Both the position numbers and the translations under genes were made by a program. A stretch of DNA of 64,000 nucleotides from Acetobacteraceae bacterium (GTDB lineage: Bacteria > Pseudomonadota > Alphaproteobacteria > Acetobacterales > Acetobacteraceae): contig JAIXWG010000028.1 in NCBI GenBank assembly GCA_027482245.1, forward strand, positions 1 through 64,000, read 5' to 3'. The notes below the pieces were generated by a model that made no database searches, was not told the DNA's origin, and saw nothing but the letters and a program-made list of their open reading frames with translations. This document shows, one piece after another, positions 1 through 64,000 of the stretch. Each line of letters starts with the position of its first letter. The first letter of the stretch is position 1.

Positions 1-444
1 CGGGCCGGGCGACGGGCTGGCGACGGGCGCCGCCGGGGCGGGCGCGCGGGGCGCCGGGGCCGGCGCGCCGCCATCCGCCAGCGCGCCCAGCCGCGCAAGC
101 AGATCCGCCGGCGCCGGCACGTCCTTGTGCTGGTCGATGACCACCGCGCGCTGGCGCCGCAGCACGTCCACGGCCGCCAGCAGCGCATCGGCGACGCCGC
201 CTTCCACCACCAGCTTGCCGTTGCGCGCCAGGCCGAGGATGTCCTCCGCCCGGTGCGCCACGTTCTTCATCCCCGGCGCGCCGAGCGCGTCCGACATGCC
301 CTTCAGCGAATGGAAGGCGCGGAACAGGCGGTCCACGGCCGGGCGGTCCGCCGCCGAGCCGCCCGCCAGGATGCGCTCGATGGCGTCGAGGTGCTCCTCC
401 GACTCGCCCGCGAATTCCTGCCATAGGCCCTCGTCTTCGATCAT
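1..444 (-). CDS. cheA: Chemotaxis histidine kinase CheA, N-terminal part (runs off the left edge)
   Basis: This is the 5' end of cheA; 148 codons are visible and the frame is open to the edge. Residues 1-110 form an Hpt (P1) domain with the phospho-accepting motif FHSLKGMSDALG, His at about residue 45. An Ala/Pro-rich linker follows, as expected between P1 and later domains. In CheA the His receives phosphate from the kinase core and passes it to CheY or CheB receivers in the cytoplasm. The ATG overlaps the TGA of the upstream gene (ATGA), so the two are translationally coupled. Kinase and CheW-like domains lie outside the window. Identification rests on the P1 domain and the che neighbours and is firm, although a CheA-like hybrid kinase cannot be excluded. 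Confidence 0.9.
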   Translation of the reverse strand, partial: MIEDEGLWQEFAGESEEHLDAIERILAGGSAADRPAVDRLFRAFHSLKGMSDALGAPGMKNVAHRAEDILGLARNGKLVVEGGVADALLAAVDVLRRQRAVVIDQHKDVPAPADLLARLGALADGGAPAPAPRAPAPAAPVASPSPGP

Positions 445-1757
445 GGATGGCCCCCCACCGGCAGCCCCGCCGCGCGGCGGGCGGTGCGCAGCAGCGCCTC
501 CCCCTGCCGCTGCTTCAGGTCGGGGCTGAGCGCTCCGGAGGGCTTGCCGACGATGCCCGCCACGCCAAGCCGCCGTGCCTCCACCGCCGTCGCCGAGCCC
601 GGCCGCGCGGCGGAGGAGACGATGACGACGGCGCCGATCCCCTCCAGCGCCCAGCGCCGCATCACGCCGATGCCGTCGAGTTCGGGCATCTCGATGTCCA
701 GCATGGTCAGGTCCGGCTGGTATTCGCGCATGGCGGCCAGGGCGCGGACGCCGTCCGGCGCTTCCCCCACCACCTCGAAATCCGGATCGGTGGCCAGCGT
801 CTCCCGCACCAGGCGGCGCATCATGGCGCTGTCATCCACCACCAGCACGCGCCGCCGGGCCGCCACCGGCGCGGCGGGGGCGTAGGGCAGGTCGTGGCCC
901 GCGATGGCGATGGCGGCGGCATGGGCGGCCAGCGCCACGGCATCGAAGGGCGGCTCCGCCAGCAGGGCACGGAGCGAATCGAGGCCCAGCGCCTCCGCCA
1001 TCGCGCGCAGCGGCTCGGCCGCACGGGCGGCCTCGGCATCGTCCGCCGCGGCCGCCAGGCGCGCGCAGCCCGCCTGGAATTCCGGCGTGAAGGCCGCCAG
1101 CATTTCCGGGTCCAGCGCTGCCGGGCCGGCGGGCGGCGCCGGCGGCGCCTCGGCCGGCGGCGGCAGATCCTCCCCCGCCTCGACGATCCGCGCGGCCTGG
1201 GCGGACAGCGTCACGGCCAGCGCCTTGAGACCGGGCGCGTCGAAGGGATCGAGCAGCGGCAGCGCGCGATCGAGTAGCAGCTTCAGCGACGCGAGCCCCG
1301 CCGCGCCCGCCAGCGCGCGCAGCCCGTCCAGCGCGCGACCGGCCGCGACCTCATCCGCCGCCGCGGCCAGCTTGCCGCAGGCGGCCTCGAATTCCGGCGC
1401 CAGCGCCTCCAGGATCTCCCGGTCCAGGCTCGGCGCCGGCGGCGCGGGCGGTGCCGGGGCGGGGGCCGGCGCGGCGGCGACCGGCGCGACATCCGCGCCC
1501 GCCTCCCCCACCGCTCGGGCGTGCCGCGCCAGCGCCTCCGCCGCCTGGTGCAGCGCCGGCAGGTCCAGCGGGTCGAGTGCCAGCGCCGCATCCTCCACCA
1601 GCCGCGCCAGTGATGGCGCACCCAGCGCCGCGGCCATGGCGCGCAGCTGGTCGAGCGCGCGCTGCGCCGGCGCGGCTTCCCGCACCATGGCGAGCCGCAC
1701 GGCCTCGGCCTCGAACTCCGGGACGAAGGCGTCGAGCATTTCCCGGTCCAGCGTCAT
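441..1757 (-). CDS. Three degenerate Hpt-like repeats fused to a CheY/CheB-type receiver domain
   Basis: The 438-residue protein has three tandem repeats (about 1-90, 110-200, 214-292), joined by Ala/Pro linkers, then a receiver domain (about 302-430). Each repeat starts like the CheA P1 helix (LDREMLDAFVPEFEA and variants) and continues with a segment that aligns without gaps to the P1 motif AFHSLKGMSDALG. The phospho-His is replaced by Asp36, Asp144 and Glu248 (ALDQLRAM, ALDGLRAL, AAEPLRAM). The receiver looks intact: acidic pair D308/D309, phosphoacceptor D354 (MLDIEMPELDG) and K405. There is no methylesterase domain. It overlaps cheB and cheA by ATGA junctions. I infer a chemotaxis response regulator that may act as CheY, phosphate sink or CheA-binding scaffold. 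Its function is not established from sequence. Confidence 0.8.
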   Translation of the reverse strand: MTLDREMLDAFVPEFEAEAVRLAMVREAAPAQRALDQLRAMAAALGAPSLARLVEDAALALDPLDLPALHQAAEALARHARAVGEAGADVAPVAAAPAPAPAPPAPPAPSLDREILEALAPEFEAACGKLAAAADEVAAGRALDGLRALAGAAGLASLKLLLDRALPLLDPFDAPGLKALAVTLSAQAARIVEAGEDLPPPAEAPPAPPAGPAALDPEMLAAFTPEFQAGCARLAAAADDAEAARAAEPLRAMAEALGLDSLRALLAEPPFDAVALAAHAAAIAIAGHDLPYAPAAPVAARRRVLVVDDSAMMRRLVRETLATDPDFEVVGEAPDGVRALAAMREYQPDLTMLDIEMPELDGIGVMRRWALEGIGAVVIVSSAARPGSATAVEARRLGVAGIVGKPSGALSPDLKQRQGEALLRTARRAAGLPVGGHP

Positions 1758-2794
1758 GCCACGCGCTCCTTCGCCAGCGCCTGCACGCGCCGGCCGAGCC
1801 CCGCGGGGTCCGCCGTTTCCACCGCCAGCCCGCTTTCGATCACGGCGCCGGGCATGCCGGCGACGACGCAGCTTGCGGGTGACTGGGCGAGCACGGGCAT
1901 GCCCCTTTCCGTCATGGCGCGGGCGCCCTGCTCCCCATCCCGCCCCATGCCGGTCAGCACCACGCCCAGGGCGCGGCGCGCCACCAGCGCGGCGGATTGG
2001 AACAGCAGGTCCACGGAAGGATGCACCGCCATCGGTCCGGAGGCGAGTCGAAGCGACAGCCCGCCCTCCCCGCCCGCCGCGCGGCGCGCCAGGTGGCCGT
2101 CCGTGCCGCCCGGGATCACCGTGACCTCGCCCGGGATCAGCACCTGCCCCGCGCGGCCGACACCGACCGGCACGCCGGACAGCCGCGCCAGGTGCTGCGC
2201 CAAGTCCGGCGCCAGATCGGCCGGCATGTGCTGCGCCACGACGCAGGGCACCGGCAGCCGCCCGGCCGCGGCCAGGAAGGCGGCCAGCGCATCGGGTCCG
2301 CCGGTGGAGGCGCCTACCACCACCACGTCGCAGCCGCCGGCCGCCTTCACCACCCGCACCGGCCCCGCCGCGCGGGCCATCGGCCGCACCGCCGCCCGCT
2401 GCCCCGCCCAGTGCCGCAGCCGCCCGCGCAGTTCGCGGTCCAGCATGCCGAGATCGACGCCGCCGAGGTCGCCATCCTTGCAGACATAGTCGACCGCACC
2501 GCGGTCCAGCGCCGCCAGCGCGGTGGCCGATCCGTCGCGGGTGTGGTGGCTGACCATCAGCACCGCCGGCGGGTCGGGCAGCGCCATGACGCGGCGTGTC
2601 GCCTCCAGCCCGTCCAGCTTCGGCATCTCCACATCCATGGCGATGACGTCGGGGCGGAGCTTCGCGGCCTGTTCCACGCCGGCCTCGCCATCCGCGGCCT
2701 CGCCGACCACCTTCAGGTCGCCATCGGCCTCGATGATGCGGCGCAGCGCCATGCGCATGAAGCCGCTATCGTCCACCACCAGGACGCGGATCAA
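1754..2794 (-). CDS. cheB: Chemotaxis protein-glutamate methylesterase/deamidase CheB
   Basis: CheB removes methyl groups from (and deamidates) chemoreceptor glutamates when its receiver is phosphorylated by CheA. The 346-residue length is typical. Residues 1-125 are a receiver with D54 in AMDVEMPKLDG. Residues 155-345 are the esterase, with catalytic Ser163 (VGASTGGP), His189 (AQHMP) and Asp286 (TGMGRDG), so the enzyme should be active. The start is TTG overlapping the stop of the CheW gene (TTGA), and the stop overlaps the next gene by ATGA. It opposes CheR encoded just upstream, giving receptor adaptation. No chemoreceptor gene is present in the window. Confidence 0.95.
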   Translation of the reverse strand: MIRVLVVDDSGFMRMALRRIIEADGDLKVVGEAADGEAGVEQAAKLRPDVIAMDVEMPKLDGLEATRRVMALPDPPAVLMVSHHTRDGSATALAALDRGAVDYVCKDGDLGGVDLGMLDRELRGRLRHWAGQRAAVRPMARAAGPVRVVKAAGGCDVVVVGASTGGPDALAAFLAAAGRLPVPCVVAQHMPADLAPDLAQHLARLSGVPVGVGRAGQVLIPGEVTVIPGGTDGHLARRAAGGEGGLSLRLASGPMAVHPSVDLLFQSAALVARRALGVVLTGMGRDGEQGARAMTERGMPVLAQSPASCVVAGMPGAVIESGLAVETADPAGLGRRVQALAKERVA

Positions 2795-3945
2795 GTGGAG
2801 GCGCCCAGGATGGCGGCGCGGCAGATCGGCAGGGGCGCGTCCTGGAATTCCGCGATGGCGGAGACCAGCCCCTCCCCGGCCACCGCCGCGATCAGCCGTT
2901 CGGGGATGCGCCGCAGCCCGGTGACGACGGACACCGCCAGCGCCACCGGCCGCGCGCCGGCCAGGCGCAGCAGCGGCGCCTCCGTCCCTGGCGTGGCCAG
3001 CACGGAAGCGAGGCCGAGCCTCTCCCCGGCGTCCAGCACCGGCAGGACCTCCCCCCGATGCGCCGCCACGCCGCGGAAGGCGGCAAGCCGTCCCTCGGGC
3101 GCGGGGCTCGGCGCCATGGGCGGGATCACCGCCTGCACCTCCTCCACCGGCAGGGCGAAGGCCTGGCCGCCGGCCGCGCAGACCAGCAGGGCGCGCACGG
3201 GTTCCGGCACCGGCGGCGCCAGCACCTGGCCGAGCGGCGCCGCCGCCAACTCGGCGATCGCGGCATCGAGCCGCGCGACCAGCGTCGCCTCCCCCGGCCG
3301 CGCCGGTTCGATCCGGTGGCAGGGCAGGCCAAGCCGCCGGCCGGCATGGCGGAACAGCACCAGCAGCCCCGGCGGCGGGCCTTCCGCCAGGGGGCTTTCG
3401 CCCGCCCAGGCGGGGTCCAGCACCATCACCGGCGCCCCGGCCGCGACGGCGTAGCCCAGCGCCGCCGTCCCCGCGCCGGGGGCGGGGCGCAACTCCGGCA
3501 GCGGCACCACCCGTTCCAGCGCGGCGAAGGGCAGCACGAGGCGGAGCCCGCCGATCTCCGCCGCCATGGCCACCAAGCGCGCGCGGCCGGCGCGGGCCGG
3601 CACTGCCCAGCCGGCGCCGGACGCGGCCTCCGCCGGCGGCACGGGGCGGGCGGCCAGGCGCGGCGCCAGCAGGGGGCGCGCGCCGGGCGGCGCTTCCGCC
3701 ACCAGGGCCTCTCCGGCCATGATCACGCGGCCGCCGGGGCCATCGATCACCACCCAGGCATCGCCGCCCGGCAGCCCGGCTTCCGGCGCCATCACCGGCA
3801 GGGCCTGCCCGCCGATCACCGCGATGCCGAGCAGCCCCGCCCCCGCCAGCGGCGCGGGGCGCAGGCGCTGCGGGTCCACCGGCTGCGCGCCGGCCGGCAG
3901 CAGGAAGGCCAGGCCACCGGCGATCAGCGCCTCAGCCACCCGCAT
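2791..3945 (-). CDS. cheW: Multi-domain CheW-like coupling protein
   Basis: CheW couples chemoreceptors to CheA. This protein (384 residues from the ATG at 3945) is more than twice the usual length. The last third (from about residue 258) is a clear CheW fold: RALLVCAAGGQAFALPVEEV, then AAFRGVAAHRGEVLPVLD. The middle third is a second copy (VAMAAEIGGLRLVLPFAALE, then GAPVMVLDPAWAG). The first about 90 residues look like a third, worn copy (IAGGLAFLLP, then GIAVIGGQALPVM). An upstream in-frame ATG at 3969 would add eight residues and lengthen the overlap with cheR from 14 to 38 bases, so I prefer 3945. A single-domain CheW is not present. Multi-CheW proteins are inferred to bridge receptor arrays. 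Confidence 0.8.
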   Translation of the reverse strand: MRVAEALIAGGLAFLLPAGAQPVDPQRLRPAPLAGAGLLGIAVIGGQALPVMAPEAGLPGGDAWVVIDGPGGRVIMAGEALVAEAPPGARPLLAPRLAARPVPPAEAASGAGWAVPARAGRARLVAMAAEIGGLRLVLPFAALERVVPLPELRPAPGAGTAALGYAVAAGAPVMVLDPAWAGESPLAEGPPPGLLVLFRHAGRRLGLPCHRIEPARPGEATLVARLDAAIAELAAAPLGQVLAPPVPEPVRALLVCAAGGQAFALPVEEVQAVIPPMAPSPAPEGRLAAFRGVAAHRGEVLPVLDAGERLGLASVLATPGTEAPLLRLAGARPVALAVSVVTGLRRIPERLIAAVAGEGLVSAIAEFQDAPLPICRAAILGAST

Positions 3946-4732
3946 CCTCCCGCCGCCAGATGCCGACAAGCTCCCGCGACCACAGCCGCAGGCCGAGCCC
4001 GGGCGGCGGCGAATCGGTCGGCCCGAGCAGCAGCGCGCCGCCGGGGCGGAGCGCCGCCGCCAATTGCCGCAGCACCGAAAGCCGCCCCTCCGGCGTCATG
4101 TAGATCAGCACGTTGCGGCAGAGGATCGCATCCGCGCTGGCCTCCGGCAGGCCGCAATCCAGCAGGTTGGCACGCCGGAAGCGCACGCCGGGGCGCAGCG
4201 CCTCCACCGGCTCGAACCACCCATCGGCGATGTCGAGCAGCAGGCGGTCCTCGGCCTTCACCTCCCGCAGCGCATCGGGGGGGCCGAGTCGGTAGCGCGC
4301 CGCTTCCGCCACCTCCAGCGCCGGGCGGCAGACATCGATGCCCAGCACCCGCCAGGGATGGGCCGATCGCGCGCCGAGGATGGCGAGCGTCCAGGCTTCC
4401 TCCCCCGTCGCGCAGCCCGCGGAGACGAAGGACAGCGGCCGGCCCGCCGCGCGCTCCACCAGATCCGGCAGCACGATCTGGCGGAACTGGTCGAGCTGGG
4501 CGGAGGCGCGGAACATCCGCGTCTCCTGCACCGTCACGGCATCCAGCAGCGCGGCCCAGTCGGGATGGTCGATGCCCGGCCGGTCCATCGGCAGGCGCGC
4601 CACCAGCGCCGCGGCGCGCACCAGGCGGTTCATCAGGACGTCGGACCGGGCGAAGCCTGCCAGATCCTCAAGGCGGTCCAGCACCGCGCCGAAGGGCGGC
4701 GCGGCCAGGGCATGCGACCCGGTATCAGGCAC
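3932..4732 (-). CDS. cheR: Chemotaxis protein methyltransferase CheR
   Basis: CheR transfers methyl groups from S-adenosylmethionine to receptor glutamates. The 266-residue protein shows the family landmarks in order: a helical N-terminal domain ending in VTVQETRMFR (about 67-76), the SAM-binding loop SAGCATGEEAW (about 104-114), the acidic strand GIDVCRPALE (about 131-140) and ILCRNVLIYM (about 203-212). The start is GTG, six bases after the stop of the ATPase gene. Its 3' end overlaps the multi-CheW gene. No TPR or PAS extension is present, so this is a plain CheR. Confidence 0.95.
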   Translation of the reverse strand: MPDTGSHALAAPPFGAVLDRLEDLAGFARSDVLMNRLVRAAALVARLPMDRPGIDHPDWAALLDAVTVQETRMFRASAQLDQFRQIVLPDLVERAAGRPLSFVSAGCATGEEAWTLAILGARSAHPWRVLGIDVCRPALEVAEAARYRLGPPDALREVKAEDRLLLDIADGWFEPVEALRPGVRFRRANLLDCGLPEASADAILCRNVLIYMTPEGRLSVLRQLAAALRPGGALLLGPTDSPPPGLGLRLWSRELVGIWRREDAGG

Positions 4733-4738
4733 CGCCGT

Positions 4739-5161
4739 TCAGCCGGCCGCGTCCAGCACGGCCGTCAGCCGGTTCAGGCCATCCTCCCGGCTGTAGCGCA
4801 GCGTCTTGGTCATCTGCTGCACGAAATGCACGCCGAGCCCGCCGATGTCCCGGTCCTCCAGCGACGCCTCGGTATCCGGCGTGGCGCGGGCCAGCGGATC
4901 GAAGGCGCGGCCATCATCCTCGACCGTCGCGATGACCTCCTCCGCCTCCTGCCGCACGGTGACGGCGATGTAGGTCGCGCCGCCATCGCCGCCCGTGCCG
5001 TGCATGGCGACGTTGGCGGCCAGTTCCTCCACCACCACCGCCAGGCGATGGGCGGCCTTGGGGGACAGCCCCGCCTCCTCGGCGAAGCCTTCCAGCGCGT
5101 CGAGCAGACGCGGGACCTCCTCCGTGTCGGGCGGGATGGTGAGGGCAAGCGGTTGCGGCAC
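4739..5161 (-). CDS. RsbW-like ATP-binding protein (anti-sigma/serine kinase family)
   Basis: This 140-residue protein is essentially a single HATPase_c_2 domain. The N box is VVVEELAANVAMHG (about 42-55), the G1 box is DDGRAFDP (about 82-89) and the G2 region is GGLGVHFVQQM (about 107-117). Such proteins bind ATP and act as anti-sigma factors, serine kinases of STAS proteins, or stand-alone ATPases. It is the first gene of the che operon (GTG start, no strong ribosome-binding site). No partner STAS domain or sigma factor is encoded in the window. Its link to chemotaxis is inferred from position only. Confidence 0.8.
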   Translation of the reverse strand: MPQPLALTIPPDTEEVPRLLDALEGFAEEAGLSPKAAHRLAVVVEELAANVAMHGTGGDGGATYIAVTVRQEAEEVIATVEDDGRAFDPLARATPDTEASLEDRDIGGLGVHFVQQMTKTLRYSREDGLNRLTAVLDAAG

Positions 5162-5310
5162 GTGAGGTGCTCTCTGGAAGCCGATCGCGGGAAGGTTAGC
5201 CGTGGCCGCGGCGCTTGTCGCGTCCCCTCGCGGGGGGGCGCATCAACGGGGAATCAAGCTTTCACCGTCAGAAGGGGGCCTGTCCCGGTCGTGGAGCGTG
5301 GCTGGTGGAA

Positions 5311-6915
5311 ATGTTCGGCACCTTCGTGGCGGGCCTCGGCCTGTTCCTGGTGGGCATCAAGGGGCTGGGCACGCAGCTGCAGCTGCTGGCGGGCGGGCGC
5401 ATGCGCCGGCTGCTGGGCACGGCGACGCGCAGCGGGCCGCGCAGCGCCATGCTCGGCGTCATGGTCGGCGCGCTGACGCAAAGCAGCAACGCGGCCACCT
5501 TCATCAGCACCTCCCTCGTGCAGGCCGGCATCCTGGCGCTGCCGCGGGCCATGCTGATCGTGGGCTTCGCCAATGTGGGCACGGCCGGGCTGGTGCTGCT
5601 CGCCACGGTAGACCTGCACCTGGCCGCGCTGTGGCTGGTGGGCGTGGTCGGCTTCCTCAGCACCCGCAACCTGGAACGCGCCAGCCCGCTGCGCCCGGCA
5701 CTCGGCGCGCTGCTCGGCCTCGCGCTGCTGTTCCTCGGCATCGACCTGATGAAGATCGGCGCCACGCCGCTGCGGGACGTGGCGGCGGTGCGGGAGGTGC
5801 TGGCCGCGGCCTCCGGCGGCATCGCGGCCATGGCGCTCGCCTTCCTGGCCGGCGCGGCGGTGGCGACCGTGGCGCAATCCTCCTCCACCGTCACCATCCT
5901 GGCGCTGGCGATGCATGAGGCCGGCGTGCTGGATTTCGAGCAGGCGCTGCTGGTCGCCTGCGGCGCCTCGCTCGGCTCCGGACTCGCCGTGCTGCTGCTG
6001 TCGGCGGACATGCGCGGCACCAGCCGGCGGCTGGCGATCCACCAGGCCCTGCTGAAGGCTGCCGGCGCCGTGGTGTTCATCGCGCTGCTGCTGGCGGAGC
6101 ACGCGACCGGCCTGCCGCTGCTGCTGGGCCTGTCTTCCGTGGCGGGGGACCCGCAGGCGCGCTTGGCCTGGCTGTTCCTCGCACTGCAACTCGTCTCCGC
6201 CCTGGCGCTGCTGCCCTTCGGGCCGGCGGTGGAGCGGCTGCTGGCGCGGCTGTCGCCGGAAACCCAGGCGGAAGCCCTGTCCCGCCCGCGCTTCATCTAC
6301 GACCAGGCGCTGGCCGAACCCGTCACCGCGCTCGACCTCGTCGTGCGGGAACAGCGGCGGCTGCTGGACCGCCTGCCGGTGCTGGCCGACCAGCTGCGCG
6401 CGGAGCCCGAGGGCCCCGGCGCGCCCCGGACCGCGATGCTGGAGGCCAGCGCGGCGCTGGAGGCGCGGATCGGCACCTTCCTGAAGGACATCCTCTCCCG
6501 CGGCTGCGGGCCCGAACAGCTGGACCGCGCGGTGGCGCTGGAAGCGGCGCTGGATGGCCTGCGCGCGCTGCGGGAGACGCTCGGCGAATTCGGGGAGGTC
6601 GCGGAAGCCGTCGGCGAGGCCGAGGCCGCGACCCTGCTGCCCGTGATCCACCGCCTGGCGGAAGCGCTGCACCTGCTGCTCGGCCAGTTGGCGGAATTCG
6701 GCAGCGAGGGGGATGCCGAGACGCTGGCCATGATCGGCGCCATGACGGCGGACCGCAGCGACATGATGGACGGGCTGCGGCGGCGCCTGTCCCGCGCGGA
6801 GCCCAACCTGCCCTATGGCGCGCAGGACGTGCTGTTCCGCGCCACCTCCCTGTTCGAGCGGATGGTGTGGCTGACGCGCCGCCAGGCGCTGCTACTGGCA
6901 CCGGCGCCGGGCTGA
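5311..6915 (+). CDS. Na/Pi cotransporter family protein (NptA/YjbB type) with PhoU-like tail
   Basis: The inner-membrane protein (534 residues from ATG 5311) has two inverted Na/Pi repeats. Each carries the signature QSS motif: LTQSSNAATFIST near residue 65 and AQSSSTVTILAL near residue 190. Several hydrophobic helices fill residues 1-315. The C-terminal about 200 residues are soluble and helical, like the PhoU-related tails of bacterial NptA/YjbB proteins. The family moves phosphate with Na+. An in-frame GTG at 5305 is possible; codons further upstream give a non-hydrophobic leader unlike the family. A 6-bp hairpin (6914-6928) overlaps the stop codon. Confidence 0.85.
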   Translation: MFGTFVAGLGLFLVGIKGLGTQLQLLAGGRMRRLLGTATRSGPRSAMLGVMVGALTQSSNAATFISTSLVQAGILALPRAMLIVGFANVGTAGLVLLATVDLHLAALWLVGVVGFLSTRNLERASPLRPALGALLGLALLFLGIDLMKIGATPLRDVAAVREVLAAASGGIAAMALAFLAGAAVATVAQSSSTVTILALAMHEAGVLDFEQALLVACGASLGSGLAVLLLSADMRGTSRRLAIHQALLKAAGAVVFIALLLAEHATGLPLLLGLSSVAGDPQARLAWLFLALQLVSALALLPFGPAVERLLARLSPETQAEALSRPRFIYDQALAEPVTALDLVVREQRRLLDRLPVLADQLRAEPEGPGAPRTAMLEASAALEARIGTFLKDILSRGCGPEQLDRAVALEAALDGLRALRETLGEFGEVAEAVGEAEAATLLPVIHRLAEALHLLLGQLAEFGSEGDAETLAMIGAMTADRSDMMDGLRRRLSRAEPNLPYGAQDVLFRATSLFERMVWLTRRQALLLAPAPG

Positions 6916-6928
6916 ACCGCCGCGGTTC
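6914..6928 (+). terminator. Short hairpin at the stop of the Na/Pi gene
   Basis: GAACCG and CGGTTC pair around a 3-base loop directly at the stop codon. No T-run follows, so it is at best a weak or Rho-assisted terminator. Confidence 0.25.
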
Positions 6929-7070
6929 GCGCGCCGCGGCGCTCCGGCGTGGATTGCGGCCCCGGCACCGCGCCATGTAGCCTTGGTGTCGCAATCCGGC
7001 CCGCAGTGCGGGCGCCACAAGGACGCTACCGCATTCCCTCGTTCCCCTCTCCGGCGGCCGCGCACCCCTG

Positions 7071-8771
7071 ATGCCGCGCCGCTTCCTGGCCGCCCGCACG
7101 GACCGGCCGACGCAACACCCGCCGCAGATCGAGCATGGGGTGGAAGGCCGCCCGGGCGCGGCCCAGGCCGCCGCGCTGGCGGCGCAACAGATCGGCATCC
7201 AGTCGATCTACCTGATCCTGCCCGGCCTGGTCGGCGCGCAGTTCGGCCTGCTGCCGCTGGATGTGCTGAACTTCGTGGGGCTGTCCGTCGCGGCCATCGC
7301 CATCGCGGGGCTGCTGCAGGCGCTGCCGCGGGGGCCGATCGGGTCGGGCTATCCCATCGCCTCCATCCCCACCCCCGTCTTCGTCGCGGTCTATCTGTCA
7401 GCGACGCCCGGGGCGAGCCTGCCCGTGGTCGGCGCCGCGGCGCTGCTGACCGGGCTGCTCGGCCTGGTGCTGGCCGGCACGCTGCGGCGGCTGCAGAAGG
7501 TGGTGCCGACGGAGGTCGCGGGCGTCGTCGTCCTGCTGATCGGCGTCAGCCTGCTGCCCCGCGCCTTCGCCGCCATGGGCAACACGACCGAGCAGGCCGT
7601 GCTGGCCAGCGTCACGCTGGCGATCATGATGGGCGTGGCGCTGAAGGGCGGCGCGCTGGCGCGCTTCGCGGTACTGGTCGGCGCCGTGGCGGGCACGGTG
7701 GTGGCGCTGGCCTATGGGCTCGGCCTGTCCGATGGCGCGATGCTGCAGGCGGCACCCTGGTTCGCCGTGCCCATCCCCGCGCTGCCGGGCTTCGGTGGCT
7801 TTGATGCCGCGCTGCTGCCGCCCTTCATCGTCGCGCTGCTGGCCTGCTTCGCATCCTGGACGGGCGACCTGGTGGCCTTCCAGCGCGCCGCCGATGGCGG
7901 CTGGCGCCGGCCGGACACGCCGCCGATCCGGCGCGGCCTGCTGGCGCACAGCGCCGCGCTGGCGCTGGCCGGGCTGATGGGGGCGATGCCGCCTGGCAGT
8001 TCCTCCGCCTGCGTCGGCCTGTCCATCTCCACCCGCGTGCTGGCCCGGCGCGTCGCCATCTGGGGCTCCGTCGCGCTGCTGGCGCTGGCCTGCTGCCCGA
8101 AGCTGCTGGCCGTGGCGCTCGCGGTGCCGGACCCGGTCAAGGCGGCGATGCTGTTCTATGTCTGCTGCTTCATGATCGCGGCGGGCTGCCAGCTGATCGG
8201 GTCGCGCATGCTCGACCCCCGCCGCACCTTCACCGTCGGCCTCGGCATCGCCATCGGGCTCGCCACGCTGATCGACGTGCCGACGATGCGCCAGCTGTTG
8301 CCGCCCATGCTGCTGGCGCCGGTCACCGCCGGCGCGCTGGCCGCCATCCTGCTGAACCTGCTGACCGCGCCGCTGGTCGCGCAACGCGGCGCCTTCACCA
8401 TCCGCCCCGGCGACAACCAGGCGCTATTGGATCGGGTGGAGGCGCTGGGCGGCGGCTGGGGCGCGCGGCGGGAGGCGATGGACCATATCGGCCACGCGCT
8501 GCTGGAGGTGACCGAGGTGCTGGCCGAGCGCGGCGTGGGCGAGGTGCGGATCCAGGCCCACTACGCCACGGACCGCATCCTGGTGACGGCTGCGTGGCAG
8601 GGCGCCAGCCTGCCCCGCCCGGCGGCGCGACCTTCGGTCGATGACCTGGAAGGTCCCGCCACGGCACAGGAGGCCTTCGCCCTCTGGCTCGCGACGCGTC
8701 AGGCGGAGACGGTGGACCAGCGCGCCCTGCCCGATGGCGGGCAGGAGCTGCGCCTGACGTTCACCGACTGA
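7071..8771 (+). CDS. NCS2 family xanthine/uracil-type permease with a C-terminal soluble domain
   Basis: Residues 35-435 form a polytopic nucleobase:cation symporter-2 domain. VPTEVAGVVVLLIGVSLLP corresponds to the conserved VIPPVVTGTVVLLIG block of the family, and about a dozen hydrophobic helices are visible. The protein is 566 residues, about 100 longer than typical NCS2 carriers. The extra residues (about 445-566) are hydrophilic. They contain HALLEVTEVLAERG followed by EVRIQAHYATDRILVTAAW, which resembles a worn RsbW/HATPase-like fold without the Asn and Gly boxes. The substrate is probably a purine or pyrimidine base; I cannot say which. It may be cotranscribed with the upstream Na/Pi gene, though 155 bases separate them. 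Confidence 0.75.
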   Translation: MPRRFLAARTDRPTQHPPQIEHGVEGRPGAAQAAALAAQQIGIQSIYLILPGLVGAQFGLLPLDVLNFVGLSVAAIAIAGLLQALPRGPIGSGYPIASIPTPVFVAVYLSATPGASLPVVGAAALLTGLLGLVLAGTLRRLQKVVPTEVAGVVVLLIGVSLLPRAFAAMGNTTEQAVLASVTLAIMMGVALKGGALARFAVLVGAVAGTVVALAYGLGLSDGAMLQAAPWFAVPIPALPGFGGFDAALLPPFIVALLACFASWTGDLVAFQRAADGGWRRPDTPPIRRGLLAHSAALALAGLMGAMPPGSSSACVGLSISTRVLARRVAIWGSVALLALACCPKLLAVALAVPDPVKAAMLFYVCCFMIAAGCQLIGSRMLDPRRTFTVGLGIAIGLATLIDVPTMRQLLPPMLLAPVTAGALAAILLNLLTAPLVAQRGAFTIRPGDNQALLDRVEALGGGWGARREAMDHIGHALLEVTEVLAERGVGEVRIQAHYATDRILVTAAWQGASLPRPAARPSVDDLEGPATAQEAFALWLATRQAETVDQRALPDGGQELRLTFTD

Positions 8772-11111
8772 TCAGCCCGCCGCGGCAGCGAGCGCCCGCC
8801 AGACGCGCTCCGGCGTCAGCGGCATGTCGATGTGGTCCACGCCCAGCGCCTCGCACGCCGCGGAGACGATGGCCGGCGGCGCGCCGCAGGCGCCGCCCTC
8901 CCCCGCGCCCTTCACGCCGAGGTCGTTGATCGGCGTCGGCACGATGTTGAAGTCGATGGCGAGGTCCGGCAGGTCCTCCGCCCGCGGCATGGCGTAGTCC
9001 TGGAAGGTCGCGGTCAGGAACTGGCCGCTCTCGCTGTCATAGACCGCGTGTTCCAGCACCGCCTGGCCGAGCCCCTGCGCGATGCCGCCATGCGACTGGC
9101 CATGCACCAGCATCGGGTTGATGACGTTGCCCACATCGTCCACCGCCGCGTAGCGATCGACGGTGAGGCGCCCCGTCTCCGGGTCGATCTCCACCTCCGC
9201 CACGTGGCAGCCATTCGGGAAGTTGCACTCGGTGCTGCGCTTGTAGAGCACCTGTTCGTCGAGGCCGGTCTTCTCGCCGGCGGGCAGCTTCGCGGGATCG
9301 AGCGAGGCGGCGACTACCTGCTTCCAGCTGACCGCCATGTCGGTGCCCGCGACGGTGAAGCGCCCGGCGACGAGTTCGATATCGGCCTCGCCCGCTTCGA
9401 GCAGATGGGCGGCGATGCGCTTCGCCTTCGCGAGCACGGCTTCCGAGGCGCGCGAGGAAGCGACGCCGCCCATCTGGGAGGAGCGGGAGCCGCCGGTGCC
9501 GAAGCCCTGCTCCACCTCATCCGTGTCGCCCTGCACCAGCTCCACATCCTCGAAGGGGATGCCGAGGCGGGCATGGACGATCTGCGCGAAGGCCGTTTCA
9601 TGCCCCTGGCCGTGGCTGAAGGTGCCGACATGCAGCCGCGCCTTGCCTTCCGGCGTCATCACCACGCGCGCCCATTCCTGCGGCTGGCCGCCCGAAGCCT
9701 CCACGAAATAGCCGATGCCGATGCCGCGGCGCTTGCCCGCCGCTTCGGAGGCCGCCTTGCGCGCGGGATAGCCATCCCAATCCGCGAGCTTCAGCGCCAT
9801 GGTCTGGGTGCCCGCGAAATCGCCGCTGTCGAGCACGTTGCCGACGCAATTCCTGTAGGGCATCTGGTCGGCACGGATGTAGTTGCGGCGGCGGATCTCG
9901 TCCTTGCCGATGCCGAACTGCGCCGCGCCGATATCGAGCAGCCTTTCGATCGTGTAGGCGATCTCCGGCCGTCCCGCGCCGCGATAGGCATCCGTCGGCA
10001 CGGTGTTGGTGAAGGCGCAGCGCACCTGGAGGTTCACCGCCTGCAGGTCATAGACCGTGCCCGCGATGCGCGCGCCGGCAACGGTCGGGATGCGCGGGCC
10101 GAAATCGAAGAGATAGGCGCCCATGGCCGCGATGCTGCGCACCCGCATGCCGAGCGCCTTGCCATTCTCGTCGAAGGCCATCTCCGCCTTGGTGACGTGG
10201 TCGCGCCCATGCGGGTCGCTCACCATGGTCTCGCTGCGGTCGGAGCGCCACTTCACCGGCCGCCCGAGCCGCTTCGCCGCCCAGAGCACCAGCGCGGATT
10301 CCGGAAAATTCTTGCCGCGCAGCCCGAAGCCGCCGCCGACATCGCGGGAGATGACGCGCACCTTTTCCAGCGGCACCTTGAAGGCGTATTTCGCGAGCGA
10401 CTCCCGCACCTTCATCGCGCCCTGGCTCGGGCTGTGCAACTGGTAGCGCTCGCGCTCCGCATCCCAGCGGCCGATGGCAACGCGGGGCTCCATCGGGTTG
10501 CCGACGACGCGGTTCTGCACGAGCTCCACGCGAGCGATCCGGTGCGCCGTCGCGAAGGCGGCATCGGCCTCGGCTTCCCGGCCATTGGACCAGTGGACGC
10601 AGAGGTTGCTGCCATTCTCCTCCCAGATCACCGGCGCATCGCCATCCAGCGCGCGGGCGGTGTCGGTGATGGCGGGAAGCGGCTCGTACTCGATCTCGAC
10701 CAGTTCGCAGGCATCCTGCGCCTGGGCGCGCGTCTCGGCCACGACGGCAACGACCAGGTCACCCACGAAGCGCACGCGTTCCGTCTGCAGGATGGTGCGC
10801 GGCGGCGCGTAGAGCGGCGGGGTGCCGTCCATCGCCGGCACCTCGACCATCACCGGGAACAGGCCGATGCCATCCGCTTCCGCATCCTGGCCCGTCAGCA
10901 CCGCGATCACGCCCGGCGCGGCGCGCGCCGCATCGAGGTTCATGGACACGATCCGCGCATGGGCGTGCGGCGACCGCAGCACCGCCATATGCGCCTGGCC
11001 ACCGACGTTGATGTCATCCGTGTAGGTGCCGCGACCCGTGAGGAGGCGAACATCCTCCTTCCGCCGCACGGGCTGGCCGATGCCGAACTGGTCGCCCACC
11101 ATCTGGTCCAT
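8772..11111 (-). CDS. Xanthine dehydrogenase/CO dehydrogenase-family molybdopterin-binding large subunit (orphan)
   Basis: This 779-residue protein is a molybdenum hydroxylase large subunit. It starts with GIGQPVRRKEDVRLLTGRGTY, has the active-site loop AYRGAGRPE (form II type, not the AYRCSFR of true CO dehydrogenase) and ends with the catalytic-Glu motif [24 protein letters not shown] is the cofactor-binding loop. Such subunits hydroxylate N-heterocycles or aldehydes using Mo-MCD. The usual FAD and 2Fe-2S subunits are not encoded next to it. It is the last gene of the liv-hydantoinase operon and converges on the NCS2 gene. It may borrow the S and M subunits from the cluster at 48-51.8 kb, or act alone with the neighbouring flavoprotein; both are inferences. 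Confidence 0.85.
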   Translation of the reverse strand: MDQMVGDQFGIGQPVRRKEDVRLLTGRGTYTDDINVGGQAHMAVLRSPHAHARIVSMNLDAARAAPGVIAVLTGQDAEADGIGLFPVMVEVPAMDGTPPLYAPPRTILQTERVRFVGDLVVAVVAETRAQAQDACELVEIEYEPLPAITDTARALDGDAPVIWEENGSNLCVHWSNGREAEADAAFATAHRIARVELVQNRVVGNPMEPRVAIGRWDAERERYQLHSPSQGAMKVRESLAKYAFKVPLEKVRVISRDVGGGFGLRGKNFPESALVLWAAKRLGRPVKWRSDRSETMVSDPHGRDHVTKAEMAFDENGKALGMRVRSIAAMGAYLFDFGPRIPTVAGARIAGTVYDLQAVNLQVRCAFTNTVPTDAYRGAGRPEIAYTIERLLDIGAAQFGIGKDEIRRRNYIRADQMPYRNCVGNVLDSGDFAGTQTMALKLADWDGYPARKAASEAAGKRRGIGIGYFVEASGGQPQEWARVVMTPEGKARLHVGTFSHGQGHETAFAQIVHARLGIPFEDVELVQGDTDEVEQGFGTGGSRSSQMGGVASSRASEAVLAKAKRIAAHLLEAGEADIELVAGRFTVAGTDMAVSWKQVVAASLDPAKLPAGEKTGLDEQVLYKRSTECNFPNGCHVAEVEIDPETGRLTVDRYAAVDDVGNVINPMLVHGQSHGGIAQGLGQAVLEHAVYDSESGQFLTATFQDYAMPRAEDLPDLAIDFNIVPTPINDLGVKGAGEGGACGAPPAIVSAACEALGVDHIDMPLTPERVWRALAAAAG

Positions 11112-11135
11112 CGAACGTCTTCCCTCGTGTTTTCT

Positions 11136-12545
11136 TTAGTCAGTCCCGGCGACCGCGGCGGCCCCCTGCCCCGCGATCCGCCCCAGCGTCACGGCGCTAA
11201 GCAGCCCGTTGCCGGAGAGGTAGCCGCCGGCCTCCGGCCCGGAAACGCCGCAGGCCGCGCCCCCAGCAGCGAACAGGTTGGGGATGATCCCGCCCGCGGC
11301 AAGCCGCACGCGCGCCGCCTCATCCACCACCAGCCCGCCCTGGCTGTGGAACAGCGCGCCGGTGACGCGCACCGCGCAGAGTGGCCCGGCCAGCGGCGCC
11401 ACACCCTGCCAGTTGCGGCCGAAGCCATCCGTGGCGCCGTCCCGCTTCAGGCGCGCAACATCCTCGAAGGTCGCGAGGAAAACGTCTTCCGGCACCTTCA
11501 TCAACCGCGCGAGATCGGCAGGCGTTTCGGCGGTCAGCACCGCGCCCTGCGCCTGCGCCTGGCGGAAATCCTCGAACTGCGCGGTGATGCCGGCGATGCG
11601 GCTGTCGAAGACGTCCCAGGCGATGGAGCCTGGCTGGCCCATCACCGCGACGCCCGCTTCCGAATAGCCCGAGGATTCGTTCCAGAAGCGCCGGCCCTCA
11701 GTGTTCACCTGGAAGCCGCCTTCCATGATGACGGCCCAGCTCACGAGGATGCCCTGCGGATGCGCGACGGATCCATGGCCCTGGTGGCCGGTCATGTCGC
11801 GGAGCTGCGCGCCGATCTGCTCGCCCCAGGACAGCGCCTCGCCCTCATTCCCCGGATGGCCGAAATAGACGGCCTCCGCGAGTTCCGGGATGTATTTGCG
11901 GACGAGTTCCTTGTTGCCGGCATAGCCGCAGCAGGCGAGGACGATGGCCTTGGCGCCGATGCGTTCCTCGCTGCCATCCGGCCGCGTCGCGACCAGGCCG
12001 CGCAGCCGCCCCGCCTGGTCCGCGACCAGCGTCGTGACGCGCGCCTCCGTCAGCAGCGGCACGCCAGCCGCTTCCGCCGCGCTGCGCAGCCGGTCCACCA
12101 ACTCCGCGCCGCTCCGGCTCGGCAGGCCATGCATGCGGCGATGCGTGTGGCCGGGATAGGAGAAGTCGTGCACGACGGAGAAGTCGAGCCCGTGGCGATC
12201 CGCCAGCCATTCGATGGCGCGGCCCGCATTCTCCGCCACCGTGCGCACGGTCGTCGGCTCCGCCTGCCCATGCGCCTTCTTCTGGATGTCGCGGGCGAAG
12301 GTCTCGACATCATCCTCGATGCCATGCGCGCGCTGGAAGCGCGTGCCCGCGGCCGGGATGAGGCCCGCGCTGAGGGACGTGCTGCCGCGCGGCACCGGAT
12401 CGCGTTCCAGCAGCAGCGGCTCCACCCCCGCATCGAGGCAGGAGAGCGCCGCGACCAACCCCGCTGCGCCAGCGCCGATGATGGCGACGGGAACCTCGAT
12501 CTCGAACGCCGGATCAACCTCGGTGACGACGCGGCCGATGCTCAT
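11136..12545 (-). CDS. FAD-dependent oxidoreductase of the fumarate reductase/ketosteroid dehydrogenase family
   Basis: The 469-residue flavoprotein has an N-terminal FAD fold (VAIIGAGAAGLVAALSCLDAG, about 19-38, then LLLERD) and a C-terminal FAD motif, IIPNLFAAGGAACGVSGPEA. The central part has the capping domain of the FAD_binding_2 family, which includes fumarate reductase, tricarballylate dehydrogenase and 3-ketosteroid dehydrogenase. The substrate is unknown. The ATG at 12545 overlaps the stop of the isochorismatase-like gene (ATGA), which fixes the start; the frame is open further upstream but only antisense to coding sequence. It is cotranscribed with hydantoinase-type genes, so it probably dehydrogenates an intermediate of that pathway (inference). 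Confidence 0.85.
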   Translation of the reverse strand: MSIGRVVTEVDPAFEIEVPVAIIGAGAAGLVAALSCLDAGVEPLLLERDPVPRGSTSLSAGLIPAAGTRFQRAHGIEDDVETFARDIQKKAHGQAEPTTVRTVAENAGRAIEWLADRHGLDFSVVHDFSYPGHTHRRMHGLPSRSGAELVDRLRSAAEAAGVPLLTEARVTTLVADQAGRLRGLVATRPDGSEERIGAKAIVLACCGYAGNKELVRKYIPELAEAVYFGHPGNEGEALSWGEQIGAQLRDMTGHQGHGSVAHPQGILVSWAVIMEGGFQVNTEGRRFWNESSGYSEAGVAVMGQPGSIAWDVFDSRIAGITAQFEDFRQAQAQGAVLTAETPADLARLMKVPEDVFLATFEDVARLKRDGATDGFGRNWQGVAPLAGPLCAVRVTGALFHSQGGLVVDEAARVRLAAGGIIPNLFAAGGAACGVSGPEAGGYLSGNGLLSAVTLGRIAGQGAAAVAGTD

Positions 12546-13150
12546 GGCAGCTTCGCCAGCTCCTCGGCGATGGTGCTGATCTTGGCCACCGGCCGCAGCG
12601 CCTCGATCGCCGTGCGGTGCAGTTCCTCCGTGAAGGCCGCGCAGGCATCCTCCAGCACCGTCACCTCGAACTCGCGCACATGCGCGCCACGGACGGTGGA
12701 AGCGACGCCACCATTCGTCACGATGCCGCTGACGAGCAGCTTCCGGATCCCCGCCTTGCGCAGCACCCATTCGAGGCGCGTCTGGTAGAAGGCGTCATAG
12801 CCGACCTTCTCGACCGGCAGGTCGGAGGGCGCCAGTTCCTCCACTACCTGGTGCCCCCAGCCGCCCATGACGAAGTCGCCCTTCTTCAGGAAGGGCCGCA
12901 TGGCCTTGAGGTGCGGATCGATCCAGGGCTCGCCGCCCTTGCCGGTGAAGAGCGTGAAGTGCGTGGAGGCGATCCACCCGCCCTTGGCCCGCATCGCATC
13001 CGCCAGCGGCTTCAGCCGCGCCGGGATGGCGGCAATGGCTGGCGCCGAGTAGCCCGCGCGGCCATAGGCGCCATCGGGATGGATGAAGTCGTTCTGCAGG
13101 TCGCAGAGCAGCAGCGCGGTCTGGCTGATGGGGATCGCCGCCTCGGCCAT
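12542..13150 (-). CDS. Isochorismatase-fold hydrolase with Gly in place of the catalytic Cys
   Basis: The protein is 202 residues from ATG 13150, the usual size for the family. Catalytic Asp17 lies in LLLCDLQNDF, and Lys115 is in EKVGYDAFYQT. The third position, normally Cys in TNVCVEAT of cysteine amidohydrolases, is Gly148 (IVTNGGVAST). True isochorismatases such as PhzD also have Gly here and hydrolyse a vinyl ether rather than an amide. The context (hydantoinases) would predict an N-carbamoyl amidohydrolase, so motif and context disagree. The gene starts 5 bases after hydantoinase A and ends in an ATGA overlap with the flavoprotein. Confidence 0.8.
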   Translation of the reverse strand: MAEAAIPISQTALLLCDLQNDFIHPDGAYGRAGYSAPAIAAIPARLKPLADAMRAKGGWIASTHFTLFTGKGGEPWIDPHLKAMRPFLKKGDFVMGGWGHQVVEELAPSDLPVEKVGYDAFYQTRLEWVLRKAGIRKLLVSGIVTNGGVASTVRGAHVREFEVTVLEDACAAFTEELHRTAIEALRPVAKISTIAEELAKLP

Positions 13151-13155
13151 CGCCG

Positions 13156-15210
13156 TCACTCCCGTTCGATGATCAGGTTGCCGAAGCGGTCGGTGCGCGC
13201 GACCAGGTCGGGATCGACGACGACCGTCGCATCGCCCTGCTCCAGGATCGCCGGGCCATGCACACGCGAACCTTCCGGCAAGTCGAGCCGCGACCACACC
13301 GTCGCCGTATGCCAGGCACCGTCGAACCACACCTGCCGCGCGCCGCGCGCCGCGCCTTCCACCGTCGCGTCCTTGGGCGGGGCCAGCGTCGTCAGGTCGA
13401 AATCCGGACGGATGCCGATGGCCGCCGTACGGAGCGAGACGATGCGGATGCCGAGGCCCGGCAGCAGGCGGCTGAAGGCCGTCTGGTAGGCGGCCTCGAA
13501 GGCCATGCGGATGATGGCTTCGCTGACGCCCGTCGTGCCGTTCACGACATGCACGGGCAGCGGCACGCCGACGGTGTGAGTCTGCCCGGCATAGTGCATG
13601 TCGAGTTCGAAGCGGATTTCCGTTCGTTCCACCGGCAGGCCCGCGCCATCCACCACGGCACGCGCAGCGGTCGCCTCCTCCACCATGCGGCGGTCGAGCG
13701 CCGCAGCATCGATGCCATCGAGGTTGAGGTTGAGCGTCCGCACCTGGTCGTGCCGCACATCGGCGATGACGCAGCCGATGGCGCTCGTCACGCCCGGGAA
13801 GCGCGGCACCAGCGCCGCCTGGAGACCAACCTCCTTGATCAGCGCACCGACATGCAGCGCGCCGCCGCCACCGAAAGGCAGCGCCACGAATTTCTGAGGA
13901 TCATGGCCCCGCTCGATGGACACGAGCCTGATGGCGCCGGCCATCTTCGCATTGGCGACGCGGACCACGGCTTCCGCCGCCGCCATGGCATCGATGCCCA
14001 GCGGCTCGCCCACATGCTTCAGCAGCGCGGCCTTGGCACCCTCCACGTCGAGGCGCGACAGCGCGCCGCCGATCGGCTTGTCGGCGTTGATGCGGCCGAG
14101 CACGACATTCGCATCCGTCAGCGTCGGCCGCGTATTGCCCTGGCCGTAGCAGACCGGCCCCGGCCGGCTGCCCGCGCTTTCCGGCCCCACCTGCAGCAGG
14201 CCGCCGCGATCGACATGCGCGATGGAGCCGCCGCCGGCGCCGATGGTCGTGATCTCGATCATCGGGCTGCGGATGACCAGGCCGAAATCGATCGTCGCCT
14301 GCGCCGCCAGCGCCATCTCTCCGCCCGCGACCAACGACACGTCGAAGGAGGTACCGCCGAGGTCGCAGGTGATCGCGTTCTCGAACCCCGCCGCCTTGGC
14401 GATCGCCGCTGCGGCGATGACGCCCGCCGCGGGGCCCGACAGGGCCGTGCGCACCGGCACACTGCGCGCCGTCGCGGTGGACATGATGCCGCCATTCGAC
14501 TGCACGATATGGAAGCGCCCGCCGAAGCCGGCCTCCCCCAGCGCGCCCTCCAGCTTGCCGAGATAGCTGGCCACGCCGGGCTGGAGGTACGCGTTCAGGC
14601 CGGTGGTCGAAGCGCGCTCGAACTCCCGGATCTCCGGCAGGATCTCGCTGCTGACGCTGACATGCGGCGTCGGCCAGATCGCGCGCACCGCCTTTGCGGC
14701 CGCGGCTTCGTTCACGCCGCTCGCATAGGCGTTGATGAAGACGATGGCGCAGGCCTCCGCGCCGCGCGCCAGCAACTCCCGCGCCGCGGCCTGCACCGCC
14801 GCGATATCGACGGGGGTATGGACCGTGCCATCCGCGAGCGTGCGCTCCGGCACTTCCATCCGCAGGTCGCGATCCGTGATGGGCAGGAACTCGCCCCAAA
14901 GGCCCCAGGTGTTGCGCCGGTCCCGCCGCCGCATCTCCAGCACGTCGCGGAAGCCCGCGGTGGTGATGACGCCGAGCTTGGCACCCTTGCGTTCCAGCAG
15001 CGCGTTGGTGCCGACGGTCGTGCCATGCACGATCGCCTCGAACCCTGCCGGCCCGCCCAGCGCGCGCAGCCCGTTCATGAAGCCCACGGCCTCATCGCCC
15101 CGGTTCGACGGCACCTTGGCGGTGCGGAAGCTGCTGGTGCCGGGGTCGTAGAGGAAGAGGTCGGTGAAAGTCCCGCCGACGTCCACGCCAACGATGGGTG
15201 CGCTGCTCAT
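13156..15210 (-). CDS. Hydantoinase/oxoprolinase family protein, subunit A (HyuA-like)
   Basis: The 684-residue protein belongs to the ATP-dependent N-methylhydantoinase/5-oxoprolinase/acetone carboxylase family. The N-terminal phosphate-binding motif is VGVDVGGTFTDLFLYD (about 7-22). VHGTTVGTNALLERKGA (about 62-78) and the central CDLGGTSFDVSLV (about 285) are typical of the ASKHA ATPase core. With subunit B it would open a cyclic amide or hydantoin ring at the cost of ATP. It overlaps subunit B by four bases. The exact substrate cannot be read from the sequence. Confidence 0.9.
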   Translation of the reverse strand: MSSAPIVGVDVGGTFTDLFLYDPGTSSFRTAKVPSNRGDEAVGFMNGLRALGGPAGFEAIVHGTTVGTNALLERKGAKLGVITTAGFRDVLEMRRRDRRNTWGLWGEFLPITDRDLRMEVPERTLADGTVHTPVDIAAVQAAARELLARGAEACAIVFINAYASGVNEAAAAKAVRAIWPTPHVSVSSEILPEIREFERASTTGLNAYLQPGVASYLGKLEGALGEAGFGGRFHIVQSNGGIMSTATARSVPVRTALSGPAAGVIAAAAIAKAAGFENAITCDLGGTSFDVSLVAGGEMALAAQATIDFGLVIRSPMIEITTIGAGGGSIAHVDRGGLLQVGPESAGSRPGPVCYGQGNTRPTLTDANVVLGRINADKPIGGALSRLDVEGAKAALLKHVGEPLGIDAMAAAEAVVRVANAKMAGAIRLVSIERGHDPQKFVALPFGGGGALHVGALIKEVGLQAALVPRFPGVTSAIGCVIADVRHDQVRTLNLNLDGIDAAALDRRMVEEATAARAVVDGAGLPVERTEIRFELDMHYAGQTHTVGVPLPVHVVNGTTGVSEAIIRMAFEAAYQTAFSRLLPGLGIRIVSLRTAAIGIRPDFDLTTLAPPKDATVEGAARGARQVWFDGAWHTATVWSRLDLPEGSRVHGPAILEQGDATVVVDPDLVARTDRFGNLIIERE

Positions 15211-16910
15211 GCCCGGTATCCGTAGTCCTGTGCCGCGCGTTCCGCGCTGACGAAGCCCAGCCTGATGTCCCGCGCCACGGCTTCACGCGGCCGCTGCATC
15301 GGGTCGCCCCATCCGCCGCCGCCAGGCGCTTCCAGCCGCACGCGCTGCCCGGCTTCGATCTTCACGCCGACGATCTTGCTGGCCATGGGCGGCGTGTTCC
15401 AGCCCTCCGCCGATTGCCAGGCGAAGGTGTTCAGAGCCGCCGGCTGGCCGCCGCTGACGCCGAAGGGCGCGTAGCGTCCGCGCTCGCCGAGCAGCGCCAC
15501 TTCCGTGGTGCCAGGCGACAGCGCCTCGATCTCATAGACCGCGCCGACACCGCCGCGGTGCAGCCCCGCGCCGCCGCTATCCGGCCGCAGCGCCCATTGC
15601 GTGAACATCACGGGATAGGCGGCTTCCAGGATCTCCGCCGGCGGGATCGTCGCGGTGGAGATCGGGTTGTTGGCGTGGTGCAGCCCATCCGATTCCGGAT
15701 TGCCGCCGAGCCCGCCGCCGAAGAAGGAGAACATGACCCAGCGCGTGCCATCCTTGCGCTGGCCCGAGAGCGACAGCGCGTTGATGGTGCCAAACGGCGC
15801 CGCCGTCGCGCGTTCCGGCACCGCCTTGCCCAGCGCACCAAAGATCACGCCGATCAGGCGCAGGATCGTCTCGGTATAGCCCGCCACCGGCCGCGGCGGC
15901 CCGACGCCCAGCAGCGAGGAATCGGGAATGACGAACTCGATCGGCCGCAGCACGCCCGCATTCGCGGGCACATCCGGGAAGGCGTGCTTCAGCGCGACGT
16001 AGCAGGCCGCGACCGTCGTCGCGCGGCTGATGTTGATCGGGCCGAGGCAGGCATCGCTGCTGCGGGAGAAGTCGAGCAGCATCGACCCGCCGCGCACCTT
16101 CATGTCCAGCGCAATGACCAGGCGCTCATCCGTCACGCCGTCATTGTCGAGGTAGTCCTCGAAGGCATAGTCGCCATCGGGCAGCGCCTCGACCTCCGCC
16201 TGCATCAGTGCCGCCGCGCGGTCCGCCAGCGCGACGAAGGCGGCTTCCACCGTCGTCTCGCTGGTTTCATCCAGCAACGCGGAGAGGCGCCGCTCGCCGA
16301 GGTCGAGCGCATTCAGCTGGCCGTTCAGGTCGCCCCAGTTGGATTGCGGCACGCGGCTGTTGGCGGCGAGGATGTCGAGGATGTCCTGCTGCATCACGCC
16401 GGCGCGGATCAGCTTCACCGGCGGGAAGCGCACGCCTTCCTGGTGGCTTTCCGTCGCGCGCGGATTGTAGTTGCCGGGCACGTTGCCGCCGATGTCGAGC
16501 CAGTGGCCGACGCTGGCGAGCCAGCAGAACAGCTTCCCTTGCCGGAACAGCGGCCGCACCAGGCGGAAGTCGTTCAGGTGCGTGCCGCCCTCATAGGGAT
16601 CATTGAAGATGAAGGTGTCGCCGGGCTCCAGCCCCGCACCCGCCTGCACCCGCTTGATGACGGCCTGCACGGCGAAGGACATGGCGCCGACGAAGATCGG
16701 CAGCCCCTTCGTTCCCTGTACCAGCGTCGCGCCGGTCTCCGCATGGTAGATGCCGTGGCAGGCGTCGCGCGCCTCCGCGATGATCGGATTGAAGGCGCTG
16801 CGATAGAGCGTCGCGTCCATCTCGTCGGCGATCTGCTCAAGCCGTCCCTTGAGGACGGCCAGCGTCACGGCGTCGAGCGCCCCGCGCTCGCGGACATCAG
16901 CAAGACTCAT
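15207..16910 (-). CDS. Hydantoinase B/oxoprolinase family protein (HyuB-like)
   Basis: The 567-residue partner of the preceding HyuA-like subunit. Family landmarks are DAVTLAVLKGRLEQIADEMD (about 13-32), DTFIFNDPYEGGTHLNDF (about 98-115) and the metal and substrate region GHWLDIGGNVPG (about 137-148). A Gly-rich C-terminus (LEAPGGGGWGDP) is typical. In characterised relatives (N-methylhydantoin amidohydrolase, 5-oxoprolinase, acetone carboxylase) this subunit carries the catalytic centre. Start and stop overlap the neighbouring genes (ATGA on both sides), so it is translated as part of the operon. Confidence 0.9.
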   Translation of the reverse strand: MSLADVRERGALDAVTLAVLKGRLEQIADEMDATLYRSAFNPIIAEARDACHGIYHAETGATLVQGTKGLPIFVGAMSFAVQAVIKRVQAGAGLEPGDTFIFNDPYEGGTHLNDFRLVRPLFRQGKLFCWLASVGHWLDIGGNVPGNYNPRATESHQEGVRFPPVKLIRAGVMQQDILDILAANSRVPQSNWGDLNGQLNALDLGERRLSALLDETSETTVEAAFVALADRAAALMQAEVEALPDGDYAFEDYLDNDGVTDERLVIALDMKVRGGSMLLDFSRSSDACLGPINISRATTVAACYVALKHAFPDVPANAGVLRPIEFVIPDSSLLGVGPPRPVAGYTETILRLIGVIFGALGKAVPERATAAPFGTINALSLSGQRKDGTRWVMFSFFGGGLGGNPESDGLHHANNPISTATIPPAEILEAAYPVMFTQWALRPDSGGAGLHRGGVGAVYEIEALSPGTTEVALLGERGRYAPFGVSGGQPAALNTFAWQSAEGWNTPPMASKIVGVKIEAGQRVRLEAPGGGGWGDPMQRPREAVARDIRLGFVSAERAAQDYGYRA

Positions 16911-18298
16911 CGTGCCAGCAATTCCACCAGTGAAGTCGCTTCGACATGCGGGCCCATCGCGAGCACCGCCTCCTCGATCGCCTTGGCGCGATCGCGGCCG
17001 TAGACCGGATCGGCCAGGTCATGGAATTTCTCGCGTACCTCGGCCTCCGTGAAGGGGTCCTCGGTGTCGCCGCGATTGGTCGTGACCTCCGCGCTCAGCA
17101 CGCGGCCGTCGTTCAGCGTGATCGCCACGCGCGCAGGGCGCAGGCCAGGCAGCATCGCCGTCATCGACGCATCCTCATCGACCGTCACGCGCTGCGCGAG
17201 CGCCAGCGTCACGGGATCCTCCCGCGCCGGGCCGCGGAAGGCGGGGACAGTCGCGGCGCCGTGGCGGATGAAGGTCGCGATGGCGAAGGGGATGCTGAAC
17301 TTGGCGGCCAGCATGTTCGGCGCCGCGGGGCTGTCCAGCTGCGCGGCCCACACATAGGTGTGCACCTGCACAGACTTCACCTGGTCCGGCTGCAGCGCGC
17401 CATGCTGCGCCACGATGTTGGCCAGCGCGTCCAGCGCGCCATGGGTGTAGCGGCAGGCGGCGTGGCGCTTGAAGTAGTTGCGCGCGATCTCCCACCGCGT
17501 GCCGAGATCGGCCACCATCTCCTCCGGCCGGAAGTCGTTGGCGCTCACATGGCCGAAGATGGTGGCGACGCCGTCGCGCTCCCCCTCGAAACCCGCCCGC
17601 ACCAGGTCCCACACCGTGATGCCGAGCATGTTGGCGACGCCGGCATAGGTGTTCCGCACCGTGCCGCCCTCCAGCATCGTCTTGCGCGAGGTGGCAAGGC
17701 CGAGCGTGGAGGCCATGTTGATGACGCCACGGAATTTCTCCGCCGTCGCGCCATGCAGCTTGGCGATGCCGGTCGCGGCACCCAGCGTGCCCCAGGTGCC
17801 ATGCGGGTGCATCGCAACGTTCAGCTTGCTCGCGATGCCGACGCGGCTGCCCATTTCGTAGCCCAGCGCGAGGCCCGTCAGCAGCGCGGCACCATCGCCC
17901 CGCGGCGCGGCGAGCAGCGCGGGCACGACATGGATGGCGGGGTGGCCGCGGGCATACTGGTTGCCCTCATCCAGTTCCAGCATCGTGCCGGCCGTGCCGT
18001 TCAGGAAGGCCGCCGTGCCCGGCCGCGCGCCGCCGGCATAGCCGATGACGGGCGCATCGCCGGCGCCTTCGCGGGCGATCATCCGCGCCGCCAGCGCCTG
18101 GCATTCCGGTTCCTGCGCGCCCGACGCGATCGCGCCGATGCAGTCGAGCAGCGCGAGGCGCGTGCGCGCGACGACGTCGGCGGAGAGGTCGGTGAACCGC
18201 ACCTTGGCCGCGAAGCGCGACCATTCGCCGAGCCATGGCGAGGGTGGCGTGGCGAGCAGCGCGGTTGCCGCGGCAACCCCCGGCGTCAGCATGGCCAT
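16907..18298 (-). CDS. MmgE/PrpD family protein
   Basis: The 463-residue protein has the MmgE/PrpD fold. DCIGAIASGAQEPE (about 51-64) lies near the N-terminus, LNGTAGTMLELDEGNQYARG (about 98-117) carries the conserved Glu/Asp pair, and AMHPHGTWGTLGAATGIAKL (about 160-180) follows. Known members are 2-methylcitrate dehydratase and cis-aconitate decarboxylase, but many act on unknown substrates. It sits between livF (19 bases) and hydantoinase B (4-base overlap), so a role in isomerising or dehydrating the imported compound is inferred. No methylcitrate cycle genes are nearby, so a PrpD role is unlikely. Confidence 0.85.
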   Translation of the reverse strand: MAMLTPGVAAATALLATPPSPWLGEWSRFAAKVRFTDLSADVVARTRLALLDCIGAIASGAQEPECQALAARMIAREGAGDAPVIGYAGGARPGTAAFLNGTAGTMLELDEGNQYARGHPAIHVVPALLAAPRGDGAALLTGLALGYEMGSRVGIASKLNVAMHPHGTWGTLGAATGIAKLHGATAEKFRGVINMASTLGLATSRKTMLEGGTVRNTYAGVANMLGITVWDLVRAGFEGERDGVATIFGHVSANDFRPEEMVADLGTRWEIARNYFKRHAACRYTHGALDALANIVAQHGALQPDQVKSVQVHTYVWAAQLDSPAAPNMLAAKFSIPFAIATFIRHGAATVPAFRGPAREDPVTLALAQRVTVDEDASMTAMLPGLRPARVAITLNDGRVLSAEVTTNRGDTEDPFTEAEVREKFHDLADPVYGRDRAKAIEEAVLAMGPHVEATSLVELLAR

Positions 18299-18317
18299 GG
18301 CTTTGTTTCCTTCCCCG

Positions 18318-19019
18318 TTACAGGCCGAGATAGGCCCGCTTCAATTCCGGATCGTCGCGCACCCGCTCCGCCGTGCCCGACAGCGCGAAGACGCCGTGTT
18401 CCAGCACATAGGCGCGGTCCGCGATCTCCAGCGACTGCGCGACGTTCTGCTCCACCAGCATGATGGCGAGCCCTTCGCCATGCAGCTTGCGGATCAGCGT
18501 GAACATCTCCTCCACCAGCAACGGCGAGAGGCCGAGCGAGGGTTCGTCCAGGATCAGCAGCCGCGGCTCCGCCATCATGCCGCGGCCGATCGCGAGCATC
18601 TGCTGCTCACCGCCCGAGAGCGTGCCGGCGGCCTGTGCCACGCGTTCGCGCAGGCGCGGGAAGGTGGCGAAGACCTTCTCGATGTTCCGCGCGCGGTTGG
18701 GCTTGGCACGGCGGTAGGAGCCGAGCTCCAGGTTCTCCCGCACCGTCAGGTTCGGGAAGATCTTGCGCCCTTCCGGCACCTGGATCAGCCCGCGCTCCAT
18801 CACCTGTGCGGGCGACAGGCCGGTGATGCGCTGGCCGTCGAACAGCACCTCTCCACCGCGCGGCTTCACCAGGCCGCTGATGGTCATGTTCAGCGTCGTC
18901 TTGCCCTCGCCGTTCGATCCGAGCACGGCCACGATCTCGCCGGCCTTCACCTCCAGCGAGACGCCTTCCAGCACGCGGGTCAGGCCGTAGCCCGCGACCA
19001 GGTCCCTGACCTCAAGCAT
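18318..19019 (-). CDS. livF: Branched-chain-type ABC transporter ATP-binding protein LivF
   Basis: This is a 233-residue cytoplasmic ATPase, the usual LivF size. Walker A is GSNGEGKTT (about 33-41), the signature is LSGGEQQML and Walker B is LLILDEPSLGL. The C-terminus RDDPELKRAYLGL is typical of LivF. ATG 19019 overlaps the livG stop by eight bases and MLEVRDL is the standard family start. It is energised together with LivG to drive LivHM. Substrate class follows the binding protein at 21.6 kb and the catabolic genes downstream rather than leucine. Confidence 0.93.
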   Translation of the reverse strand: MLEVRDLVAGYGLTRVLEGVSLEVKAGEIVAVLGSNGEGKTTLNMTISGLVKPRGGEVLFDGQRITGLSPAQVMERGLIQVPEGRKIFPNLTVRENLELGSYRRAKPNRARNIEKVFATFPRLRERVAQAAGTLSGGEQQMLAIGRGMMAEPRLLILDEPSLGLSPLLVEEMFTLIRKLHGEGLAIMLVEQNVAQSLEIADRAYVLEHGVFALSGTAERVRDDPELKRAYLGL

Positions 19020-19773
19020 CGCGCTTGCCTGACAGGCGCGTCGCGGCGCCATGACCGAGATAGGCTTCGACGACGGCGGGGGTTGCCACAACCTCCGCGG
19101 GCGTGCCGCTGGCGATGATGCGGCCCTGCGCCAGCACATGCACGGCTTCGCACAGATTCATCACGGCCTGCATCACATGCTCGATCATCAGCACCGTCAC
19201 GCCGGAATCGCGGATGGCACGGACGACGGGGACGATGTCGCGCACCTCGCTCGGGTTCAGTCCGGCCAGCACCTCATCCAGCAGCAGCAGCTTCGGCTCC
19301 GTCGCCAGCGCCTTGGCGAGTTCGACGCGCTTGCGGCCCGCGACCGTCAGCGCCGCCGCGGGCTTGTCGAGTTCCGCCGTCAGGCCGACACGCTCCGCCA
19401 CCTTCTCCGCCAGCGCGATCGCATCGTCGCGCCGCGCATGGCGGAGGAAGGCGCCGACCGCGATGTTCTCCCGCACGCTCAAGCCCGCGAAGGGCTGCAC
19501 GATCTGGAAGGTGCGCGCGATGCCGGCGCGGGCGAGCAGATGCGGCGGCCGCGCCGTGATCTCCTCCCCCTTCCACAGCACATGGCCGGAGGTCGGCTTC
19601 TGGAAGCCGGAGACGATGGCGAAGAGCGTCGTCTTGCCCGCACCATTCGGCCCGATCAGCCCAGTGATGCTGCCCTCCTTCACGAAGAACGAAGCATCAG
19701 ACACGGCAAGGAGTCCACCGAAGCGCATGGAGACGTTGCGCACGGCGAGGAAGGCGGGATCGGCTTCGATCAT
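19012..19773 (-). CDS. livG: Branched-chain-type ABC transporter ATP-binding protein LivG
   Basis: This 253-residue ATPase has Walker A GPNGAGKTT (about 42-50), the LivG-type signature LTVAGRKRVELAKAL in place of LSGGQ, and Walker B LLLLDEVLAGLNP. Note VLAGL where most LivG have VMAGL. The C-terminus VVEAYLGHG is characteristic. ATG 19773 overlaps the livM stop (ATGA). It partners LivF in the same importer. Confidence 0.93.
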   Translation of the reverse strand: MIEADPAFLAVRNVSMRFGGLLAVSDASFFVKEGSITGLIGPNGAGKTTLFAIVSGFQKPTSGHVLWKGEEITARPPHLLARAGIARTFQIVQPFAGLSVRENIAVGAFLRHARRDDAIALAEKVAERVGLTAELDKPAAALTVAGRKRVELAKALATEPKLLLLDEVLAGLNPSEVRDIVPVVRAIRDSGVTVLMIEHVMQAVMNLCEAVHVLAQGRIIASGTPAEVVATPAVVEAYLGHGAATRLSGKRDA

Positions 19774-20720
19774 CGGCCCGACCTCCAGCGCCGGATCAGC
19801 CCGGGTATGTTCCGCGGCGGGAAGCGCACCACCAGGATCAGCATGATGCCGAAGATCACCAGGTCGATGCCGGGGATGCGGCCCACCAGGCTCTTCGTGA
19901 ATTCCGACAGGCTGTGCAGCACGATGGAGCCCACGACCGGCCCGAAGACCGTGCCCGCGCCGCCCACGATCGGCGCCAGCAGCGCCTCCACGCTGATCCA
20001 GGTGCCATAGGCGATGGTGGCGTCGAGGTAGAGGAAATACTGCGCGTAGAGACCGCCTGCCGCGCCGGTGATGGCCGCCGACAGCGCGATGGCGGCCAGC
20101 TTCACCCGCAGCGCATCGACGCCGAGCGCGCGCGCCGCATCCTCATTCTCCCGCACCGCCACCATCTGCGCGCCAAGCCGCGAGCGTTCCAGTGCGCGGG
20201 TCAGCAGCATGGCGAAGACCACCATGCCCAGCACCACCCAGAAGAAGGTGCCGCGGGAGGCGAACTGGAAGTTCTCCGGACGGACATCGAGCTTGATGAG
20301 CGTGCCCGCCGCGCCGCCGGTGATGTCGGAGGCATTGGCGACGACGCGGAAGACCTCCGCGAAGGCCAGCGTCACCAGCGCGAAGTAGCTGCCCTTGAGG
20401 CCGGAGCGGAAGGACAGGAAGCCGATCACCCAGCCGACCGCCGCCGCCGCCGCGATGCCGATCCCGAAGGCCGCATAGGGGTTGATGCCGTAGCGGGACT
20501 GCAGCACCGCCGTCAGGTAGGCGGTAGTGCCGAAGAAGGCGGCATGGCCGAAGCTGTACTGCCCGCCATAGCCGCCGAGGATGTTCCACCCCTGCGCCGC
20601 CAGGCACAGGATCAGCGTGAACACCGCGAAGTTCAGCCAGGTGCCCGCCGTGACAAACAGCGGCACCAGCGCCGCGACGGCGGCGAAGGCCAGGATGAGG
20701 GGGAGCTGACGGTCCTTCAC
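19770..20720 (-). CDS. livM: Branched-chain-type ABC transporter permease LivM
   Basis: The 316-residue membrane protein has about nine hydrophobic segments. GWNILGGYGGQYSFGHAAFF (about 44-63) and the cytoplasmic loop RTLERSRLGAQMVAVRENED-like stretch (about 174-195) that contacts the ATPase are LivM landmarks. The start is GTG overlapping the livH stop. It ends with the family motif RFPPRNIPGLI. It forms the inner-membrane channel with LivH. Confidence 0.92.
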   Translation of the reverse strand: MKDRQLPLILAFAAVAALVPLFVTAGTWLNFAVFTLILCLAAQGWNILGGYGGQYSFGHAAFFGTTAYLTAVLQSRYGINPYAAFGIGIAAAAAVGWVIGFLSFRSGLKGSYFALVTLAFAEVFRVVANASDITGGAAGTLIKLDVRPENFQFASRGTFFWVVLGMVVFAMLLTRALERSRLGAQMVAVRENEDAARALGVDALRVKLAAIALSAAITGAAGGLYAQYFLYLDATIAYGTWISVEALLAPIVGGAGTVFGPVVGSIVLHSLSEFTKSLVGRIPGIDLVIFGIMLILVVRFPPRNIPGLIRRWRSGR

Positions 20721-21595
20721 GCGCGCGCCCCGAACAGCCCGGTCGGCCGGAACAGCAGCACCAGGATGAAGATCACGAAGATGCCGAGCTGGCCGAGGCT
20801 GTCACCGAGGTAGAGGCCCGACAGGCTCTCCACCACGCCGATGAACAGCCCGCCCACCAGCGCCCCCGGCACGCTGCCCATGCCGCCCAGCACGACGATC
20901 GTGAAGGCCACCAGCACGAAGGCATTGCCGACGCGGGGGTTCACGTAGAAGGAAGGCAGCAGCAGGCAGGCGGAAATCGCCAGGCAGGCGCAGCCGATCG
21001 CGAAGGTTACGGCATAGACGTGGCGCACATCGATGCCGACCAGCGCGGCACCCGTCCTCTCCTTCGCCACGGCGCGCATGGCGCGGCCGGTGTCGGTGCG
21101 CGTCAGCACGAGGAACAGCACCACCGCCACCGCCAGCGTGACGCCGAAGCCGACGACACGAGGGAAGGAGAGCAGCATCGGCCCGGCCTCGATAACCTCC
21201 ATCGCGTAGGGCACCTGCACGGAGAGCGTGTCGGACCGGAAGATCGCGAGCATCGCGTTCTCCAGCACGATGGAGAGGCCGAGCGTCACCAGCAGGATGT
21301 TGCTGTCATCCCCCTGGCTCGCCGGCATGATGACGAAGCGCTGCAGCAGGTAGCCCACCGCGAAGAAGATCGGCACCAGCGGCAGGATCGCGACATAGGG
21401 GTCGAGCCCGAACACCGCCCAGGCCACCCAGGCCGCATACATCGCCATGGTCAGCAGCGCGCCATGGGCGAAGTTGATGATGTGCAGCACGCCGTAGACG
21501 AGCGTCAGGCCGAGTGCGACCAGCCCGTAGACGGCCCCGGTGAGGAGGCCGTTCGCCACGGCCTCCAGCACGATCTCAAGCGGAAGGGAATTCAA
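20717..21595 (-). CDS. livH: Branched-chain-type ABC transporter permease LivH
   Basis: The 292-residue membrane protein shows the LivH start (ANGLLTGAVYGLVALGLTLV, about 14-33), YGVLHIINFAHGALLTMAMY and the coupling loop RTDTGRAMRAVAKERTGAAL. Eight hydrophobic helices are visible. The start appears to be TTG at 21595, three bases after the stop of the binding-protein gene. A later in-frame start would remove part of helix 1. It is the second channel subunit of the importer. Confidence 0.92.
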   Translation of the reverse strand: MNSLPLEIVLEAVANGLLTGAVYGLVALGLTLVYGVLHIINFAHGALLTMAMYAAWVAWAVFGLDPYVAILPLVPIFFAVGYLLQRFVIMPASQGDDSNILLVTLGLSIVLENAMLAIFRSDTLSVQVPYAMEVIEAGPMLLSFPRVVGFGVTLAVAVVLFLVLTRTDTGRAMRAVAKERTGAALVGIDVRHVYAVTFAIGCACLAISACLLLPSFYVNPRVGNAFVLVAFTIVVLGGMGSVPGALVGGLFIGVVESLSGLYLGDSLGQLGIFVIFILVLLFRPTGLFGARA

Positions 21596-21598
21596 TGC

Positions 21599-22828
21599 TC
21601 AGCCGGCCGGCCAGGGGAAGATGGGCTGGGCATCCGCGAATTCCGTCGGGAAGATCACCTTCACGTCGTTGTTCTGGATCTGCGTGTTCACGGCCTGGCC
21701 CGCCTGGTTCTGGCCGTTGACGAAGTTGGTCGGGCCATAGGGCATGATGTGGCGCGTGAAGCTGCCATCGGTCCTGGCCAGCGCCTCGATCACCGCGTTG
21801 CGGTCGGCGCGGCCGGCACGCTCCAGCGCATCGGCCAGCAGCATCACGGCGGAGTAGTTCATCGGCACGTTGAACAGCCAGAAGCGGTTCTGCGCTTCCA
21901 CCGCGCGGCGCAGCTCCGCCGTCTTCGGCTTGCGCGGGTCGGCCCAGTGGTTGACGTCCATCACGAGGTTCGCCGCTTCCGGGAATTCCCGCACGAAGCG
22001 GAAGTTGGACGCGGCGCCGTTCAGGATGGCGTAGATGCCCTTCGGCCGGATGCGGCGCTGCTGCAGCGTGCGGCTCAGAAGCACGAATTCGCTGTAGTAG
22101 CTGGACGGGATGATCAGGTCCGGGTTCAGGCTGCGGATGCGCAGCGCGATGTTGGACATGTCGCGCGCCGGCGACGGGTGGCTGATCGTGTCCAGGATCT
22201 CGAACCCACGCGGCGGCAGCTCGGCCTGCATGGTGCGCGCGGCACCCGTGCCGAACAGCCCGTCCTCATGCACCAGGACCACGGTCTTGGCCGGCTTGCC
22301 CGCGGCTTCGTTCAGCTTGACGAGGTTGTCCAGCGCGGCGCGCGTGATGCTGGCGGCACCCGGGCTGAAGCGGAAGGTGTTGCGCAGGCCGCGGGACACG
22401 ATCTGGTCGCTGACGCCGACATCGACGATGTAGGGCAGGTCGTAGCGGGACGCCGCCTGGCTGGCGGCCAGGCAGATCGGGCTCGCGAAGCCGCCGACGA
22501 TGGCGACCACGCCTTCCGCCTGCATCCGCTCCACTTCCGCCGTGCCGCCTTCGGGGTTCGACCGGGCGTCACCGAACACCATCTGGATCTGCGCGCCGCC
22601 GATGGACTTGATGCCACCCGTCGCGTTCAGCTCCTGGATCGCGAGTTCGGCGCCAAGGCGGCCGTATTCGCCATCCTGCGCCAGGGCGCCGGTGACAGGC
22701 TGGAGGATGCCGACCTTGATCGGCGCCGGCTGCGCCCGCAGCACGCCCGGCGCAGCCAGGGCGCCCGCGGCACCGAGCATCAAGGCGCGGCGGGACGGCG
22801 TCACGCCTTGGAGGATCGTGTTCGGCAT
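21599..22828 (-). CDS. Branched-chain-type ABC transporter substrate-binding protein (Peripla_BP_6)
   Basis: The periplasmic protein has 409 residues from ATG 22828. The Tat-like leader has the twin-Arg stretch TPSRRALMLGAAGALAAPG, with cleavage probable after VLRAQ. The mature part starts IKVGILQPVTGALAQDGEYG and continues with GGFASPICLAAS, the ligand-binding strand of type-I periplasmic proteins. It is the first gene of the 11-gene operon, with a palindrome upstream (22914-22923). An upstream in-frame GTG (22861) lacks a leader-like sequence. The ligand is unknown; co-expression with hydantoinases suggests a cyclic amide or amino-acid derivative. Confidence 0.9.
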   Translation of the reverse strand: MPNTILQGVTPSRRALMLGAAGALAAPGVLRAQPAPIKVGILQPVTGALAQDGEYGRLGAELAIQELNATGGIKSIGGAQIQMVFGDARSNPEGGTAEVERMQAEGVVAIVGGFASPICLAASQAASRYDLPYIVDVGVSDQIVSRGLRNTFRFSPGAASITRAALDNLVKLNEAAGKPAKTVVLVHEDGLFGTGAARTMQAELPPRGFEILDTISHPSPARDMSNIALRIRSLNPDLIIPSSYYSEFVLLSRTLQQRRIRPKGIYAILNGAASNFRFVREFPEAANLVMDVNHWADPRKPKTAELRRAVEAQNRFWLFNVPMNYSAVMLLADALERAGRADRNAVIEALARTDGSFTRHIMPYGPTNFVNGQNQAGQAVNTQIQNNDVKVIFPTEFADAQPIFPWPAG

Positions 22829-22913
22829 TGCGTTGGTTCCCCGGAGGTCTTTCCCTGTCACGCGGCAGCCCGCGCGGCGTGATATCTGCGCCGCCCCGGC
22901 GTTTCAGGCAAGC

Positions 22914-22923
22914 TGTCCGGACA
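22914..22923. promoter_or_regulatory. Perfect 10-bp palindrome TGTCCGGACA upstream of the liv-hydantoinase operon
   Basis: TGTCCGGACA is its own reverse complement and lies 86 bases before the binding-protein start, in the divergent gap facing the 63-residue gene. The TGT-N4-ACA arrangement resembles GntR-type operators. No regulator gene is adjacent, so the role is a guess. Confidence 0.3.
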
Positions 22924-23043
22924 ACATCCGGCACGGCTCTGTACACCAGTTGCATCCCGGTGAGGCAACCCCTGCCCGCGTTGACGGCGCGGCGGCTGCC
23001 CCCTAACCCGTGCGCTCAACAACAGCCCGGGAAGGACACGCCG

Positions 23044-23235
23044 ATGCGATCGCATGAGGGCCAGTTCTCCGACAACCGCCCCATCCGCCGCAGCCCGCAG
23101 GAGAAGAAGCGCCTGCTGGCGGAACTCAAGGAAACCCTGGCCGGCATGAAGCCCACCGCCTCATCCTCCCTCCGCGCCACGCTGGTGGCGCGGATCAAGG
23201 AGCTGGAGGCGGAGATGGCGGCGGATCGCCGCTAG
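23044..23235 (+). CDS. Small hypothetical protein, charged and helical (63 residues)
   Basis: ATG 23044 follows a good ribosome-binding site (GGGAAGGA, 8 bases upstream). The sequence is rich in Lys, Arg and Glu (QEKKRLLAELKETLAGMK, then VARIKELEAEMAADRR), predicting two amphipathic helices, possibly a coiled-coil dimer. There is no signal peptide or Cys. A hairpin terminator follows directly, so it is a monocistronic gene. I do not recognise the family. The same frame is open further upstream, but that part looks non-coding. Confidence 0.65.
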   Translation: MRSHEGQFSDNRPIRRSPQEKKRLLAELKETLAGMKPTASSSLRATLVARIKELEAEMAADRR

Positions 23236-23242
23236 GCCGTTC

Positions 23243-23273
23243 GGGGGTGGCCCGGCGGGTCACCCCCATCTTT
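23243..23273 (+). terminator. Rho-independent terminator after the 63-residue gene
   Basis: GGGGGTG pairs with CACCCCC around an 11-base loop, followed by ATCTTT. It lies 8 bases after the stop of the small gene and before the DMT transporter start. Confidence 0.6.
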
Positions 23274-23308
23274 CCCTGGCCCCTGCCAGGGCCTAGCCTT
23301 CGCCCGGG

Positions 23309-24214
23309 ATGAACGCCGGGACCGCGCCGCAAGGCCATGAGACACGCGAAGCGCGGCGCCTTCTGGCGGGCATGGGCCTCATGCTGGCCTGCTGCCTTTC
23401 CTTCGCCGCCATGGGCGCCTGCTTCCGCGCCGCGATGCAGGATGGCCTGCCCGTCCCCCTTGTCCCCTTCGCCCGCGGGTTGTTCACCACCCTCGTCATG
23501 CTGCCCTGGCTGGTCCGGATGGGGCCGCAGGCGCTGCACACCAGGCGGCCCGGCGCACATCTCTTCCGCTGCGGGGCGGGGCTGGTGGGATTCGCCGTCC
23601 ACATGCTGGCAATCCTCTGGCTGCCGCTCGCGGATGCGGTCGCCATCATGCATGCGCGCCCCCTCTGGGCCCTGCCACTCGCCTTCCTGCTGCTGGGGGA
23701 GAGGGTGGGCTGGGACCGCGCCATCGCGGCCGCCATCGGCTTCACCGGCGTGCTGGTCATCGTCGGCGGCCAGGGCGGACTGCAGGGGGAGGTTTCGGCC
23801 GGGACGCTGGCCGCGCTGCTCGGCGGCCTGACCGGCGCGCTGGTGCTGATCGCGGTGAAGACGCTGTCCTCCACGGAGCCGCCTTCCCGCGTCGTCGCCT
23901 GGTACGCGCTGGCGTCCGTCATCGTCTGGGGTCCGGTTTCCGCCTTCGTCTGGCAGACGCCCACGGCCTTCGCCGCGGCGATGCTGGTGGCGGGGTCGAT
24001 CCTCGCGATCCTGGGCGATTTCTGCGCCTCCTGGGCCGCGCGGCGGGCGCCGGTCGGGCTGCTGGCGCCGATCGAATATGTGCAGATCCCGGCCTCCGCC
24101 GTGATCGCGATGGTGGCCTTCGCCGAAAGGCCGGGCTGGGAACTGGTCTGGGGGACACTCATCATGGTGGCGGCGACGCTCTACCTGGCGCGCAGCGCGG
24201 GACGGCCGGCATGA
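23309..24214 (+). CDS. EamA/DMT-superfamily transporter
   Basis: This 301-residue inner-membrane protein has about ten hydrophobic helices in two EamA repeats (about 20-152 and 163-296). The first repeat has LADAVAIMHARPLWALPLAF and LLLGERVGWDRAIAAAIGF, typical of DMT exporters, and the second has LLAPIEYVQIPASAVIAM. Members export or import amino acids, amines and other metabolites. Its stop overlaps the start of the flavoprotein gene (ATGA), so the two probably handle a related compound, for example an amine or N-alkyl amino acid (inference). Confidence 0.85.
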   Translation: MNAGTAPQGHETREARRLLAGMGLMLACCLSFAAMGACFRAAMQDGLPVPLVPFARGLFTTLVMLPWLVRMGPQALHTRRPGAHLFRCGAGLVGFAVHMLAILWLPLADAVAIMHARPLWALPLAFLLLGERVGWDRAIAAAIGFTGVLVIVGGQGGLQGEVSAGTLAALLGGLTGALVLIAVKTLSSTEPPSRVVAWYALASVIVWGPVSAFVWQTPTAFAAAMLVAGSILAILGDFCASWAARRAPVGLLAPIEYVQIPASAVIAMVAFAERPGWELVWGTLIMVAATLYLARSAGRPA

Positions 24215-25530
24215 CGGAGGACGCCATCTTCGCCCCCGGCTTCAAGACGACGCCCTATTGGTGGGAGGCGGCCGCCCCGCCTTCCCCCACCGTGACCGCC
24301 CTGCCCGACGCGACCGATGCGCTGGTGATCGGCGGCGGCATCACCGGCCTATCCACGGCGCTGGAACTGGCCCGCGGCGGGATGAAGCCCCTGGTGCTGG
24401 ACCGGGAGGCGATCGGCTGGGGCGCGTCATCGCGCAACGGCGGCGCGCTGTCCGGCGCGGGCAGCCTGGGCCGCGCCAAGTCCGACGTCGCCAAGGGCCT
24501 CGACCCCGCTTTGCTGGCCGCGATGGTGGAGGAGGCCGAGGGCAGCTTCGACAGCTTCGAGGCGCTGCTCGCCCGCGAATCGATCGACTGCGACTACGCC
24601 CGCCGCGGCCGCTTCGTCGGCGCCCACAGCCCGGCGGCGATGGAGACCCTGGCAAAGCGCGCCGCGCTGCTGAACGCCGCCCTCCCCGGCACGGCGGAGA
24701 TCCTGCCCCGCGCCCGCATGGCGGAGGAGTTGGGCACGCCGCACTACCACGGCGGGATGGTGAACCACCGCGCCGCCAGCCTGCACCCCGCCCGCTACAC
24801 GCGTGGCCTGGCGGAGGCCGCGCGCCGCGCCGGCGCGACGCTCGCCGGCGGCGTGACGGTGCAGGGGATGGCGCGGGAGGGCGCGGGCTTCCTCGTCTCC
24901 ACCTCCGCCGGCGTCATCCGCGCCCGGCACGTCATGGTGGCGACCAATGGCTATACCGGCGCCGCCCTGCCGTGGCATCGCCGCCGGGTGGTGCCCGTCG
25001 CCTCCTACATGGTGGCGTCGGAGGCGATCGGCGCGGACCGCGTCGCGGCGGTGCTGCCGAAGGGCCGCGTCTATGGCGACACGAAGAAGATCCTCTACTA
25101 CTTCCGCCCCTCCCCGGACGGCACCCGCGTGCTGTTCGGCGGCCGGGCCACGCTGTCGGACACCGATCCCCGCATCGGCGCGCGCTGGCTCCACCAGCAC
25201 ATGACGCACCTGCTGCCGGCGCTCCAGGGCGTCCGGATCACGCATGGCTGGAAGGGCAATGTCGCCTTCGCCTTCGACATGCTGCCCCATGTCGGCGTGC
25301 AGGACGGCGTGCACCACGCGCTGGGCTGCAATGGCAGCGGGGTCGTGACCATGACGCATCTCGGCACCGTCGCCGCGCGCATGATTCTGGGGGGCGACAA
25401 CCGCGCCTCCGCCTTCAGCCGCATGGCGATGCCGACCCTGCCGGGCTACCGCGGCACGCCCTGGTTCATGCCCCTCGTCACCGGCTGGTACCGGCTGAAG
25501 GACTACGCGAGTGGCTGGCGCGTGACCTGA
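24211..25530 (+). CDS. FAD-dependent oxidoreductase, PuuB-like (DAO family)
   Basis: The 439-residue flavoprotein has the DAO-family layout. An N-terminal WWEAA motif precedes the FAD fold ALVIGGGITGLSTALELARG (about 37-56), then GWGASSRNGGALSG (about 69-82), the substrate-binding middle and a C-terminal GCNGSGVVTMTHLGTVAA. The WGASSRNGG motif is shared with gamma-glutamylputrescine oxidase (PuuB) and related amine oxidases. It likely oxidises a secondary amine or N-substituted amino acid to an aldehyde plus amine with H2O2. It is cotranscribed with the DMT transporter. Confidence 0.82.
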   Translation: MTEDAIFAPGFKTTPYWWEAAAPPSPTVTALPDATDALVIGGGITGLSTALELARGGMKPLVLDREAIGWGASSRNGGALSGAGSLGRAKSDVAKGLDPALLAAMVEEAEGSFDSFEALLARESIDCDYARRGRFVGAHSPAAMETLAKRAALLNAALPGTAEILPRARMAEELGTPHYHGGMVNHRAASLHPARYTRGLAEAARRAGATLAGGVTVQGMAREGAGFLVSTSAGVIRARHVMVATNGYTGAALPWHRRRVVPVASYMVASEAIGADRVAAVLPKGRVYGDTKKILYYFRPSPDGTRVLFGGRATLSDTDPRIGARWLHQHMTHLLPALQGVRITHGWKGNVAFAFDMLPHVGVQDGVHHALGCNGSGVVTMTHLGTVAARMILGGDNRASAFSRMAMPTLPGYRGTPWFMPLVTGWYRLKDYASGWRVT

Positions 25531-25627
25531 TCTGGCACGGGGCTTGCGGACGACGGCGGCGACGCATCGTCCCGCCCGCGCGCCTCCGTGTCGCGGCATG
25601 GGATTCTGCACGCCGAAGGAGCAGCCC

Positions 25628-26644
25628 ATGCCCAAAGCACTTGCACGCCGCGCCCTGGCGCTCGCCGCCGGCCTCCTCGCCGCCGCGCCCGCCTTCGCGC
25701 AGGAGAATGTGCGCATGATCCTCAACTGGCGGCTGGAGGGCCCGAACGCGCCCTTCTTCCTGGCCGAGGATCGCGGCTTCTTCCGAGAGGAAGGCATCAC
25801 GCTGCGCATGGACCCCGGCGAGGGTTCCTCCGCGCCCATCGGCCGCATCGCCGCCGGGACCTACGACGCCGGATTCGGCGACATCAACACGCTGATCGAG
25901 TTCACCGCCCGCCAGCCCGAACGCCGCGTGGTCACGGCCATGGTGCTCTACACCCGCCCGCCCATGGCGGTGGTCAGCCTGGCGCGCGCCAACATAAACC
26001 GGCCGCAGGACCTGGCCGGGCGCCGCGTCGGCGCGCCGCAGAACGACACGGGTTTCCGCCTGTTTCCCGCCTTCGCCGCCCTGGCCGGCATCGACCCCGC
26101 CCGGGTGAACTTCCAGTCCGTCACCCCCCAGCTGCGGGAGACCCTGCTGGTCCGTGGCGACGTGGAGGCCGTGACAGGATTCGATTCCACGGTATGGTTC
26201 GGGCTGAAGGGCCTCGGCGTGCGGCGCGAGGATGTCCGCTTCATGTATTACGGCGACCACGGGGTCGATGTGCTGTCCAACTCCATCCTGGTCTCGACCG
26301 AGATGGCCGAGCGCCGCCCGCAGGTGGTGGCCGGGCTGGTGCGCGCCATCACCCGCGGCTGGGTGGAGGCGATCCGCGACCCCCGCGCCGCCGTGCAGCA
26401 CATCGCGCGGCGGGAGGCGCTGCTGGACCCGGCGCTGGAGACCGAGCGCCTGCAATGGGTGATCGACAACCAGATCCGCACGCCGGAAGCGCTGGCCAAC
26501 GGCATCGGGCATGTCGAGCCCGAGCGCCTGAACCGCGCCATCGGCATCGTCGCCCAGGGCTTCGGCCTGCCCCGCGTGCCCGCGGCAGCCGAGATCCTGG
26601 ATACCCGCTTCCTGCCCGCCGCCGCCCTGCGGCGCATCCAGTAA
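25628..26644 (+). CDS. ABC transporter substrate-binding protein, NMT1/THI5-like
   Basis: The 338-residue periplasmic protein has a Sec signal peptide (residues 1-23, ending APAFAQ). The mature start VRMILNWRLEGPNAPFFLAE is typical of NMT1/THI5-like (SsuA/TauA/ThiY) binding proteins. ATG 25628 follows AAGGAGCAGCCC, a good ribosome-binding site. The next gene is a paralogue with the same fold. No permease or ATPase gene accompanies them. Known relatives bind pyrimidine precursors, sulfonates or riboflavin; the neighbouring amidohydrolase favours a heterocyclic amine (inference). Confidence 0.85.
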   Translation: MPKALARRALALAAGLLAAAPAFAQENVRMILNWRLEGPNAPFFLAEDRGFFREEGITLRMDPGEGSSAPIGRIAAGTYDAGFGDINTLIEFTARQPERRVVTAMVLYTRPPMAVVSLARANINRPQDLAGRRVGAPQNDTGFRLFPAFAALAGIDPARVNFQSVTPQLRETLLVRGDVEAVTGFDSTVWFGLKGLGVRREDVRFMYYGDHGVDVLSNSILVSTEMAERRPQVVAGLVRAITRGWVEAIRDPRAAVQHIARREALLDPALETERLQWVIDNQIRTPEALANGIGHVEPERLNRAIGIVAQGFGLPRVPAAAEILDTRFLPAAALRRIQ

Positions 26645-26672
26645 CGCCAGTCCCGAGGAAAGACCGAAGACC

Positions 26673-27698
26673 ATGACCAGCCTGAACCGCCGCACCCTTC
26701 TGGCCACCGCCGCCGGCGCGGCCCTGTCCCTGCCCACGATCCGTACCGCCGCGGCGCAATCCGCCGTCCGCTTCACGCTGGACTGGGCGCTGCAGGGCAA
26801 CCACGGCATGTGGTCCCTGGCCGAGGATCGCGGCATCTTCCGCCGCGAACAGCTGGCGGTCCGCATGGATCGCGGCTTCGGCTCCGGCGACGCGCTCGTG
26901 AAGGTCGGCTCCGGCGCCTATGACATCGGCTTCGCGGATTTCTCCGGCGCGGTGAAGTTCAACGCGGAGAACCCGAACAGCCGCCTGGTCATGCTCTACC
27001 CGGTCTTCGACCGCACGGCGGCCGCCATCGTCACCATGAAGGGGCGGGGGATCGAGAAGCCGCAGGATGTCGTCGGCAAGAACCTCGGCGCGCCGGAAGG
27101 CGAGGGTTCGCGCCTGCTCTTCCCCGCCTTCGCCCGCGTCGCCGGCATCGATGCCAGCCGCGTGCGCTGGACCTCCATGGCGGCCAACCTGCGCGACACC
27201 ATGCTGCGCACGCGCCAGGTCGATGCCGTCACGGGCTTCCTCTTCACCGTGCATTTCAACCTAGTCGGCCTCGGCATCCCGGAGGATGACATCCTCTCCT
27301 GGCCCTATGCCGAGCACGGCCTCGACCTCTACGGCTCGGGCGTCTTCTGCCGGGCGGAGTGGCTGGAGCGGAACGGGGAGGTTGCGTCCCGCTTCGTGAA
27401 GGCCTCGATCGATGGCCTGAAGGCGCTGCTCAACGACGTCCCGGGCGGCATGGCCAGCCTGAAGCGCCGCGAGCCGCTGTTCGATGAGGCGCTGGAAGCC
27501 CGCCGCTTCGCCATGACGCGCGACCGCTCCATCATCACGCCGAACAGCCGCGCCCACGGCATGGGCCATGTGGACATGGACCGCGCGCAGCAGCTGGTGA
27601 CGGTGAATGCCGAGGCGCTGGGCGTCGCCAACCCGCCGGCGGCCAGCACCATGTTCACCGACCGCTACCTGCCGCCCGCCTCCGAGCGCCGGCTGTAA
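26673..27698 (+). CDS. ABC transporter substrate-binding protein, NMT1/THI5-like (paralogue of preceding gene)
   Basis: The 341-residue protein has a Tat-like leader (LNRRTLLATAAGAALSLP, then TAAAQ) and a mature start VRFTLDWALQGNHGMWSLAE that matches the preceding protein in order (LAEDRG followed by a GSGDALVKVGSGAYDIGFAD segment where the neighbour has GRIAAGTYDAGFGD). The two end alike (TRFLPAAALRRI versus DRYLPPASERRL). A tandem duplication with divergent pockets is likely. It is separated from the first copy by 28 bases with a GAGGAAAG ribosome-binding site. A double-hairpin repeat follows its stop. Confidence 0.85.
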   Translation: MTSLNRRTLLATAAGAALSLPTIRTAAAQSAVRFTLDWALQGNHGMWSLAEDRGIFRREQLAVRMDRGFGSGDALVKVGSGAYDIGFADFSGAVKFNAENPNSRLVMLYPVFDRTAAAIVTMKGRGIEKPQDVVGKNLGAPEGEGSRLLFPAFARVAGIDASRVRWTSMAANLRDTMLRTRQVDAVTGFLFTVHFNLVGLGIPEDDILSWPYAEHGLDLYGSGVFCRAEWLERNGEVASRFVKASIDGLKALLNDVPGGMASLKRREPLFDEALEARRFAMTRDRSIITPNSRAHGMGHVDMDRAQQLVTVNAEALGVANPPAASTMFTDRYLPPASERRL

Positions 27699-27708
27699 GG
27701 GCGGGACA

Positions 27709-27811
27709 ACCCCTACCCCAACCCTCCCCCGCAAGCGCGGGGGAGGGAGTCAGACGCGCCAATCCCCCTCCCCCGCGCTTGCGGGGGAGGGTCGGGGTGG
27801 GGGTAACGCCC
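27709..27811. repeat. REP-like double palindrome between binding-protein and amidohydrolase genes
   Basis: Two 26-base units (27722-27747 and 27766-27791) are exact reverse complements of each other. Each is also a hairpin: CCCTCCCCCGC pairs with GCGGGGGAGGG around AAGC or GCTT. The outer flanks (CCCTACCCCAA and TCGGGGTGGGGG) extend the pairing imperfectly, so the roughly 100-base unit can fold as one cruciform or as two stem-loops. It resembles intergenic REP elements and may stop or stabilise the upstream transcript. No transposase is nearby. Confidence 0.85.
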
Positions 27812-27840
27812 ACCCCTCCCGTCTCCGGAGGACCCTTCCC

Positions 27841-29337
27841 ATGCCCGCCCCCCAGACCCTCCTCACCGGCGCGCGCGTCCTCGCCCCCGATGCCCTTTCC
27901 GCGCCTTTTGCCGAGGTGCTGGTCGAGAATGGCCGCATCGCCGCGCTGCTGCCGCCGGGCACGCGCGTCGAATCCGCGCAGGTCTTCGACGCCAGCAAGC
28001 GCCTGATCATCCCCGGCCTGGTGAATGGCCACACCCATGGCCATGGCGGCCTGGCCAAGGGCGCCGGCGACAAATGGGACCTGCCGCTGCTGCTGGCCCA
28101 CGCCCCCTGGATCAGCGGCAACCGCGTGCTGCGGGACAAGTGGCTGTCCACCGCGCTGAACGCCGTCGAGAACCTGAAGAAGGGCTGCACCGCCGTCTTC
28201 GACCTGCCGGCCGAATTCCCCTGCCCGACGCCGGATGGCCTCGACGCCATGGCGGACGCCTATGGCAGCGTCGGCCTGCGCGCCATCCTGGCGCCGATGG
28301 TGGCGGACCTGACCTTCTTCCAGGCGACGCCCGGCCTGCCCGAATCCCTGCCCCCCGCCTTCCGCGCGCGGGCCGAGGGCATGCGCATGCCCGCGCCGCA
28401 GCAGATCCTGGACGCCATCGCGACGGCCGCGAAAACCTGGTCGCACGGGTCAAAGAACATCGTGCTGGGCTGCGCGCCGACCATCCCGCTGCATTGCACC
28501 GACGACTTCATGAAGGGCTGCCGCGCACTCGCCGCCGAATACGGCATGAGGATGCAGACCCATGTCGCCGAAAGCCGCTTCCAGGCGGCTGGCGGCGTGC
28601 TGCGCTATGACGGCGCGACGATGCTGGAACACATGGACCGGCTCGGCCTGGTCGGCGACTGGTTCAGCGTCGCGCATGGCGTCTGGCTGACCGATGGCGA
28701 CCTCGACCTGCTGGCCAAGCGCGGCGGCGGCCTCTCCCACAACCCCGGCGCCAATATGCGCCTCTCCTCCGGCATCGCGCCGGCGCGCAAGGCCATCAAG
28801 GCCGGCGTCACCGTCGGCATCGGCACCGATGGCTCCTCCTCCTCCGACAACCAGAACATGTTCGAGTCCATGCGCCTCGCCGCCTTCGCCTCCCGCCTCT
28901 GGGAGGATTCGGAGGAGGATGACTGGCTCGGCACGGCGGAGACGGTGCAGCTGGCGACGGCCGGCTCCTCGAAGCTGCTCGGCCTGGATGGCGGCGTGAT
29001 CGAGGCCGGGCGCGCGGCGGACCTCGTGCTGCTCGACCTCGACCACATCAACTGGGCGCCGCTGAACGATGCCGCCAACCAGCTGGTCTGGACCGAGGAT
29101 GGCGCCGCCGTCGTCGATGTCATGATCGGCGGCGACTGGAAGCTGCGCGACCGCAAGGTGCTGGGACTCGACGAAACCAAGCTCGCCGCCGAGGCCAATG
29201 AAGCCGCAGAGCGACTGCGCGCGGTGAATGCGGAGGTGAAGGGTTGGTGCCACGAATTGGCGCCCCATGTCGCCTGCCATTGCCGGTCCCTCGCGAAGGG
29301 CTGGACCAGGTCGAAGCGCCTGTTGCGCGCGGAATAG
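27841..29337 (+). CDS. Amidohydrolase family metal-dependent deaminase/hydrolase
   Basis: The 498-residue cytoplasmic enzyme belongs to the AtzA/TrzN/guanine deaminase subgroup. Metal ligands are visible in order: H64/H66 in NGHTHGHGG, His in QTHVAES (about 240), His in SVAHGVWL (about 280) and Asp in GIGTDGSSSSDN (about 330). The N-terminal beta strand and C-terminal return (AADLVLLDLDHINWAPLND) complete the composite beta-sandwich. ATG 27841 follows GGAGGACCC. It would hydrolyse an amino or chloro substituent on a heterocycle. The 3' end probably lies just before the SDR start. Neighbouring NMT1-type binding proteins may supply the substrate. Confidence 0.85.
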   Translation: MPAPQTLLTGARVLAPDALSAPFAEVLVENGRIAALLPPGTRVESAQVFDASKRLIIPGLVNGHTHGHGGLAKGAGDKWDLPLLLAHAPWISGNRVLRDKWLSTALNAVENLKKGCTAVFDLPAEFPCPTPDGLDAMADAYGSVGLRAILAPMVADLTFFQATPGLPESLPPAFRARAEGMRMPAPQQILDAIATAAKTWSHGSKNIVLGCAPTIPLHCTDDFMKGCRALAAEYGMRMQTHVAESRFQAAGGVLRYDGATMLEHMDRLGLVGDWFSVAHGVWLTDGDLDLLAKRGGGLSHNPGANMRLSSGIAPARKAIKAGVTVGIGTDGSSSSDNQNMFESMRLAAFASRLWEDSEEDDWLGTAETVQLATAGSSKLLGLDGGVIEAGRAADLVLLDLDHINWAPLNDAANQLVWTEDGAAVVDVMIGGDWKLRDRKVLGLDETKLAAEANEAAERLRAVNAEVKGWCHELAPHVACHCRSLAKGWTRSKRLLRAE

Positions 29338-29351
29338 GGGAAGACGTCGTG

Positions 29352-30131
29352 ATGCTGCTGAAGGACCGCGTGGCCGTGGTGACCGGCCCCGCCAAGGGAA
29401 TGGGCGCCGCCTGCACCAGGCTGCTGGCGGAGCATGGCGCGGACCTCGCGCTGGTCGGCCGCGACACCAAGGCGATCGAGGAGGTGCAGGCGGAATGCCG
29501 CGCCATGGGTCGCCGCGCGGAGATCTTCTTCTGTGACCTGATGGATCCCGCCAGCGTGGACACGATGGCCACATCGGTGCTCTCGGCGTTCGGCCGCGTC
29601 GATGTGCTGGTGAACATCGCCGGCGGCCGCGGGCCGCTCGGGAAGACCTTCTGGGAGACGACGCCGGCGGAGTTCGACGAGATCCTGCGCCTCAACGTCA
29701 CCGGCTGCTTCATGACGATGCGGGCCTTCGCGCCGACGATGATCGCGGCAAAAAGGGGAAAAATTGTCAATGTCGGCGGCACCTTCGGGCTGCGTGGCCG
29801 CGCCGGGCGCAGCGCCTATTCCGCCAGCAAATGGGGCCTGCGCGGCATCACCAAATCCGCCGCGCTGGAACTCGGCCCCTACGACATCAACGTCAACTGC
29901 GTCTGCCCCGGCATGGTGGAAGGCCCGCGCTTCGAACAGGTGCGGGCGACCATGGCGCGGAAGGAAGGCATCAGCATCGAGGAGGCGCGCCGCAAGCACG
30001 CTTCCGAATACGCGTTGCAGCGCATCAGCACAGACCAGGACGTGGCGAATGCCGTGCTGTTCCTGGCCTCCGACCTCTCCCGCCAGACGACGGGCCAGGA
30101 CCTGGCCGTCGATGGCGGCTGGGTGATCTGA
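29352..30131 (+). CDS. Short-chain dehydrogenase/reductase lacking the canonical catalytic Ser
   Basis: This 259-residue protein is a classical SDR. The cofactor motif is TGPAKGMG (residues 11-18), the NNAG-equivalent is NIAGG (88-92) and the active site is Y156-SAS-K160. The Ser expected 13 residues before Tyr is Gly143, with Thr144 next to it (VNVGGTFGLRG). Thr could substitute, but the change is unusual. DLMD at residues 62-65 and the LNVTG Asn helix are present. ATG 29352 follows GGGGAAG, 14 bases after the amidohydrolase stop. NAD(P)H preference cannot be read. The SDR probably acts on the product of the amidohydrolase pathway (inference). Confidence 0.85.
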   Translation: MLLKDRVAVVTGPAKGMGAACTRLLAEHGADLALVGRDTKAIEEVQAECRAMGRRAEIFFCDLMDPASVDTMATSVLSAFGRVDVLVNIAGGRGPLGKTFWETTPAEFDEILRLNVTGCFMTMRAFAPTMIAAKRGKIVNVGGTFGLRGRAGRSAYSASKWGLRGITKSAALELGPYDINVNCVCPGMVEGPRFEQVRATMARKEGISIEEARRKHASEYALQRISTDQDVANAVLFLASDLSRQTTGQDLAVDGGWVI

Positions 30132-30140
30132 GGAGACCGC

Positions 30141-30911
30141 CTATTCGCCGCCGAGCTTCGTGAGGGCGAAGGCGGCGAGGAAGCCGGCGACGGTGATGAG
30201 GCCGGCATAGTCATGCGCGGTCTCGAAGGCCTCCGGGATCATGGTGTCGGCGATCATGGCGAGGATCGCGCCGGCGGCGATGGCGTTCACCGCCGCGATC
30301 CAGGCGGCGTCCACACCATCGAAGGCCAGGTAGCCCACCCCCGCCGCCACCGCCGTCGCCACCGCGATCCCGCCCCAGACGCCGAAGACGAAGCCCGCGC
30401 CGCGCCCGGCCTTCTTCATCCCCGCGGTGCTCGACAGCCCCTCCGGCACGTTGGAAAGGAAGACGGCGGCCACGGCGACCACCGACACCCCCTTGCCCCC
30501 CAGCAGGCTGACCCCGATGACGATGGCCTCCGGGATGCCATCCAGCAGCGCGCCGAGTGCGATGCCGAGGCTGCCGCCCTCCTCCGCCTTCACCTGCTGG
30601 TCGCCGGATCGCTTGCGCCCGGTGCCGCCATGCCCCGCGATCGCCATGTTGGCCGCGGTGAAGACGGCGGCCCCGCCCAGGAAGCCCGCCGCGGTGGCCG
30701 CGAAGCCGCCCTGGTGGAAGGCCTCCTGCATCAGGTCGAAGGACAGGGCGGAGATCAGCACGCCGCTGCCGAAGGCCATGGTGGCCGCGACCACCCGCGC
30801 CGGCACCTTCGCCCACCACGCGATCGCCGCGCCCAGCACCAGCGCCGACCCGCTCAACCCGCCCCAGAAGGCGGCCGCCCAGAATCCGTCCACGCCGTGA
30901 TCCTCCGCCAT
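30141..30911 (-). CDS. ZIP family metal transporter
   Basis: The 256-residue inner-membrane protein has about eight hydrophobic segments and the ZIP transport motifs ALLDGIPEAIVIG (about 119-131) and VFLSNVPEGLSS (about 151-162). The usual His of HDGIPEG is Leu here. A short Gly/Lys-rich cytoplasmic loop with one His (GHGGTGRKRSGDQQ) lies between helices 3 and 4, as in ZIPs. It is expected to bring in Zn2+ or another divalent ion. It converges on the SDR and is divergent from the allantoinase-type gene. Confidence 0.82.
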   Translation of the reverse strand: MAEDHGVDGFWAAAFWGGLSGSALVLGAAIAWWAKVPARVVAATMAFGSGVLISALSFDLMQEAFHQGGFAATAAGFLGGAAVFTAANMAIAGHGGTGRKRSGDQQVKAEEGGSLGIALGALLDGIPEAIVIGVSLLGGKGVSVVAVAAVFLSNVPEGLSSTAGMKKAGRGAGFVFGVWGGIAVATAVAAGVGYLAFDGVDAAWIAAVNAIAAGAILAMIADTMIPEAFETAHDYAGLITVAGFLAAFALTKLGGE

Positions 30912-30930
30912 CGCGCAGCGCAGGACGGAC

Positions 30931-30984
30931 GCTTTCGTTCCCCGCTTTCGTTCCCCGCTTTACGGCCCCCGGCTTTACGGCCCT
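30931..30984. repeat. Four tandem 13-15-bp direct repeats in the divergent gap
   Basis: Two exact copies of GCTTTCGTTCCCC (30931-30943, 30944-30956) are followed by two copies of a GCTTTACGGCCC variant (30957-30971, 30972-30984). The array sits between the ZIP start (30911) and the hydrolase start (31029), where both promoters must lie. Regular spacing of GCTTT at 13, 13 and 15 bases suggests repeated protein-binding sites or slippage. Confidence 0.8.
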
Positions 30985-31028
30985 GGGCGCCGCGCCTATC
31001 CGGTCAGGGACGGACGGGGAGACACCAC

Positions 31029-32468
31029 ATGCCGCAGGACGGCTTCATCGCGGACCTTCTGATCACCGGCGGCACGGTGGTGAACGAGACGGGGCGCTTC
31101 GTCGCCGATGTCGCGGTGAAGGACGGCCTCATCGCCTTCGTGGGCCACCCCGCCTTCGCCCCCAGGGCCACGACCACCATCGACGCAAGCGGCAAATTCG
31201 TCATCCCCGGCGCCATCGACGTGCACACGCATATCCGCGAACCCGGCATGGAGCAGAAGGAGGACTGGCGCACTGGCACCCGTGCCGCGGCGGCCGGCGG
31301 CGTCACCACCGTCTTCGACATGCCGAACACCGAGCCCGCCATCGCGACGGTGGAGGCCCTCGCCGCCAAGCGGGAAGCGGCCGAGCGCCAGGCCATCGTT
31401 AATTACGGCCTCTACGGCATCCTCGACGAACGCTCGCTCGACCACCTGCCGGTGCTGGCGGAGGCCGGGGTCATCGGCTTCAAGCTCTTCTACGGCAACA
31501 CCACCGGCAACAACCCCGCCCCCAATGACGGCGCGGTGCTGGAGGGGTTCGAGATCCTGGCGGAGCTCGGCCTGCGCTGCTCCATCCATGCGGAGAACTC
31601 GCCGATCCTGTTCTGGCGGGAGAACCGGATGAAGGCCGCCGGCCGCGACGACGCCTTCGCGCATCTGGCGGCGCGCAGCGACGTGGCCGCGCTGGAAAGC
31701 CTCAACCGCTCCATCACCCTGTCGGAGTGGACCGGCGCGCGCATCCACATCGTGCATGAGAGCTGCATGCGCAGCATCCCGATCATCCGGGACGCCAAGG
31801 CGCGAGGCGTGCCCATGACGGTGGAGACCTGCCCGCAATACGTGCTGATCGCGGCGGAGGATCTGACCGGTGACGCCGCCCGCATCGGCCGCCTCAACCC
31901 GCCGATCCGCGAAGGCCGGCAGCGCGAACCCATCCTGCAGGCGCTGCTGGACGGCACCATTGACATCCTCGGCACAGACCATGCGCCGCATGCCATGTCC
32001 GAAAAGCAGCAGCCCAGCTACTGGGACAATGCCTGCGGCTTCCCGGGGGTCGAGACCTCCATGCGCCTCATGCTGACCTTCGTGCATGAGGGGCGGATGA
32101 CGATGGAGCAGTATGTCCGCATGGCGGGCAGTGCGCCGGCCAAGGCCTTCGGCCTCTACCCCCGCAAGGGCGTCATCCAGCCCGGCGCCGATGCCGACAT
32201 CGCCATCGTCGATCCCACGAAGCGCGGCATCATCCGCGGCGCCGATCTGCACAGCGAACGCAGCCGCTTCACACCCTTCGAGGGCATGGAGACGGTCGGC
32301 ATGCCCGTCGCGACCATCGTCCGCGGCCGGATCGTGATGCAGGACGGCCAGGTGATGGACGCCCCCGGCTGGGGCCGGATGGAGAAGCCGGTGATGCCGA
32401 AGCCGGAACCGCGGAACCTGGCGGCGACGACGAAGGCGATCCTGCGGAAGGATTCGTATTCCTGGTGA
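31029..32468 (+). CDS. Dihydroorotase/allantoinase/dihydropyrimidinase-type cyclic amidohydrolase
   Basis: The 479-residue enzyme has the binuclear-metal site of cyclic amidohydrolases: H66/H68 in DVHTHIREPG, carboxylated Lys152 in GFKLFYGN, His in SIHAEN (about 188) and HIVHESC (about 240), and Asp in LGTDHAPH (about 316). The motif order fits allantoinase (AllB) or dihydroorotase better than D-hydantoinase. ATG 31029 follows GGACGGGGAG. It would open a hydantoin, allantoin or dihydropyrimidine ring. It is followed at once by a PhnD-type binding protein, and no allantoate or pyrimidine genes are nearby, so the substrate is uncertain. Confidence 0.85.
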   Translation: MPQDGFIADLLITGGTVVNETGRFVADVAVKDGLIAFVGHPAFAPRATTTIDASGKFVIPGAIDVHTHIREPGMEQKEDWRTGTRAAAAGGVTTVFDMPNTEPAIATVEALAAKREAAERQAIVNYGLYGILDERSLDHLPVLAEAGVIGFKLFYGNTTGNNPAPNDGAVLEGFEILAELGLRCSIHAENSPILFWRENRMKAAGRDDAFAHLAARSDVAALESLNRSITLSEWTGARIHIVHESCMRSIPIIRDAKARGVPMTVETCPQYVLIAAEDLTGDAARIGRLNPPIREGRQREPILQALLDGTIDILGTDHAPHAMSEKQQPSYWDNACGFPGVETSMRLMLTFVHEGRMTMEQYVRMAGSAPAKAFGLYPRKGVIQPGADADIAIVDPTKRGIIRGADLHSERSRFTPFEGMETVGMPVATIVRGRIVMQDGQVMDAPGWGRMEKPVMPKPEPRNLAATTKAILRKDSYSW

Positions 32469-32554
32469 GCCCATCGGGCGATTCCGCCCTGGCAGGACGG
32501 GGAAGGTGCCGCAATATGGTCACCGAACCGTCCCCCCAGCCGGAGCCGCCCGCC

Positions 32555-33526
32555 ATGCCCTTCCCCCGCCGCTCCCTGCTCGCCGCCGGGCTGGTCGCGC
32601 CCTTCGCGGCGCAGGCCCAGACCACCCCCGCCGCACCTGTCGCCATGCCGGAGCGTGGCCGCCGCGCCTGGTCGCAGCAGATCCCGACTCTCCGCATCGG
32701 CGTGCTGGGGGGCGAGAACGAGGCCGACCGCATCGGCCGCTATGGTGGCTATGCGCGCCTCATCGAGGAGACCTTCGGAATCCCCGTCCGCCTGTTCCAG
32801 GCCAGCGACTATGGCGGCGTCGTGCAGGCCTTCGCCGGCCGGCACATCGAAATCGCGAGCATGTCGCCCGCCGCCTATGCCGCGTCCTGGATGGAATCGA
32901 ACGGCAATGTCGAGCCCATCCTGAAGACGCAGGAAGCGGACGGCAGCACCAGCTACGTCGCGGTGATGTACACCCGCGCCGATAGCGGCATCACGAGCCT
33001 GGAGCAGATGCGCGGCCGTTCCATGGCCTGGGCCGATCCCAACAGCGCCAGCGGCTTCCTGATCCCCCGCGCTGCGCTGCGCCAGGCCGGCGTGAACCCG
33101 GAGACCTTCTTCGGCCGCACCGGCTTCGCCGGCGGGCATGAACAGGCGATCGTCGCCGTCATGGGCCGGCAATTCGATGCCGGCGTCACCTGGGCATCCG
33201 GCGTCGGCAATGCGGAGGATGGCTTCAACCGCGGCATGCTGCGCGCCACGGCGGAGAAGGGCATGCTCAACATGCGCGACGTCCGCATCATCTGGCGCAG
33301 CGGCCCGATCGAGAACGGCCCCATCGTCGTCCGCCGCGACCTGCCGCAATCCTTCAAGGACGACATGGTCGCCTTCCACCTGGCGCTGCCGAGTGCCGCG
33401 CCCGAGATCCACCGTGCGGTTGAACGCGGCAACGTCATAGGCTGGGTGCCGGCGCGGCACGAGGAATACGAGCTGTTTCTGCAGATGCGCCGCGACGAGG
33501 CCGCGGAACGCCGCCGCCGAAACTAG
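32555..33526 (+). CDS. PhnD-type phosphate/phosphonate ABC transporter substrate-binding protein
   Basis: The 323-residue secreted protein has a leader with paired Arg (MPFPRRSLLAAGLVAPFAAQAQ region). The mature part starts LRIGVLGGENEADRIGRYGG. The PhnD-family core YGGVVQAFAGRHIEIASMSP is near residue 87, and MAWADPNSASGFLIPRAALR (about 160) contains the oxyanion-binding Ser-Ala-Ser turn. ATG 32555 gives the best signal peptide; ATG 32516 is an alternative. It lacks PhnC/PhnE partners. It lies 86 bases after the cyclic amidohydrolase, so it may have been recruited for another anionic ligand (inference). Confidence 0.82.
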   Translation: MPFPRRSLLAAGLVAPFAAQAQTTPAAPVAMPERGRRAWSQQIPTLRIGVLGGENEADRIGRYGGYARLIEETFGIPVRLFQASDYGGVVQAFAGRHIEIASMSPAAYAASWMESNGNVEPILKTQEADGSTSYVAVMYTRADSGITSLEQMRGRSMAWADPNSASGFLIPRAALRQAGVNPETFFGRTGFAGGHEQAIVAVMGRQFDAGVTWASGVGNAEDGFNRGMLRATAEKGMLNMRDVRIIWRSGPIENGPIVVRRDLPQSFKDDMVAFHLALPSAAPEIHRAVERGNVIGWVPARHEEYELFLQMRRDEAAERRRRN

Positions 33527-33603
33527 CCAGCTACGGCCGAAGAAGGGCCGCAGGCTGATCTAATGCAGGATGTTCCGCTGCTTCCAGCCTGGATGTTACC
33601 GCC

Positions 33604-34188
33604 ATGAGTAGCGTTTGGAACTCCCTCGAGATTTGCAAGCTCGTCGCATCGGCTTCAACGCCCGTTGCACTGGTGGCGGTTGGCTGGTGGATCAAAAAGC
33701 GAGAGCAGATCAACGGCGGATTGGTCAGCAAGCGGATTGCGATCTATGACGACGTCGTGCCGCTTGCGAACGATATCTATTGTTTCTTTCTGGGTGTCGG
33801 CCACTGGGCGGAACTCGATCCAAGCGCAGTTATCCAGCGAAAACGCAAAATCGACCAGACAATGCACCGGTACAAGTTCTTTTGGTCCGATGCCTGCTCG
33901 CAGCACTACGTCAGCTTTATGAAGACGTGCTTTGCCGAGTTTCAGGGCGCTGGTGCCCCGGCCAAATTGCGGCTCGATGTCAGCTTTCTGCAATCCCAAC
34001 TAGGGCCGAAGTGGAAGGAAGAGTGGACGGCGTTCGTCGCAGTTTCGCGGCCTCCCTCATCGTCTGAGGTACGAACCGCGTATGACGCTTGGATCCGGTG
34101 CCTTGCGATCGAAGTGGGCGCCGCACCGAAGCTTTCGGCAAGACGCCCACGATCCTTCAGACTTGCCGCGCCATGGAGGCGCGGGTAA
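33604..34188 (+). CDS. Hypothetical membrane-anchored protein of atypically low GC
   Basis: The 194-residue protein has one N-terminal hydrophobic segment (about residues 14-30, STPVALVAVGWWI) followed by KKRE, so it is probably membrane-anchored with a cytoplasmic domain rich in Trp, Tyr and Phe. GC is near 55%, far below the neighbouring about 70%, and codons such as TTT, ATT, TCG and AAA are common. I recognise no family. The C-terminal 20 residues become Arg-rich and GC-rich, suggesting that the original stop was lost and the frame read into resident DNA. It converges on the Bug gene and is a candidate recent transfer. Confidence 0.6.
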   Translation: MSSVWNSLEICKLVASASTPVALVAVGWWIKKREQINGGLVSKRIAIYDDVVPLANDIYCFFLGVGHWAELDPSAVIQRKRKIDQTMHRYKFFWSDACSQHYVSFMKTCFAEFQGAGAPAKLRLDVSFLQSQLGPKWKEEWTAFVAVSRPPSSSEVRTAYDAWIRCLAIEVGAAPKLSARRPRSFRLAAPWRRG

Positions 34189-34200
34189 CGGCGTACTGCC

Positions 34201-35196
34201 TCAGTCCACCGTCGCCCGCGCATCGCGCACCACCTGCGCCCAGCGCGCCACGTCACGCTCCTGCACCGCACGGAACTCCGCGGGGGTGCGGACCGTGGGC
34301 GGGTCGATACCCTGGGTGTCGATCAGCCAGCGGCGGAATTCCGGCTCCTCGATGATCTTCACGATCTCCTCGTTGAGGCGCCGCGTGATCGCCTCCGGCA
34401 GGCCGGGCGGGCCGAAGACGCCGTACCAGGTCGTGCTCTCGAAATCCGGCAGGCCACAGGCCTCCGCCACCGTCGGCACATCCGGCAGCGCCGCGATGCG
34501 CGCCCGCGTCGTCACCGCCAGGCCGCGCACCGCGCCCTGCTGGATCATGCCGATCGCCGGGCCGACCTGGTTGAAGAAGTAGTCGGTCTGCCCGCCCAGC
34601 AGCGACGTCACCGCCCCCGGCTGCCCGGGGAAGGGCACATGCACGACATCGATCCCGGCCCGCGCGGCGAAGAGCGCGCCGGCCAGGTGGGTGGAGGCGC
34701 CATTGCCCGTGCTCGGGTAGTTCAGCGCCCCCGGCCGCGCCTTCGCATCCGCGATCACGTCCTGGCACGTCCGGTAGTTCGGCCGGCGCTCGATGCTGGT
34801 CGTCATGATGTTCGGCACGTCGCCGAGATGCGCGATCGGCGTGAAGTCCGTGATGACGTTGAAGGGCAGCCGCCGGTAGAGCGTCTGGTTGATGGCATGG
34901 GTGCCGGCGGTCCCGAACAGGATCAGGTAGCCATCCGGCCGCGCCTTGGCGACGACGTCGGAGGCGATGTTACCCCCCGCCCCCACCCGGTTGTTCACCA
35001 CCACCGGCTGGCCAAGCGCGCGGCTCAGCGGCCCGGCCAGGCGGCGCTGGTAGATGTCCACGCCCGACCCGTTCGGGAAGCCGGCCAGGAACTCGATCGG
35101 CCGGTTGGGCCAAGGCGCTTCCTGGGCCAGGGCCGGGGCCGCGGCGCCCCCCAGCAGCGCGAGGAGGGGGGCAAGCAGGCGACGACTGATGCTCAT
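34201..35196 (-). CDS. Bug/TctC-type tripartite tricarboxylate transporter substrate-binding protein
   Basis: The 331-residue periplasmic protein has a Sec signal (cleavage near ALAQE, about residue 25) and the Bug-family start APWPNRPIEFLAGFPNGSG. Next come VVVNNRVGAGGNIASDVVAK (about 74-93), GTAGTHAINQTLY and the loop LNYPSTGNGASTHLAGALF. These proteins bind carboxylates or amides and are very abundant in soil proteobacteria, often without nearby TctA/TctB membrane genes, as here. It follows the RTX gene by 23 bases in the same direction. Confidence 0.9.
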   Translation of the reverse strand: MSISRRLLAPLLALLGGAAAPALAQEAPWPNRPIEFLAGFPNGSGVDIYQRRLAGPLSRALGQPVVVNNRVGAGGNIASDVVAKARPDGYLILFGTAGTHAINQTLYRRLPFNVITDFTPIAHLGDVPNIMTTSIERRPNYRTCQDVIADAKARPGALNYPSTGNGASTHLAGALFAARAGIDVVHVPFPGQPGAVTSLLGGQTDYFFNQVGPAIGMIQQGAVRGLAVTTRARIAALPDVPTVAEACGLPDFESTTWYGVFGPPGLPEAITRRLNEEIVKIIEEPEFRRWLIDTQGIDPPTVRTPAEFRAVQERDVARWAQVVRDARATVD

Positions 35197-35219
35197 GGTG
35201 GCTCCCGGCCCGAGGCGCC

Positions 35220-36401
35220 TCAGGCGATGATCTCAAAATCCGCGGCCGTCAGGGCGGGGATCCCGACGAACTGGGCAACGATGACGGAGGGGTAGGCCTT
35301 CCCGGTGCCATCGGCATCGTACCACAGGAAACCGCGGTCGGTTTCATAGATGAACCGGACAGCGGCGTCGGGCGCAACCCCCGTGGCGTTGGCCGCGAAG
35401 GCGGCAGCTGGCAGCGCGCCGGGCGCGAGGCCGCCGCCGAAGACGCTGGCGTCGATCACGATGCGGTCCAGGCCCGCCTCGAAATCCAGGATGCGGTCGA
35501 TGATAACGGGTTCGGGGAAAGTGCGCGTTTCCCCGAAGGAAAGCTCGAAGACATCTGCCCCCGCGCCGCCACTCATCGTGTCCCGACCCAGCCCGCCTAC
35601 CAGCGTGTCGGCGCCGGCACCCCCGGTGAGACGATCCGCACCTGCGCCGCCCTCGAGCCGGTCATCGCCGGCCCCGCCGAAGAGCTGGTCGCGATCATCC
35701 CCGCCGAGCAGCCCATCATTCCCCGCCCCGCCCGAAAGCGTGTCCTGCCCCTGTGCGCCCACCAGCGTATCGGCGCCGCCCGCCCCGAACAGATTGTCCG
35801 CCCGCGTGCTGCCCATGATCAGCTCCGCGCGACGATCCCCGGTGGCATCGATGCCCGGGACCGTGGAACCGGCCGTGCTGCCGACCCGGAACACCTCCTC
35901 GATCCCGCGCGGCACGCTGCCGGGCAGGTCGAGCCAGGCCGCGTCGCCCGGGTTCGCCTGCAGCATATAGGCCCAGTGGGTGAGCCCCACCGCGGCGGTG
36001 CCGGACGACATCTGCATCAGGAAGGATGGCGCCCCCGCCACCGTCGTCAGCGTGCCGGTGCCGATCGTCAGCGGCGGCGCCTCGACGCCACTCGCCCCGA
36101 ATTGGAGGCCGCCCTCCACGGCGAAGGAAAGGGAAACGCCGCCCTCGGGGGTGACGGAGCCGGCGATGGTCGAATAGCTCCACACGCCGCCGATATTGGT
36201 CGCCGCCTGGCCGAACAGGTAGCCGCCCGCCGCCACGGTGAAGTGCCAGACCGTCTGGTCCTGCACGGTGCTGACCACCGGCCCGGATGGCCCGTTCACC
36301 ACGAGGATGGCGGCCAGGTTCGGCGCCGGGCAGTACCAGTAGGTGTCGGCCAGCCAGGTCATCCCGTCGCTGCCGGGGATGTCGCTGTCGCGGATGGGCA
36401 T
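35220..36401 (-). CDS. RTX (hemolysin-type calcium-binding repeat) protein, probably type I secreted
   Basis: The 393-residue protein has an unknown N-terminal domain (1-195), about nine RTX nonapeptide repeats (about 198-290; units such as GGAGDDRLE and GGAGADTLV) and a C-terminal domain ending YDADGTGKAYPSVIVAQFVG then LTAADFEII. That last part is typical of uncleaved C-terminal signals of type I secretion substrates. The repeats bind Ca2+ outside the cell. There is no N-terminal signal peptide. The N-terminal domain contains WYCPAPNLAAILVVNG and no recognisable enzyme motif. No HlyB/HlyD-type exporter is in the window. Confidence 0.85.
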   Translation of the reverse strand: MPIRDSDIPGSDGMTWLADTYWYCPAPNLAAILVVNGPSGPVVSTVQDQTVWHFTVAAGGYLFGQAATNIGGVWSYSTIAGSVTPEGGVSLSFAVEGGLQFGASGVEAPPLTIGTGTLTTVAGAPSFLMQMSSGTAAVGLTHWAYMLQANPGDAAWLDLPGSVPRGIEEVFRVGSTAGSTVPGIDATGDRRAELIMGSTRADNLFGAGGADTLVGAQGQDTLSGGAGNDGLLGGDDRDQLFGGAGDDRLEGGAGADRLTGGAGADTLVGGLGRDTMSGGAGADVFELSFGETRTFPEPVIIDRILDFEAGLDRIVIDASVFGGGLAPGALPAAAFAANATGVAPDAAVRFIYETDRGFLWYDADGTGKAYPSVIVAQFVGIPALTAADFEIIA

Positions 36402-36508
36402 CGCTTGCTCCTGTTCAGCCAGGGCAGCGGATGGCGATGGTTAATCCTTGTCAACTCGCAACGGCGTGTGGCTTGCCTGGCCGGACCGGCCGCGCGACCC
36501 TTCCGCCC

Positions 36509-37249
36509 ATGACAGGCCCTTCCCCCACGCCCCGCATCGCCCGCGGCGGCAAATCCGTCTATGGCGCGCCGCTCGGCATCCTGATGCTGGAAGCGCGCTT
36601 TCCCCGCATCCCCGGCGACATGGGCAACGGCACCACCTGGCCCTTCCCGGTGCTGTTCCGCGTGGTGCGCGGCGCCAGCCCGGAACGGGTGGTGCTGAAC
36701 GGCGCCCCCGGCCTGCTGCCCGCCTTCATCGAGGCGGCGCGGGACCTGGTGGACCTGGGCGCGGAGGCCATCACCACCAATTGCGGCTTCCTGTCGCTGT
36801 TCCAGCGGGAGCTGGCGGCCGCCGTGCAGGTCCCGGTCGCGACATCCTCCCTCATGCAGGTGCCCTGGGTGCAGGCGACGCTGCCGCCGGGCAAGCGCGT
36901 CGGCGTCATCACCGTGAACAAGTCATCCCTGACGCCCGCGCATCTGGAAGCCGCGGGGGTGCCGCTGGACACGCCGCTGCAGGGGACGGAGGACGGGCGG
37001 GAATTCTTCCGCGTGCTCATCCAGTCGGCCAAGGTGGACATGGATGTGGCGCTGGCGGAGCAGGACATCCTGGATGCCGGCCGCGCCCTGGTGGCCCGCC
37101 ATCCGGAGGTCGGCGCCATTGTGCTGGAATGCACGAACATGCCGCCCTACGCGGCGGCGCTGCAGGCGGAAATCGGCCTGCCGGTCTACGACATCTACAC
37201 GATGATCAACTGGTTCCACGGCGGGCTGAGGCCGCGCCGCTTCGGCTGA
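36509..37249 (+). CDS. Aspartate/glutamate racemase-like protein
   Basis: The 246-residue cytoplasmic protein fits the Asp/Glu/hydantoin racemase superfamily. Two conserved Cys are in the expected places: ITTNCGFLSLFQ (about residue 91) and LECTNMPPYA (about residue 210). Between them VPVATSSLMQVPW and KRVGVITVNKSSL form the two Rossmann-like halves. Relatives include aspartate racemase, arylmalonate decarboxylase and hydantoin racemase. ATG 36509 matches the start of the conserved fold. It is monocistronic and converges on the next gene two bases after its stop. Confidence 0.75.
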   Translation: MTGPSPTPRIARGGKSVYGAPLGILMLEARFPRIPGDMGNGTTWPFPVLFRVVRGASPERVVLNGAPGLLPAFIEAARDLVDLGAEAITTNCGFLSLFQRELAAAVQVPVATSSLMQVPWVQATLPPGKRVGVITVNKSSLTPAHLEAAGVPLDTPLQGTEDGREFFRVLIQSAKVDMDVALAEQDILDAGRALVARHPEVGAIVLECTNMPPYAAALQAEIGLPVYDIYTMINWFHGGLRPRRFG

Positions 37250-37250
37250 C

Positions 37251-37652
37251 TCAGCGTTCCGTCTGCTGCCGGAGGAGCGAGGCGAGGCGCTCCACCTCCG
37301 TCTGCGGATCGGCATCGGTGATGGGCGGCGGCTCCGGCTGGTCTCCCTCCCGCGGGTCGGGGCTGGAGGCTTCGCCGGGCTGATCCAGCACCCGCATCAC
37401 CTGTTCCCGCAGCACCGCGAGTTCGCCGGCCTCCCGCGCCCGTTCCACGGCGATGGCGACGATGCCGGCCACGGCGCGGGCCAGGACCAGGGTCGGCGTC
37501 TCCGCCGGCGTGGTGGCCGGGGCGGGGTTCCAGCCATCCGGGGTTGCGATGTCGCGCCAGCGCAGCGCGCCGAAGGTGTCCTGGCGGCGTGCCGCGCGCA
37601 GGGCGGGTCCGATGCCGCTGCCGGCGGAGCCGGGGAATGGCGTCACGTTCAT
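37251..37652 (-). CDS. Hypothetical protein with a predicted coiled coil (133 residues)
   Basis: ATG 37652 follows GAAGGGAAC. After an N-terminal low-complexity part (MNVTPFPGSAGSGIGPALR), residues 50-85 are helical (LARAVAGIVAIAVERAREAG) and the end (VERLASLLRQQTER) predicts another helix, joined by a Pro-rich acidic stretch (EPPPITDADPQ). No signal peptide or known domain is visible. The upstream region holds two palindromes (CCGGGGCAGCCCCGG and CGGAACGTTCCG). Function unknown. Confidence 0.55.
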   Translation of the reverse strand: MNVTPFPGSAGSGIGPALRAARRQDTFGALRWRDIATPDGWNPAPATTPAETPTLVLARAVAGIVAIAVERAREAGELAVLREQVMRVLDQPGEASSPDPREGDQPEPPPITDADPQTEVERLASLLRQQTER

Positions 37653-37700
37653 CGCGGGTTCCCTTCGGGTTTTTCCCGGACCGGGGCAGCCCCGGAGTCC

Positions 37701-37712
37701 CGGAACGTTCCG
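37701..37712. promoter_or_regulatory. Perfect palindrome CGGAACGTTCCG upstream of the 133-residue gene
   Basis: A 12-bp perfect inverted repeat lies 49 bases before the ATG at 37652. Flanking GTCC and GGAC extend it with a one-base bulge. A second hairpin (37681-37695) is nearer the start. It could be an operator or a 5' UTR structure. Confidence 0.35.
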
Positions 37713-37851
37713 AGGACCGACGGCAGATTTGCGCCGCATTGGTAAAGCGATCGTAAAGAAAAACGGGACACAACGGCGACGAATCGCGAAAGTGGTTAAC
37801 GCGCCGCAAATTGACGGGATCGGCACAACCGATCGTTGCCCCGCGGCCACG

Positions 37852-37884
37852 AAAAACCCCGGCCGCCTGGGGCGACCGGGGTTT
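37852..37884 (-). terminator. Rho-independent terminator of the cold-shock gene
   Basis: On the minus strand AAACCCCGG-T-CGCC pairs with GGCG-G-CCGGGGTTT around CCA, followed by a run of T. It lies 27 bases after the stop at 37911. Confidence 0.85.
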
Positions 37885-37910
37885 CCATCATCCGCGCCGA
37901 GGGGCGGGGA

Positions 37911-38603
37911 TTATTCCTTCAGGTTGACCGCCTGGCGGCCGCGCTGGCCGTCACGAACGTCCAGGTTCACCTTCTCACCCTGCTGCACATCGGCCTTGCC
38001 GGCGCGCTGCAGGACGGAGGAGTGCAGGAACACGTCCTGGCCGCCATCGTCCGGGGTCACGAAGCCGAAGCCGCGCACCTGGTCGAACCACTTCACCGTG
38101 CCGCCGACGGCATAGGTCGGGCCGCCTTCGTCGCGGCCGGAATCGCGACGCGGGGGCCGATCGCCGAAGCCGCCGCCGCGCGGGGCGCCGAAGCCGCCAC
38201 CACCGCCGCCGAAGCCGCCGCCGCCACCGAAGCCGCCGCCGCCACCGAAGTCACGGCGCGGGGGACGGTCGCCGAAGCCGCCACCACCGCCGCCGAAATC
38301 ACGGCGCGGGGGACGGTCGCCGAAGCCGCCCGGACGGGCCGGACGGTCGCCGCCACCGGCACCCTTGGTGACGGAGTAGATGCGCGTGACCAGGCGACGA
38401 CCCTGACGGTCCGTGCCGATCTCACACGTCAACTTGTCACCGGTGTCCGGCGGTTCGATGCCCGCCTCGGTCAGCGCCGAGGCGTGGAAGAAGACGTCCT
38501 GCCCATCGGGACCGAGGACGAAGCCGAAGCCCTTGCGGGCGTTGTACCACTTCACTTCGGCTTCGACGGACCCGGCGCCGCCCTGTTCGTTGTCGGGAAA
38601 CAC
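37911..38603 (-). CDS. Double cold-shock-domain protein with a Gly-rich Arg-containing linker
   Basis: About 230 residues from a GTG at 38603 with two complete cold-shock domains. CSD1 (about 12-78) carries RNP motifs KGFGFV and DVFFHAS; CSD2 (about 166-228) carries RGFGFV and DVFLHSS. Between them, residues 85-162 are a low-complexity linker with three copies of FGDRPPRRD separated by poly-Gly/Phe runs. CSDs bind single-stranded RNA or DNA and melt mRNA structure. The start is uncertain, since no in-frame ATG exists upstream of CSD1. A good promoter (38695-38722) leaves an 85-90-base 5' UTR ahead of 38603, and a strong terminator follows. Confidence 0.85.
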   Translation of the reverse strand: MFPDNEQGGAGSVEAEVKWYNARKGFGFVLGPDGQDVFFHASALTEAGIEPPDTGDKLTCEIGTDRQGRRLVTRIYSVTKGAGGGDRPARPGGFGDRPPRRDFGGGGGGFGDRPPRRDFGGGGGFGGGGGFGGGGGGFGAPRGGGFGDRPPRRDSGRDEGGPTYAVGGTVKWFDQVRGFGFVTPDDGGQDVFLHSSVLQRAGKADVQQGEKVNLDVRDGQRGRQAVNLKE

Positions 38604-38694
38604 GATGTTATGCGATCCGTACTTGTGGACACGACCCGACACGATGCAGGGCCGCCACCATGCAAGATGGCACCCCGGCGCAAGGAAAACCAGC

Positions 38695-38722
38695 AAAATT
38701 GCGGGAGGGAACGCTTTGTCAA
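38695..38722 (-). promoter_or_regulatory. Probable sigma70-type promoter of the cold-shock gene
   Basis: TTGACA (38717-38722), a perfect -35, lies 16 bases from AATTTT (38695-38700), a moderate -10. The -35 overlaps the stop codon of the upstream flavoprotein gene. Transcription would start near 38688 and give an 85-base leader before GTG 38603, consistent with long leaders of cold-shock mRNAs. Confidence 0.5.
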
Positions 38723-40014
38723 GAGAATCGAGCGGGGCGGAAGGCCTCCACGGGCATTTCAGGTTGCCGCCCCGCCAGAAGCGCCATCACCAGCCGCGCC
38801 GTCCGAGGCGCCGCCACCAGCCCCACATGCCCGTGCCCGAAGGCCAGCAGCACGTCCGGCGATGACCCGGACGGCCCGATGCAGGGAAGCCCATCCGGCA
38901 TCGAAGGCCGGTGCCCCATCCAGACCTTGACCCGATCCGCCGGCAGGTCGCGCGGCAGACCCGGGAAGCTGCGCAGCAGGTGGTCGCGCAGGATCTCGGC
39001 CCGCTTCCAGTTCGGCGCCGCCTCCAGCCCCGCGATCTCCACCTGCCCCGCGCAGCGCAGGCCCCTGTCCGTCCAGGTGACGGACATCTTGCCGTCATAG
39101 GGCATCAGCGGCGTCCGCGGCCCGACACCAGGGTCCACCACCATGGCGTGGTAGCCGCGCTCCGTCTCCAGCGGCACGCGGGACCCGGCCGCGGCGGCGA
39201 GCCTTTTCGAGTAGGCGCCCGCGCAGATGACCGCCTTGTCGCAGGCGATCTCGCCTTCCCCGGTCTCGACCGCCATCAGGCGACCGCCCTCGATCCGGAA
39301 ACCGGTCGCGGCCTGGCGGCGCAGTTCCGCCCCCTCCGCCCGCGCCTGCGCGACGAGCGCGGCGACATAGGTGCCGGGATCGCGGCAATGGCCGCCTTCC
39401 TCCACCAGGGCCGCGAAGGTGTAGCGGCGGTCCAGGTCAGGCTCCCGCTGCCGCATCTCGTCGGCGCCGAGTTCCAGCCACTCGATCCCCACCTTCTTCC
39501 GGATGCGCCAGGCCATCGCCTCGCTCTCGAACTGCGCCCGGTTCTCATAGATATAGGCAAGGCCGCGGCGCTCGATCAGGTGCGCGACGCCAGCCTCCTC
39601 CGCCAGCGCCTTGTGCAGCGCCGGTGCATCGACCAGCAAAGGCCGCAGCGCCCGCGCCGTCGCCTCCACCTTCGCCTCCGTCCATCCGGCCCAGAGGTAG
39701 CGCACCAGCCAGGGCAGCACGCGCGGCAGGTAGGACCAGCGGATGGCGAGCGGCCCGAGAGGGTCCGCCAGGAATTTCGGCACCTTCTTCCACAGGCCCG
39801 GCGATGACGGCGGGATCACCGACATCGGGCTCAGCCAGCAGCCATTCCCGTAGCTCGCCGCCTGCTCGCCCCCGGGCTCCCCGGGTTCCAGGATGGTCAC
39901 CCGGAATCCCTCCCGCAGCGCCGCCAGCGCCGTCGCGGCACCCACGATCCCGGCGCCGATCACCACCAGGTGCGGGCCGCCGCCCGGCACCACCTGCATC
40001 TCTGCCGCGCTCAT
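38719..40014 (-). CDS. DadA-like FAD-dependent amino-acid dehydrogenase/oxidase
   Basis: The 431-residue flavoprotein has the DAO FAD fold HLVVIGAGIVGAATALAALR (about 15-34), TILEPGEPGGEQAASYGNG (about 41-59) and the C-terminal GHGHVGLVAAPRTARLVMAL. ASYGNGCWLSPMSVIP and the PxxPGLWKKVPKFL stretch are typical of D-amino-acid dehydrogenase DadA relatives. It would deaminate a D-amino acid or related amine, probably at the membrane face. ATG 40014 overlaps the stop of the AtzH/HpxZ-like gene (ATGA), so the two form an operon. Confidence 0.88.
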   Translation of the reverse strand: MSAAEMQVVPGGGPHLVVIGAGIVGAATALAALREGFRVTILEPGEPGGEQAASYGNGCWLSPMSVIPPSSPGLWKKVPKFLADPLGPLAIRWSYLPRVLPWLVRYLWAGWTEAKVEATARALRPLLVDAPALHKALAEEAGVAHLIERRGLAYIYENRAQFESEAMAWRIRKKVGIEWLELGADEMRQREPDLDRRYTFAALVEEGGHCRDPGTYVAALVAQARAEGAELRRQAATGFRIEGGRLMAVETGEGEIACDKAVICAGAYSKRLAAAAGSRVPLETERGYHAMVVDPGVGPRTPLMPYDGKMSVTWTDRGLRCAGQVEIAGLEAAPNWKRAEILRDHLLRSFPGLPRDLPADRVKVWMGHRPSMPDGLPCIGPSGSSPDVLLAFGHGHVGLVAAPRTARLVMALLAGRQPEMPVEAFRPARFS

Positions 40015-40418
40015 GCCGGCTTCTCCTGCCGGCCGGGATCGACGCCGGCGAGCAACGACACATGGGCGGACACCACCCGCCATCCCTCCCCCGGGATGCG
40101 GGCCACGATCTTGGTCTCCCGGCCGATCAGCCCCGTGCCGACACGCTCATATTCCAGATGTGTCGCCGCGACGTCGGGCCCGAAGGCCGTGATCTGCACC
40201 CTCTTCTGCACCCGCTGGGCATAGGCCTTCACGCTGGCGCGGAAGGCACGGATGGCGTCGTGGCCATAGAGGATCTCCGTGATCCCGAAGCGCACCGTCC
40301 GCGGATCGGCCCAGAAGATGGCGTCCAGCTCCTCCGTCCGGTTGGCCATCAGCGCCGCCTCGTAGCGGTCGAAGACGGCCCTCGCCTCCGCGATCACCGC
40401 CGGGTCGTCGATCCGCAC
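40011..40418 (-). CDS. AtzH/HpxZ-like (SnoaL-fold) protein
   Basis: The 135-residue protein matches the AtzH-like family: DDPAVIAEARAVFDRYEAAL (about 4-23), AIFWADPRTVRFGITEILYG (about 34-53) and IRAFRASVKAY. Members such as HpxZ occur in oxalurate and ureide catabolism beside amidases; their reaction is poorly defined. The start is GTG 40418, chosen because AGGGGAGAG lies 6-7 bases upstream; a nearby ATG is out of frame. It is coupled to the DadA-like gene. No amidase is adjacent here, which differs from the known hpx context. Confidence 0.8.
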   Translation of the reverse strand: MRIDDPAVIAEARAVFDRYEAALMANRTEELDAIFWADPRTVRFGITEILYGHDAIRAFRASVKAYAQRVQKRVQITAFGPDVAATHLEYERVGTGLIGRETKIVARIPGEGWRVVSAHVSLLAGVDPGRQEKPA

Positions 40419-40524
40419 GCCATGCTCTCCCCTGTCGTGGCCGCCCCAGCCTGCCCCCACCCGTCCCCGCTGCAAAGAGACTGCGGAATGGCATGCAGAA
40501 TCCGCTTCACTGGAACGTGAGAAA

Positions 40525-40538
40525 TATCGTACACAATA
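40525..40538. promoter_or_regulatory. AT-rich imperfect palindrome in the divergent promoter region
   Basis: TATCGTACACAATA matches its reverse complement at 10 of 14 positions. It is in an AT-rich patch (about 40520-40540), unusual in this GC-rich gap between the AtzH-like gene and the GH1 gene. The GTACAC core resembles GntR-family (FCD) operators. No regulator gene is adjacent. Confidence 0.3.
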
Positions 40539-40614
40539 GTCCGTGACCGGGTGGACCCCGGCGCCAGCCTGCCAAGCCCCCTTCCATCGGCTTCCCGCGA
40601 ACGGACCCCGGCCC

Positions 40615-41883
40615 ATGCTCGACGCCGCGATCAGCCTCGACGCTCCCCTCCGTCCCCAGCTCGCCCCCCATCATGGCTTTCTCTTCGCCACGGGGATCGA
40701 GAACAGCGCCCCCACCATCGAGGGTGGCCGCATCCGCCGCGACCAGCTGCGCGAATGCGGCCATTACGACCGCTGGCAGGAAGACCTGGCCCTGGTGAAG
40801 GAGCTGGGCTGCGACGCGCTGCGCTACGGCCCCCAGCTGCACACGACGCTGCGCGGCCCGGGCCTGCATGACTGGTCCTTCGCCGATGCCGGCTTCGCGG
40901 AGCTGAAGCGCCTCGGCATCCGACCGATCGTCGATCTCTGCCATTTCGGCGTGCCGGACTGGATCGGCGACTTCCAGAACCCGGACTTCCCGCAGCTCTT
41001 CGCGGATTACGCCGGCGCCTTCGCCCGCCGCTTCCCCTGGGTGCAGCTCTACACCCCGGTGAACGAGATGTTCATCACCGCCGTCTTCTCCGCCCGCTAC
41101 GGCTGGTGGAACGAGCAGAAGACGGATGACCGCAGCTACGTCACCGCCATCAAGAACATCGTCCGCGCCAATGTGCTGGCGATGCGGGAGATCCTGAAGT
41201 TCCGGCCGGACGCCATCTTCATCCAGTCCGAATCGACGGAGGCCTTCCACGCGGAATGCCCCCGCGCCGTGCCGCACGCCGATTTCCGCAATGCCGAGCG
41301 CTTCCTGACGCTGGACCTCAACTACGGCCGCCGCGTGGACAGCGCGATGTACGAGTTCCTGATGGACAGCGGCATGACGCGGGAGGAGTACCATTTCTTC
41401 CAGCGGGAGGCCCCGGCCCTGAAGCGCCACTGCGTCATGGGCAATGACTGGTACCAGACCAACGAGCACCTGCTGAACGCGGAAGGCCATGGCCGCTGGG
41501 CGGGCGAGGTCTTCGGCTACGACACCGTGACCCGCGACTACCACGCCCGCTACGGCCTGCCCGTGATGCACACGGAAACCAACCTCGACGAAGGCCCGCG
41601 AGGCGACGAGGCCGAGCATTGGCTGTGGAAGCAGTGGGCCGGCATCCTCCGCCTGCGGCGCGAAGGCATCCCGGTGCTCGGCTTCACCTGGTACTCGCTG
41701 ACGGACCAGATCGACTGGACGCATGCGCTGCGCATCCAGAAGGGCGACGTGAACCCGCGCGGCCTCTACGACCTCGACCGCAAGCCGCGCCGCGTGGGCC
41801 TCGCCTATCGCCGACTGATCGAGTCCTGGCGCGATGTCCTGCCGACGCAGAGCCTCTGCCTGCAGGTGCCCCTGGCTGCCTGA
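40615..41883 (+). CDS. Divergent glycoside hydrolase family 1-like protein
   Basis: The 422-residue protein keeps a GH1-type (beta/alpha)8 layout. The acid/base Glu is in YTPVNEMF (E151; usually TFNEP), and the nucleophile Glu is in MHTETNLDEG (E321; usually ITENG). The end FTWYSLTDQIDWTHAL (about 363-378) corresponds to the GH1 aglycone motif WSLLDNFEW. No signal peptide is visible, so it acts in the cytoplasm. Sequence around the active site differs enough that beta-glucosidase activity should be treated as inferred. It is divergent from the AtzH-like gene and is followed after 279 bases by binding-protein genes. Confidence 0.78.
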   Translation: MLDAAISLDAPLRPQLAPHHGFLFATGIENSAPTIEGGRIRRDQLRECGHYDRWQEDLALVKELGCDALRYGPQLHTTLRGPGLHDWSFADAGFAELKRLGIRPIVDLCHFGVPDWIGDFQNPDFPQLFADYAGAFARRFPWVQLYTPVNEMFITAVFSARYGWWNEQKTDDRSYVTAIKNIVRANVLAMREILKFRPDAIFIQSESTEAFHAECPRAVPHADFRNAERFLTLDLNYGRRVDSAMYEFLMDSGMTREEYHFFQREAPALKRHCVMGNDWYQTNEHLLNAEGHGRWAGEVFGYDTVTRDYHARYGLPVMHTETNLDEGPRGDEAEHWLWKQWAGILRLRREGIPVLGFTWYSLTDQIDWTHALRIQKGDVNPRGLYDLDRKPRRVGLAYRRLIESWRDVLPTQSLCLQVPLAA

Positions 41884-42162
41884 GCCGCTCCGCCGGAATT
41901 ACCACCTCCGGTTGCATCACACGCCGGGGCGCACGGGGCGCTCCGGCCGCCGGGACCGTCGATGAATCCGGCGCGAAACGGATACCCCGACCGAATTCAA
42001 TGCACTGCCAGCCCGGATACGGATGAGCCACGCATGTCGTCCCATGCGCCATCGTCTCCGGTTTGATACGGATCAATTGCGGCATCGTGGCGCCCGCCAT
42101 ACAGTCCGGGTGACGCCGGCCCTGGGCTTTCGGGCCCGGGCCGGGGTCGCGACCTCGGCTGG
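41884..42162. other. Intergenic region before the four binding-protein genes
   Basis: These 279 bases hold no convincing coding frame. The GC content drops in 42040-42090 (around GGTTTGATACGGATCAATTG), where a promoter for the following operon may lie. A weak hairpin CCCTGGGCTTTCGGGCCCGGG lies near 42120. I see no clear operator or terminator. Confidence 0.5.
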
Positions 42163-43002
42163 ATGCCCCACTTGCGCTCGCCCATCCCCCTGCCCGGACG
42201 TGCCTTCCGCCTGTCGCGGCGGTGCCTGCCCGCGCTGATCGCCCTCCCCCTCCTGGCGCGTGGCGCGAAGGCCGCGGGCGATGGCTCCCTGGCGGGGGTG
42301 GTGGAGCGGGGGCGCCTCCGCGTGCTCAACGGCCCGACCATGGCCGTGCCGGCGGAAGCGCGCGGGGCGGGGCGGCGCGTGCATGATTCCTTCAACGCCG
42401 CCATCGCCCAGCGCCTGGCGGAGGAACTCGGCGTTGGCTGCGACCTGGTCGTCATGCCCCCGACCGGCACGCTGCCCGCGCTGATCCGCGGCGAAGGCGA
42501 CGTCGCACTGCCTGCCCTGCTCAGCCCCCGCAACGCCAGCCGCGTGCTGCTGGCCCAGCCCCATGCGATCATGGATGCCGTCATCCTCTCGGCCTCCCCG
42601 CGCCGGCTGCGCGGGCCCGAATCGCTGGCGGGCCTCCGGGTCGGGCTGCTGGCAAGCCATGCCCAGGCCTTCGGCGACGATGCCGGCATCCCGGCCGCCG
42701 CGCTGGTCAGCCGCGTCCCGGACCTCTCGGCGATGGAGGATGCGCTGCTGGCGGAGGAGGTGGAGGCCGCCCTGCTGCCGACGCCGCAGGCCCGCGCCCT
42801 GGCCGCCCGCAACCCTGGCGCCGGCCTGTCGCCGCGCTTCACGCTGCGCACCTTCACCTACGCGCCGGCCCTGCGCTTCGGGGCCCATGACCTGCTGCGC
42901 GCCATCAATGCCAGCCTGGCGGAGATGCTGCACGACGGCGAATTGGCCGCGCTGTTCCGGCGGGAGACCGGCCTCCCCCTGCCGCCCATGGCCCCGTTGT
43001 GA
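42163..43002 (+). CDS. Periplasmic solute-binding protein, SBP_bac_3-like (first of four)
   Basis: The 279-residue protein has an N-terminal leader with SRRCLPALIALPLLARGAKA (about 18-37), then GVVERGRLRVLNGPTMAVPA, the usual start of amino-acid-type binding proteins. A conserved C-terminal block RFGAHDLLRAINASLAEM (about 241-258) recurs in the third and fourth proteins of the array. LRGPESLAGLRVGLLASHAQ is the second-lobe strand. There is no permease or ATPase gene in the operon. Its TGA shares a base with the next ATG. Ligand unknown. Confidence 0.78.
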   Translation: MPHLRSPIPLPGRAFRLSRRCLPALIALPLLARGAKAAGDGSLAGVVERGRLRVLNGPTMAVPAEARGAGRRVHDSFNAAIAQRLAEELGVGCDLVVMPPTGTLPALIRGEGDVALPALLSPRNASRVLLAQPHAIMDAVILSASPRRLRGPESLAGLRVGLLASHAQAFGDDAGIPAAALVSRVPDLSAMEDALLAEEVEAALLPTPQARALAARNPGAGLSPRFTLRTFTYAPALRFGAHDLLRAINASLAEMLHDGELAALFRRETGLPLPPMAPL

Positions 43003-44312
43003 TGGCCCCGCTCGGCCGCCGTGCCGCGCTGTCCCTGCCCCTCGGCATGGCGGCCGCCGGCGCCGGGGCCCAGGCGCCGTCGCGCGCCGTGCAGTTCTTC
43101 GTCTGGACCGCCGTGGAACCGCTGCTGAGGTCCACGCTGGCGGGCTTCGAGGCCGCGCAGCACCAGCGCCTGCGCCTGATGCACGTCCCCTGGGCAGCCT
43201 ATCGCGACGCCCTGGCCGCCCGCCTGATGGGCGGCGCGGAGATGGATGTCTGCGCCATGGCCGACCTCTGGCTGCCGGAATTCGCCGAGCGCGGCTGGCT
43301 CGCCCCGCTCGATTCGCTGCCCGGCGCGACGGGCGCCGCCGGCGGGATCCGGCCCGCCTGCACCGGCGGCATGAGCTGGCGCGGCCGGACCTATGGCGTG
43401 CCCTACTACACCGACAGCATCGTCTTCCTCTGCAACCGCGCCCTGCGGGACCGCGCCGGCATCGCGGCACCGCCCGAGAGCTGGGAGGAGGTGGTGGCGC
43501 AGTCGCTGCTGCTGCAGCGAAGCGGCCTGGTGCGCCACGCCCTCGCCCTGCCCCTCGCCCCCGATCCCTGGCAGATCGAGGTGCTGACGGCGCTCGTCTA
43601 TGCCTTCGGCGGGTCGCTCGTCGATGCGTCCCTCGACCCCGTCATGCAGGATGACACGGCCGGCGCGGTGCCGGCGCTGCGCTTCCTGGTCGATGCCCTG
43701 CACCGCCACGCCATCCTGCCTCCGCAGGCGCCGACCTTGTCGGAGACCGATGTGCTGGACGCGATGGCCGATGGCGAGCACGCCTTCTGCCTGGCCCCCA
43801 GCTATCGGCTGCGGACGCTGAACGATGCCGCGCTCTCCAGCGTCGCCGGCCGCATCCAGGTCGCGATGATGCCGCGCGGCGGCCCGCGCGGCACGCAGCA
43901 GACCTGCGGCTGGGTGCGCTTCTTCGCGGCGACGCCAGCCGCCCTCGAATCCGACACCCGCCGCGCCGGCGCGGCCGCGCTGCTGGCCCATCTGGCCGGC
44001 GAGGAGAACGGCCGGGGCCTCGCCGTGCAGCGCCACCTGCTGCTGCAGGGCGGGCTGCCCGCCTGCAGCCTGGCCTTGGAGGGAGATGCGGAGGTGCGCG
44101 CCGCGCTCGACCGCTGGTCCGGCGACGCCGCCATCCTGCAGCGCCAGGCCGCCCTGTCCCGCGCCAAGGACACGCTGGCGCCCTGGCTCGCGGAATGGAG
44201 CCGGGCCGGCGCCGCGGACCTCCGCGCCATGCTGGCCGCCCGCCTGCCGCCGGAAGCCGCCATGGCGCGCCTTGCCGCGCATTGGTCCGCGATGAAGGCC
44301 GCCCATGGCTGA
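43002..44312 (+). CDS. Extracellular solute-binding protein family 1 (sugar-type; second of four)
   Basis: The 436-residue protein has a leader with GRRAALSLPLGMAAAGAGAQA and the SBP_bac_1 pattern: VQFFVWTAVEPLLRSTLAGF (about 30-49), AALAARLMGGAEMDVCAMAD (about 70-89) and GRTYGVPYYTDSIVFLCNRA (about 126-145), the canonical sugar-binding protein segment. The C-terminus is long and helical. It is the only sugar-type member in this array and is translationally coupled on both sides. MalF/MalG-type permeases are absent. With the GH1 enzyme upstream, a glycoside ligand is conceivable (inference). Confidence 0.78.
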   Translation: MAPLGRRAALSLPLGMAAAGAGAQAPSRAVQFFVWTAVEPLLRSTLAGFEAAQHQRLRLMHVPWAAYRDALAARLMGGAEMDVCAMADLWLPEFAERGWLAPLDSLPGATGAAGGIRPACTGGMSWRGRTYGVPYYTDSIVFLCNRALRDRAGIAAPPESWEEVVAQSLLLQRSGLVRHALALPLAPDPWQIEVLTALVYAFGGSLVDASLDPVMQDDTAGAVPALRFLVDALHRHAILPPQAPTLSETDVLDAMADGEHAFCLAPSYRLRTLNDAALSSVAGRIQVAMMPRGGPRGTQQTCGWVRFFAATPAALESDTRRAGAAALLAHLAGEENGRGLAVQRHLLLQGGLPACSLALEGDAEVRAALDRWSGDAAILQRQAALSRAKDTLAPWLAEWSRAGAADLRAMLAARLPPEAAMARLAAHWSAMKAAHG

Positions 44313-45093
44313 CCGCCGCCGCCTCCTCGCCGCCCTTGCCCTGGCGGCCCTGGGCGCCGGCCGGGCCCGCGCGCAGGGCGCCTTGCCGCCGATTCGCGTG
44401 CCGTCGCTGCGGTCGCTCCGCGCCGGCATCGACATCGAGGATACCGCGACAGCCTATCGCGACGTCACCGATGCCCCCGGCGGCATGGCGCCACAGGTGG
44501 GCGAACTGATCGCGGAGGGGCTGGGCGTGACGCTCGACCTGGTGCCGACCACGGCCGCCAGCGGCGTGGATGACCTCCGCGCCGGGCGATTCGACCTGCT
44601 GCTGAACGCGCCCCCGCTGAGCATCGAGGTGGCGCGCCAGATCCTCTACGCCGATCCCTATGCCGCGCTGGACCTGGTCCTCGTCGCGCCGCGGCTGCTG
44701 CCGCTCGCCTCCCTCGCCGCGCTGCGCGGCCGGCGCGTGGCGGTGCAGGCCGGGCGGGCGCAGTACCTGCTGCCCTCCCGCGTCCCGGTGGACCAGATGG
44801 ACGTCCTGCCCCTGCCGGACCTGCGCGCGCTGGCCGGCGCCCTGCTCGACCGCGGGGCGCAGGCGGCGATCGTCACCTCCCCCATCGCCACCCGGATCGT
44901 CGCCCTGCATCCGGCGCTGGAGGTGAAGCTCAGCCTCGGCACCGTCTGGCTGGCGCCCGCCTGCCGCTTCGGCGACCACGATCTGCTGCGCACCGTGAAC
45001 ACCCTGCTCTACATCGCGCGGCAGGACGGCACGCTGCAGCAGCTGCACCAGGCCTTCTACGAACGCCCCCTGCCAAGGCCCCCCTATTTCTGA
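44305..45093 (+). CDS. Periplasmic solute-binding protein, SBP_bac_3-like (third of four)
   Basis: The 262-residue protein has a Sec or Tat-like leader (ADRRRLLAALALAALGAGRA, cleavage near ARAQ). It continues with SLRAGIDIEDTATAYRDVTD and VDDLRAGRFDLLLNAPPLS, the type-II binding-protein core. The C-terminal RFGDHDLLRTVNTLLYIARQ matches the same block in the first and fourth members. The ATG overlaps the preceding stop by eight bases and the TGA shares one base with the next ATG. Confidence 0.75.
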   Translation: MADRRRLLAALALAALGAGRARAQGALPPIRVPSLRSLRAGIDIEDTATAYRDVTDAPGGMAPQVGELIAEGLGVTLDLVPTTAASGVDDLRAGRFDLLLNAPPLSIEVARQILYADPYAALDLVLVAPRLLPLASLAALRGRRVAVQAGRAQYLLPSRVPVDQMDVLPLPDLRALAGALLDRGAQAAIVTSPIATRIVALHPALEVKLSLGTVWLAPACRFGDHDLLRTVNTLLYIARQDGTLQQLHQAFYERPLPRPPYF

Positions 45094-45908
45094 TGCCGAT
45101 CGCCCTGCCCCGCCGCCGCCTGGCCCCGCTGGCCGCCGCGCTCGCCCTGCCCCTGGCCGGTCCCGCGCACGCGGCCGGGGAGGCGACGGGCACGCTCGGC
45201 CGCATCCTCCGCAGCGGCCTCGTCCGCATCGGAGTCTGGCTCGATGCGCCGCCCTGGGGCAGCTACGACCAGGACGGCACGCCGGACGGGGCGGAGGTCG
45301 CGATCGCGCGCCTGCTGGCGCGCGACCTCAGCGCGCGGCTGCGGCTGCAGCGGCTGGAGGTGCGCGACCGCATCCCGGCACTGCAGGAGGATCGCGTGGA
45401 CATCCTGGCCGCCCTGGTGCCGGTGGTGCCCGCCACGCTGCGCCACGTGGCCTTCGCCGCGCCGCATGGCGAACTGGCGGTCTCCGTCGCGACGCGCCGC
45501 GCCAGCGCGGTGCGGTCCCTCGCCGATCTCGCCAGGCTGCGCGTGGCGCTGCCGGACAACACCTTCGCGGCGGAGGAAGCCCGCACCCTGCTGCCGCCCG
45601 ACACCACGCAGCTGATGATGCCCGACCTGATCGCCTGCATCGACGCCGTCGCGCAGGGCCGGGTGGATGCCGCGGTCAGCTATGGCTGGCTGCTGCGCGA
45701 CCTGTCGCTGTCACGCCCCGACCTCGATATCGAGCAGCGCTTCACCATGAGCCACGCGCACCACGCGCTGGCCGTCCGGCTCGGCGACGACGACCTGCTG
45801 CGCTTCCTGAACACCTTCCTGTACCTGCGGGGCGCCGACGGCTCCCTGGCCGACATCCATGAGCGCTACCTGCGCGGCACCCCCGCGGTGGCGCCTATCT
45901 TCCGCTGA
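45093..45908 (+). CDS. Periplasmic solute-binding protein, SBP_bac_3-like (fourth of four)
   Basis: The 271-residue protein is the most canonical of the array: leader RRRLAPLAAALALPLAGPAHA, then GLVRIGVWLDAPPWGSYDQD (about 42-61), RIPALQEDRVDILAALVPVV and SLADLARLRVALPDNTFAAE. The C-terminal block RLGDDDLLRFLNTFLYLRG is shared with the first and third members. It is expected to bind a polar amino-acid-like ligand. A hairpin (45914-45933) sits between its stop and the convergent secreted unknown. Confidence 0.8.
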   Translation: MPIALPRRRLAPLAAALALPLAGPAHAAGEATGTLGRILRSGLVRIGVWLDAPPWGSYDQDGTPDGAEVAIARLLARDLSARLRLQRLEVRDRIPALQEDRVDILAALVPVVPATLRHVAFAAPHGELAVSVATRRASAVRSLADLARLRVALPDNTFAAEEARTLLPPDTTQLMMPDLIACIDAVAQGRVDAAVSYGWLLRDLSLSRPDLDIEQRFTMSHAHHALAVRLGDDDLLRFLNTFLYLRGADGSLADIHERYLRGTPAVAPIFR

Positions 45909-45913
45909 TCTTA

Positions 45914-45933
45914 GCGCTGCCGGGTCAGCGCTG
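45914..45933. terminator. Possible bidirectional hairpin between convergent genes
   Basis: AGCGCTG pairs with CAGCGCT around CCGGGT. It lies just after the fourth binding-protein gene and overlaps the stop of the minus-strand gene. No T-run follows on either strand, so intrinsic termination would be weak. Confidence 0.35.
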
Positions 45934-46638
45934 TGGGCGGATCTGCAGCCGGCGGCGGACGGAGGCGAAGGAGCCCTCCACATCGACATTGGCGATGACG
46001 ACGCCCACGCCCGTGGCGCGCGCATTCGGGTCCGCCATGCCGAAGACCGGCCGGTCCGGCGGGTCCTGCGTGGCGATCACCTCGGTCGAGGGACCATCCG
46101 CCAGGTCTTCCCGCCAGCGCTGGCGCCACACCACCACGGAACCGCCGCGCACCTGTTCCGGCCACATCTCCGTCTGCAGCGCCGGGCCCATCGCCGTCGC
46201 GGCCTGTTCGAAGACCTGCGCCACGGTCAGCCGCGTCTCCACCCGCTGGAAGGCCTCGACGCGCGTCACGCGGTAGCCGCGCTGCGGGTCGTTGAGCAGG
46301 AAGACCCGGACGGAGGGGCAGACCAGCTGGGCACCGCGCGGCATGCAGTCATCATCGTCGGGCACGGCCAGGATCAGGCGGCTCAGCCCATCCGGCGGCA
46401 GGTCCCTGACCTGGTCGATGACCAGGCCGCCATCCAGCAGCACGGCACTCGCCTCCGCCGCCGACATGTCGAGCTCCACCTGCCGCGCGACGGACAGCAC
46501 GCGCAGCGCCGGGAAGCCGTCCGCCGGCGCCGGATCGGCCGGCGGTGAGGCCGGCGGCGGCTGCGCCTGGTCCGCGCGGGCGGATGGGGCATGCGCGCCG
46601 AGCATCATCAGCGCGACCAGCAAGGCAAGGCGAGGCAT
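45925..46638 (-). CDS. Secreted hypothetical protein (237 residues)
   Basis: ATG 46638 follows GGAGTAGCAGG. Residues 1-22 are a clear Sec signal peptide (MPRLALLVALMMLGAHAPSA). After a Pro/Ala-rich stretch the rest is a mixed alpha/beta domain with two Cys (CMPRGAQLVC) that could form a disulfide. Stretches such as GMADPNARATGVGVVIANVD do not match a family I know. It is divergent from the GH8 endoglucanase with 134 bases between starts, so a shared cell-envelope or polysaccharide role is possible but unproven. Confidence 0.65.
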   Translation of the reverse strand: MPRLALLVALMMLGAHAPSARADQAQPPPASPPADPAPADGFPALRVLSVARQVELDMSAAEASAVLLDGGLVIDQVRDLPPDGLSRLILAVPDDDDCMPRGAQLVCPSVRVFLLNDPQRGYRVTRVEAFQRVETRLTVAQVFEQAATAMGPALQTEMWPEQVRGGSVVVWRQRWREDLADGPSTEVIATQDPPDRPVFGMADPNARATGVGVVIANVDVEGSFASVRRRLQIRPQR

Positions 46639-46772
46639 CCTGCTACTCCATGCTTGGCGCCATCTGTCGCAGCTTCTCAGGAATCGTCCAGCGACAAATT
46701 GAGACGCAGCAAGAACTCGGCAACAACCTGGGCTATCTCCTGACCGCGAAGTGCAGCAGGCTGCATTCTGCG

Positions 46773-47942
46773 ATGTTGCGGAAAAAACCGCCCCCGGATT
46801 TCGGGCCCAGCTTCCAGGAAGGTGCCGTTGCGGCTGGCCGGCGCCGGCTGCTGCGCCTTGGCGCCGCCTGCGTGCTGGCGCTGGTCGCCACCACCGGCCG
46901 CGCGCAGCGCCCCCCCGCCGCGCGCGCACCCTCCGCCGCGGCGGACCCGCCTCAGGGCATCGGCACGGCCCAGGACGACTGGGTGGAATTCCGCCGCCGC
47001 TACCTGCTGCCGGAAGGGCGCGTGGTGGATACCGGCAACCGCAACGTCTCCCATTCCGAGGGCCAGGGCTATGCGATGCTCGCCGCCGTCAGGGCGGACG
47101 ACCAGGGCAGCTTCGGGCGCATGCTGGCCTGGACGCTGGCCAACCTGAAGCGGCGAGAGGACAACCTCTGCTCCTGGCGCTACCAGCCGGACCAGCAGCC
47201 CAACGTCACCGATCCCAACAACGCGACGGATGGCGACCTCTTCATCGCCTGGGCCCTGCTGGAGGCCGGCACGCGCTGGGGCAATGCCGACCATCGCCGC
47301 CGCGCCATCGCCATCGCGCGGGACCTGCTGCGGTCCTGCACGGGCCAGCAGAACGGGCGCTGGGTGCTGCTGCCCGGTGCCTACGGCTTCCAGGGCCGCA
47401 GCCGCACCGTGCTGAACCTGTCCTACTACGCCTTCGCCGCCATGCGGGCCCTGGGGCGGGAGGTCGGCGACCCCGTCTGGGGCAGGCTGGAGGAGGATGC
47501 GCTGGTCCTGCTGCGCCAGGCCCGCTTCGGCCGCTTCGGCCTGCCGCCGGACTGGCTGGAACTGCGCGCCAATGGTGACGTCACGCCTGCCGATGGCTGG
47601 CCGGCCCGCTTCTCCTTCGACGCCGTTCGCATCCCGCTGAACATGGTCTGGGCGGGGCTGGCGGATCATCCCAGCGTCAACGCCGCGGTCGGCTTCTGGG
47701 CGGACCCCGACCACCGCGCCACCCCGGCCTGGACGGACCTCCGCAGCGGGCAGCTGGCCCCCTACCCCGCCCATTCCGGCATCGTCGCCGTGGCCAGGCT
47801 CTCCACCGCCGCCATCCTGGCGCGGGGCGATGCCAGCGTGATGCCGCGCATCGGCACGGCGCCGGACTACTACGCCGCGGCGCTGACGCTGCTGTCGCGC
47901 ATGGCATGGCGGGACCTGCAACTCTCACCCACCATGCGATAG
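46773..47942 (+). CDS. Glycoside hydrolase family 8 endoglucanase (BcsZ/CMCax-like)
   Basis: The 389-residue protein has an N-terminal hydrophobic leader (about 23-45, ending GRAQ) and a GH8 catalytic domain. The general acid Glu96 is in VSHSEGQGYAMLAAV, and the Asp in NNATDGDLFIAWALLEAG (about D153) is the second catalytic residue. YAFAAMRAL and the SFDAVRIPLNM segment are typical of BcsZ. It would cut beta-1,4-glucan in the periplasm, and in Acetobacteraceae it usually assists cellulose synthesis. No bcsA, bcsB or bcsC gene is adjacent. The ribosome-binding site is weak. Confidence 0.88.
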   Translation: MLRKKPPPDFGPSFQEGAVAAGRRRLLRLGAACVLALVATTGRAQRPPAARAPSAAADPPQGIGTAQDDWVEFRRRYLLPEGRVVDTGNRNVSHSEGQGYAMLAAVRADDQGSFGRMLAWTLANLKRREDNLCSWRYQPDQQPNVTDPNNATDGDLFIAWALLEAGTRWGNADHRRRAIAIARDLLRSCTGQQNGRWVLLPGAYGFQGRSRTVLNLSYYAFAAMRALGREVGDPVWGRLEEDALVLLRQARFGRFGLPPDWLELRANGDVTPADGWPARFSFDAVRIPLNMVWAGLADHPSVNAAVGFWADPDHRATPAWTDLRSGQLAPYPAHSGIVAVARLSTAAILARGDASVMPRIGTAPDYYAAALTLLSRMAWRDLQLSPTMR

Positions 47943-47947
47943 GCACG

Positions 47948-47980
47948 AAAAAGGGGGCGCGCCCTGCGGCACGCCCCCTT
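47948..47980 (-). terminator. Rho-independent terminator shared between GH8 and the CoxM-type gene
   Basis: AAGGGGGCG and CGCCCCCTT form a 9-bp stem with a 12-base loop. On the minus strand the stem is followed by TTTTT, placing it after the stop of the FAD-subunit gene at 47997. It may also slow plus-strand transcription after GH8. Confidence 0.8.
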
Positions 47981-47996
47981 GCCGGATCGCGCAGGC

Positions 47997-48794
47997 TCAG
48001 CCCGCGTTGGCGACCGCGCGCTTGGCCATCACCGTAACCAGGTGCGCGCGATATTCGGCGCTGCCATGGATGTCGCCGTTCATGCCGGCGGGATCGACCT
48101 TGATCCCCGCCACCGCATCGGCCGACCAGTTCGCGGACAGCGCCGCTTCCATGGCCGCGTTGCGGTAGGAGCCGTTATTGCCCGCGCCATTGACGGCAAC
48201 GCGCACGCCGGCCGGACCCTTGGCCACGAAGACGCCCGCCATGGAGTAGCGGCTCGCCGGGTTGCGCATCTTGGCGTAGCCCGCCTTCTCCGGCACCGGA
48301 ATGTGCACCGCCGTCACCAGCTCCCCCACTTCCAGCGCCGTCGCGAACATGCCCTGGAAGAAGTCGTCGGCGCTGATCGTGCGGCGGTCGGTCTGGATAG
48401 TCGCACCCAGCGCCAGCAGCGCCGCCGGATAGTCGGCGGAGGGGTCGTTGTTGGCGACCGAACCGCCCATCGTGCCGCGGTTGCGCACCTGCGTGTCACC
48501 GATGCTGGCCGCCATCGCCGCCAGCGCCGGGATCGCCGCCTTCACCTCGGCGGAGGTCGCGACCTCGTAGTGCTTCGTCAGCGCGCCGATGACGATCTTG
48601 TTGCCGTCGCGCTTCACGCCGCGCAGGTCCGCGATGCCGGACAGGTCGACCACCGAGGTCGGCTTGTTCAGCCGCAGCTTCAGCGCCGGCAGCAGCGTCA
48701 TGCCGCCGGAGATCGCGCGCGCATCGGGATCGGCGGCCAGGATCTTGACCGCATCGGCCACGGAGGACGGCTTGTGGTATTCGAAATCATACAT
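47997..48794 (-). CDS. Molybdenum hydroxylase medium (FAD-binding) subunit, CoxM-like
   Basis: The 265-residue subunit has the CoxM FAD-binding motifs [15 protein letters not shown] (about 28-42) and [20 protein letters not shown] (about 98-117), followed by the CO-dehydrogenase flavoprotein C-terminal domain. It transfers electrons from the 2Fe-2S subunit to the final acceptor. It is the last gene of an S-L-M cluster and ends before a terminator. AGGMTLLP replaces the AGGHSLLP of the canonical CoxM. Substrate specificity resides in the large subunit. Confidence 0.9.
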
Positions 48795-48806
48795 GGCTCT
48801 CGTCCC

Positions 48807-51188
48807 TCACTCGGCCGCCAGGCGGTGGCCGTGGATGATGTTCCAGATCTTCGCCGGCGTCGCCGGCATCTCCACATGGTTCACGCCGAAATCACGCAGC
48901 GCGTCAACCACGGCATTCATGACGGCGGGCGGCGACCCGATCGCCCCCACCTCGCCACACCCCTTCACGCCGAGCGGGTTATGCGTGCAGAGCGTGGTGT
49001 GCGTCGCCACCGAGACCGGCGCCAGGTCATCCGCGCGCGGCATGGTGTAGTCCATCATCGACCCGCTGATGAGCTGCCCTTCCGCGTCATAGACCGCGGC
49101 TTCCAGCAATGCCTGGCCGATGCCCTGGGCGACGCCGCCCTGCACCTGGCCCTCCACGATCATCGGGTTGATCACGCGCCCCACATCGTCCACGGCGGTG
49201 AAGCCCATGACGGAGACCTTCCCCGTATCCGGGTCGATCTCCACCTCGCAGATATGGCAGCCGCCGGGATAGGTGAAGTTCTTCGGATCGTAGAAGGCCG
49301 TCTCGTCCAGGCCCGGCTCGATCTCATCGATCGGGTAGTTGTGCGGCACATAGGCCGCCAGGCTGATGTCGGTGAGCGACTTGGTCTTGTCCGTGCCCGC
49401 CACCCGGAAGGTGCCGCGCTCGAACTCCACATCCTCGACGCTGGCTTCCATCAGGTGGGCGGCGATCCGCTTGCCCTTCGCGATGATCTTGTCCATCGCC
49501 TTGTCCATGGCGGACCCGCCGACGGCCAGCGACCGGCTGCCATAGGTGCCCATGCCGAAGGGCACCTTGGCGGTGTCGCCATGCACAATGTCGATGTTGG
49601 CCATCGGCACGCCGAGCTTGTCCGCCACCAGCTGCGCCAGGGTCGTCTCATGCCCCTGGCCATGGCTGTGCGTGCCGGTCAGCACCGTGACGCTGCCTGT
49701 GGGATGCACGCGGATGGTGCCGACCTCATAGAGCCCCGCACGCGCGCCGAGGCTGCCCACGACGGCGGAGGGCGCGATGCCGCAGGCCTCCACATAGGTG
49801 GAGATGCCGATGCCCCGCAGCTTGCCACGCGCCTTGGCTTCCGCCCGGCGTTCCTCGAACGTCGCCCAGCCCGCCGTTTCCAGCGCGCCCGCGAGGGTCG
49901 AGAAGTAGTCGCCGCTGTCGTATTGCAGCGCGACCGGCGTCTGGTAGGGGAAGGACGCGGTCGGGATGAAATTCTTCTTGCGGAACTCCACCCGGTCCAT
50001 CCCGATCTCCTTCGCCGCCACATCCATCAGGCGTTCGAGGAGATAGGTCGCCTCCGGACGCCCGGCGCCGCGATAGGCGTCGACGGGCACGGTGTGGGTG
50101 AAGACCGCCTTCACCTCCGCGTAGATGACCGGCGTCGCGTAGACGCCCGACAGCAGCGTGGCGTAGAGGTAGGTCGGCACGCAGGGCGCGAAGGTGGAGA
50201 GATAGGCGCCCATATTCGCCAGCGTGTGCACCTTCAGCCCGAGGATCTTCCCCTCGCCATCCAGCGCCAGTTCGGCCGTGCTCACATGGTCCCGGCCATG
50301 GGCATCCGACATGAAGCTTTCGGTGCGGTCCGCGGTCCACTTGATCGGCCGCTTCACCTTGGCCGAGGCCCAGGTGACGATCGCTTCCTCGGCATAGTGG
50401 TAGATCTTGCTGCCGAAGCCGCCTCCGACATCGGGGGCCACGACGCGCAGCTTGCTCTCCGGTATCGCCAGCACGAAGGCGCCCATCAGCAGCCGGATCA
50501 CATGCGGGTTCTGGCTGGTGGTGTAGAGCGTGTAGTCGCCGCTCATCGCATCGTATTCGCCGATGGCGGAGCGCGGCTCCATCGCATTCGGCACCAGGCG
50601 GTTGTTGGTCGTGGAGAACTTCACCACCTTGGCCGCCTTGGCGAAGGCGGCGTCCGTCGCCGCCTTGTCGCCGATGTGCCAGTCGTAGCAGAGGTTCCCC
50701 GCCACACCGTCATGCACCGCGGGTGCCCCGGGCGCGATCGCGGCCTCGGTCGCGGAGACGGCCGGCAGCGGCGCGTAGTCCACGACGATCGCCTCCGCCG
50801 CGTCCCGCGCCTGGGCGCGGGTTTCCGCAACGACGACGGCGACGGGGTCGCCGACATGGCGGACCTTGCCCTCCGCCAGCACCGGGTGCTTCGGCTCCGC
50901 CATCGGCGTGCCGTCCTTGTTGTGGATCTGCCAGCCGCAGGGGATGCCGCCAATCGCGGTCATGTCCGCGCTGGTGAAGACCGCCAGCACGCCCGGCAGG
51001 GCCTTGGCAGCCGCGGTGTCGATGCCGTTGATCGTCGCATGCGCATGCGGGCTGCGCAGGATGAAGGCGTGGGTCTGGCCCGGACGGTTGATGTCGTCCG
51101 TGTACATGCCGCGACCCTGCAGGAACCGGAAATCTTCCTTGCGGCGCACGCTGGCGCCAATGCCCTCGAAGGGCTGCACGACGTTCAT
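48807..51188 (-). CDS. Molybdenum hydroxylase large subunit, CoxL form II-like
   Basis: The 793-residue subunit starts at ATG 51188 after GGGGAGGAT; an upstream in-frame codon at 51215 lacks such a site. Key motifs are [20 protein letters not shown] (about 10-29), the active-site loop [15 protein letters not shown] and the catalytic Glu in [17 protein letters not shown] near the C-terminus. AYRGAGR marks form II CODH-like enzymes, which are not proven to oxidise CO and often oxidise other carbonyls or heterocycles. S, L and M genes lie in this order on one strand, a typical operon. Confidence 0.9.
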
Positions 51189-51284
51189 GAACCTATCCTC
51201 CCCGTTGACGTGCAACAGGCTGGCCCGCCGCCGCGCGGCCCTCTCCCGGGGCCTTGGCGCGGCGGAGCACCCAACCGGCGAAGA

Positions 51285-51791
<507 letters not shown>

Positions 51792-51915
51792 CGCGCCTCT
51801 CCCCAGATTCGATTGACCGGCCCCGGATTGGGGGCCGCTCCCTGGGTCAGAGAGTCGCCCCCGCCCCGCCGAACGTCAAGCGGCGCGAGGGTGACTGAAT
51901 GGCGGCTTTCGTCCC

Positions 51916-52955
51916 TCAGCCAAGGGCGAGAAGCTGCGCGCCCTTGGAGCCCGAGAGCGGATTTTCAGACGCCGGACGGTCATGCAGGTGGCAGGCGGCG
52001 ATGTGCCCCCCCTCCATGGCGTCCGCCACCGGCCGAAGCTGCGGCTCCTCCGACCGGCAGCGGTCGAAGGCATAGGGGCAGCGGGTGTGGAAGCGGCAGC
52101 CCTTGGGCGGGTTGATCGGGCTCGGCACGTCGCCCTTCAGGATGATCCGCTCCCGCTGCGCGCCCGGCATGGGGACGGGCACGGCGGAGAGCAGGGCTTC
52201 CGTGTAGGGGTGCTTCGGCGCGCCGAAGAGGGACCGCTTCGGCGCCACCTCCACGATCTTGCCGAGGTACATGACCGCGACCCGGTGCGTCATGTGCTCC
52301 ACGATCGCCAGGTCGTGGCTGATGAAGAGGAGCGCCAGGCCGAGCTCCGCCTGGAGGTCCTGCAGCAGGTTGACGATCTGCGCCTTGACCGAGACGTCGA
52401 GCGCCGAGACGGCCTCGTCGCAGATGATCAGGTCGGGCTCACCGGCGAGTGCCCGGGCGATGCCGATGCGCTGCCGCTGGCCGCCGGAGAATTCATGCGG
52501 CCAGCGATTGATGGCGTCCCGCGGCAGCCGGACCTTGTCCATCAGCCCCTCGAGGCGCTTCTCGAGATCAGCCGAATCCTTCGCGAGCCCGAAGTTGCGG
52601 ATCGGCTCCGCCAGGATGTCCCGCACCTTCATGCGCGGGTTGAGGCTGCTGAAGGGGTCCTGGAACACCACCTGCATCTTCCGCCGCAGCGGCCGAAGCG
52701 TGCCGTTCGGCATGTCATCGATGCGGTCGCCGCCCAGCACGACCTGCCCGGCCGTCAGCGGGAACAGCCGCAGCAGCGCCTTCCCCACGGTGGACTTGCC
52801 GCAGCCCGACTCGCCCACCAGCGACAGCGTCTCCCCCTTCGCGATGTCGAAGGATACGCCATCCACGGCATAGACATAGCCCGTGGTGCCGCCGAGGAAC
52901 CCGGCCTTGATCGGGAAGTGCTTCTTGAGGTCGTTGACCTGCAACAGGGGCTGGC

Positions 52956-52959
<4 letters not shown>
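51916..52959 (-). CDS. dppF: Dipeptide/nickel-type ABC transporter ATP-binding protein DppF
   Basis: The 347-residue ATPase has Walker [10 protein letters not shown] (about 50), signature [15 protein letters not shown], Walker [14 protein letters not shown] and the oligopeptide-transporter C-terminal domain with Cys residues ([15 protein letters not shown]), which binds 4Fe-4S in some homologues. ATG overlaps the dppD stop (ATGA). It energises the DppBC channel with DppD. As the last gene in the operon it ends 100 bases before the CoxS start. Confidence 0.93.
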
Positions 52960-53948
<989 letters not shown>

Positions 53949-53959
53949 GGTTCAAGCCT

Positions 53960-54109
53960 TGTCCGCACGATGGGCGGTTGAGGAATGGCGAGGGATTTTT
54001 CGTCCCTGCAAGGAAGTGGACGCAGCCGATGCTGGTTGCATCGGCAAGTCCGCTGACGCGGCAGGGGCGGAAAAGACCCGCCAGGCCGACCCGATCCATC
54101 GTGCGGACA
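53960..54109. repeat. 14-bp inverted repeats flanking the dppC-dppD gap
   Basis: TGTCCGCACGATGG (53960-53973) and its reverse complement (54096-54109) bound a 122-base core. Inside, CCGATGC/GCATCGG (54026-54044) form a 7-bp stem with a TGGTT loop. The layout suits a long stem-loop or a small mobile-element remnant. Confidence 0.7.
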
Positions 54110-54113
54110 TGGC

Positions 54114-55031
54114 TTAGAGCCTCTTGGCCATACGGGGGTCGAGGGCGTCGCGCAGGCCGTCACCCAGCAGGTTCACGGCGAGCACGGTGATGGAGAGGAA
54201 CACCGCCGGGAAGAAGACGATGTAGGGCTTCACCTGCCACAGCGCCCGGCCCTCGGCCATGATGTTGCCCCAGGACGGGATGATGGGCGGCGTGCCGGCG
54301 CCGATGAAGCTCAGGATGGCCTCGGTGATCATGGCGCTGGCGCAGATATAGGTGGCCTGCACCGTCAGCGGCGCCAGCGTGTTCGGCAGGATGTGGCGCA
54401 GGATGATCATCGGCGTGCGCGTGCCCGAAGCCACCGCCGCATCCACATAGGGCTGCTCGCGAAGCGAGAGCACCACGCCGCGCACCAGGCGCGACACGCG
54501 CGGGATCTCCGCGATGGTGATGGCGAGCACGACGTTGCCGACGCTGCCCCGCGTCAGCGCCATCAGCGCGATCGCCAGCAGGATCGGCGGGATGGACATC
54601 ATGCCGTCCATGAACCGCATGATGATGCTGTCCGCCAGCCGGATGAAGCCGGAGACGAGGCCGATCGCCAGCCCGATGATGGAGGCGCAGAAGGCGACGG
54701 AGAAGCCGACGGTCAGCGACACCCGCGCGCCATGCAGCACGCGCGAATAGACGTCGCGGCCCAGCATGTCCGTGCCGAACCAGAACTGGGCGGAGGGTTC
54801 GCGCGTGCGCAGCGCCGGCGCCAGCGCCGTCGGGTCCCGATGCGCCAGGTAGGGCGCGAAGACCGCGACGAACACCATCAGCAGCACCAGGAAGCCGCCG
54901 ATGGCGATGGTCGGGTTGCGGCGCAGGAAGCCGATGAAGCCCTTCCGGGCCTTCACCGGCGGCATGATGTCGCCCATCTCGGGCGCCACGTTCACGCCGG
55001 GCGGAAGCGGGGCGGTACGGCCGCCATCCAT
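54114..55031 (-). CDS. dppC: Dipeptide/nickel-type ABC transporter permease DppC
   Basis: The 305-residue permease has the N-terminal OppC leader (RKGFIGFLRRNPTIAIGGFL), the periplasmic FGTDMLGRDVYSRVLHGARV motif (about 85-105) and the ATPase-contact loop EQPYVDAAVASGTRTPMIIL. Five or six transmembrane helices are visible. ATG 55031 gives a standard start; a TTG at 55046 overlapping the dppB stop (TTGA) is an alternative. It forms the inner-membrane channel with DppB. Confidence 0.92.
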   Translation of the reverse strand: MDGGRTAPLPPGVNVAPEMGDIMPPVKARKGFIGFLRRNPTIAIGGFLVLLMVFVAVFAPYLAHRDPTALAPALRTREPSAQFWFGTDMLGRDVYSRVLHGARVSLTVGFSVAFCASIIGLAIGLVSGFIRLADSIIMRFMDGMMSIPPILLAIALMALTRGSVGNVVLAITIAEIPRVSRLVRGVVLSLREQPYVDAAVASGTRTPMIILRHILPNTLAPLTVQATYICASAMITEAILSFIGAGTPPIIPSWGNIMAEGRALWQVKPYIVFFPAVFLSITVLAVNLLGDGLRDALDPRMAKRL

Positions 55032-55042
55032 GGTCGCGGTGC

Positions 55043-55984
55043 TCAATACCGGATCCTCGGGTCGAACAGGGTGTAGGCGAGGTCGATCGCGAGATTGACC
55101 AGCACGTAGATGAAGGAGAACAGCAGCACGACGCCCTGGATGACGGGGTAGTCGCGCCGCAGGATGGCATCCACCGTCAGGCGGCCGAGGCCCGGGATGG
55201 CGAAGACGCTTTCCGTCACCACGGCGCCGCCGATCAGCAACGCGATGCCGATGCCGATAACGGTGACGATCGGCACGGCGGCGTTCTTCAGCGCATGCAT
55301 GAACAGGATGGAGCGCTGCCCCACGCCCTTGGCCTTGGCGGTGCGGATGTAGTCCTGCTGCAGCACTTCCAGCATCGTGGCCCGCGTGATGCGCGCGATC
55401 AGCGCGATGTAGACGGACCCCAGCGCCACCGCCGGCAGGATCAGGTTCTCCAGCCAGGGGAAGAAGCCGCGGCTGAAGGGCGTGTAGCCCTGCACCGGCA
55501 GCCAATCGAGCTCGAGCGCGAAGACATAGGCCAGCACGTAGCCCACGACGAAGACGGGGACGGAGAAGCCCAGCACCGCGAAGCCCATCACCGCGCGGTC
55601 GATCCAGGTGCCCTGCCGCCACGCCGCCACCACGCCCATCGGCACGGCGATGGAAACGGCCAGGATCAGCGTCACGATCATCAGCGACAGCGTCGGCTCG
55701 ATCCGCTGCTGGATCATGGTCGAGACCGGCAGGTTGGTGAAGATCGAGGTCCCGAGGTCACCCCGCAGGATGTCCCACAGCCAGGCCCCGAACCGCACGA
55801 GGTAGGGGCGGTCGAGGCCGAGGCTGGCCCGGATGCGCTCCACATCCGCCGGCGTCGCCTGATCCCCCGCGATCACCGCGGCCGGATCGCCCGGGGCGAT
55901 GTAGAGAAGGGAGAAGACGAACAGCGCCACGATCGCCATGACGGGGATCGTGGCGAGGATTCGGCGGACGATGTAAGCGAACAT
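55043..55984 (-). CDS. dppB: Dipeptide/nickel-type ABC transporter permease DppB
   Basis: The 313-residue permease starts MFAYIVRRILATIPVMAIVA, the standard DppB/OppB N-terminus, with PGDPAAVIAG next. The coupling loop is VLQQDYIRTAKAKGVGQRSI (about 205-224) and the C-terminal LVNLAIDLAYTLFDPRIRY is canonical. Six hydrophobic helices are visible. It lies 20 bases after the first binding-protein gene of the array. Confidence 0.93.
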   Translation of the reverse strand: MFAYIVRRILATIPVMAIVALFVFSLLYIAPGDPAAVIAGDQATPADVERIRASLGLDRPYLVRFGAWLWDILRGDLGTSIFTNLPVSTMIQQRIEPTLSLMIVTLILAVSIAVPMGVVAAWRQGTWIDRAVMGFAVLGFSVPVFVVGYVLAYVFALELDWLPVQGYTPFSRGFFPWLENLILPAVALGSVYIALIARITRATMLEVLQQDYIRTAKAKGVGQRSILFMHALKNAAVPIVTVIGIGIALLIGGAVVTESVFAIPGLGRLTVDAILRRDYPVIQGVVLLFSFIYVLVNLAIDLAYTLFDPRIRY

Positions 55985-56004
55985 CCGGGAAGGCTTCCTT
56001 CAGA

Positions 56005-57606
56005 TCAGGTCTTGCTGACGCCCCAGGCGAAGGGAATCGGCCCCTTCACGATGCCGGAGACGTTCCGGCGCCAGGCCTGGTAGGTCAGGAAGAAGCCCGT
56101 CGGGCAATAGACGACATTCTCCACCGCCGCGGCATTCAGGCGATCGATCGCCGCCCGTTCCTCCGCCAGGCTGGACGCGGCGAGCCAGTTCGGCACCTCC
56201 GCCTCCACCGCCGGCACGTCGGGCCAGCCGAACCAGGCGCCGTCGCCATTGGCGCGCACCGCGTTGTAGAGGATCGGGTTGATGGCGTCGGCACCCGCAT
56301 GCCAGGTGTGGAACATTGACCAGCCGCCCTGGCCGGGCGGGTTCTTCATCGCGCGGCGCTGGCCGGTGGTGCCCCAATCCGTCGCGACGAAGTCCACATT
56401 CATGCCGAGCTTCTTCAGCAGGTCGGCCGTCACGTCGCCCAGCGCCTTGGTGATGGGCTGGTCCTGCGCGACGATGCAGGTCACCGGTTCGTTGTTGTAG
56501 CCGGATTCCCGCAGCAGCTGGCGGCCGCGCTCCAGGTTCGCCGCCTTCATCATGGCGCCGCCGGCCTCGGTGTAGAGGGGCGTATCCGGCGTGAAGAAGC
56601 CGCCCATGACCTTCCACAGGTTGCGGTCGTTGCCGACCAGCGCGGTCATGTAGTCTTCCTGGTTCAGCGCCGTCATCACCGCCTGGCGGACCTTCAGGTT
56701 GTTGAAGGGCGCGTGCAGGTGGTTCATGCGGAAGGCGCCGATGTTGCCGAGCGGGTCGGCGATATCGACGGCGATGTTGCGGTTGCGGCGGAGGACCGGC
56801 ACCAGGTCGGTGATCGGGTTCTCCCACCAATCCACCTCGCCGTTCTGCAGCGCGGCGGAGGCCGTGGCGGGATCGGGCATAACGATCCACTCGACGCGAT
56901 CGACCATGATCCGCTTGCCGCCGGCCAGCCAGCTCGCGGGCTCATTGCGCGGCACATAGCCATCGAACTTCTGGAAGACGGCGCGCGCGCCGGGCACCCA
57001 TTCGTTGCGCAGGAAGCGCATGGGGCCGGAGCCCACATACTCGTTGATCTGCGTGAAGCTGTCGAAGCGCGTCGCGATGCGCTCCGGCATGATGAAGCAC
57101 ATCGGCGTCGCGTTCTTGCCCAGCGCCATCTTCATCTTGGTGAAGGGCGCGGACAGCCGCCAGCGGATGGTGCGGTCATCCGTCGCGACCAGCTCCTCGT
57201 TCAGCCGGCGCAGGATCTGGCCCATCGGGTCGCGCGGCATCCAGCGGACGATGGAGGCGACGACGTCCTTGGCCAGCACCGGCTCATTGTCGTGGAAGCG
57301 GAGCCCGCTGCGCAGCTTGAAGGTCCAGGTCTTGCCGTCGGCGGAGACTTCCTCCCCCTCCACCATCTGGCGCTGCGGCTCCAGCTTGTCATCGAAGCCG
57401 TAGAGCGTGTCCCACACCAGCACGGCGGCGTTGCGGACGACGTATTGCGTGCCCCAGATCGGGTCGAAATTCGCCAGGTTGGCCTGCGGCACGAAGCGCA
57501 GCGTGCGCGCATTGGCGCCCTGCGACAGCGCCGGCGCGCTAACCCCGCCCCCGGCCGCGACGGCACCCGCCGCCACGCCGGCCTTGATGAACGACCTGCG
57601 ATCCAT
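56005..57606 (-). CDS. Peptide/nickel-type ABC substrate-binding protein (SBP_bac_5), copy next to dppB
   Basis: The 533-residue periplasmic protein has a classic Tat leader (DRRSFIKAGVAAGAVAAGGG). The mature part starts ARTLRFVPQANLANFDPIWG, then TFKLRSGLRFHDNEPVLAKD (about 96-115) and AALQNGEVDWWENPITD (about 232-248), landmarks of DppA/OppA-type proteins. The C-terminal GIVKGPIPFAWGVSKT closes the fold. It is the copy adjacent to the permeases and the last of five consecutive paralogues in transcriptional order. Ligand unknown. Confidence 0.92.
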   Translation of the reverse strand: MDRRSFIKAGVAAGAVAAGGGVSAPALSQGANARTLRFVPQANLANFDPIWGTQYVVRNAAVLVWDTLYGFDDKLEPQRQMVEGEEVSADGKTWTFKLRSGLRFHDNEPVLAKDVVASIVRWMPRDPMGQILRRLNEELVATDDRTIRWRLSAPFTKMKMALGKNATPMCFIMPERIATRFDSFTQINEYVGSGPMRFLRNEWVPGARAVFQKFDGYVPRNEPASWLAGGKRIMVDRVEWIVMPDPATASAALQNGEVDWWENPITDLVPVLRRNRNIAVDIADPLGNIGAFRMNHLHAPFNNLKVRQAVMTALNQEDYMTALVGNDRNLWKVMGGFFTPDTPLYTEAGGAMMKAANLERGRQLLRESGYNNEPVTCIVAQDQPITKALGDVTADLLKKLGMNVDFVATDWGTTGQRRAMKNPPGQGGWSMFHTWHAGADAINPILYNAVRANGDGAWFGWPDVPAVEAEVPNWLAASSLAEERAAIDRLNAAAVENVVYCPTGFFLTYQAWRRNVSGIVKGPIPFAWGVSKT

Positions 57607-57752
57607 TCGAGACTACCCCCTGTTATGGGCCAGCCGCCCTTGTTCTGGGCAGACTGCCTTATCCCTGTGCTACGCGCCAGCACCCCCCGCCCGGGACTCG
57701 GCGGGGGGACGCGGTACGCAACCCTGGTCAGCACATCCCGTGCCAGCCGGCC

Positions 57753-59348
57753 TCAGGCCCGGCGCACGCCCCAGAACAGCGCCGGGCCGCCCTTCACCAC
57801 GCCGGTGATGCTGCGGCGATAGGCCATCAGCGGCAGCACCTGGCCGAGCGGCACGAAGGGCACTTCCTGCCACACCACGCGCTGGATCTCCCGCGCGATG
57901 GCCTGTTCGGCGGGCAGGTCCGGCGCCTCGAACCAGGCGTCGCGCAGCTCCTCCAGCCGCGGCAGCGTCGGCCATCCCGCCCAGGCATTGGTGCCATTGC
58001 CGCGAATCGGCATGTGGCTGCCGGGGACGGAGACATCGAGCCCTTCCCAGGTCGTGCAGAAGGCGCTCCAGCCCCCCGCATCGACCGTGCCGCGATTCGT
58101 CCGCCGCTGGATGTGGGTGCCCCAATCCATCGCCTGGAGATCGACGTTGAAGCCGATGCGCCGCAGCGTGTCGGCCGCGACCTCCGCCAGGTTCTGCAGC
58201 ACCGGCAGGTCGGTCGCCGACAGCATGGCGACCCGTTCGCCGCGATACCCGGCCTCCCGCAGCGCACGCCGCGCAGCCTCCAGGTCCCGCGGGCCGGACA
58301 ACACGGAAAGCCCGTCATCATTCGCGAGCGGTGTGCCCGGCGTGAAGACGCCGGCCGGCACGGTGGAGAGCGCGGGGTCCGTGCCGATCGCCGCATTCAT
58401 GAAGGCGCGCTGGTCGATCGCCGGCAGCACGGCACGGCGGATGGCGGGATTGTCGAAGGGCGGCTGCAGGAAATTGAAGCGCAGCACGCCAAGATTGCCG
58501 GCGGTGTTCACCAGGTCCGTCTGGATCTCCCGGTTCCGCCGCAGCAGAGGCAGCAGGTCCGGCAGCGGCGTCTCCCACCAATCCACCTCGTTGTTCTGCA
58601 ACGCGGCACTGGCGGTGGAGGGATCGGGCATGACGATCCACTCGACGCGATCGAAATGCACCTGCTTGCCGCCCGCAAGGAAATCCGCGGGCTCGCTGCG
58701 CGGCGCGTAGCCGTCGAAGCGGTCATAGATCATGCGGTCGCCGGGGCGGAACAGGTCCTGGCGGAAGCGGAAGGGCCCGCTGCCGGTGTAGTCCGTGATC
58801 TGCGTGAAGGGATCGGTGCGCGCCACGCGTTCCGGCATGATGGCGCAGATGTTGGCCGACGGCTTCCCCAGTGCGAAGGCGAGGCCCGGCCACGCCTTCT
58901 TCAGCCGGATCTCGAAGCGCGTGTCGTCCAGCGCCGCGATGCCATCCATCAACCCGTCAAGCCGCTGCCCCAGCACGTCCCGCTTCGCCCAGCGCTGGAT
59001 GGAGGCGACGCAGTCCCGCGCCGTGACGGGCGCGCCGTCGTGGAAGCGCAGGCCCGGCCGCAGCGTGATCGTCCAGCGCCGCCCTTCCTCCGTGATCTCA
59101 TGCCCCGCCGCCATCTGCGGCCGCGGGCGGAAATCGGCGCCGAGGCCGTAGAGCGTGTCGTAGATCATCAGCCCGTGGTTCCGCACGACGACGGCGGTGG
59201 ACCAGACGGGGTCGATGTTGGAGAGGTTGGCCTGCGGCACGAAGCGCAGCGTGCGCGCATTGGCCTGCGCATCCGCGATGCGCGGCGCCACCAGCGTGCC
59301 GCCCGCCAGCGCCAGCGCGGCGCGTCGTGAAACCTGCATCATGGCCAT
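57753..59348 (-). CDS. Peptide/nickel-type ABC substrate-binding protein (SBP_bac_5), second paralogue
   Basis: The 531-residue protein has a Tat-like leader (VSRRAALALAGGTLVAPRIA) and mature start ARTLRFVPQANLSNIDPVWS, near-identical in pattern to its neighbour. ITLRPGLRFHDGAPVTARDC and AALQNNEVDWWETPLPD follow. The C-terminus is SITGVVKGGPALFWGVRRA. ATG 59348 shares its A with the TGA of the upstream copy. The gap of 146 bases to the next copy is the largest in the array. A diverged ligand pocket is likely. Confidence 0.92.
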   Translation of the reverse strand: MAMMQVSRRAALALAGGTLVAPRIADAQANARTLRFVPQANLSNIDPVWSTAVVVRNHGLMIYDTLYGLGADFRPRPQMAAGHEITEEGRRWTITLRPGLRFHDGAPVTARDCVASIQRWAKRDVLGQRLDGLMDGIAALDDTRFEIRLKKAWPGLAFALGKPSANICAIMPERVARTDPFTQITDYTGSGPFRFRQDLFRPGDRMIYDRFDGYAPRSEPADFLAGGKQVHFDRVEWIVMPDPSTASAALQNNEVDWWETPLPDLLPLLRRNREIQTDLVNTAGNLGVLRFNFLQPPFDNPAIRRAVLPAIDQRAFMNAAIGTDPALSTVPAGVFTPGTPLANDDGLSVLSGPRDLEAARRALREAGYRGERVAMLSATDLPVLQNLAEVAADTLRRIGFNVDLQAMDWGTHIQRRTNRGTVDAGGWSAFCTTWEGLDVSVPGSHMPIRGNGTNAWAGWPTLPRLEELRDAWFEAPDLPAEQAIAREIQRVVWQEVPFVPLGQVLPLMAYRRSITGVVKGGPALFWGVRRA

Positions 59349-60928
59349 CACGCCTTCCCGATGTTCCAGAAGACCGTTGCCGGCGCACGGAACACGCCGG
59401 TCAGGTTGCGGCGCCAGGCACTGGGCTGCCAGTAGTAGCCGAGCGGGAGGTAGTGCATCGTCTCCATCGCGCGCCTGTTCAGCGCTTCCGCGATCCGCCG
59501 GTGCTCCGCCGCGTCGCCGGCGGCCACCCATTCCGCGCGCAGCCGCTCGATCTCCGCATCATCCGGCCAGCCGAACCAGGCATTGGCGCCGTTGGTGCGC
59601 AGGAACAGATGCGTTACCGGCAGCGTCAGCGACTGGCCGGAGGAGGTGGTGTGGATGATGCTCCAGCCGCCGCGCTCCACCGGTTCCTTGCTGGCGCGGC
59701 GCTGGATCAGCGTGCCCCAATCCGTTGCCACCACTTCCAGGTTCATGCCGAGGCGCTTCAGCAGATCGGCCGTCACCAGCGACAGCGCGTTGATCTGCGG
59801 ATAGTCGCCCGGCGCGATCAGCACCACCTTCTCGCCATTGTACCCGGCCGCGGCGAGGGCGGCCTTCGCGCGTTCGATGTTCCGCGTCTTCAGGACCTCG
59901 CTGCCGGCCTCATTCGCCATTGGCGTGTCGCAGGTGAAGACGCCCTCGCACACGCCCCAGCCGGCAGGATCGCTGCCGGCCACGGCGGTCAGATAGTCCC
60001 GCTGGTCCAGGCCCATGGCGACGGCGCGGCGGATGGCGGGGTTGTTGAAGGGCGGGTGCAGCGTGTTGAAGCGCGCGATGCCGTAGGTGCCATCCATCAG
60101 CCGCTGCTGGATCACCAGCTCGCGGTTCCGCCGCATCAGGCCCAGCAGGTCGTGCAGCGGGTATTCCCAGTAATCCTGCTCCCCCAGCATCATCGCATTG
60201 GCGCTGGTGGCGGGGTCGGTGATGACGGTCCACTCGACGCGGTCGATCCGCGGCACGCGGCCGCCCGCCAGGCCATCCACCGGCTCCTGCCGCGGCACGT
60301 AGCCGTCATGCTTCGCCCAGACGGATCGCTGGCCGGGGTTCCATTCGTTCGGCAGGAAGCGGAAGGGCCCGCTGCCCACGGCTTCCCGGATCTGGGTGAA
60401 GGCGTCGGTGCGGGCGATGCGTTCCGGCATGATGAAGCAGGGGAACTGCGTCTGGCCAAGCGCCGCCAGCAGCAGCGGCACGGGCCGGTGCAGCCGGAAG
60501 CGGAAGCGCCGGTCATCCAGCGCCGTCAGTTCCGCCACGAAGGGCTGCAGCACCTGCATGAAGGGATCGCGCTTCGACCAGCGATCGATGGAGGCGACGC
60601 AGTCCCGCGCCGTCACGCGCTCCCCGTCATGGAACACCAGCCCGGGGCGCAGCGTGAAGGTGACGGAAAGGCCGCCATCGGCCACCTCCCACCCCTCCGC
60701 CATCTGCGGCCGGATGTCGCCCTTGGCGTCCTGCGCGCAGATCTGATCGTAGATCATGAAGGCGTTGTTCCGCGTGACCACCGCCGTGGTCCAGACGGGA
60801 TCGAGCGAGGTGAGGTTCGCCTGCGGGATGACCCGCAGCGTGCGCGCGGCCCCTCCCTGCGCGCCGACCACGCTCGGCATCGCAACACCAGCGGCCGTTG
60901 CCGCCATCAGCCCACGCCTGCCGATCAT
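59348..60928 (-). CDS. Peptide/nickel-type ABC substrate-binding protein (SBP_bac_5), third paralogue
   Basis: The 526-residue protein starts at ATG 60928, which follows GGAGGCAGCG; in-frame starts at 60940 and 60955 have poorer sites. Leader MIGRRGLMAATAAGVAMPSV is Tat-like. Mature motifs are ARTLRVIPQANLTSLDPVWT, TFTLRPGLVFHDGERVTARD and AMMLGEQDYWEYPLHD. The residue run after the third motif (MMLGEQDYWE) differs from the other copies (LQNGE), hinting at a distinct ligand. Confidence 0.92.
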   Translation of the reverse strand: MIGRRGLMAATAAGVAMPSVVGAQGGAARTLRVIPQANLTSLDPVWTTAVVTRNNAFMIYDQICAQDAKGDIRPQMAEGWEVADGGLSVTFTLRPGLVFHDGERVTARDCVASIDRWSKRDPFMQVLQPFVAELTALDDRRFRFRLHRPVPLLLAALGQTQFPCFIMPERIARTDAFTQIREAVGSGPFRFLPNEWNPGQRSVWAKHDGYVPRQEPVDGLAGGRVPRIDRVEWTVITDPATSANAMMLGEQDYWEYPLHDLLGLMRRNRELVIQQRLMDGTYGIARFNTLHPPFNNPAIRRAVAMGLDQRDYLTAVAGSDPAGWGVCEGVFTCDTPMANEAGSEVLKTRNIERAKAALAAAGYNGEKVVLIAPGDYPQINALSLVTADLLKRLGMNLEVVATDWGTLIQRRASKEPVERGGWSIIHTTSSGQSLTLPVTHLFLRTNGANAWFGWPDDAEIERLRAEWVAAGDAAEHRRIAEALNRRAMETMHYLPLGYYWQPSAWRRNLTGVFRAPATVFWNIGKA

Positions 60929-60961
60929 CGCTGCCTCCATCTTGGGTTCACGCACGCCAGG

Positions 60962-62554
60962 TCAGGTCCGGCGCAGCCCCCAGAACAGCGCCATGCCCTT
61001 CACGCGGTCCGCCAGGTTCCGCCGATGCGCCGTCATGGACATGTAGGCGCCGACGGGGATGTAGGGCAGTTCGTCCATCGCGACGGTCTGCAGCTCCCGC
61101 GCGATCCGCTTCTGCGCCTCGAGGTCCGGCGCCACGAACCATTCGTCGCGCAACTCCTCCAGCCGCGGCATGTTGGGCCAGCCCGGCCAGGCATTGGCGC
61201 CGTTGCCGCGCAGCGGGAAATGCGCGCTGGGATCGACGAAGTCGAAGGAGGAGAAGCTGGTGAACAGCATGCTCCAGCCGCCGCGCTCCACCGGTTCGCG
61301 GGAGGTGCGCCGCGTGACGGTCGTGCCCCAGTCGCTGAAGGCGTTGTCGGCATTGAAGCCGAGCCGCCGCAGCAGGTCCGCCCCCACCTGCGTCATCGCC
61401 GATGGCGCCAGGATGTCCGTCGGACCGATCAGGCGCGTCAGCTGGTTGGTGTAGCCGGCTTCCCGCATCAGGGCGCGAGCGCGATCGACGCTGCGCGGGC
61501 CCTTCAGCGGGTCGAGCCCCGCATCATTCGCCAGCGGCGTGCCCGGCGTGAAGACGCCGACATTGTCCATGTAGAGCGACGCGTCCGGCCCCACCACCGC
61601 GCTCATGAAGTCGGACTGCACGATGGCGGGCAGCAGCGCCTGGCGCAGCTTCTTGTCGTTGAAGGGCGGGTGCAGGTGGTTGAAGCGCAGGATGCCGATC
61701 AGCGGCAGCGGGTCCACCGCCTCGATCACCACGTTGCGGTTCCGCCGCAGCAGCATCTGGATCTCGGGCGGCGGCTGCTCGTACCAGTCGATCTCGCCGG
61801 TCTGCAGCGCGGCTGCGGCGGTGGAGGCATCGGTGATGATGTGCCACTCCACGCGGTCGAAATGCACCACCTTCGGCCCCGCCGTCAGGCTCGGCGTGCC
61901 GACCGGGCTCGGGCTGTAGTCGGGGTTGCGCGCGTAGACGGCGAGGCTGCCGGAATTGAACTCGCCCGGCACGAAGCGGAAGGGACCGCTGCCCACCGTC
62001 TCACGGATCTGCTGGAAGGGATCGGTGCGGGCGATGCGTTCCGGCATGATGAAGGCCGGGCTGTTCGATACCTGCGCCAGCGCCGCGGTCAGCATCGGGA
62101 AGGGGCGCTTCAGGCGGAAGACGATCCGCCGGTCGCCATCGGCCTCCACCGCATCGACGAAGGTCTCCAGCTTCTGCCCGATCGGGCTCCGCTTCATCCA
62201 GCGCTGGAGGGAGGCGACGCAGTCGATGGCGCGCACCGCCTCCCCGTCATGGAACTTCATGCCGGACCGGATGGTGATGGTGACGCGAAGCCCGCCATCG
62301 CTGGTCACGGCGCCTTCCGCCATCTGCGGCTGGGGGCGGAAATCCGCATCCATGCCGTAGAGCGTGTCGTAGACCATGTAGCCGTGGTTGCGGGTGATGT
62401 TCGCCGTCGTCCAGATGGGATCCAGGCTCGTGAGGTTCGCCTGCGGCACCATCTTGAGGACGCGGTTCTGCGCGGGTTGCGCGATGGCGGCGTGGCCCAG
62501 CGCGGATGCGCCAGCCACCGCCGCGCCTGCCTTCAGCAGGTTCCTGCGTTGCAT
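60962..62554 (-). CDS. Peptide/nickel-type ABC substrate-binding protein (SBP_bac_5), fourth paralogue
   Basis: The 530-residue protein has the leader MQRRNLLKAGAAVAGASALG (Tat-like) and mature start VLKMVPQANLTSLDPIWTTA. TITIRSGMKFHDGEAVRAID and AALQTGEIDWYEQPPPE follow, and it ends LADRVKGMALFWGLRRT. ATG 62554 follows AAGGGC; the frame continues upstream only as antisense to the next copy. It lies 106 bases from the fifth copy. Confidence 0.92.
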   Translation of the reverse strand: MQRRNLLKAGAAVAGASALGHAAIAQPAQNRVLKMVPQANLTSLDPIWTTANITRNHGYMVYDTLYGMDADFRPQPQMAEGAVTSDGGLRVTITIRSGMKFHDGEAVRAIDCVASLQRWMKRSPIGQKLETFVDAVEADGDRRIVFRLKRPFPMLTAALAQVSNSPAFIMPERIARTDPFQQIRETVGSGPFRFVPGEFNSGSLAVYARNPDYSPSPVGTPSLTAGPKVVHFDRVEWHIITDASTAAAALQTGEIDWYEQPPPEIQMLLRRNRNVVIEAVDPLPLIGILRFNHLHPPFNDKKLRQALLPAIVQSDFMSAVVGPDASLYMDNVGVFTPGTPLANDAGLDPLKGPRSVDRARALMREAGYTNQLTRLIGPTDILAPSAMTQVGADLLRRLGFNADNAFSDWGTTVTRRTSREPVERGGWSMLFTSFSSFDFVDPSAHFPLRGNGANAWPGWPNMPRLEELRDEWFVAPDLEAQKRIARELQTVAMDELPYIPVGAYMSMTAHRRNLADRVKGMALFWGLRRT

Positions 62555-62660
62555 GCCCTTGTTCTCCCGTCCGGCCCTGTTGCGGGGGATGAGAACAGGG
62601 GATGCGCGATCCCGCAAGTCGTCAGGCGCGGGGAGAATGCCCTCCCCGCGCCGGTTCTGC

Positions 62661-64000
62661 TCAGGACTTCTGCACGTTCCAGAACAGCGGCAGGCCCTTG
62701 AGCACGCCGCTGATGCCACGGCGGTATGCCGTCGCCTGGAAATACTGGCCGAGCGGCAGGTAGGGCACTTCCTGGAAGGCCACTTCTTGGATCTGCCGCG
62801 CGATCGCCTGCTGCGCCGCCAGGTCCGGCGCATCGAACCAGGCGTTCCGCAGTTCCTCGATCCGCGGGATGGTGGGCCAGCCGAACCAGGCGGCCTGGCC
62901 ATGGCCGCGCAGGCTCTGGTGGACGCCCGGGTTGAACATGTCCACACCCGCCCAGAAGGTGCAGAACATGCTCCAGCCGCCGCGCTCCGGCGCCTCGCGG
63001 CTCGCGCGGCGCTGCACCACCGTGCCCCAGTCGGTCGCGACGTAATCCACGTTCATGCCCGCGCGCCGCAGCATGTCGTTCGTGACCTGCGCCAGCGCGT
63101 TCAGGCTCGGGAAGTCGGAGGCGGCGATCAGCACCACCTTCTCCCCATTGTAGCCGGCGGCGGCCAGGTCCCGCTTCACCTTCTCCATGTCGCGGGGCGC
63201 CGTCAGCGCCTCCAGCCCCACATCGGAGGCAAGCGGCGTGCCGGGCGGGAAGAAGCCGATATTCTCCCGCCACAGGCTGCGATCCGTGCCGATCACCGCC
63301 GTCATGAAATCCGCCTGGTTGACGGCGCCGAGCAGCGCGCGCCGCACCGCCGGCTTGTCGAAGGGCGCATGCAGGTGGTTGAAGCGCGCCACCGCCAGCA
63401 GGCCCGTAGGGTCCGGGATCTCCAGCACCACGTTGCGGTTGCGCCGCAGCACGGGCTGCAGGTCGCCCGTCGGCTGTTCCCACCAATCCATCTCGCCGTT
63501 CTGCAGCGCGGCCGATGCCGTGGCGGGGTCCGGCGTCACGTGCCATTCGACGCGGTCGAGGAAGGTGCGCTTCGGCCCCGCCGTCCAGGTCGGCGTCCCC
63601 TCGCTGCGCGGCACATAGCCATCGAAGCGCGTATAGACCACGCGCGCGCCGGGGACGCGTTCGCTGGCCGCGAAGCGGAAGGGCCCGCTGCCGATCAGGT
63701 CGCCGCGCAGCGGCTGGTTCGGGTCCTGGCTCGCCAGGCGCTCCGGCATCATGAAGGCCACCGGCGTCGAAGGCTTGCCCAGCGCCTCGAACAGCAGCGG
63801 GAAGGGCCGCTTCAGGCGGAACAGGATGGTCTTGTCGTCGGGCGCGGAGAGTTCGTCCGTGACGGAGAGCAGCACCTGGCCCAGCGCATCACGCGCACCC
63901 CAGCGGCGGATGGAGGCGACGCAGTCCCGCGCGCGCACCGGCTCTCCGTCATGCCAGCGCAGGCCGTCGCGCAGCGTCATCGTCACGCGCTTGCCGTCAT
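62661..64000 (-). CDS. Peptide/nickel-type ABC substrate-binding protein (SBP_bac_5), fifth paralogue, N-terminus off the right edge
   Basis: The frame is open to the right edge, so the signal peptide and the first roughly 90 residues are missing. The visible part begins DGKRVTMTLRDGLRWHDGEP, equivalent to residue 90 onward of the complete copies. AALQNGEMDWWEQPTGD and the C-terminus GVLKGLPLFWNVQKS follow the family. It is closest in pattern to the first and fourth copies. Further operon members may lie beyond the edge. Confidence 0.88.
   Translation of the reverse strand, partial: DGKRVTMTLRDGLRWHDGEPVRARDCVASIRRWGARDALGQVLLSVTDELSAPDDKTILFRLKRPFPLLFEALGKPSTPVAFMMPERLASQDPNQPLRGDLIGSGPFRFAASERVPGARVVYTRFDGYVPRSEGTPTWTAGPKRTFLDRVEWHVTPDPATASAALQNGEMDWWEQPTGDLQPVLRRNRNVVLEIPDPTGLLAVARFNHLHAPFDKPAVRRALLGAVNQADFMTAVIGTDRSLWRENIGFFPPGTPLASDVGLEALTAPRDMEKVKRDLAAAGYNGEKVVLIAASDFPSLNALAQVTNDMLRRAGMNVDYVATDWGTVVQRRASREAPERGGWSMFCTFWAGVDMFNPGVHQSLRGHGQAAWFGWPTIPRIEELRNAWFDAPDLAAQQAIARQIQEVAFQEVPYLPLGQYFQATAYRRGISGVLKGLPLFWNVQKS

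Follow-up and report, generated by a model that had tools for sequence, protein, structure and literature searches.

A candidate CheY-type response regulator with three Hpt-derived repeats lacking the phospho-histidine, encoded beside cheA in an Acetobacteraceae bacterium

In the stretch of Acetobacteraceae DNA that we analysed (the window, 64,000 nucleotides), the gene beside cheA encodes a protein in which three predicted four-helix repeats precede an intact receiver domain. These repeats have the predicted fold and the profile homology of an Hpt domain but lack the feature which defines it, the phosphorylatable His. On balance, we lean towards reading the protein as a CheY-type response regulator for the neighbouring CheA, in which non-phosphorylatable, Hpt-derived modules would serve for docking through putative binding.

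The gene belongs to a run which comprises, in this order, the genes of an RsbW-type ATPase, CheR, a double CheW, CheB, the pseudo-Hpt-receiver protein and CheA (Table 1). The window begins at the end of contig C14, within cheA, the remainder of which is found in the same genome at G000:C4:114272-116443; the two parts correspond to residues 1-149 and 152-875 of the CheA of locus L036. Near this remainder, on contig C4, lies the gene of a REC-SpoIIE phosphatase (G000:C4:112332-113507), as in relatives. The same genome holds at least six further CheA-like kinase matches, on contigs C2, C18, C46, C49 (two) and C62.

Table 1. Features of the gene run in the window; residue numbers are those of the pseudo-Hpt-receiver protein
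Feature	Positions	Strand	Basis or remark
Pseudo-Hpt x3 + receiver protein, 438 aa	441..1757	-	ATG start; stop codon 441-443; ORF and homologues
Pseudo-Hpt repeat 1, residues 3-100 including linker	1458..1751	-	AlphaFold, hhalign
Repeat 1 helices, residues 5-24, 28-45, 48-58, 66-86			AlphaFold
Asp36 codon, phospho-His position of repeat 1	1650..1652	-	alignment
Pseudo-Hpt repeat 2, residues 111-208 including linker	1134..1427	-	alignment, AlphaFold
Asp144 codon, phospho-His position of repeat 2	1326..1328	-	alignment
Pseudo-Hpt repeat 3, residue 215 onwards, with a short third helix	855..1115	-	alignment, AlphaFold
Glu248 codon, phospho-His position of repeat 3	1014..1016	-	Asp in L036, L037, L038, L040
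CheY6/CheB-type receiver domain, residues 303-434, KPSGA-SPDL C-terminal extension	456..851	-	Pfam Response_reg 5.3e-18
Asp354 codon, predicted phosphoacceptor	696..698	-	invariant in 19/19 proteins
cheA, 5' part only, P1/Hpt with HSLKG	1..444	-	Pfam Hpt 5e-16
cheB	1754..2794	-	Pfam CheB_methylest 6.9e-46
cheW-like, two matched CheW stretches	2791..3969	-	Pfam
cheR	3932..4732	-	Pfam CheR 1.3e-28
RsbW-type HATPase_c_2 protein, opening the run	4739..5161	-	Pfam HATPase_c_2 6.1e-21

The helix-B motifs of the three repeats, ALDQLRAMAAALG, ALDGLRALAGAAG and AAEPLRAMAEALG, align without gaps to AFHSLKGMSDALG of the P1 domain of CheA (1-444, minus strand), and this alignment puts D36, D144 and E248 at the position of the P1 His. 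The first-pass annotation had claimed a gapless alignment of the repeats to the P1 motif: this holds for the core motif, but the whole domain requires a gap in the A-B loop (hhalign). We compared with hhalign 35 repeats from 19 proteins and a set of 21 Hpt domains (the 10 CheA P1 of these operons and 11 others from the window's own genome) and obtained a probability of 94.8 %, an E of 4.9e-8 and a score of 46.3, with the acid falling under the His. As controls, the reversed repeats gave 0.63 %, and 60 column shuffles reached a maximal score of 13.8, to be compared with 46.3. The 11 non-operon Hpts alone gave 88.9 % (reversed controls at most 1.4 %), the 10 operon P1s alone 62.9 % and a score of 30.7, one of 60 shuffles reaching 19.3, and another set of 33 operon P1s only 10.3 % and a score of 21.8. 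When the PDB was searched with the profile, the top two matches were T. maritima CheA P1 (E 0.0043 and 0.007), the His lying over the Asp, and HLA chains came next (E 0.016). AlphaFold predicts four helices for repeat 1 alone (pLDDT 91.5, pTM 0.82) and, in the full-length model, for each of the three repeats, the third helix of repeat 3 being short. As the profile comparison with its controls, the PDB profile search and AlphaFold agree, they support the view that the repeats are Hpt-derived four-helix domains with an acid at the phospho-His position, and the Hpt-like fold that had been proposed for them stands as a prediction.

It could be argued that the repeats have no Hpt ancestry at all and are convergent, alanine-rich four-helix bundles which carry a P1-like motif by chance. 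Indeed, at E<=1 the window protein is not matched by Pfam Hpt, the gathering score not being reached, and the 16 places that Pfam Hpt matches in the own genome at E<=10 do not include the window repeats. The first Foldseek match of the repeat is the P1 of CheA3 (3kyi) with an E of 0.076, none being found at 0.001, and cytochrome b562-type bundles score almost as high, so that Foldseek alone is not decisive. The lower values obtained with the two sets of operon P1s, and the shuffle at 19.3, point the same way. However, convergence does not sit well with the values of the combined profile and of the non-operon Hpts, which the reversed controls do not approach, nor with the fact that the two best PDB sequence matches are CheA P1. 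Moreover, Pfam Hpt is the Pfam family matched by most members of the repeat set (13/35, weakly, best E 0.012), while hhalign yields at most 2.2 % with other helical regions of these CheAs. We give a convergent bundle the smallest chance of all the readings considered here.

The loss of the His had been noticed in the window protein, and it extends to the family: none of 61 family repeats has a His at the phospho-His position. In 27 proteins (the acid group), 43/43 repeats carry D (38) or E (5), while in 18 single-repeat proteins (the other group) the residue is A in 15, V in 2 and N in 1. This count uses a motif-anchored placing, MAFFT leaving a gap in L018 and L125, which were counted as A and V, and it leaves out L054 and L105, which are masked before the receiver. 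In a tree of CheA, the 14 non-acid rows form one clade (96/96) and the base of the acid group is unplaced; this tree is without L042, L048, L116 and L126, whose cheA is cut, and the site residue is known for 18/19 of its acid rows (L054 is masked). A receiver tree has three changes between acid and non-acid with an unresolved base, and does not settle their order. The acid is likely to be the older state and, since the 14 non-acid rows form one clade, it was changed without loss of the gene.

These counts bear on the proposal that the acid is a mimic of phospho-His, by which Asp or Glu would imitate the phosphorylated residue and hold receivers as in mid-transfer. The part of the proposal which stands is that the acid is fixed in the 27 proteins, with D and E exchanging. 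However, the 18 relatives with A, V or N retain the gene and its receiver and, wherever their cheA was read, they retain the gene beside it. As judged from the sequences, an acidic mimic is not a family-wide need, because these 18 relatives carry other residues, and the acid characterises a single group; we regard the mimic as a very unlikely explanation of the repeats. The first-pass annotation had held that random residues at the His position of homologues would speak against its reading, and this is half the case, A, V or N being found in 18 repeats versus D or E in 43.

On the same kind of evidence, the His site has left phospho-chemistry and the domain has not simply decayed. Pairwise dN/dS lies between 0.07 and 0.53 for the repeats and between 0.07 and 0.26 for the receiver (8 non-independent species pairs); the values of the repeats make decay unlikely and point to purifying selection, in agreement with what had been suggested from the window alone. 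Counting from the His site, R-3 is kept in 42/43 repeats of the acid group and 16/18 of the other group, L/M+2 in 43/43 and 18/18, R+3 in 37/43 and 13/18, A/G+4 in 42/43 and 16/18, and M/L+5 in 43/43 and 18/18. Where the Hpt set has an almost invariant Glu, D/E is found in only 11/43 and 5/18 repeats. Twenty-six columns are at least 90 % of one class in the acid group, and six of them, the His site included, differ in the commonest class of the other group. The mean column entropy of helices A/B versus C/D is 1.21/1.33 versus 1.91/1.57 in the acid group and 0.98/1.27 versus 1.70/1.86 in the other group; these entropies were taken over whole helices, with buried and exposed positions pooled, and the conservation of A and B may therefore reflect packing.

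The receiver had been described as intact and devoid of a CheB esterase, and we agree with this description. Its catalytic residues D308, D309, D354, S381/S382 and K405 are invariant in 19/19 proteins, Pfam gives Response_reg only, and Pfam and NCBIfam detect neither a methylesterase nor another output domain in the window protein, the receiver being the only domain matched. The best NCBIfam model is NF001965 (CheB, receiver part; 2.5e-27), and the best of 66 PDB matches is CheY6 of Rhodobacter sphaeroides (3kyj_B, E 6e-25), ahead of CheB receivers. Residues A311-M312 align with the Ala-Met pair which stands at the start of helix 1 in CheY6 (the Met finger). This pair is not universal: L040 has DDSPL, L015 and L017 have DDSAL, and several proteins of the non-acid group have DDSPT, DDSAT or DDSRT. 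As to a CheY-type receiver fed by CheA, the signs are mixed: CheY6 is the best PDB match and cheA adjoins, yet the protein has extra N-terminal domains. The remark that no cheY is present in the visible part of the operon can be extended to 37 loci, in whose ORFs three receiver queries at E<=1e-5 found no second CheY-like single-domain receiver; what they matched was the pseudo-Hpt-receiver gene, CheB, the REC-SpoIIE protein and, in some loci, longer upstream ORFs. In L043, L046, L049 and L051 a gene recognised by eye as that of an OmpR/PhoB-like regulator lies upstream of the RsbW-type gene, on the same strand.

An invariant active site and the want of a detected output domain would suit a phosphate sink, in which only the receiver counts, draining CheA~P, and the bundles at the N-terminus serve as spacers or for oligomerisation; a sink function seems to be common for the receivers found inside CheAs, according to the accessible part of a preprint (PMC10542144). 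However, R-3, L+2, R+3 and M/L+5 are kept in both groups, which would not be required of a mere spacer, even though packing could explain the hydrophobic positions among them, and we consider a sink rather unlikely. The protein might also be an inhibitor of CheA, if the repeats mimicked P1 in the kinase (P4) site and lowered the phosphorylation of P1, the state of the receiver switching the inhibition. P1-like repeats are encoded beside cheA in 37/37 loci, the His site is acidic in the window's group, and an inhibitory role in the relay is ascribed to plant pseudo-Hpts, which we count in favour of inhibition. It is made improbable by the Ala which is commonest at the His site in the other group, and by the loss of D/E at the near-invariant Glu position in most repeats.

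In the docking reading that we prefer, the receiver would take phosphate at D354 from the P1 of CheA. No relay is expected from the Hpt-derived domains, because the phospho-His is absent; they would instead dock a receiver, which might be their own, that of CheB or the one in the REC-SpoIIE phosphatase encoded nearby; alternatively, their target would be CheA, on which they would compete with P1 as inactive counterparts. Docking would set the place and the duration of the engagement of the regulator or of the output phosphatase. We take it to be the most likely job of the repeats because they best keep the two helices by which CheA P1 holds receivers. In the complex of CheA3 P1 and CheY6, as described in the accessible part of its report (PMC2817712), P1 contacts the receiver through its helices A and B together with the B-C loop, Met13 of CheY6 (the Met finger) enters a pocket of P1 between helices A and B, and P1 suffices for binding, CheA3 having no P2. 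In the CheA of the present system, Pfam likewise matched no P2. The CheY6-like receiver with its Ala-Met pair, the P1 of CheA3 as top Foldseek match, the conservation of helices A and B and the lack of a P2 match favour the view that a receiver-type docking face is retained in the repeats, and the rank of CheY6 as best PDB match of the receiver strengthens the docking reading. The full-length AlphaFold model (pTM 0.37) shows no confident packing of the repeats on the receiver. It is possible, though we would sooner doubt it than assert it, that the protein represents a class of response regulators whose His-less repeats are dead P1 docking arms, tripled in the window's genus, which compete with CheA P1 for receivers, that of REC-SpoIIE included, and so buffer chemosensory output in a tunable way.

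Among named species, Falsiroseomonas algicola, Roseomonas ponticola and F. stagni are the closest relatives. An HMM search for the repeat-receiver architecture in Acetobacteraceae, advised in the first-pass annotation, did find such a family: the family profile matches 61 of 397 genomes at E<=1e-25, and 44 of these 61 were counted as members (E<=3.7e-31, by E-value and matched range), the other 17 matching mainly in the receiver. The N-terminal region is seen in 42 of the 44 members, G370 being unread and G411 masked before the receiver, and it is strongly shortened in g73 genomes. A profile of the repeat matches 25/299 family genomes at E<=0.001, the matches of G190, G337 and G347 being weak and unverified, and 1/385 class genomes, which is the own genome; in the genome searches, just a portion of the first-look candidates is scored. 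Within the genus, the gene is present in 8 of the 15 genomes that were searched, the own genome among them, and all eight have three repeats. Among 45 distinct proteins, a single repeat is found in 37, and three repeats occur in 8, all of them from the window's genus; entries whose receivers were identical had been combined, which also removed L115, another species, with A at the His site. The repeats group in their tree by position (position 1, 100/99; moderately for position 2, 83/66, and position 3, 83/88), hence the triplication is older than the split of the three-repeat species.

The gene is followed by cheA in the same direction in 37/37 loci and preceded by cheB in 34/37, the exceptions being L054 (masked), L121 (contig end) and L133. 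A REC-SpoIIE (RsbU-like) phosphatase gene is convergent to cheA in 23/37 loci (>=60 % identity; L036:13720-14895, minus strand). Since this gene is convergent to cheA and an RsbW-type ATPase opens the run, we likely deal with a chemosensory system with a partner-switch output. Four relatives of the receiver have no repeat domain: L062, L064 and L128 lie near cheA, cheB or cheR, and no che gene was found in the stretch of L127.

His-less Hpts are already known inside CheAs. The accessible part of the preprint mentioned above (PMC10542144) places them in multi-Hpt CheAs, ChpA of P. aeruginosa and CheA3 of R. sphaeroides, beside active Hpts, and calls the role of Hpts without a phosphorylation site yet to be determined. 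Here they belong to a response regulator of its own that has no active Hpt, and a search of the open literature brought up no description of such a domain joined to a bacterial receiver, PMC3842833 and PMC11481889 concerning other proteins in their accessible parts. With CheA P1 (T. maritima 1tqg/2ld6, R. sphaeroides CheA3 3kyi) the repeats share four helices, the FxxE of helix A, the Gly after helix B and the helix-B motif R-x-x-[site]-x-L-[K/R]-[G/A]-M; unlike it, they have no His, have mostly lost the near-invariant Glu and are fused to a receiver, not to a kinase. Plant pseudo-Hpt proteins of the AHP6 type have an Hpt with its His replaced and are not known to carry a receiver. The receiver resembles CheY6 (3kyj/3kyi) by its match, by the Ala-Met pair and by the KPSG-S-DL extension, but the solved CheY6 is a single receiver without an Hpt-like domain. 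The CheY6-like single receivers of L062, L064 and L128 have the same extension, with che genes near, and likewise no N-terminal Hpt-like domain. CheB provides the best NCBIfam receiver model, but the window protein is without the methylesterase domain and a full cheB adjoins. Here the His-less Hpts come in a smaller, separate protein, which occurs naturally with one copy or three and with an acid or an alanine at the His site; the likely kinase adjoins, and the nearest solved relative of the receiver, CheY6, has a known complex with P1; their role is thereby directly testable with small soluble proteins.

Finally, a few observations concern the neighbouring genes. In the CheA of L036, residues 125-450 form a long alanine-rich stretch that separates P1 from the kinase core and in which Pfam recognises no domain, not even P2; further Hpt-like repeats were considered in CheA 125-450 and rejected (hhalign at most 2.2 %). 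L133 keeps the genes of the pseudo-Hpt receiver, CheW, the RsbW-type ATPase and CheA, with no cheB or cheR within a 15 kb stretch. The gene of a fasciclin-domain protein comes after cheA in 6/7 three-repeat loci (L036:13077-13640, plus strand), the seventh, L042, being cut.
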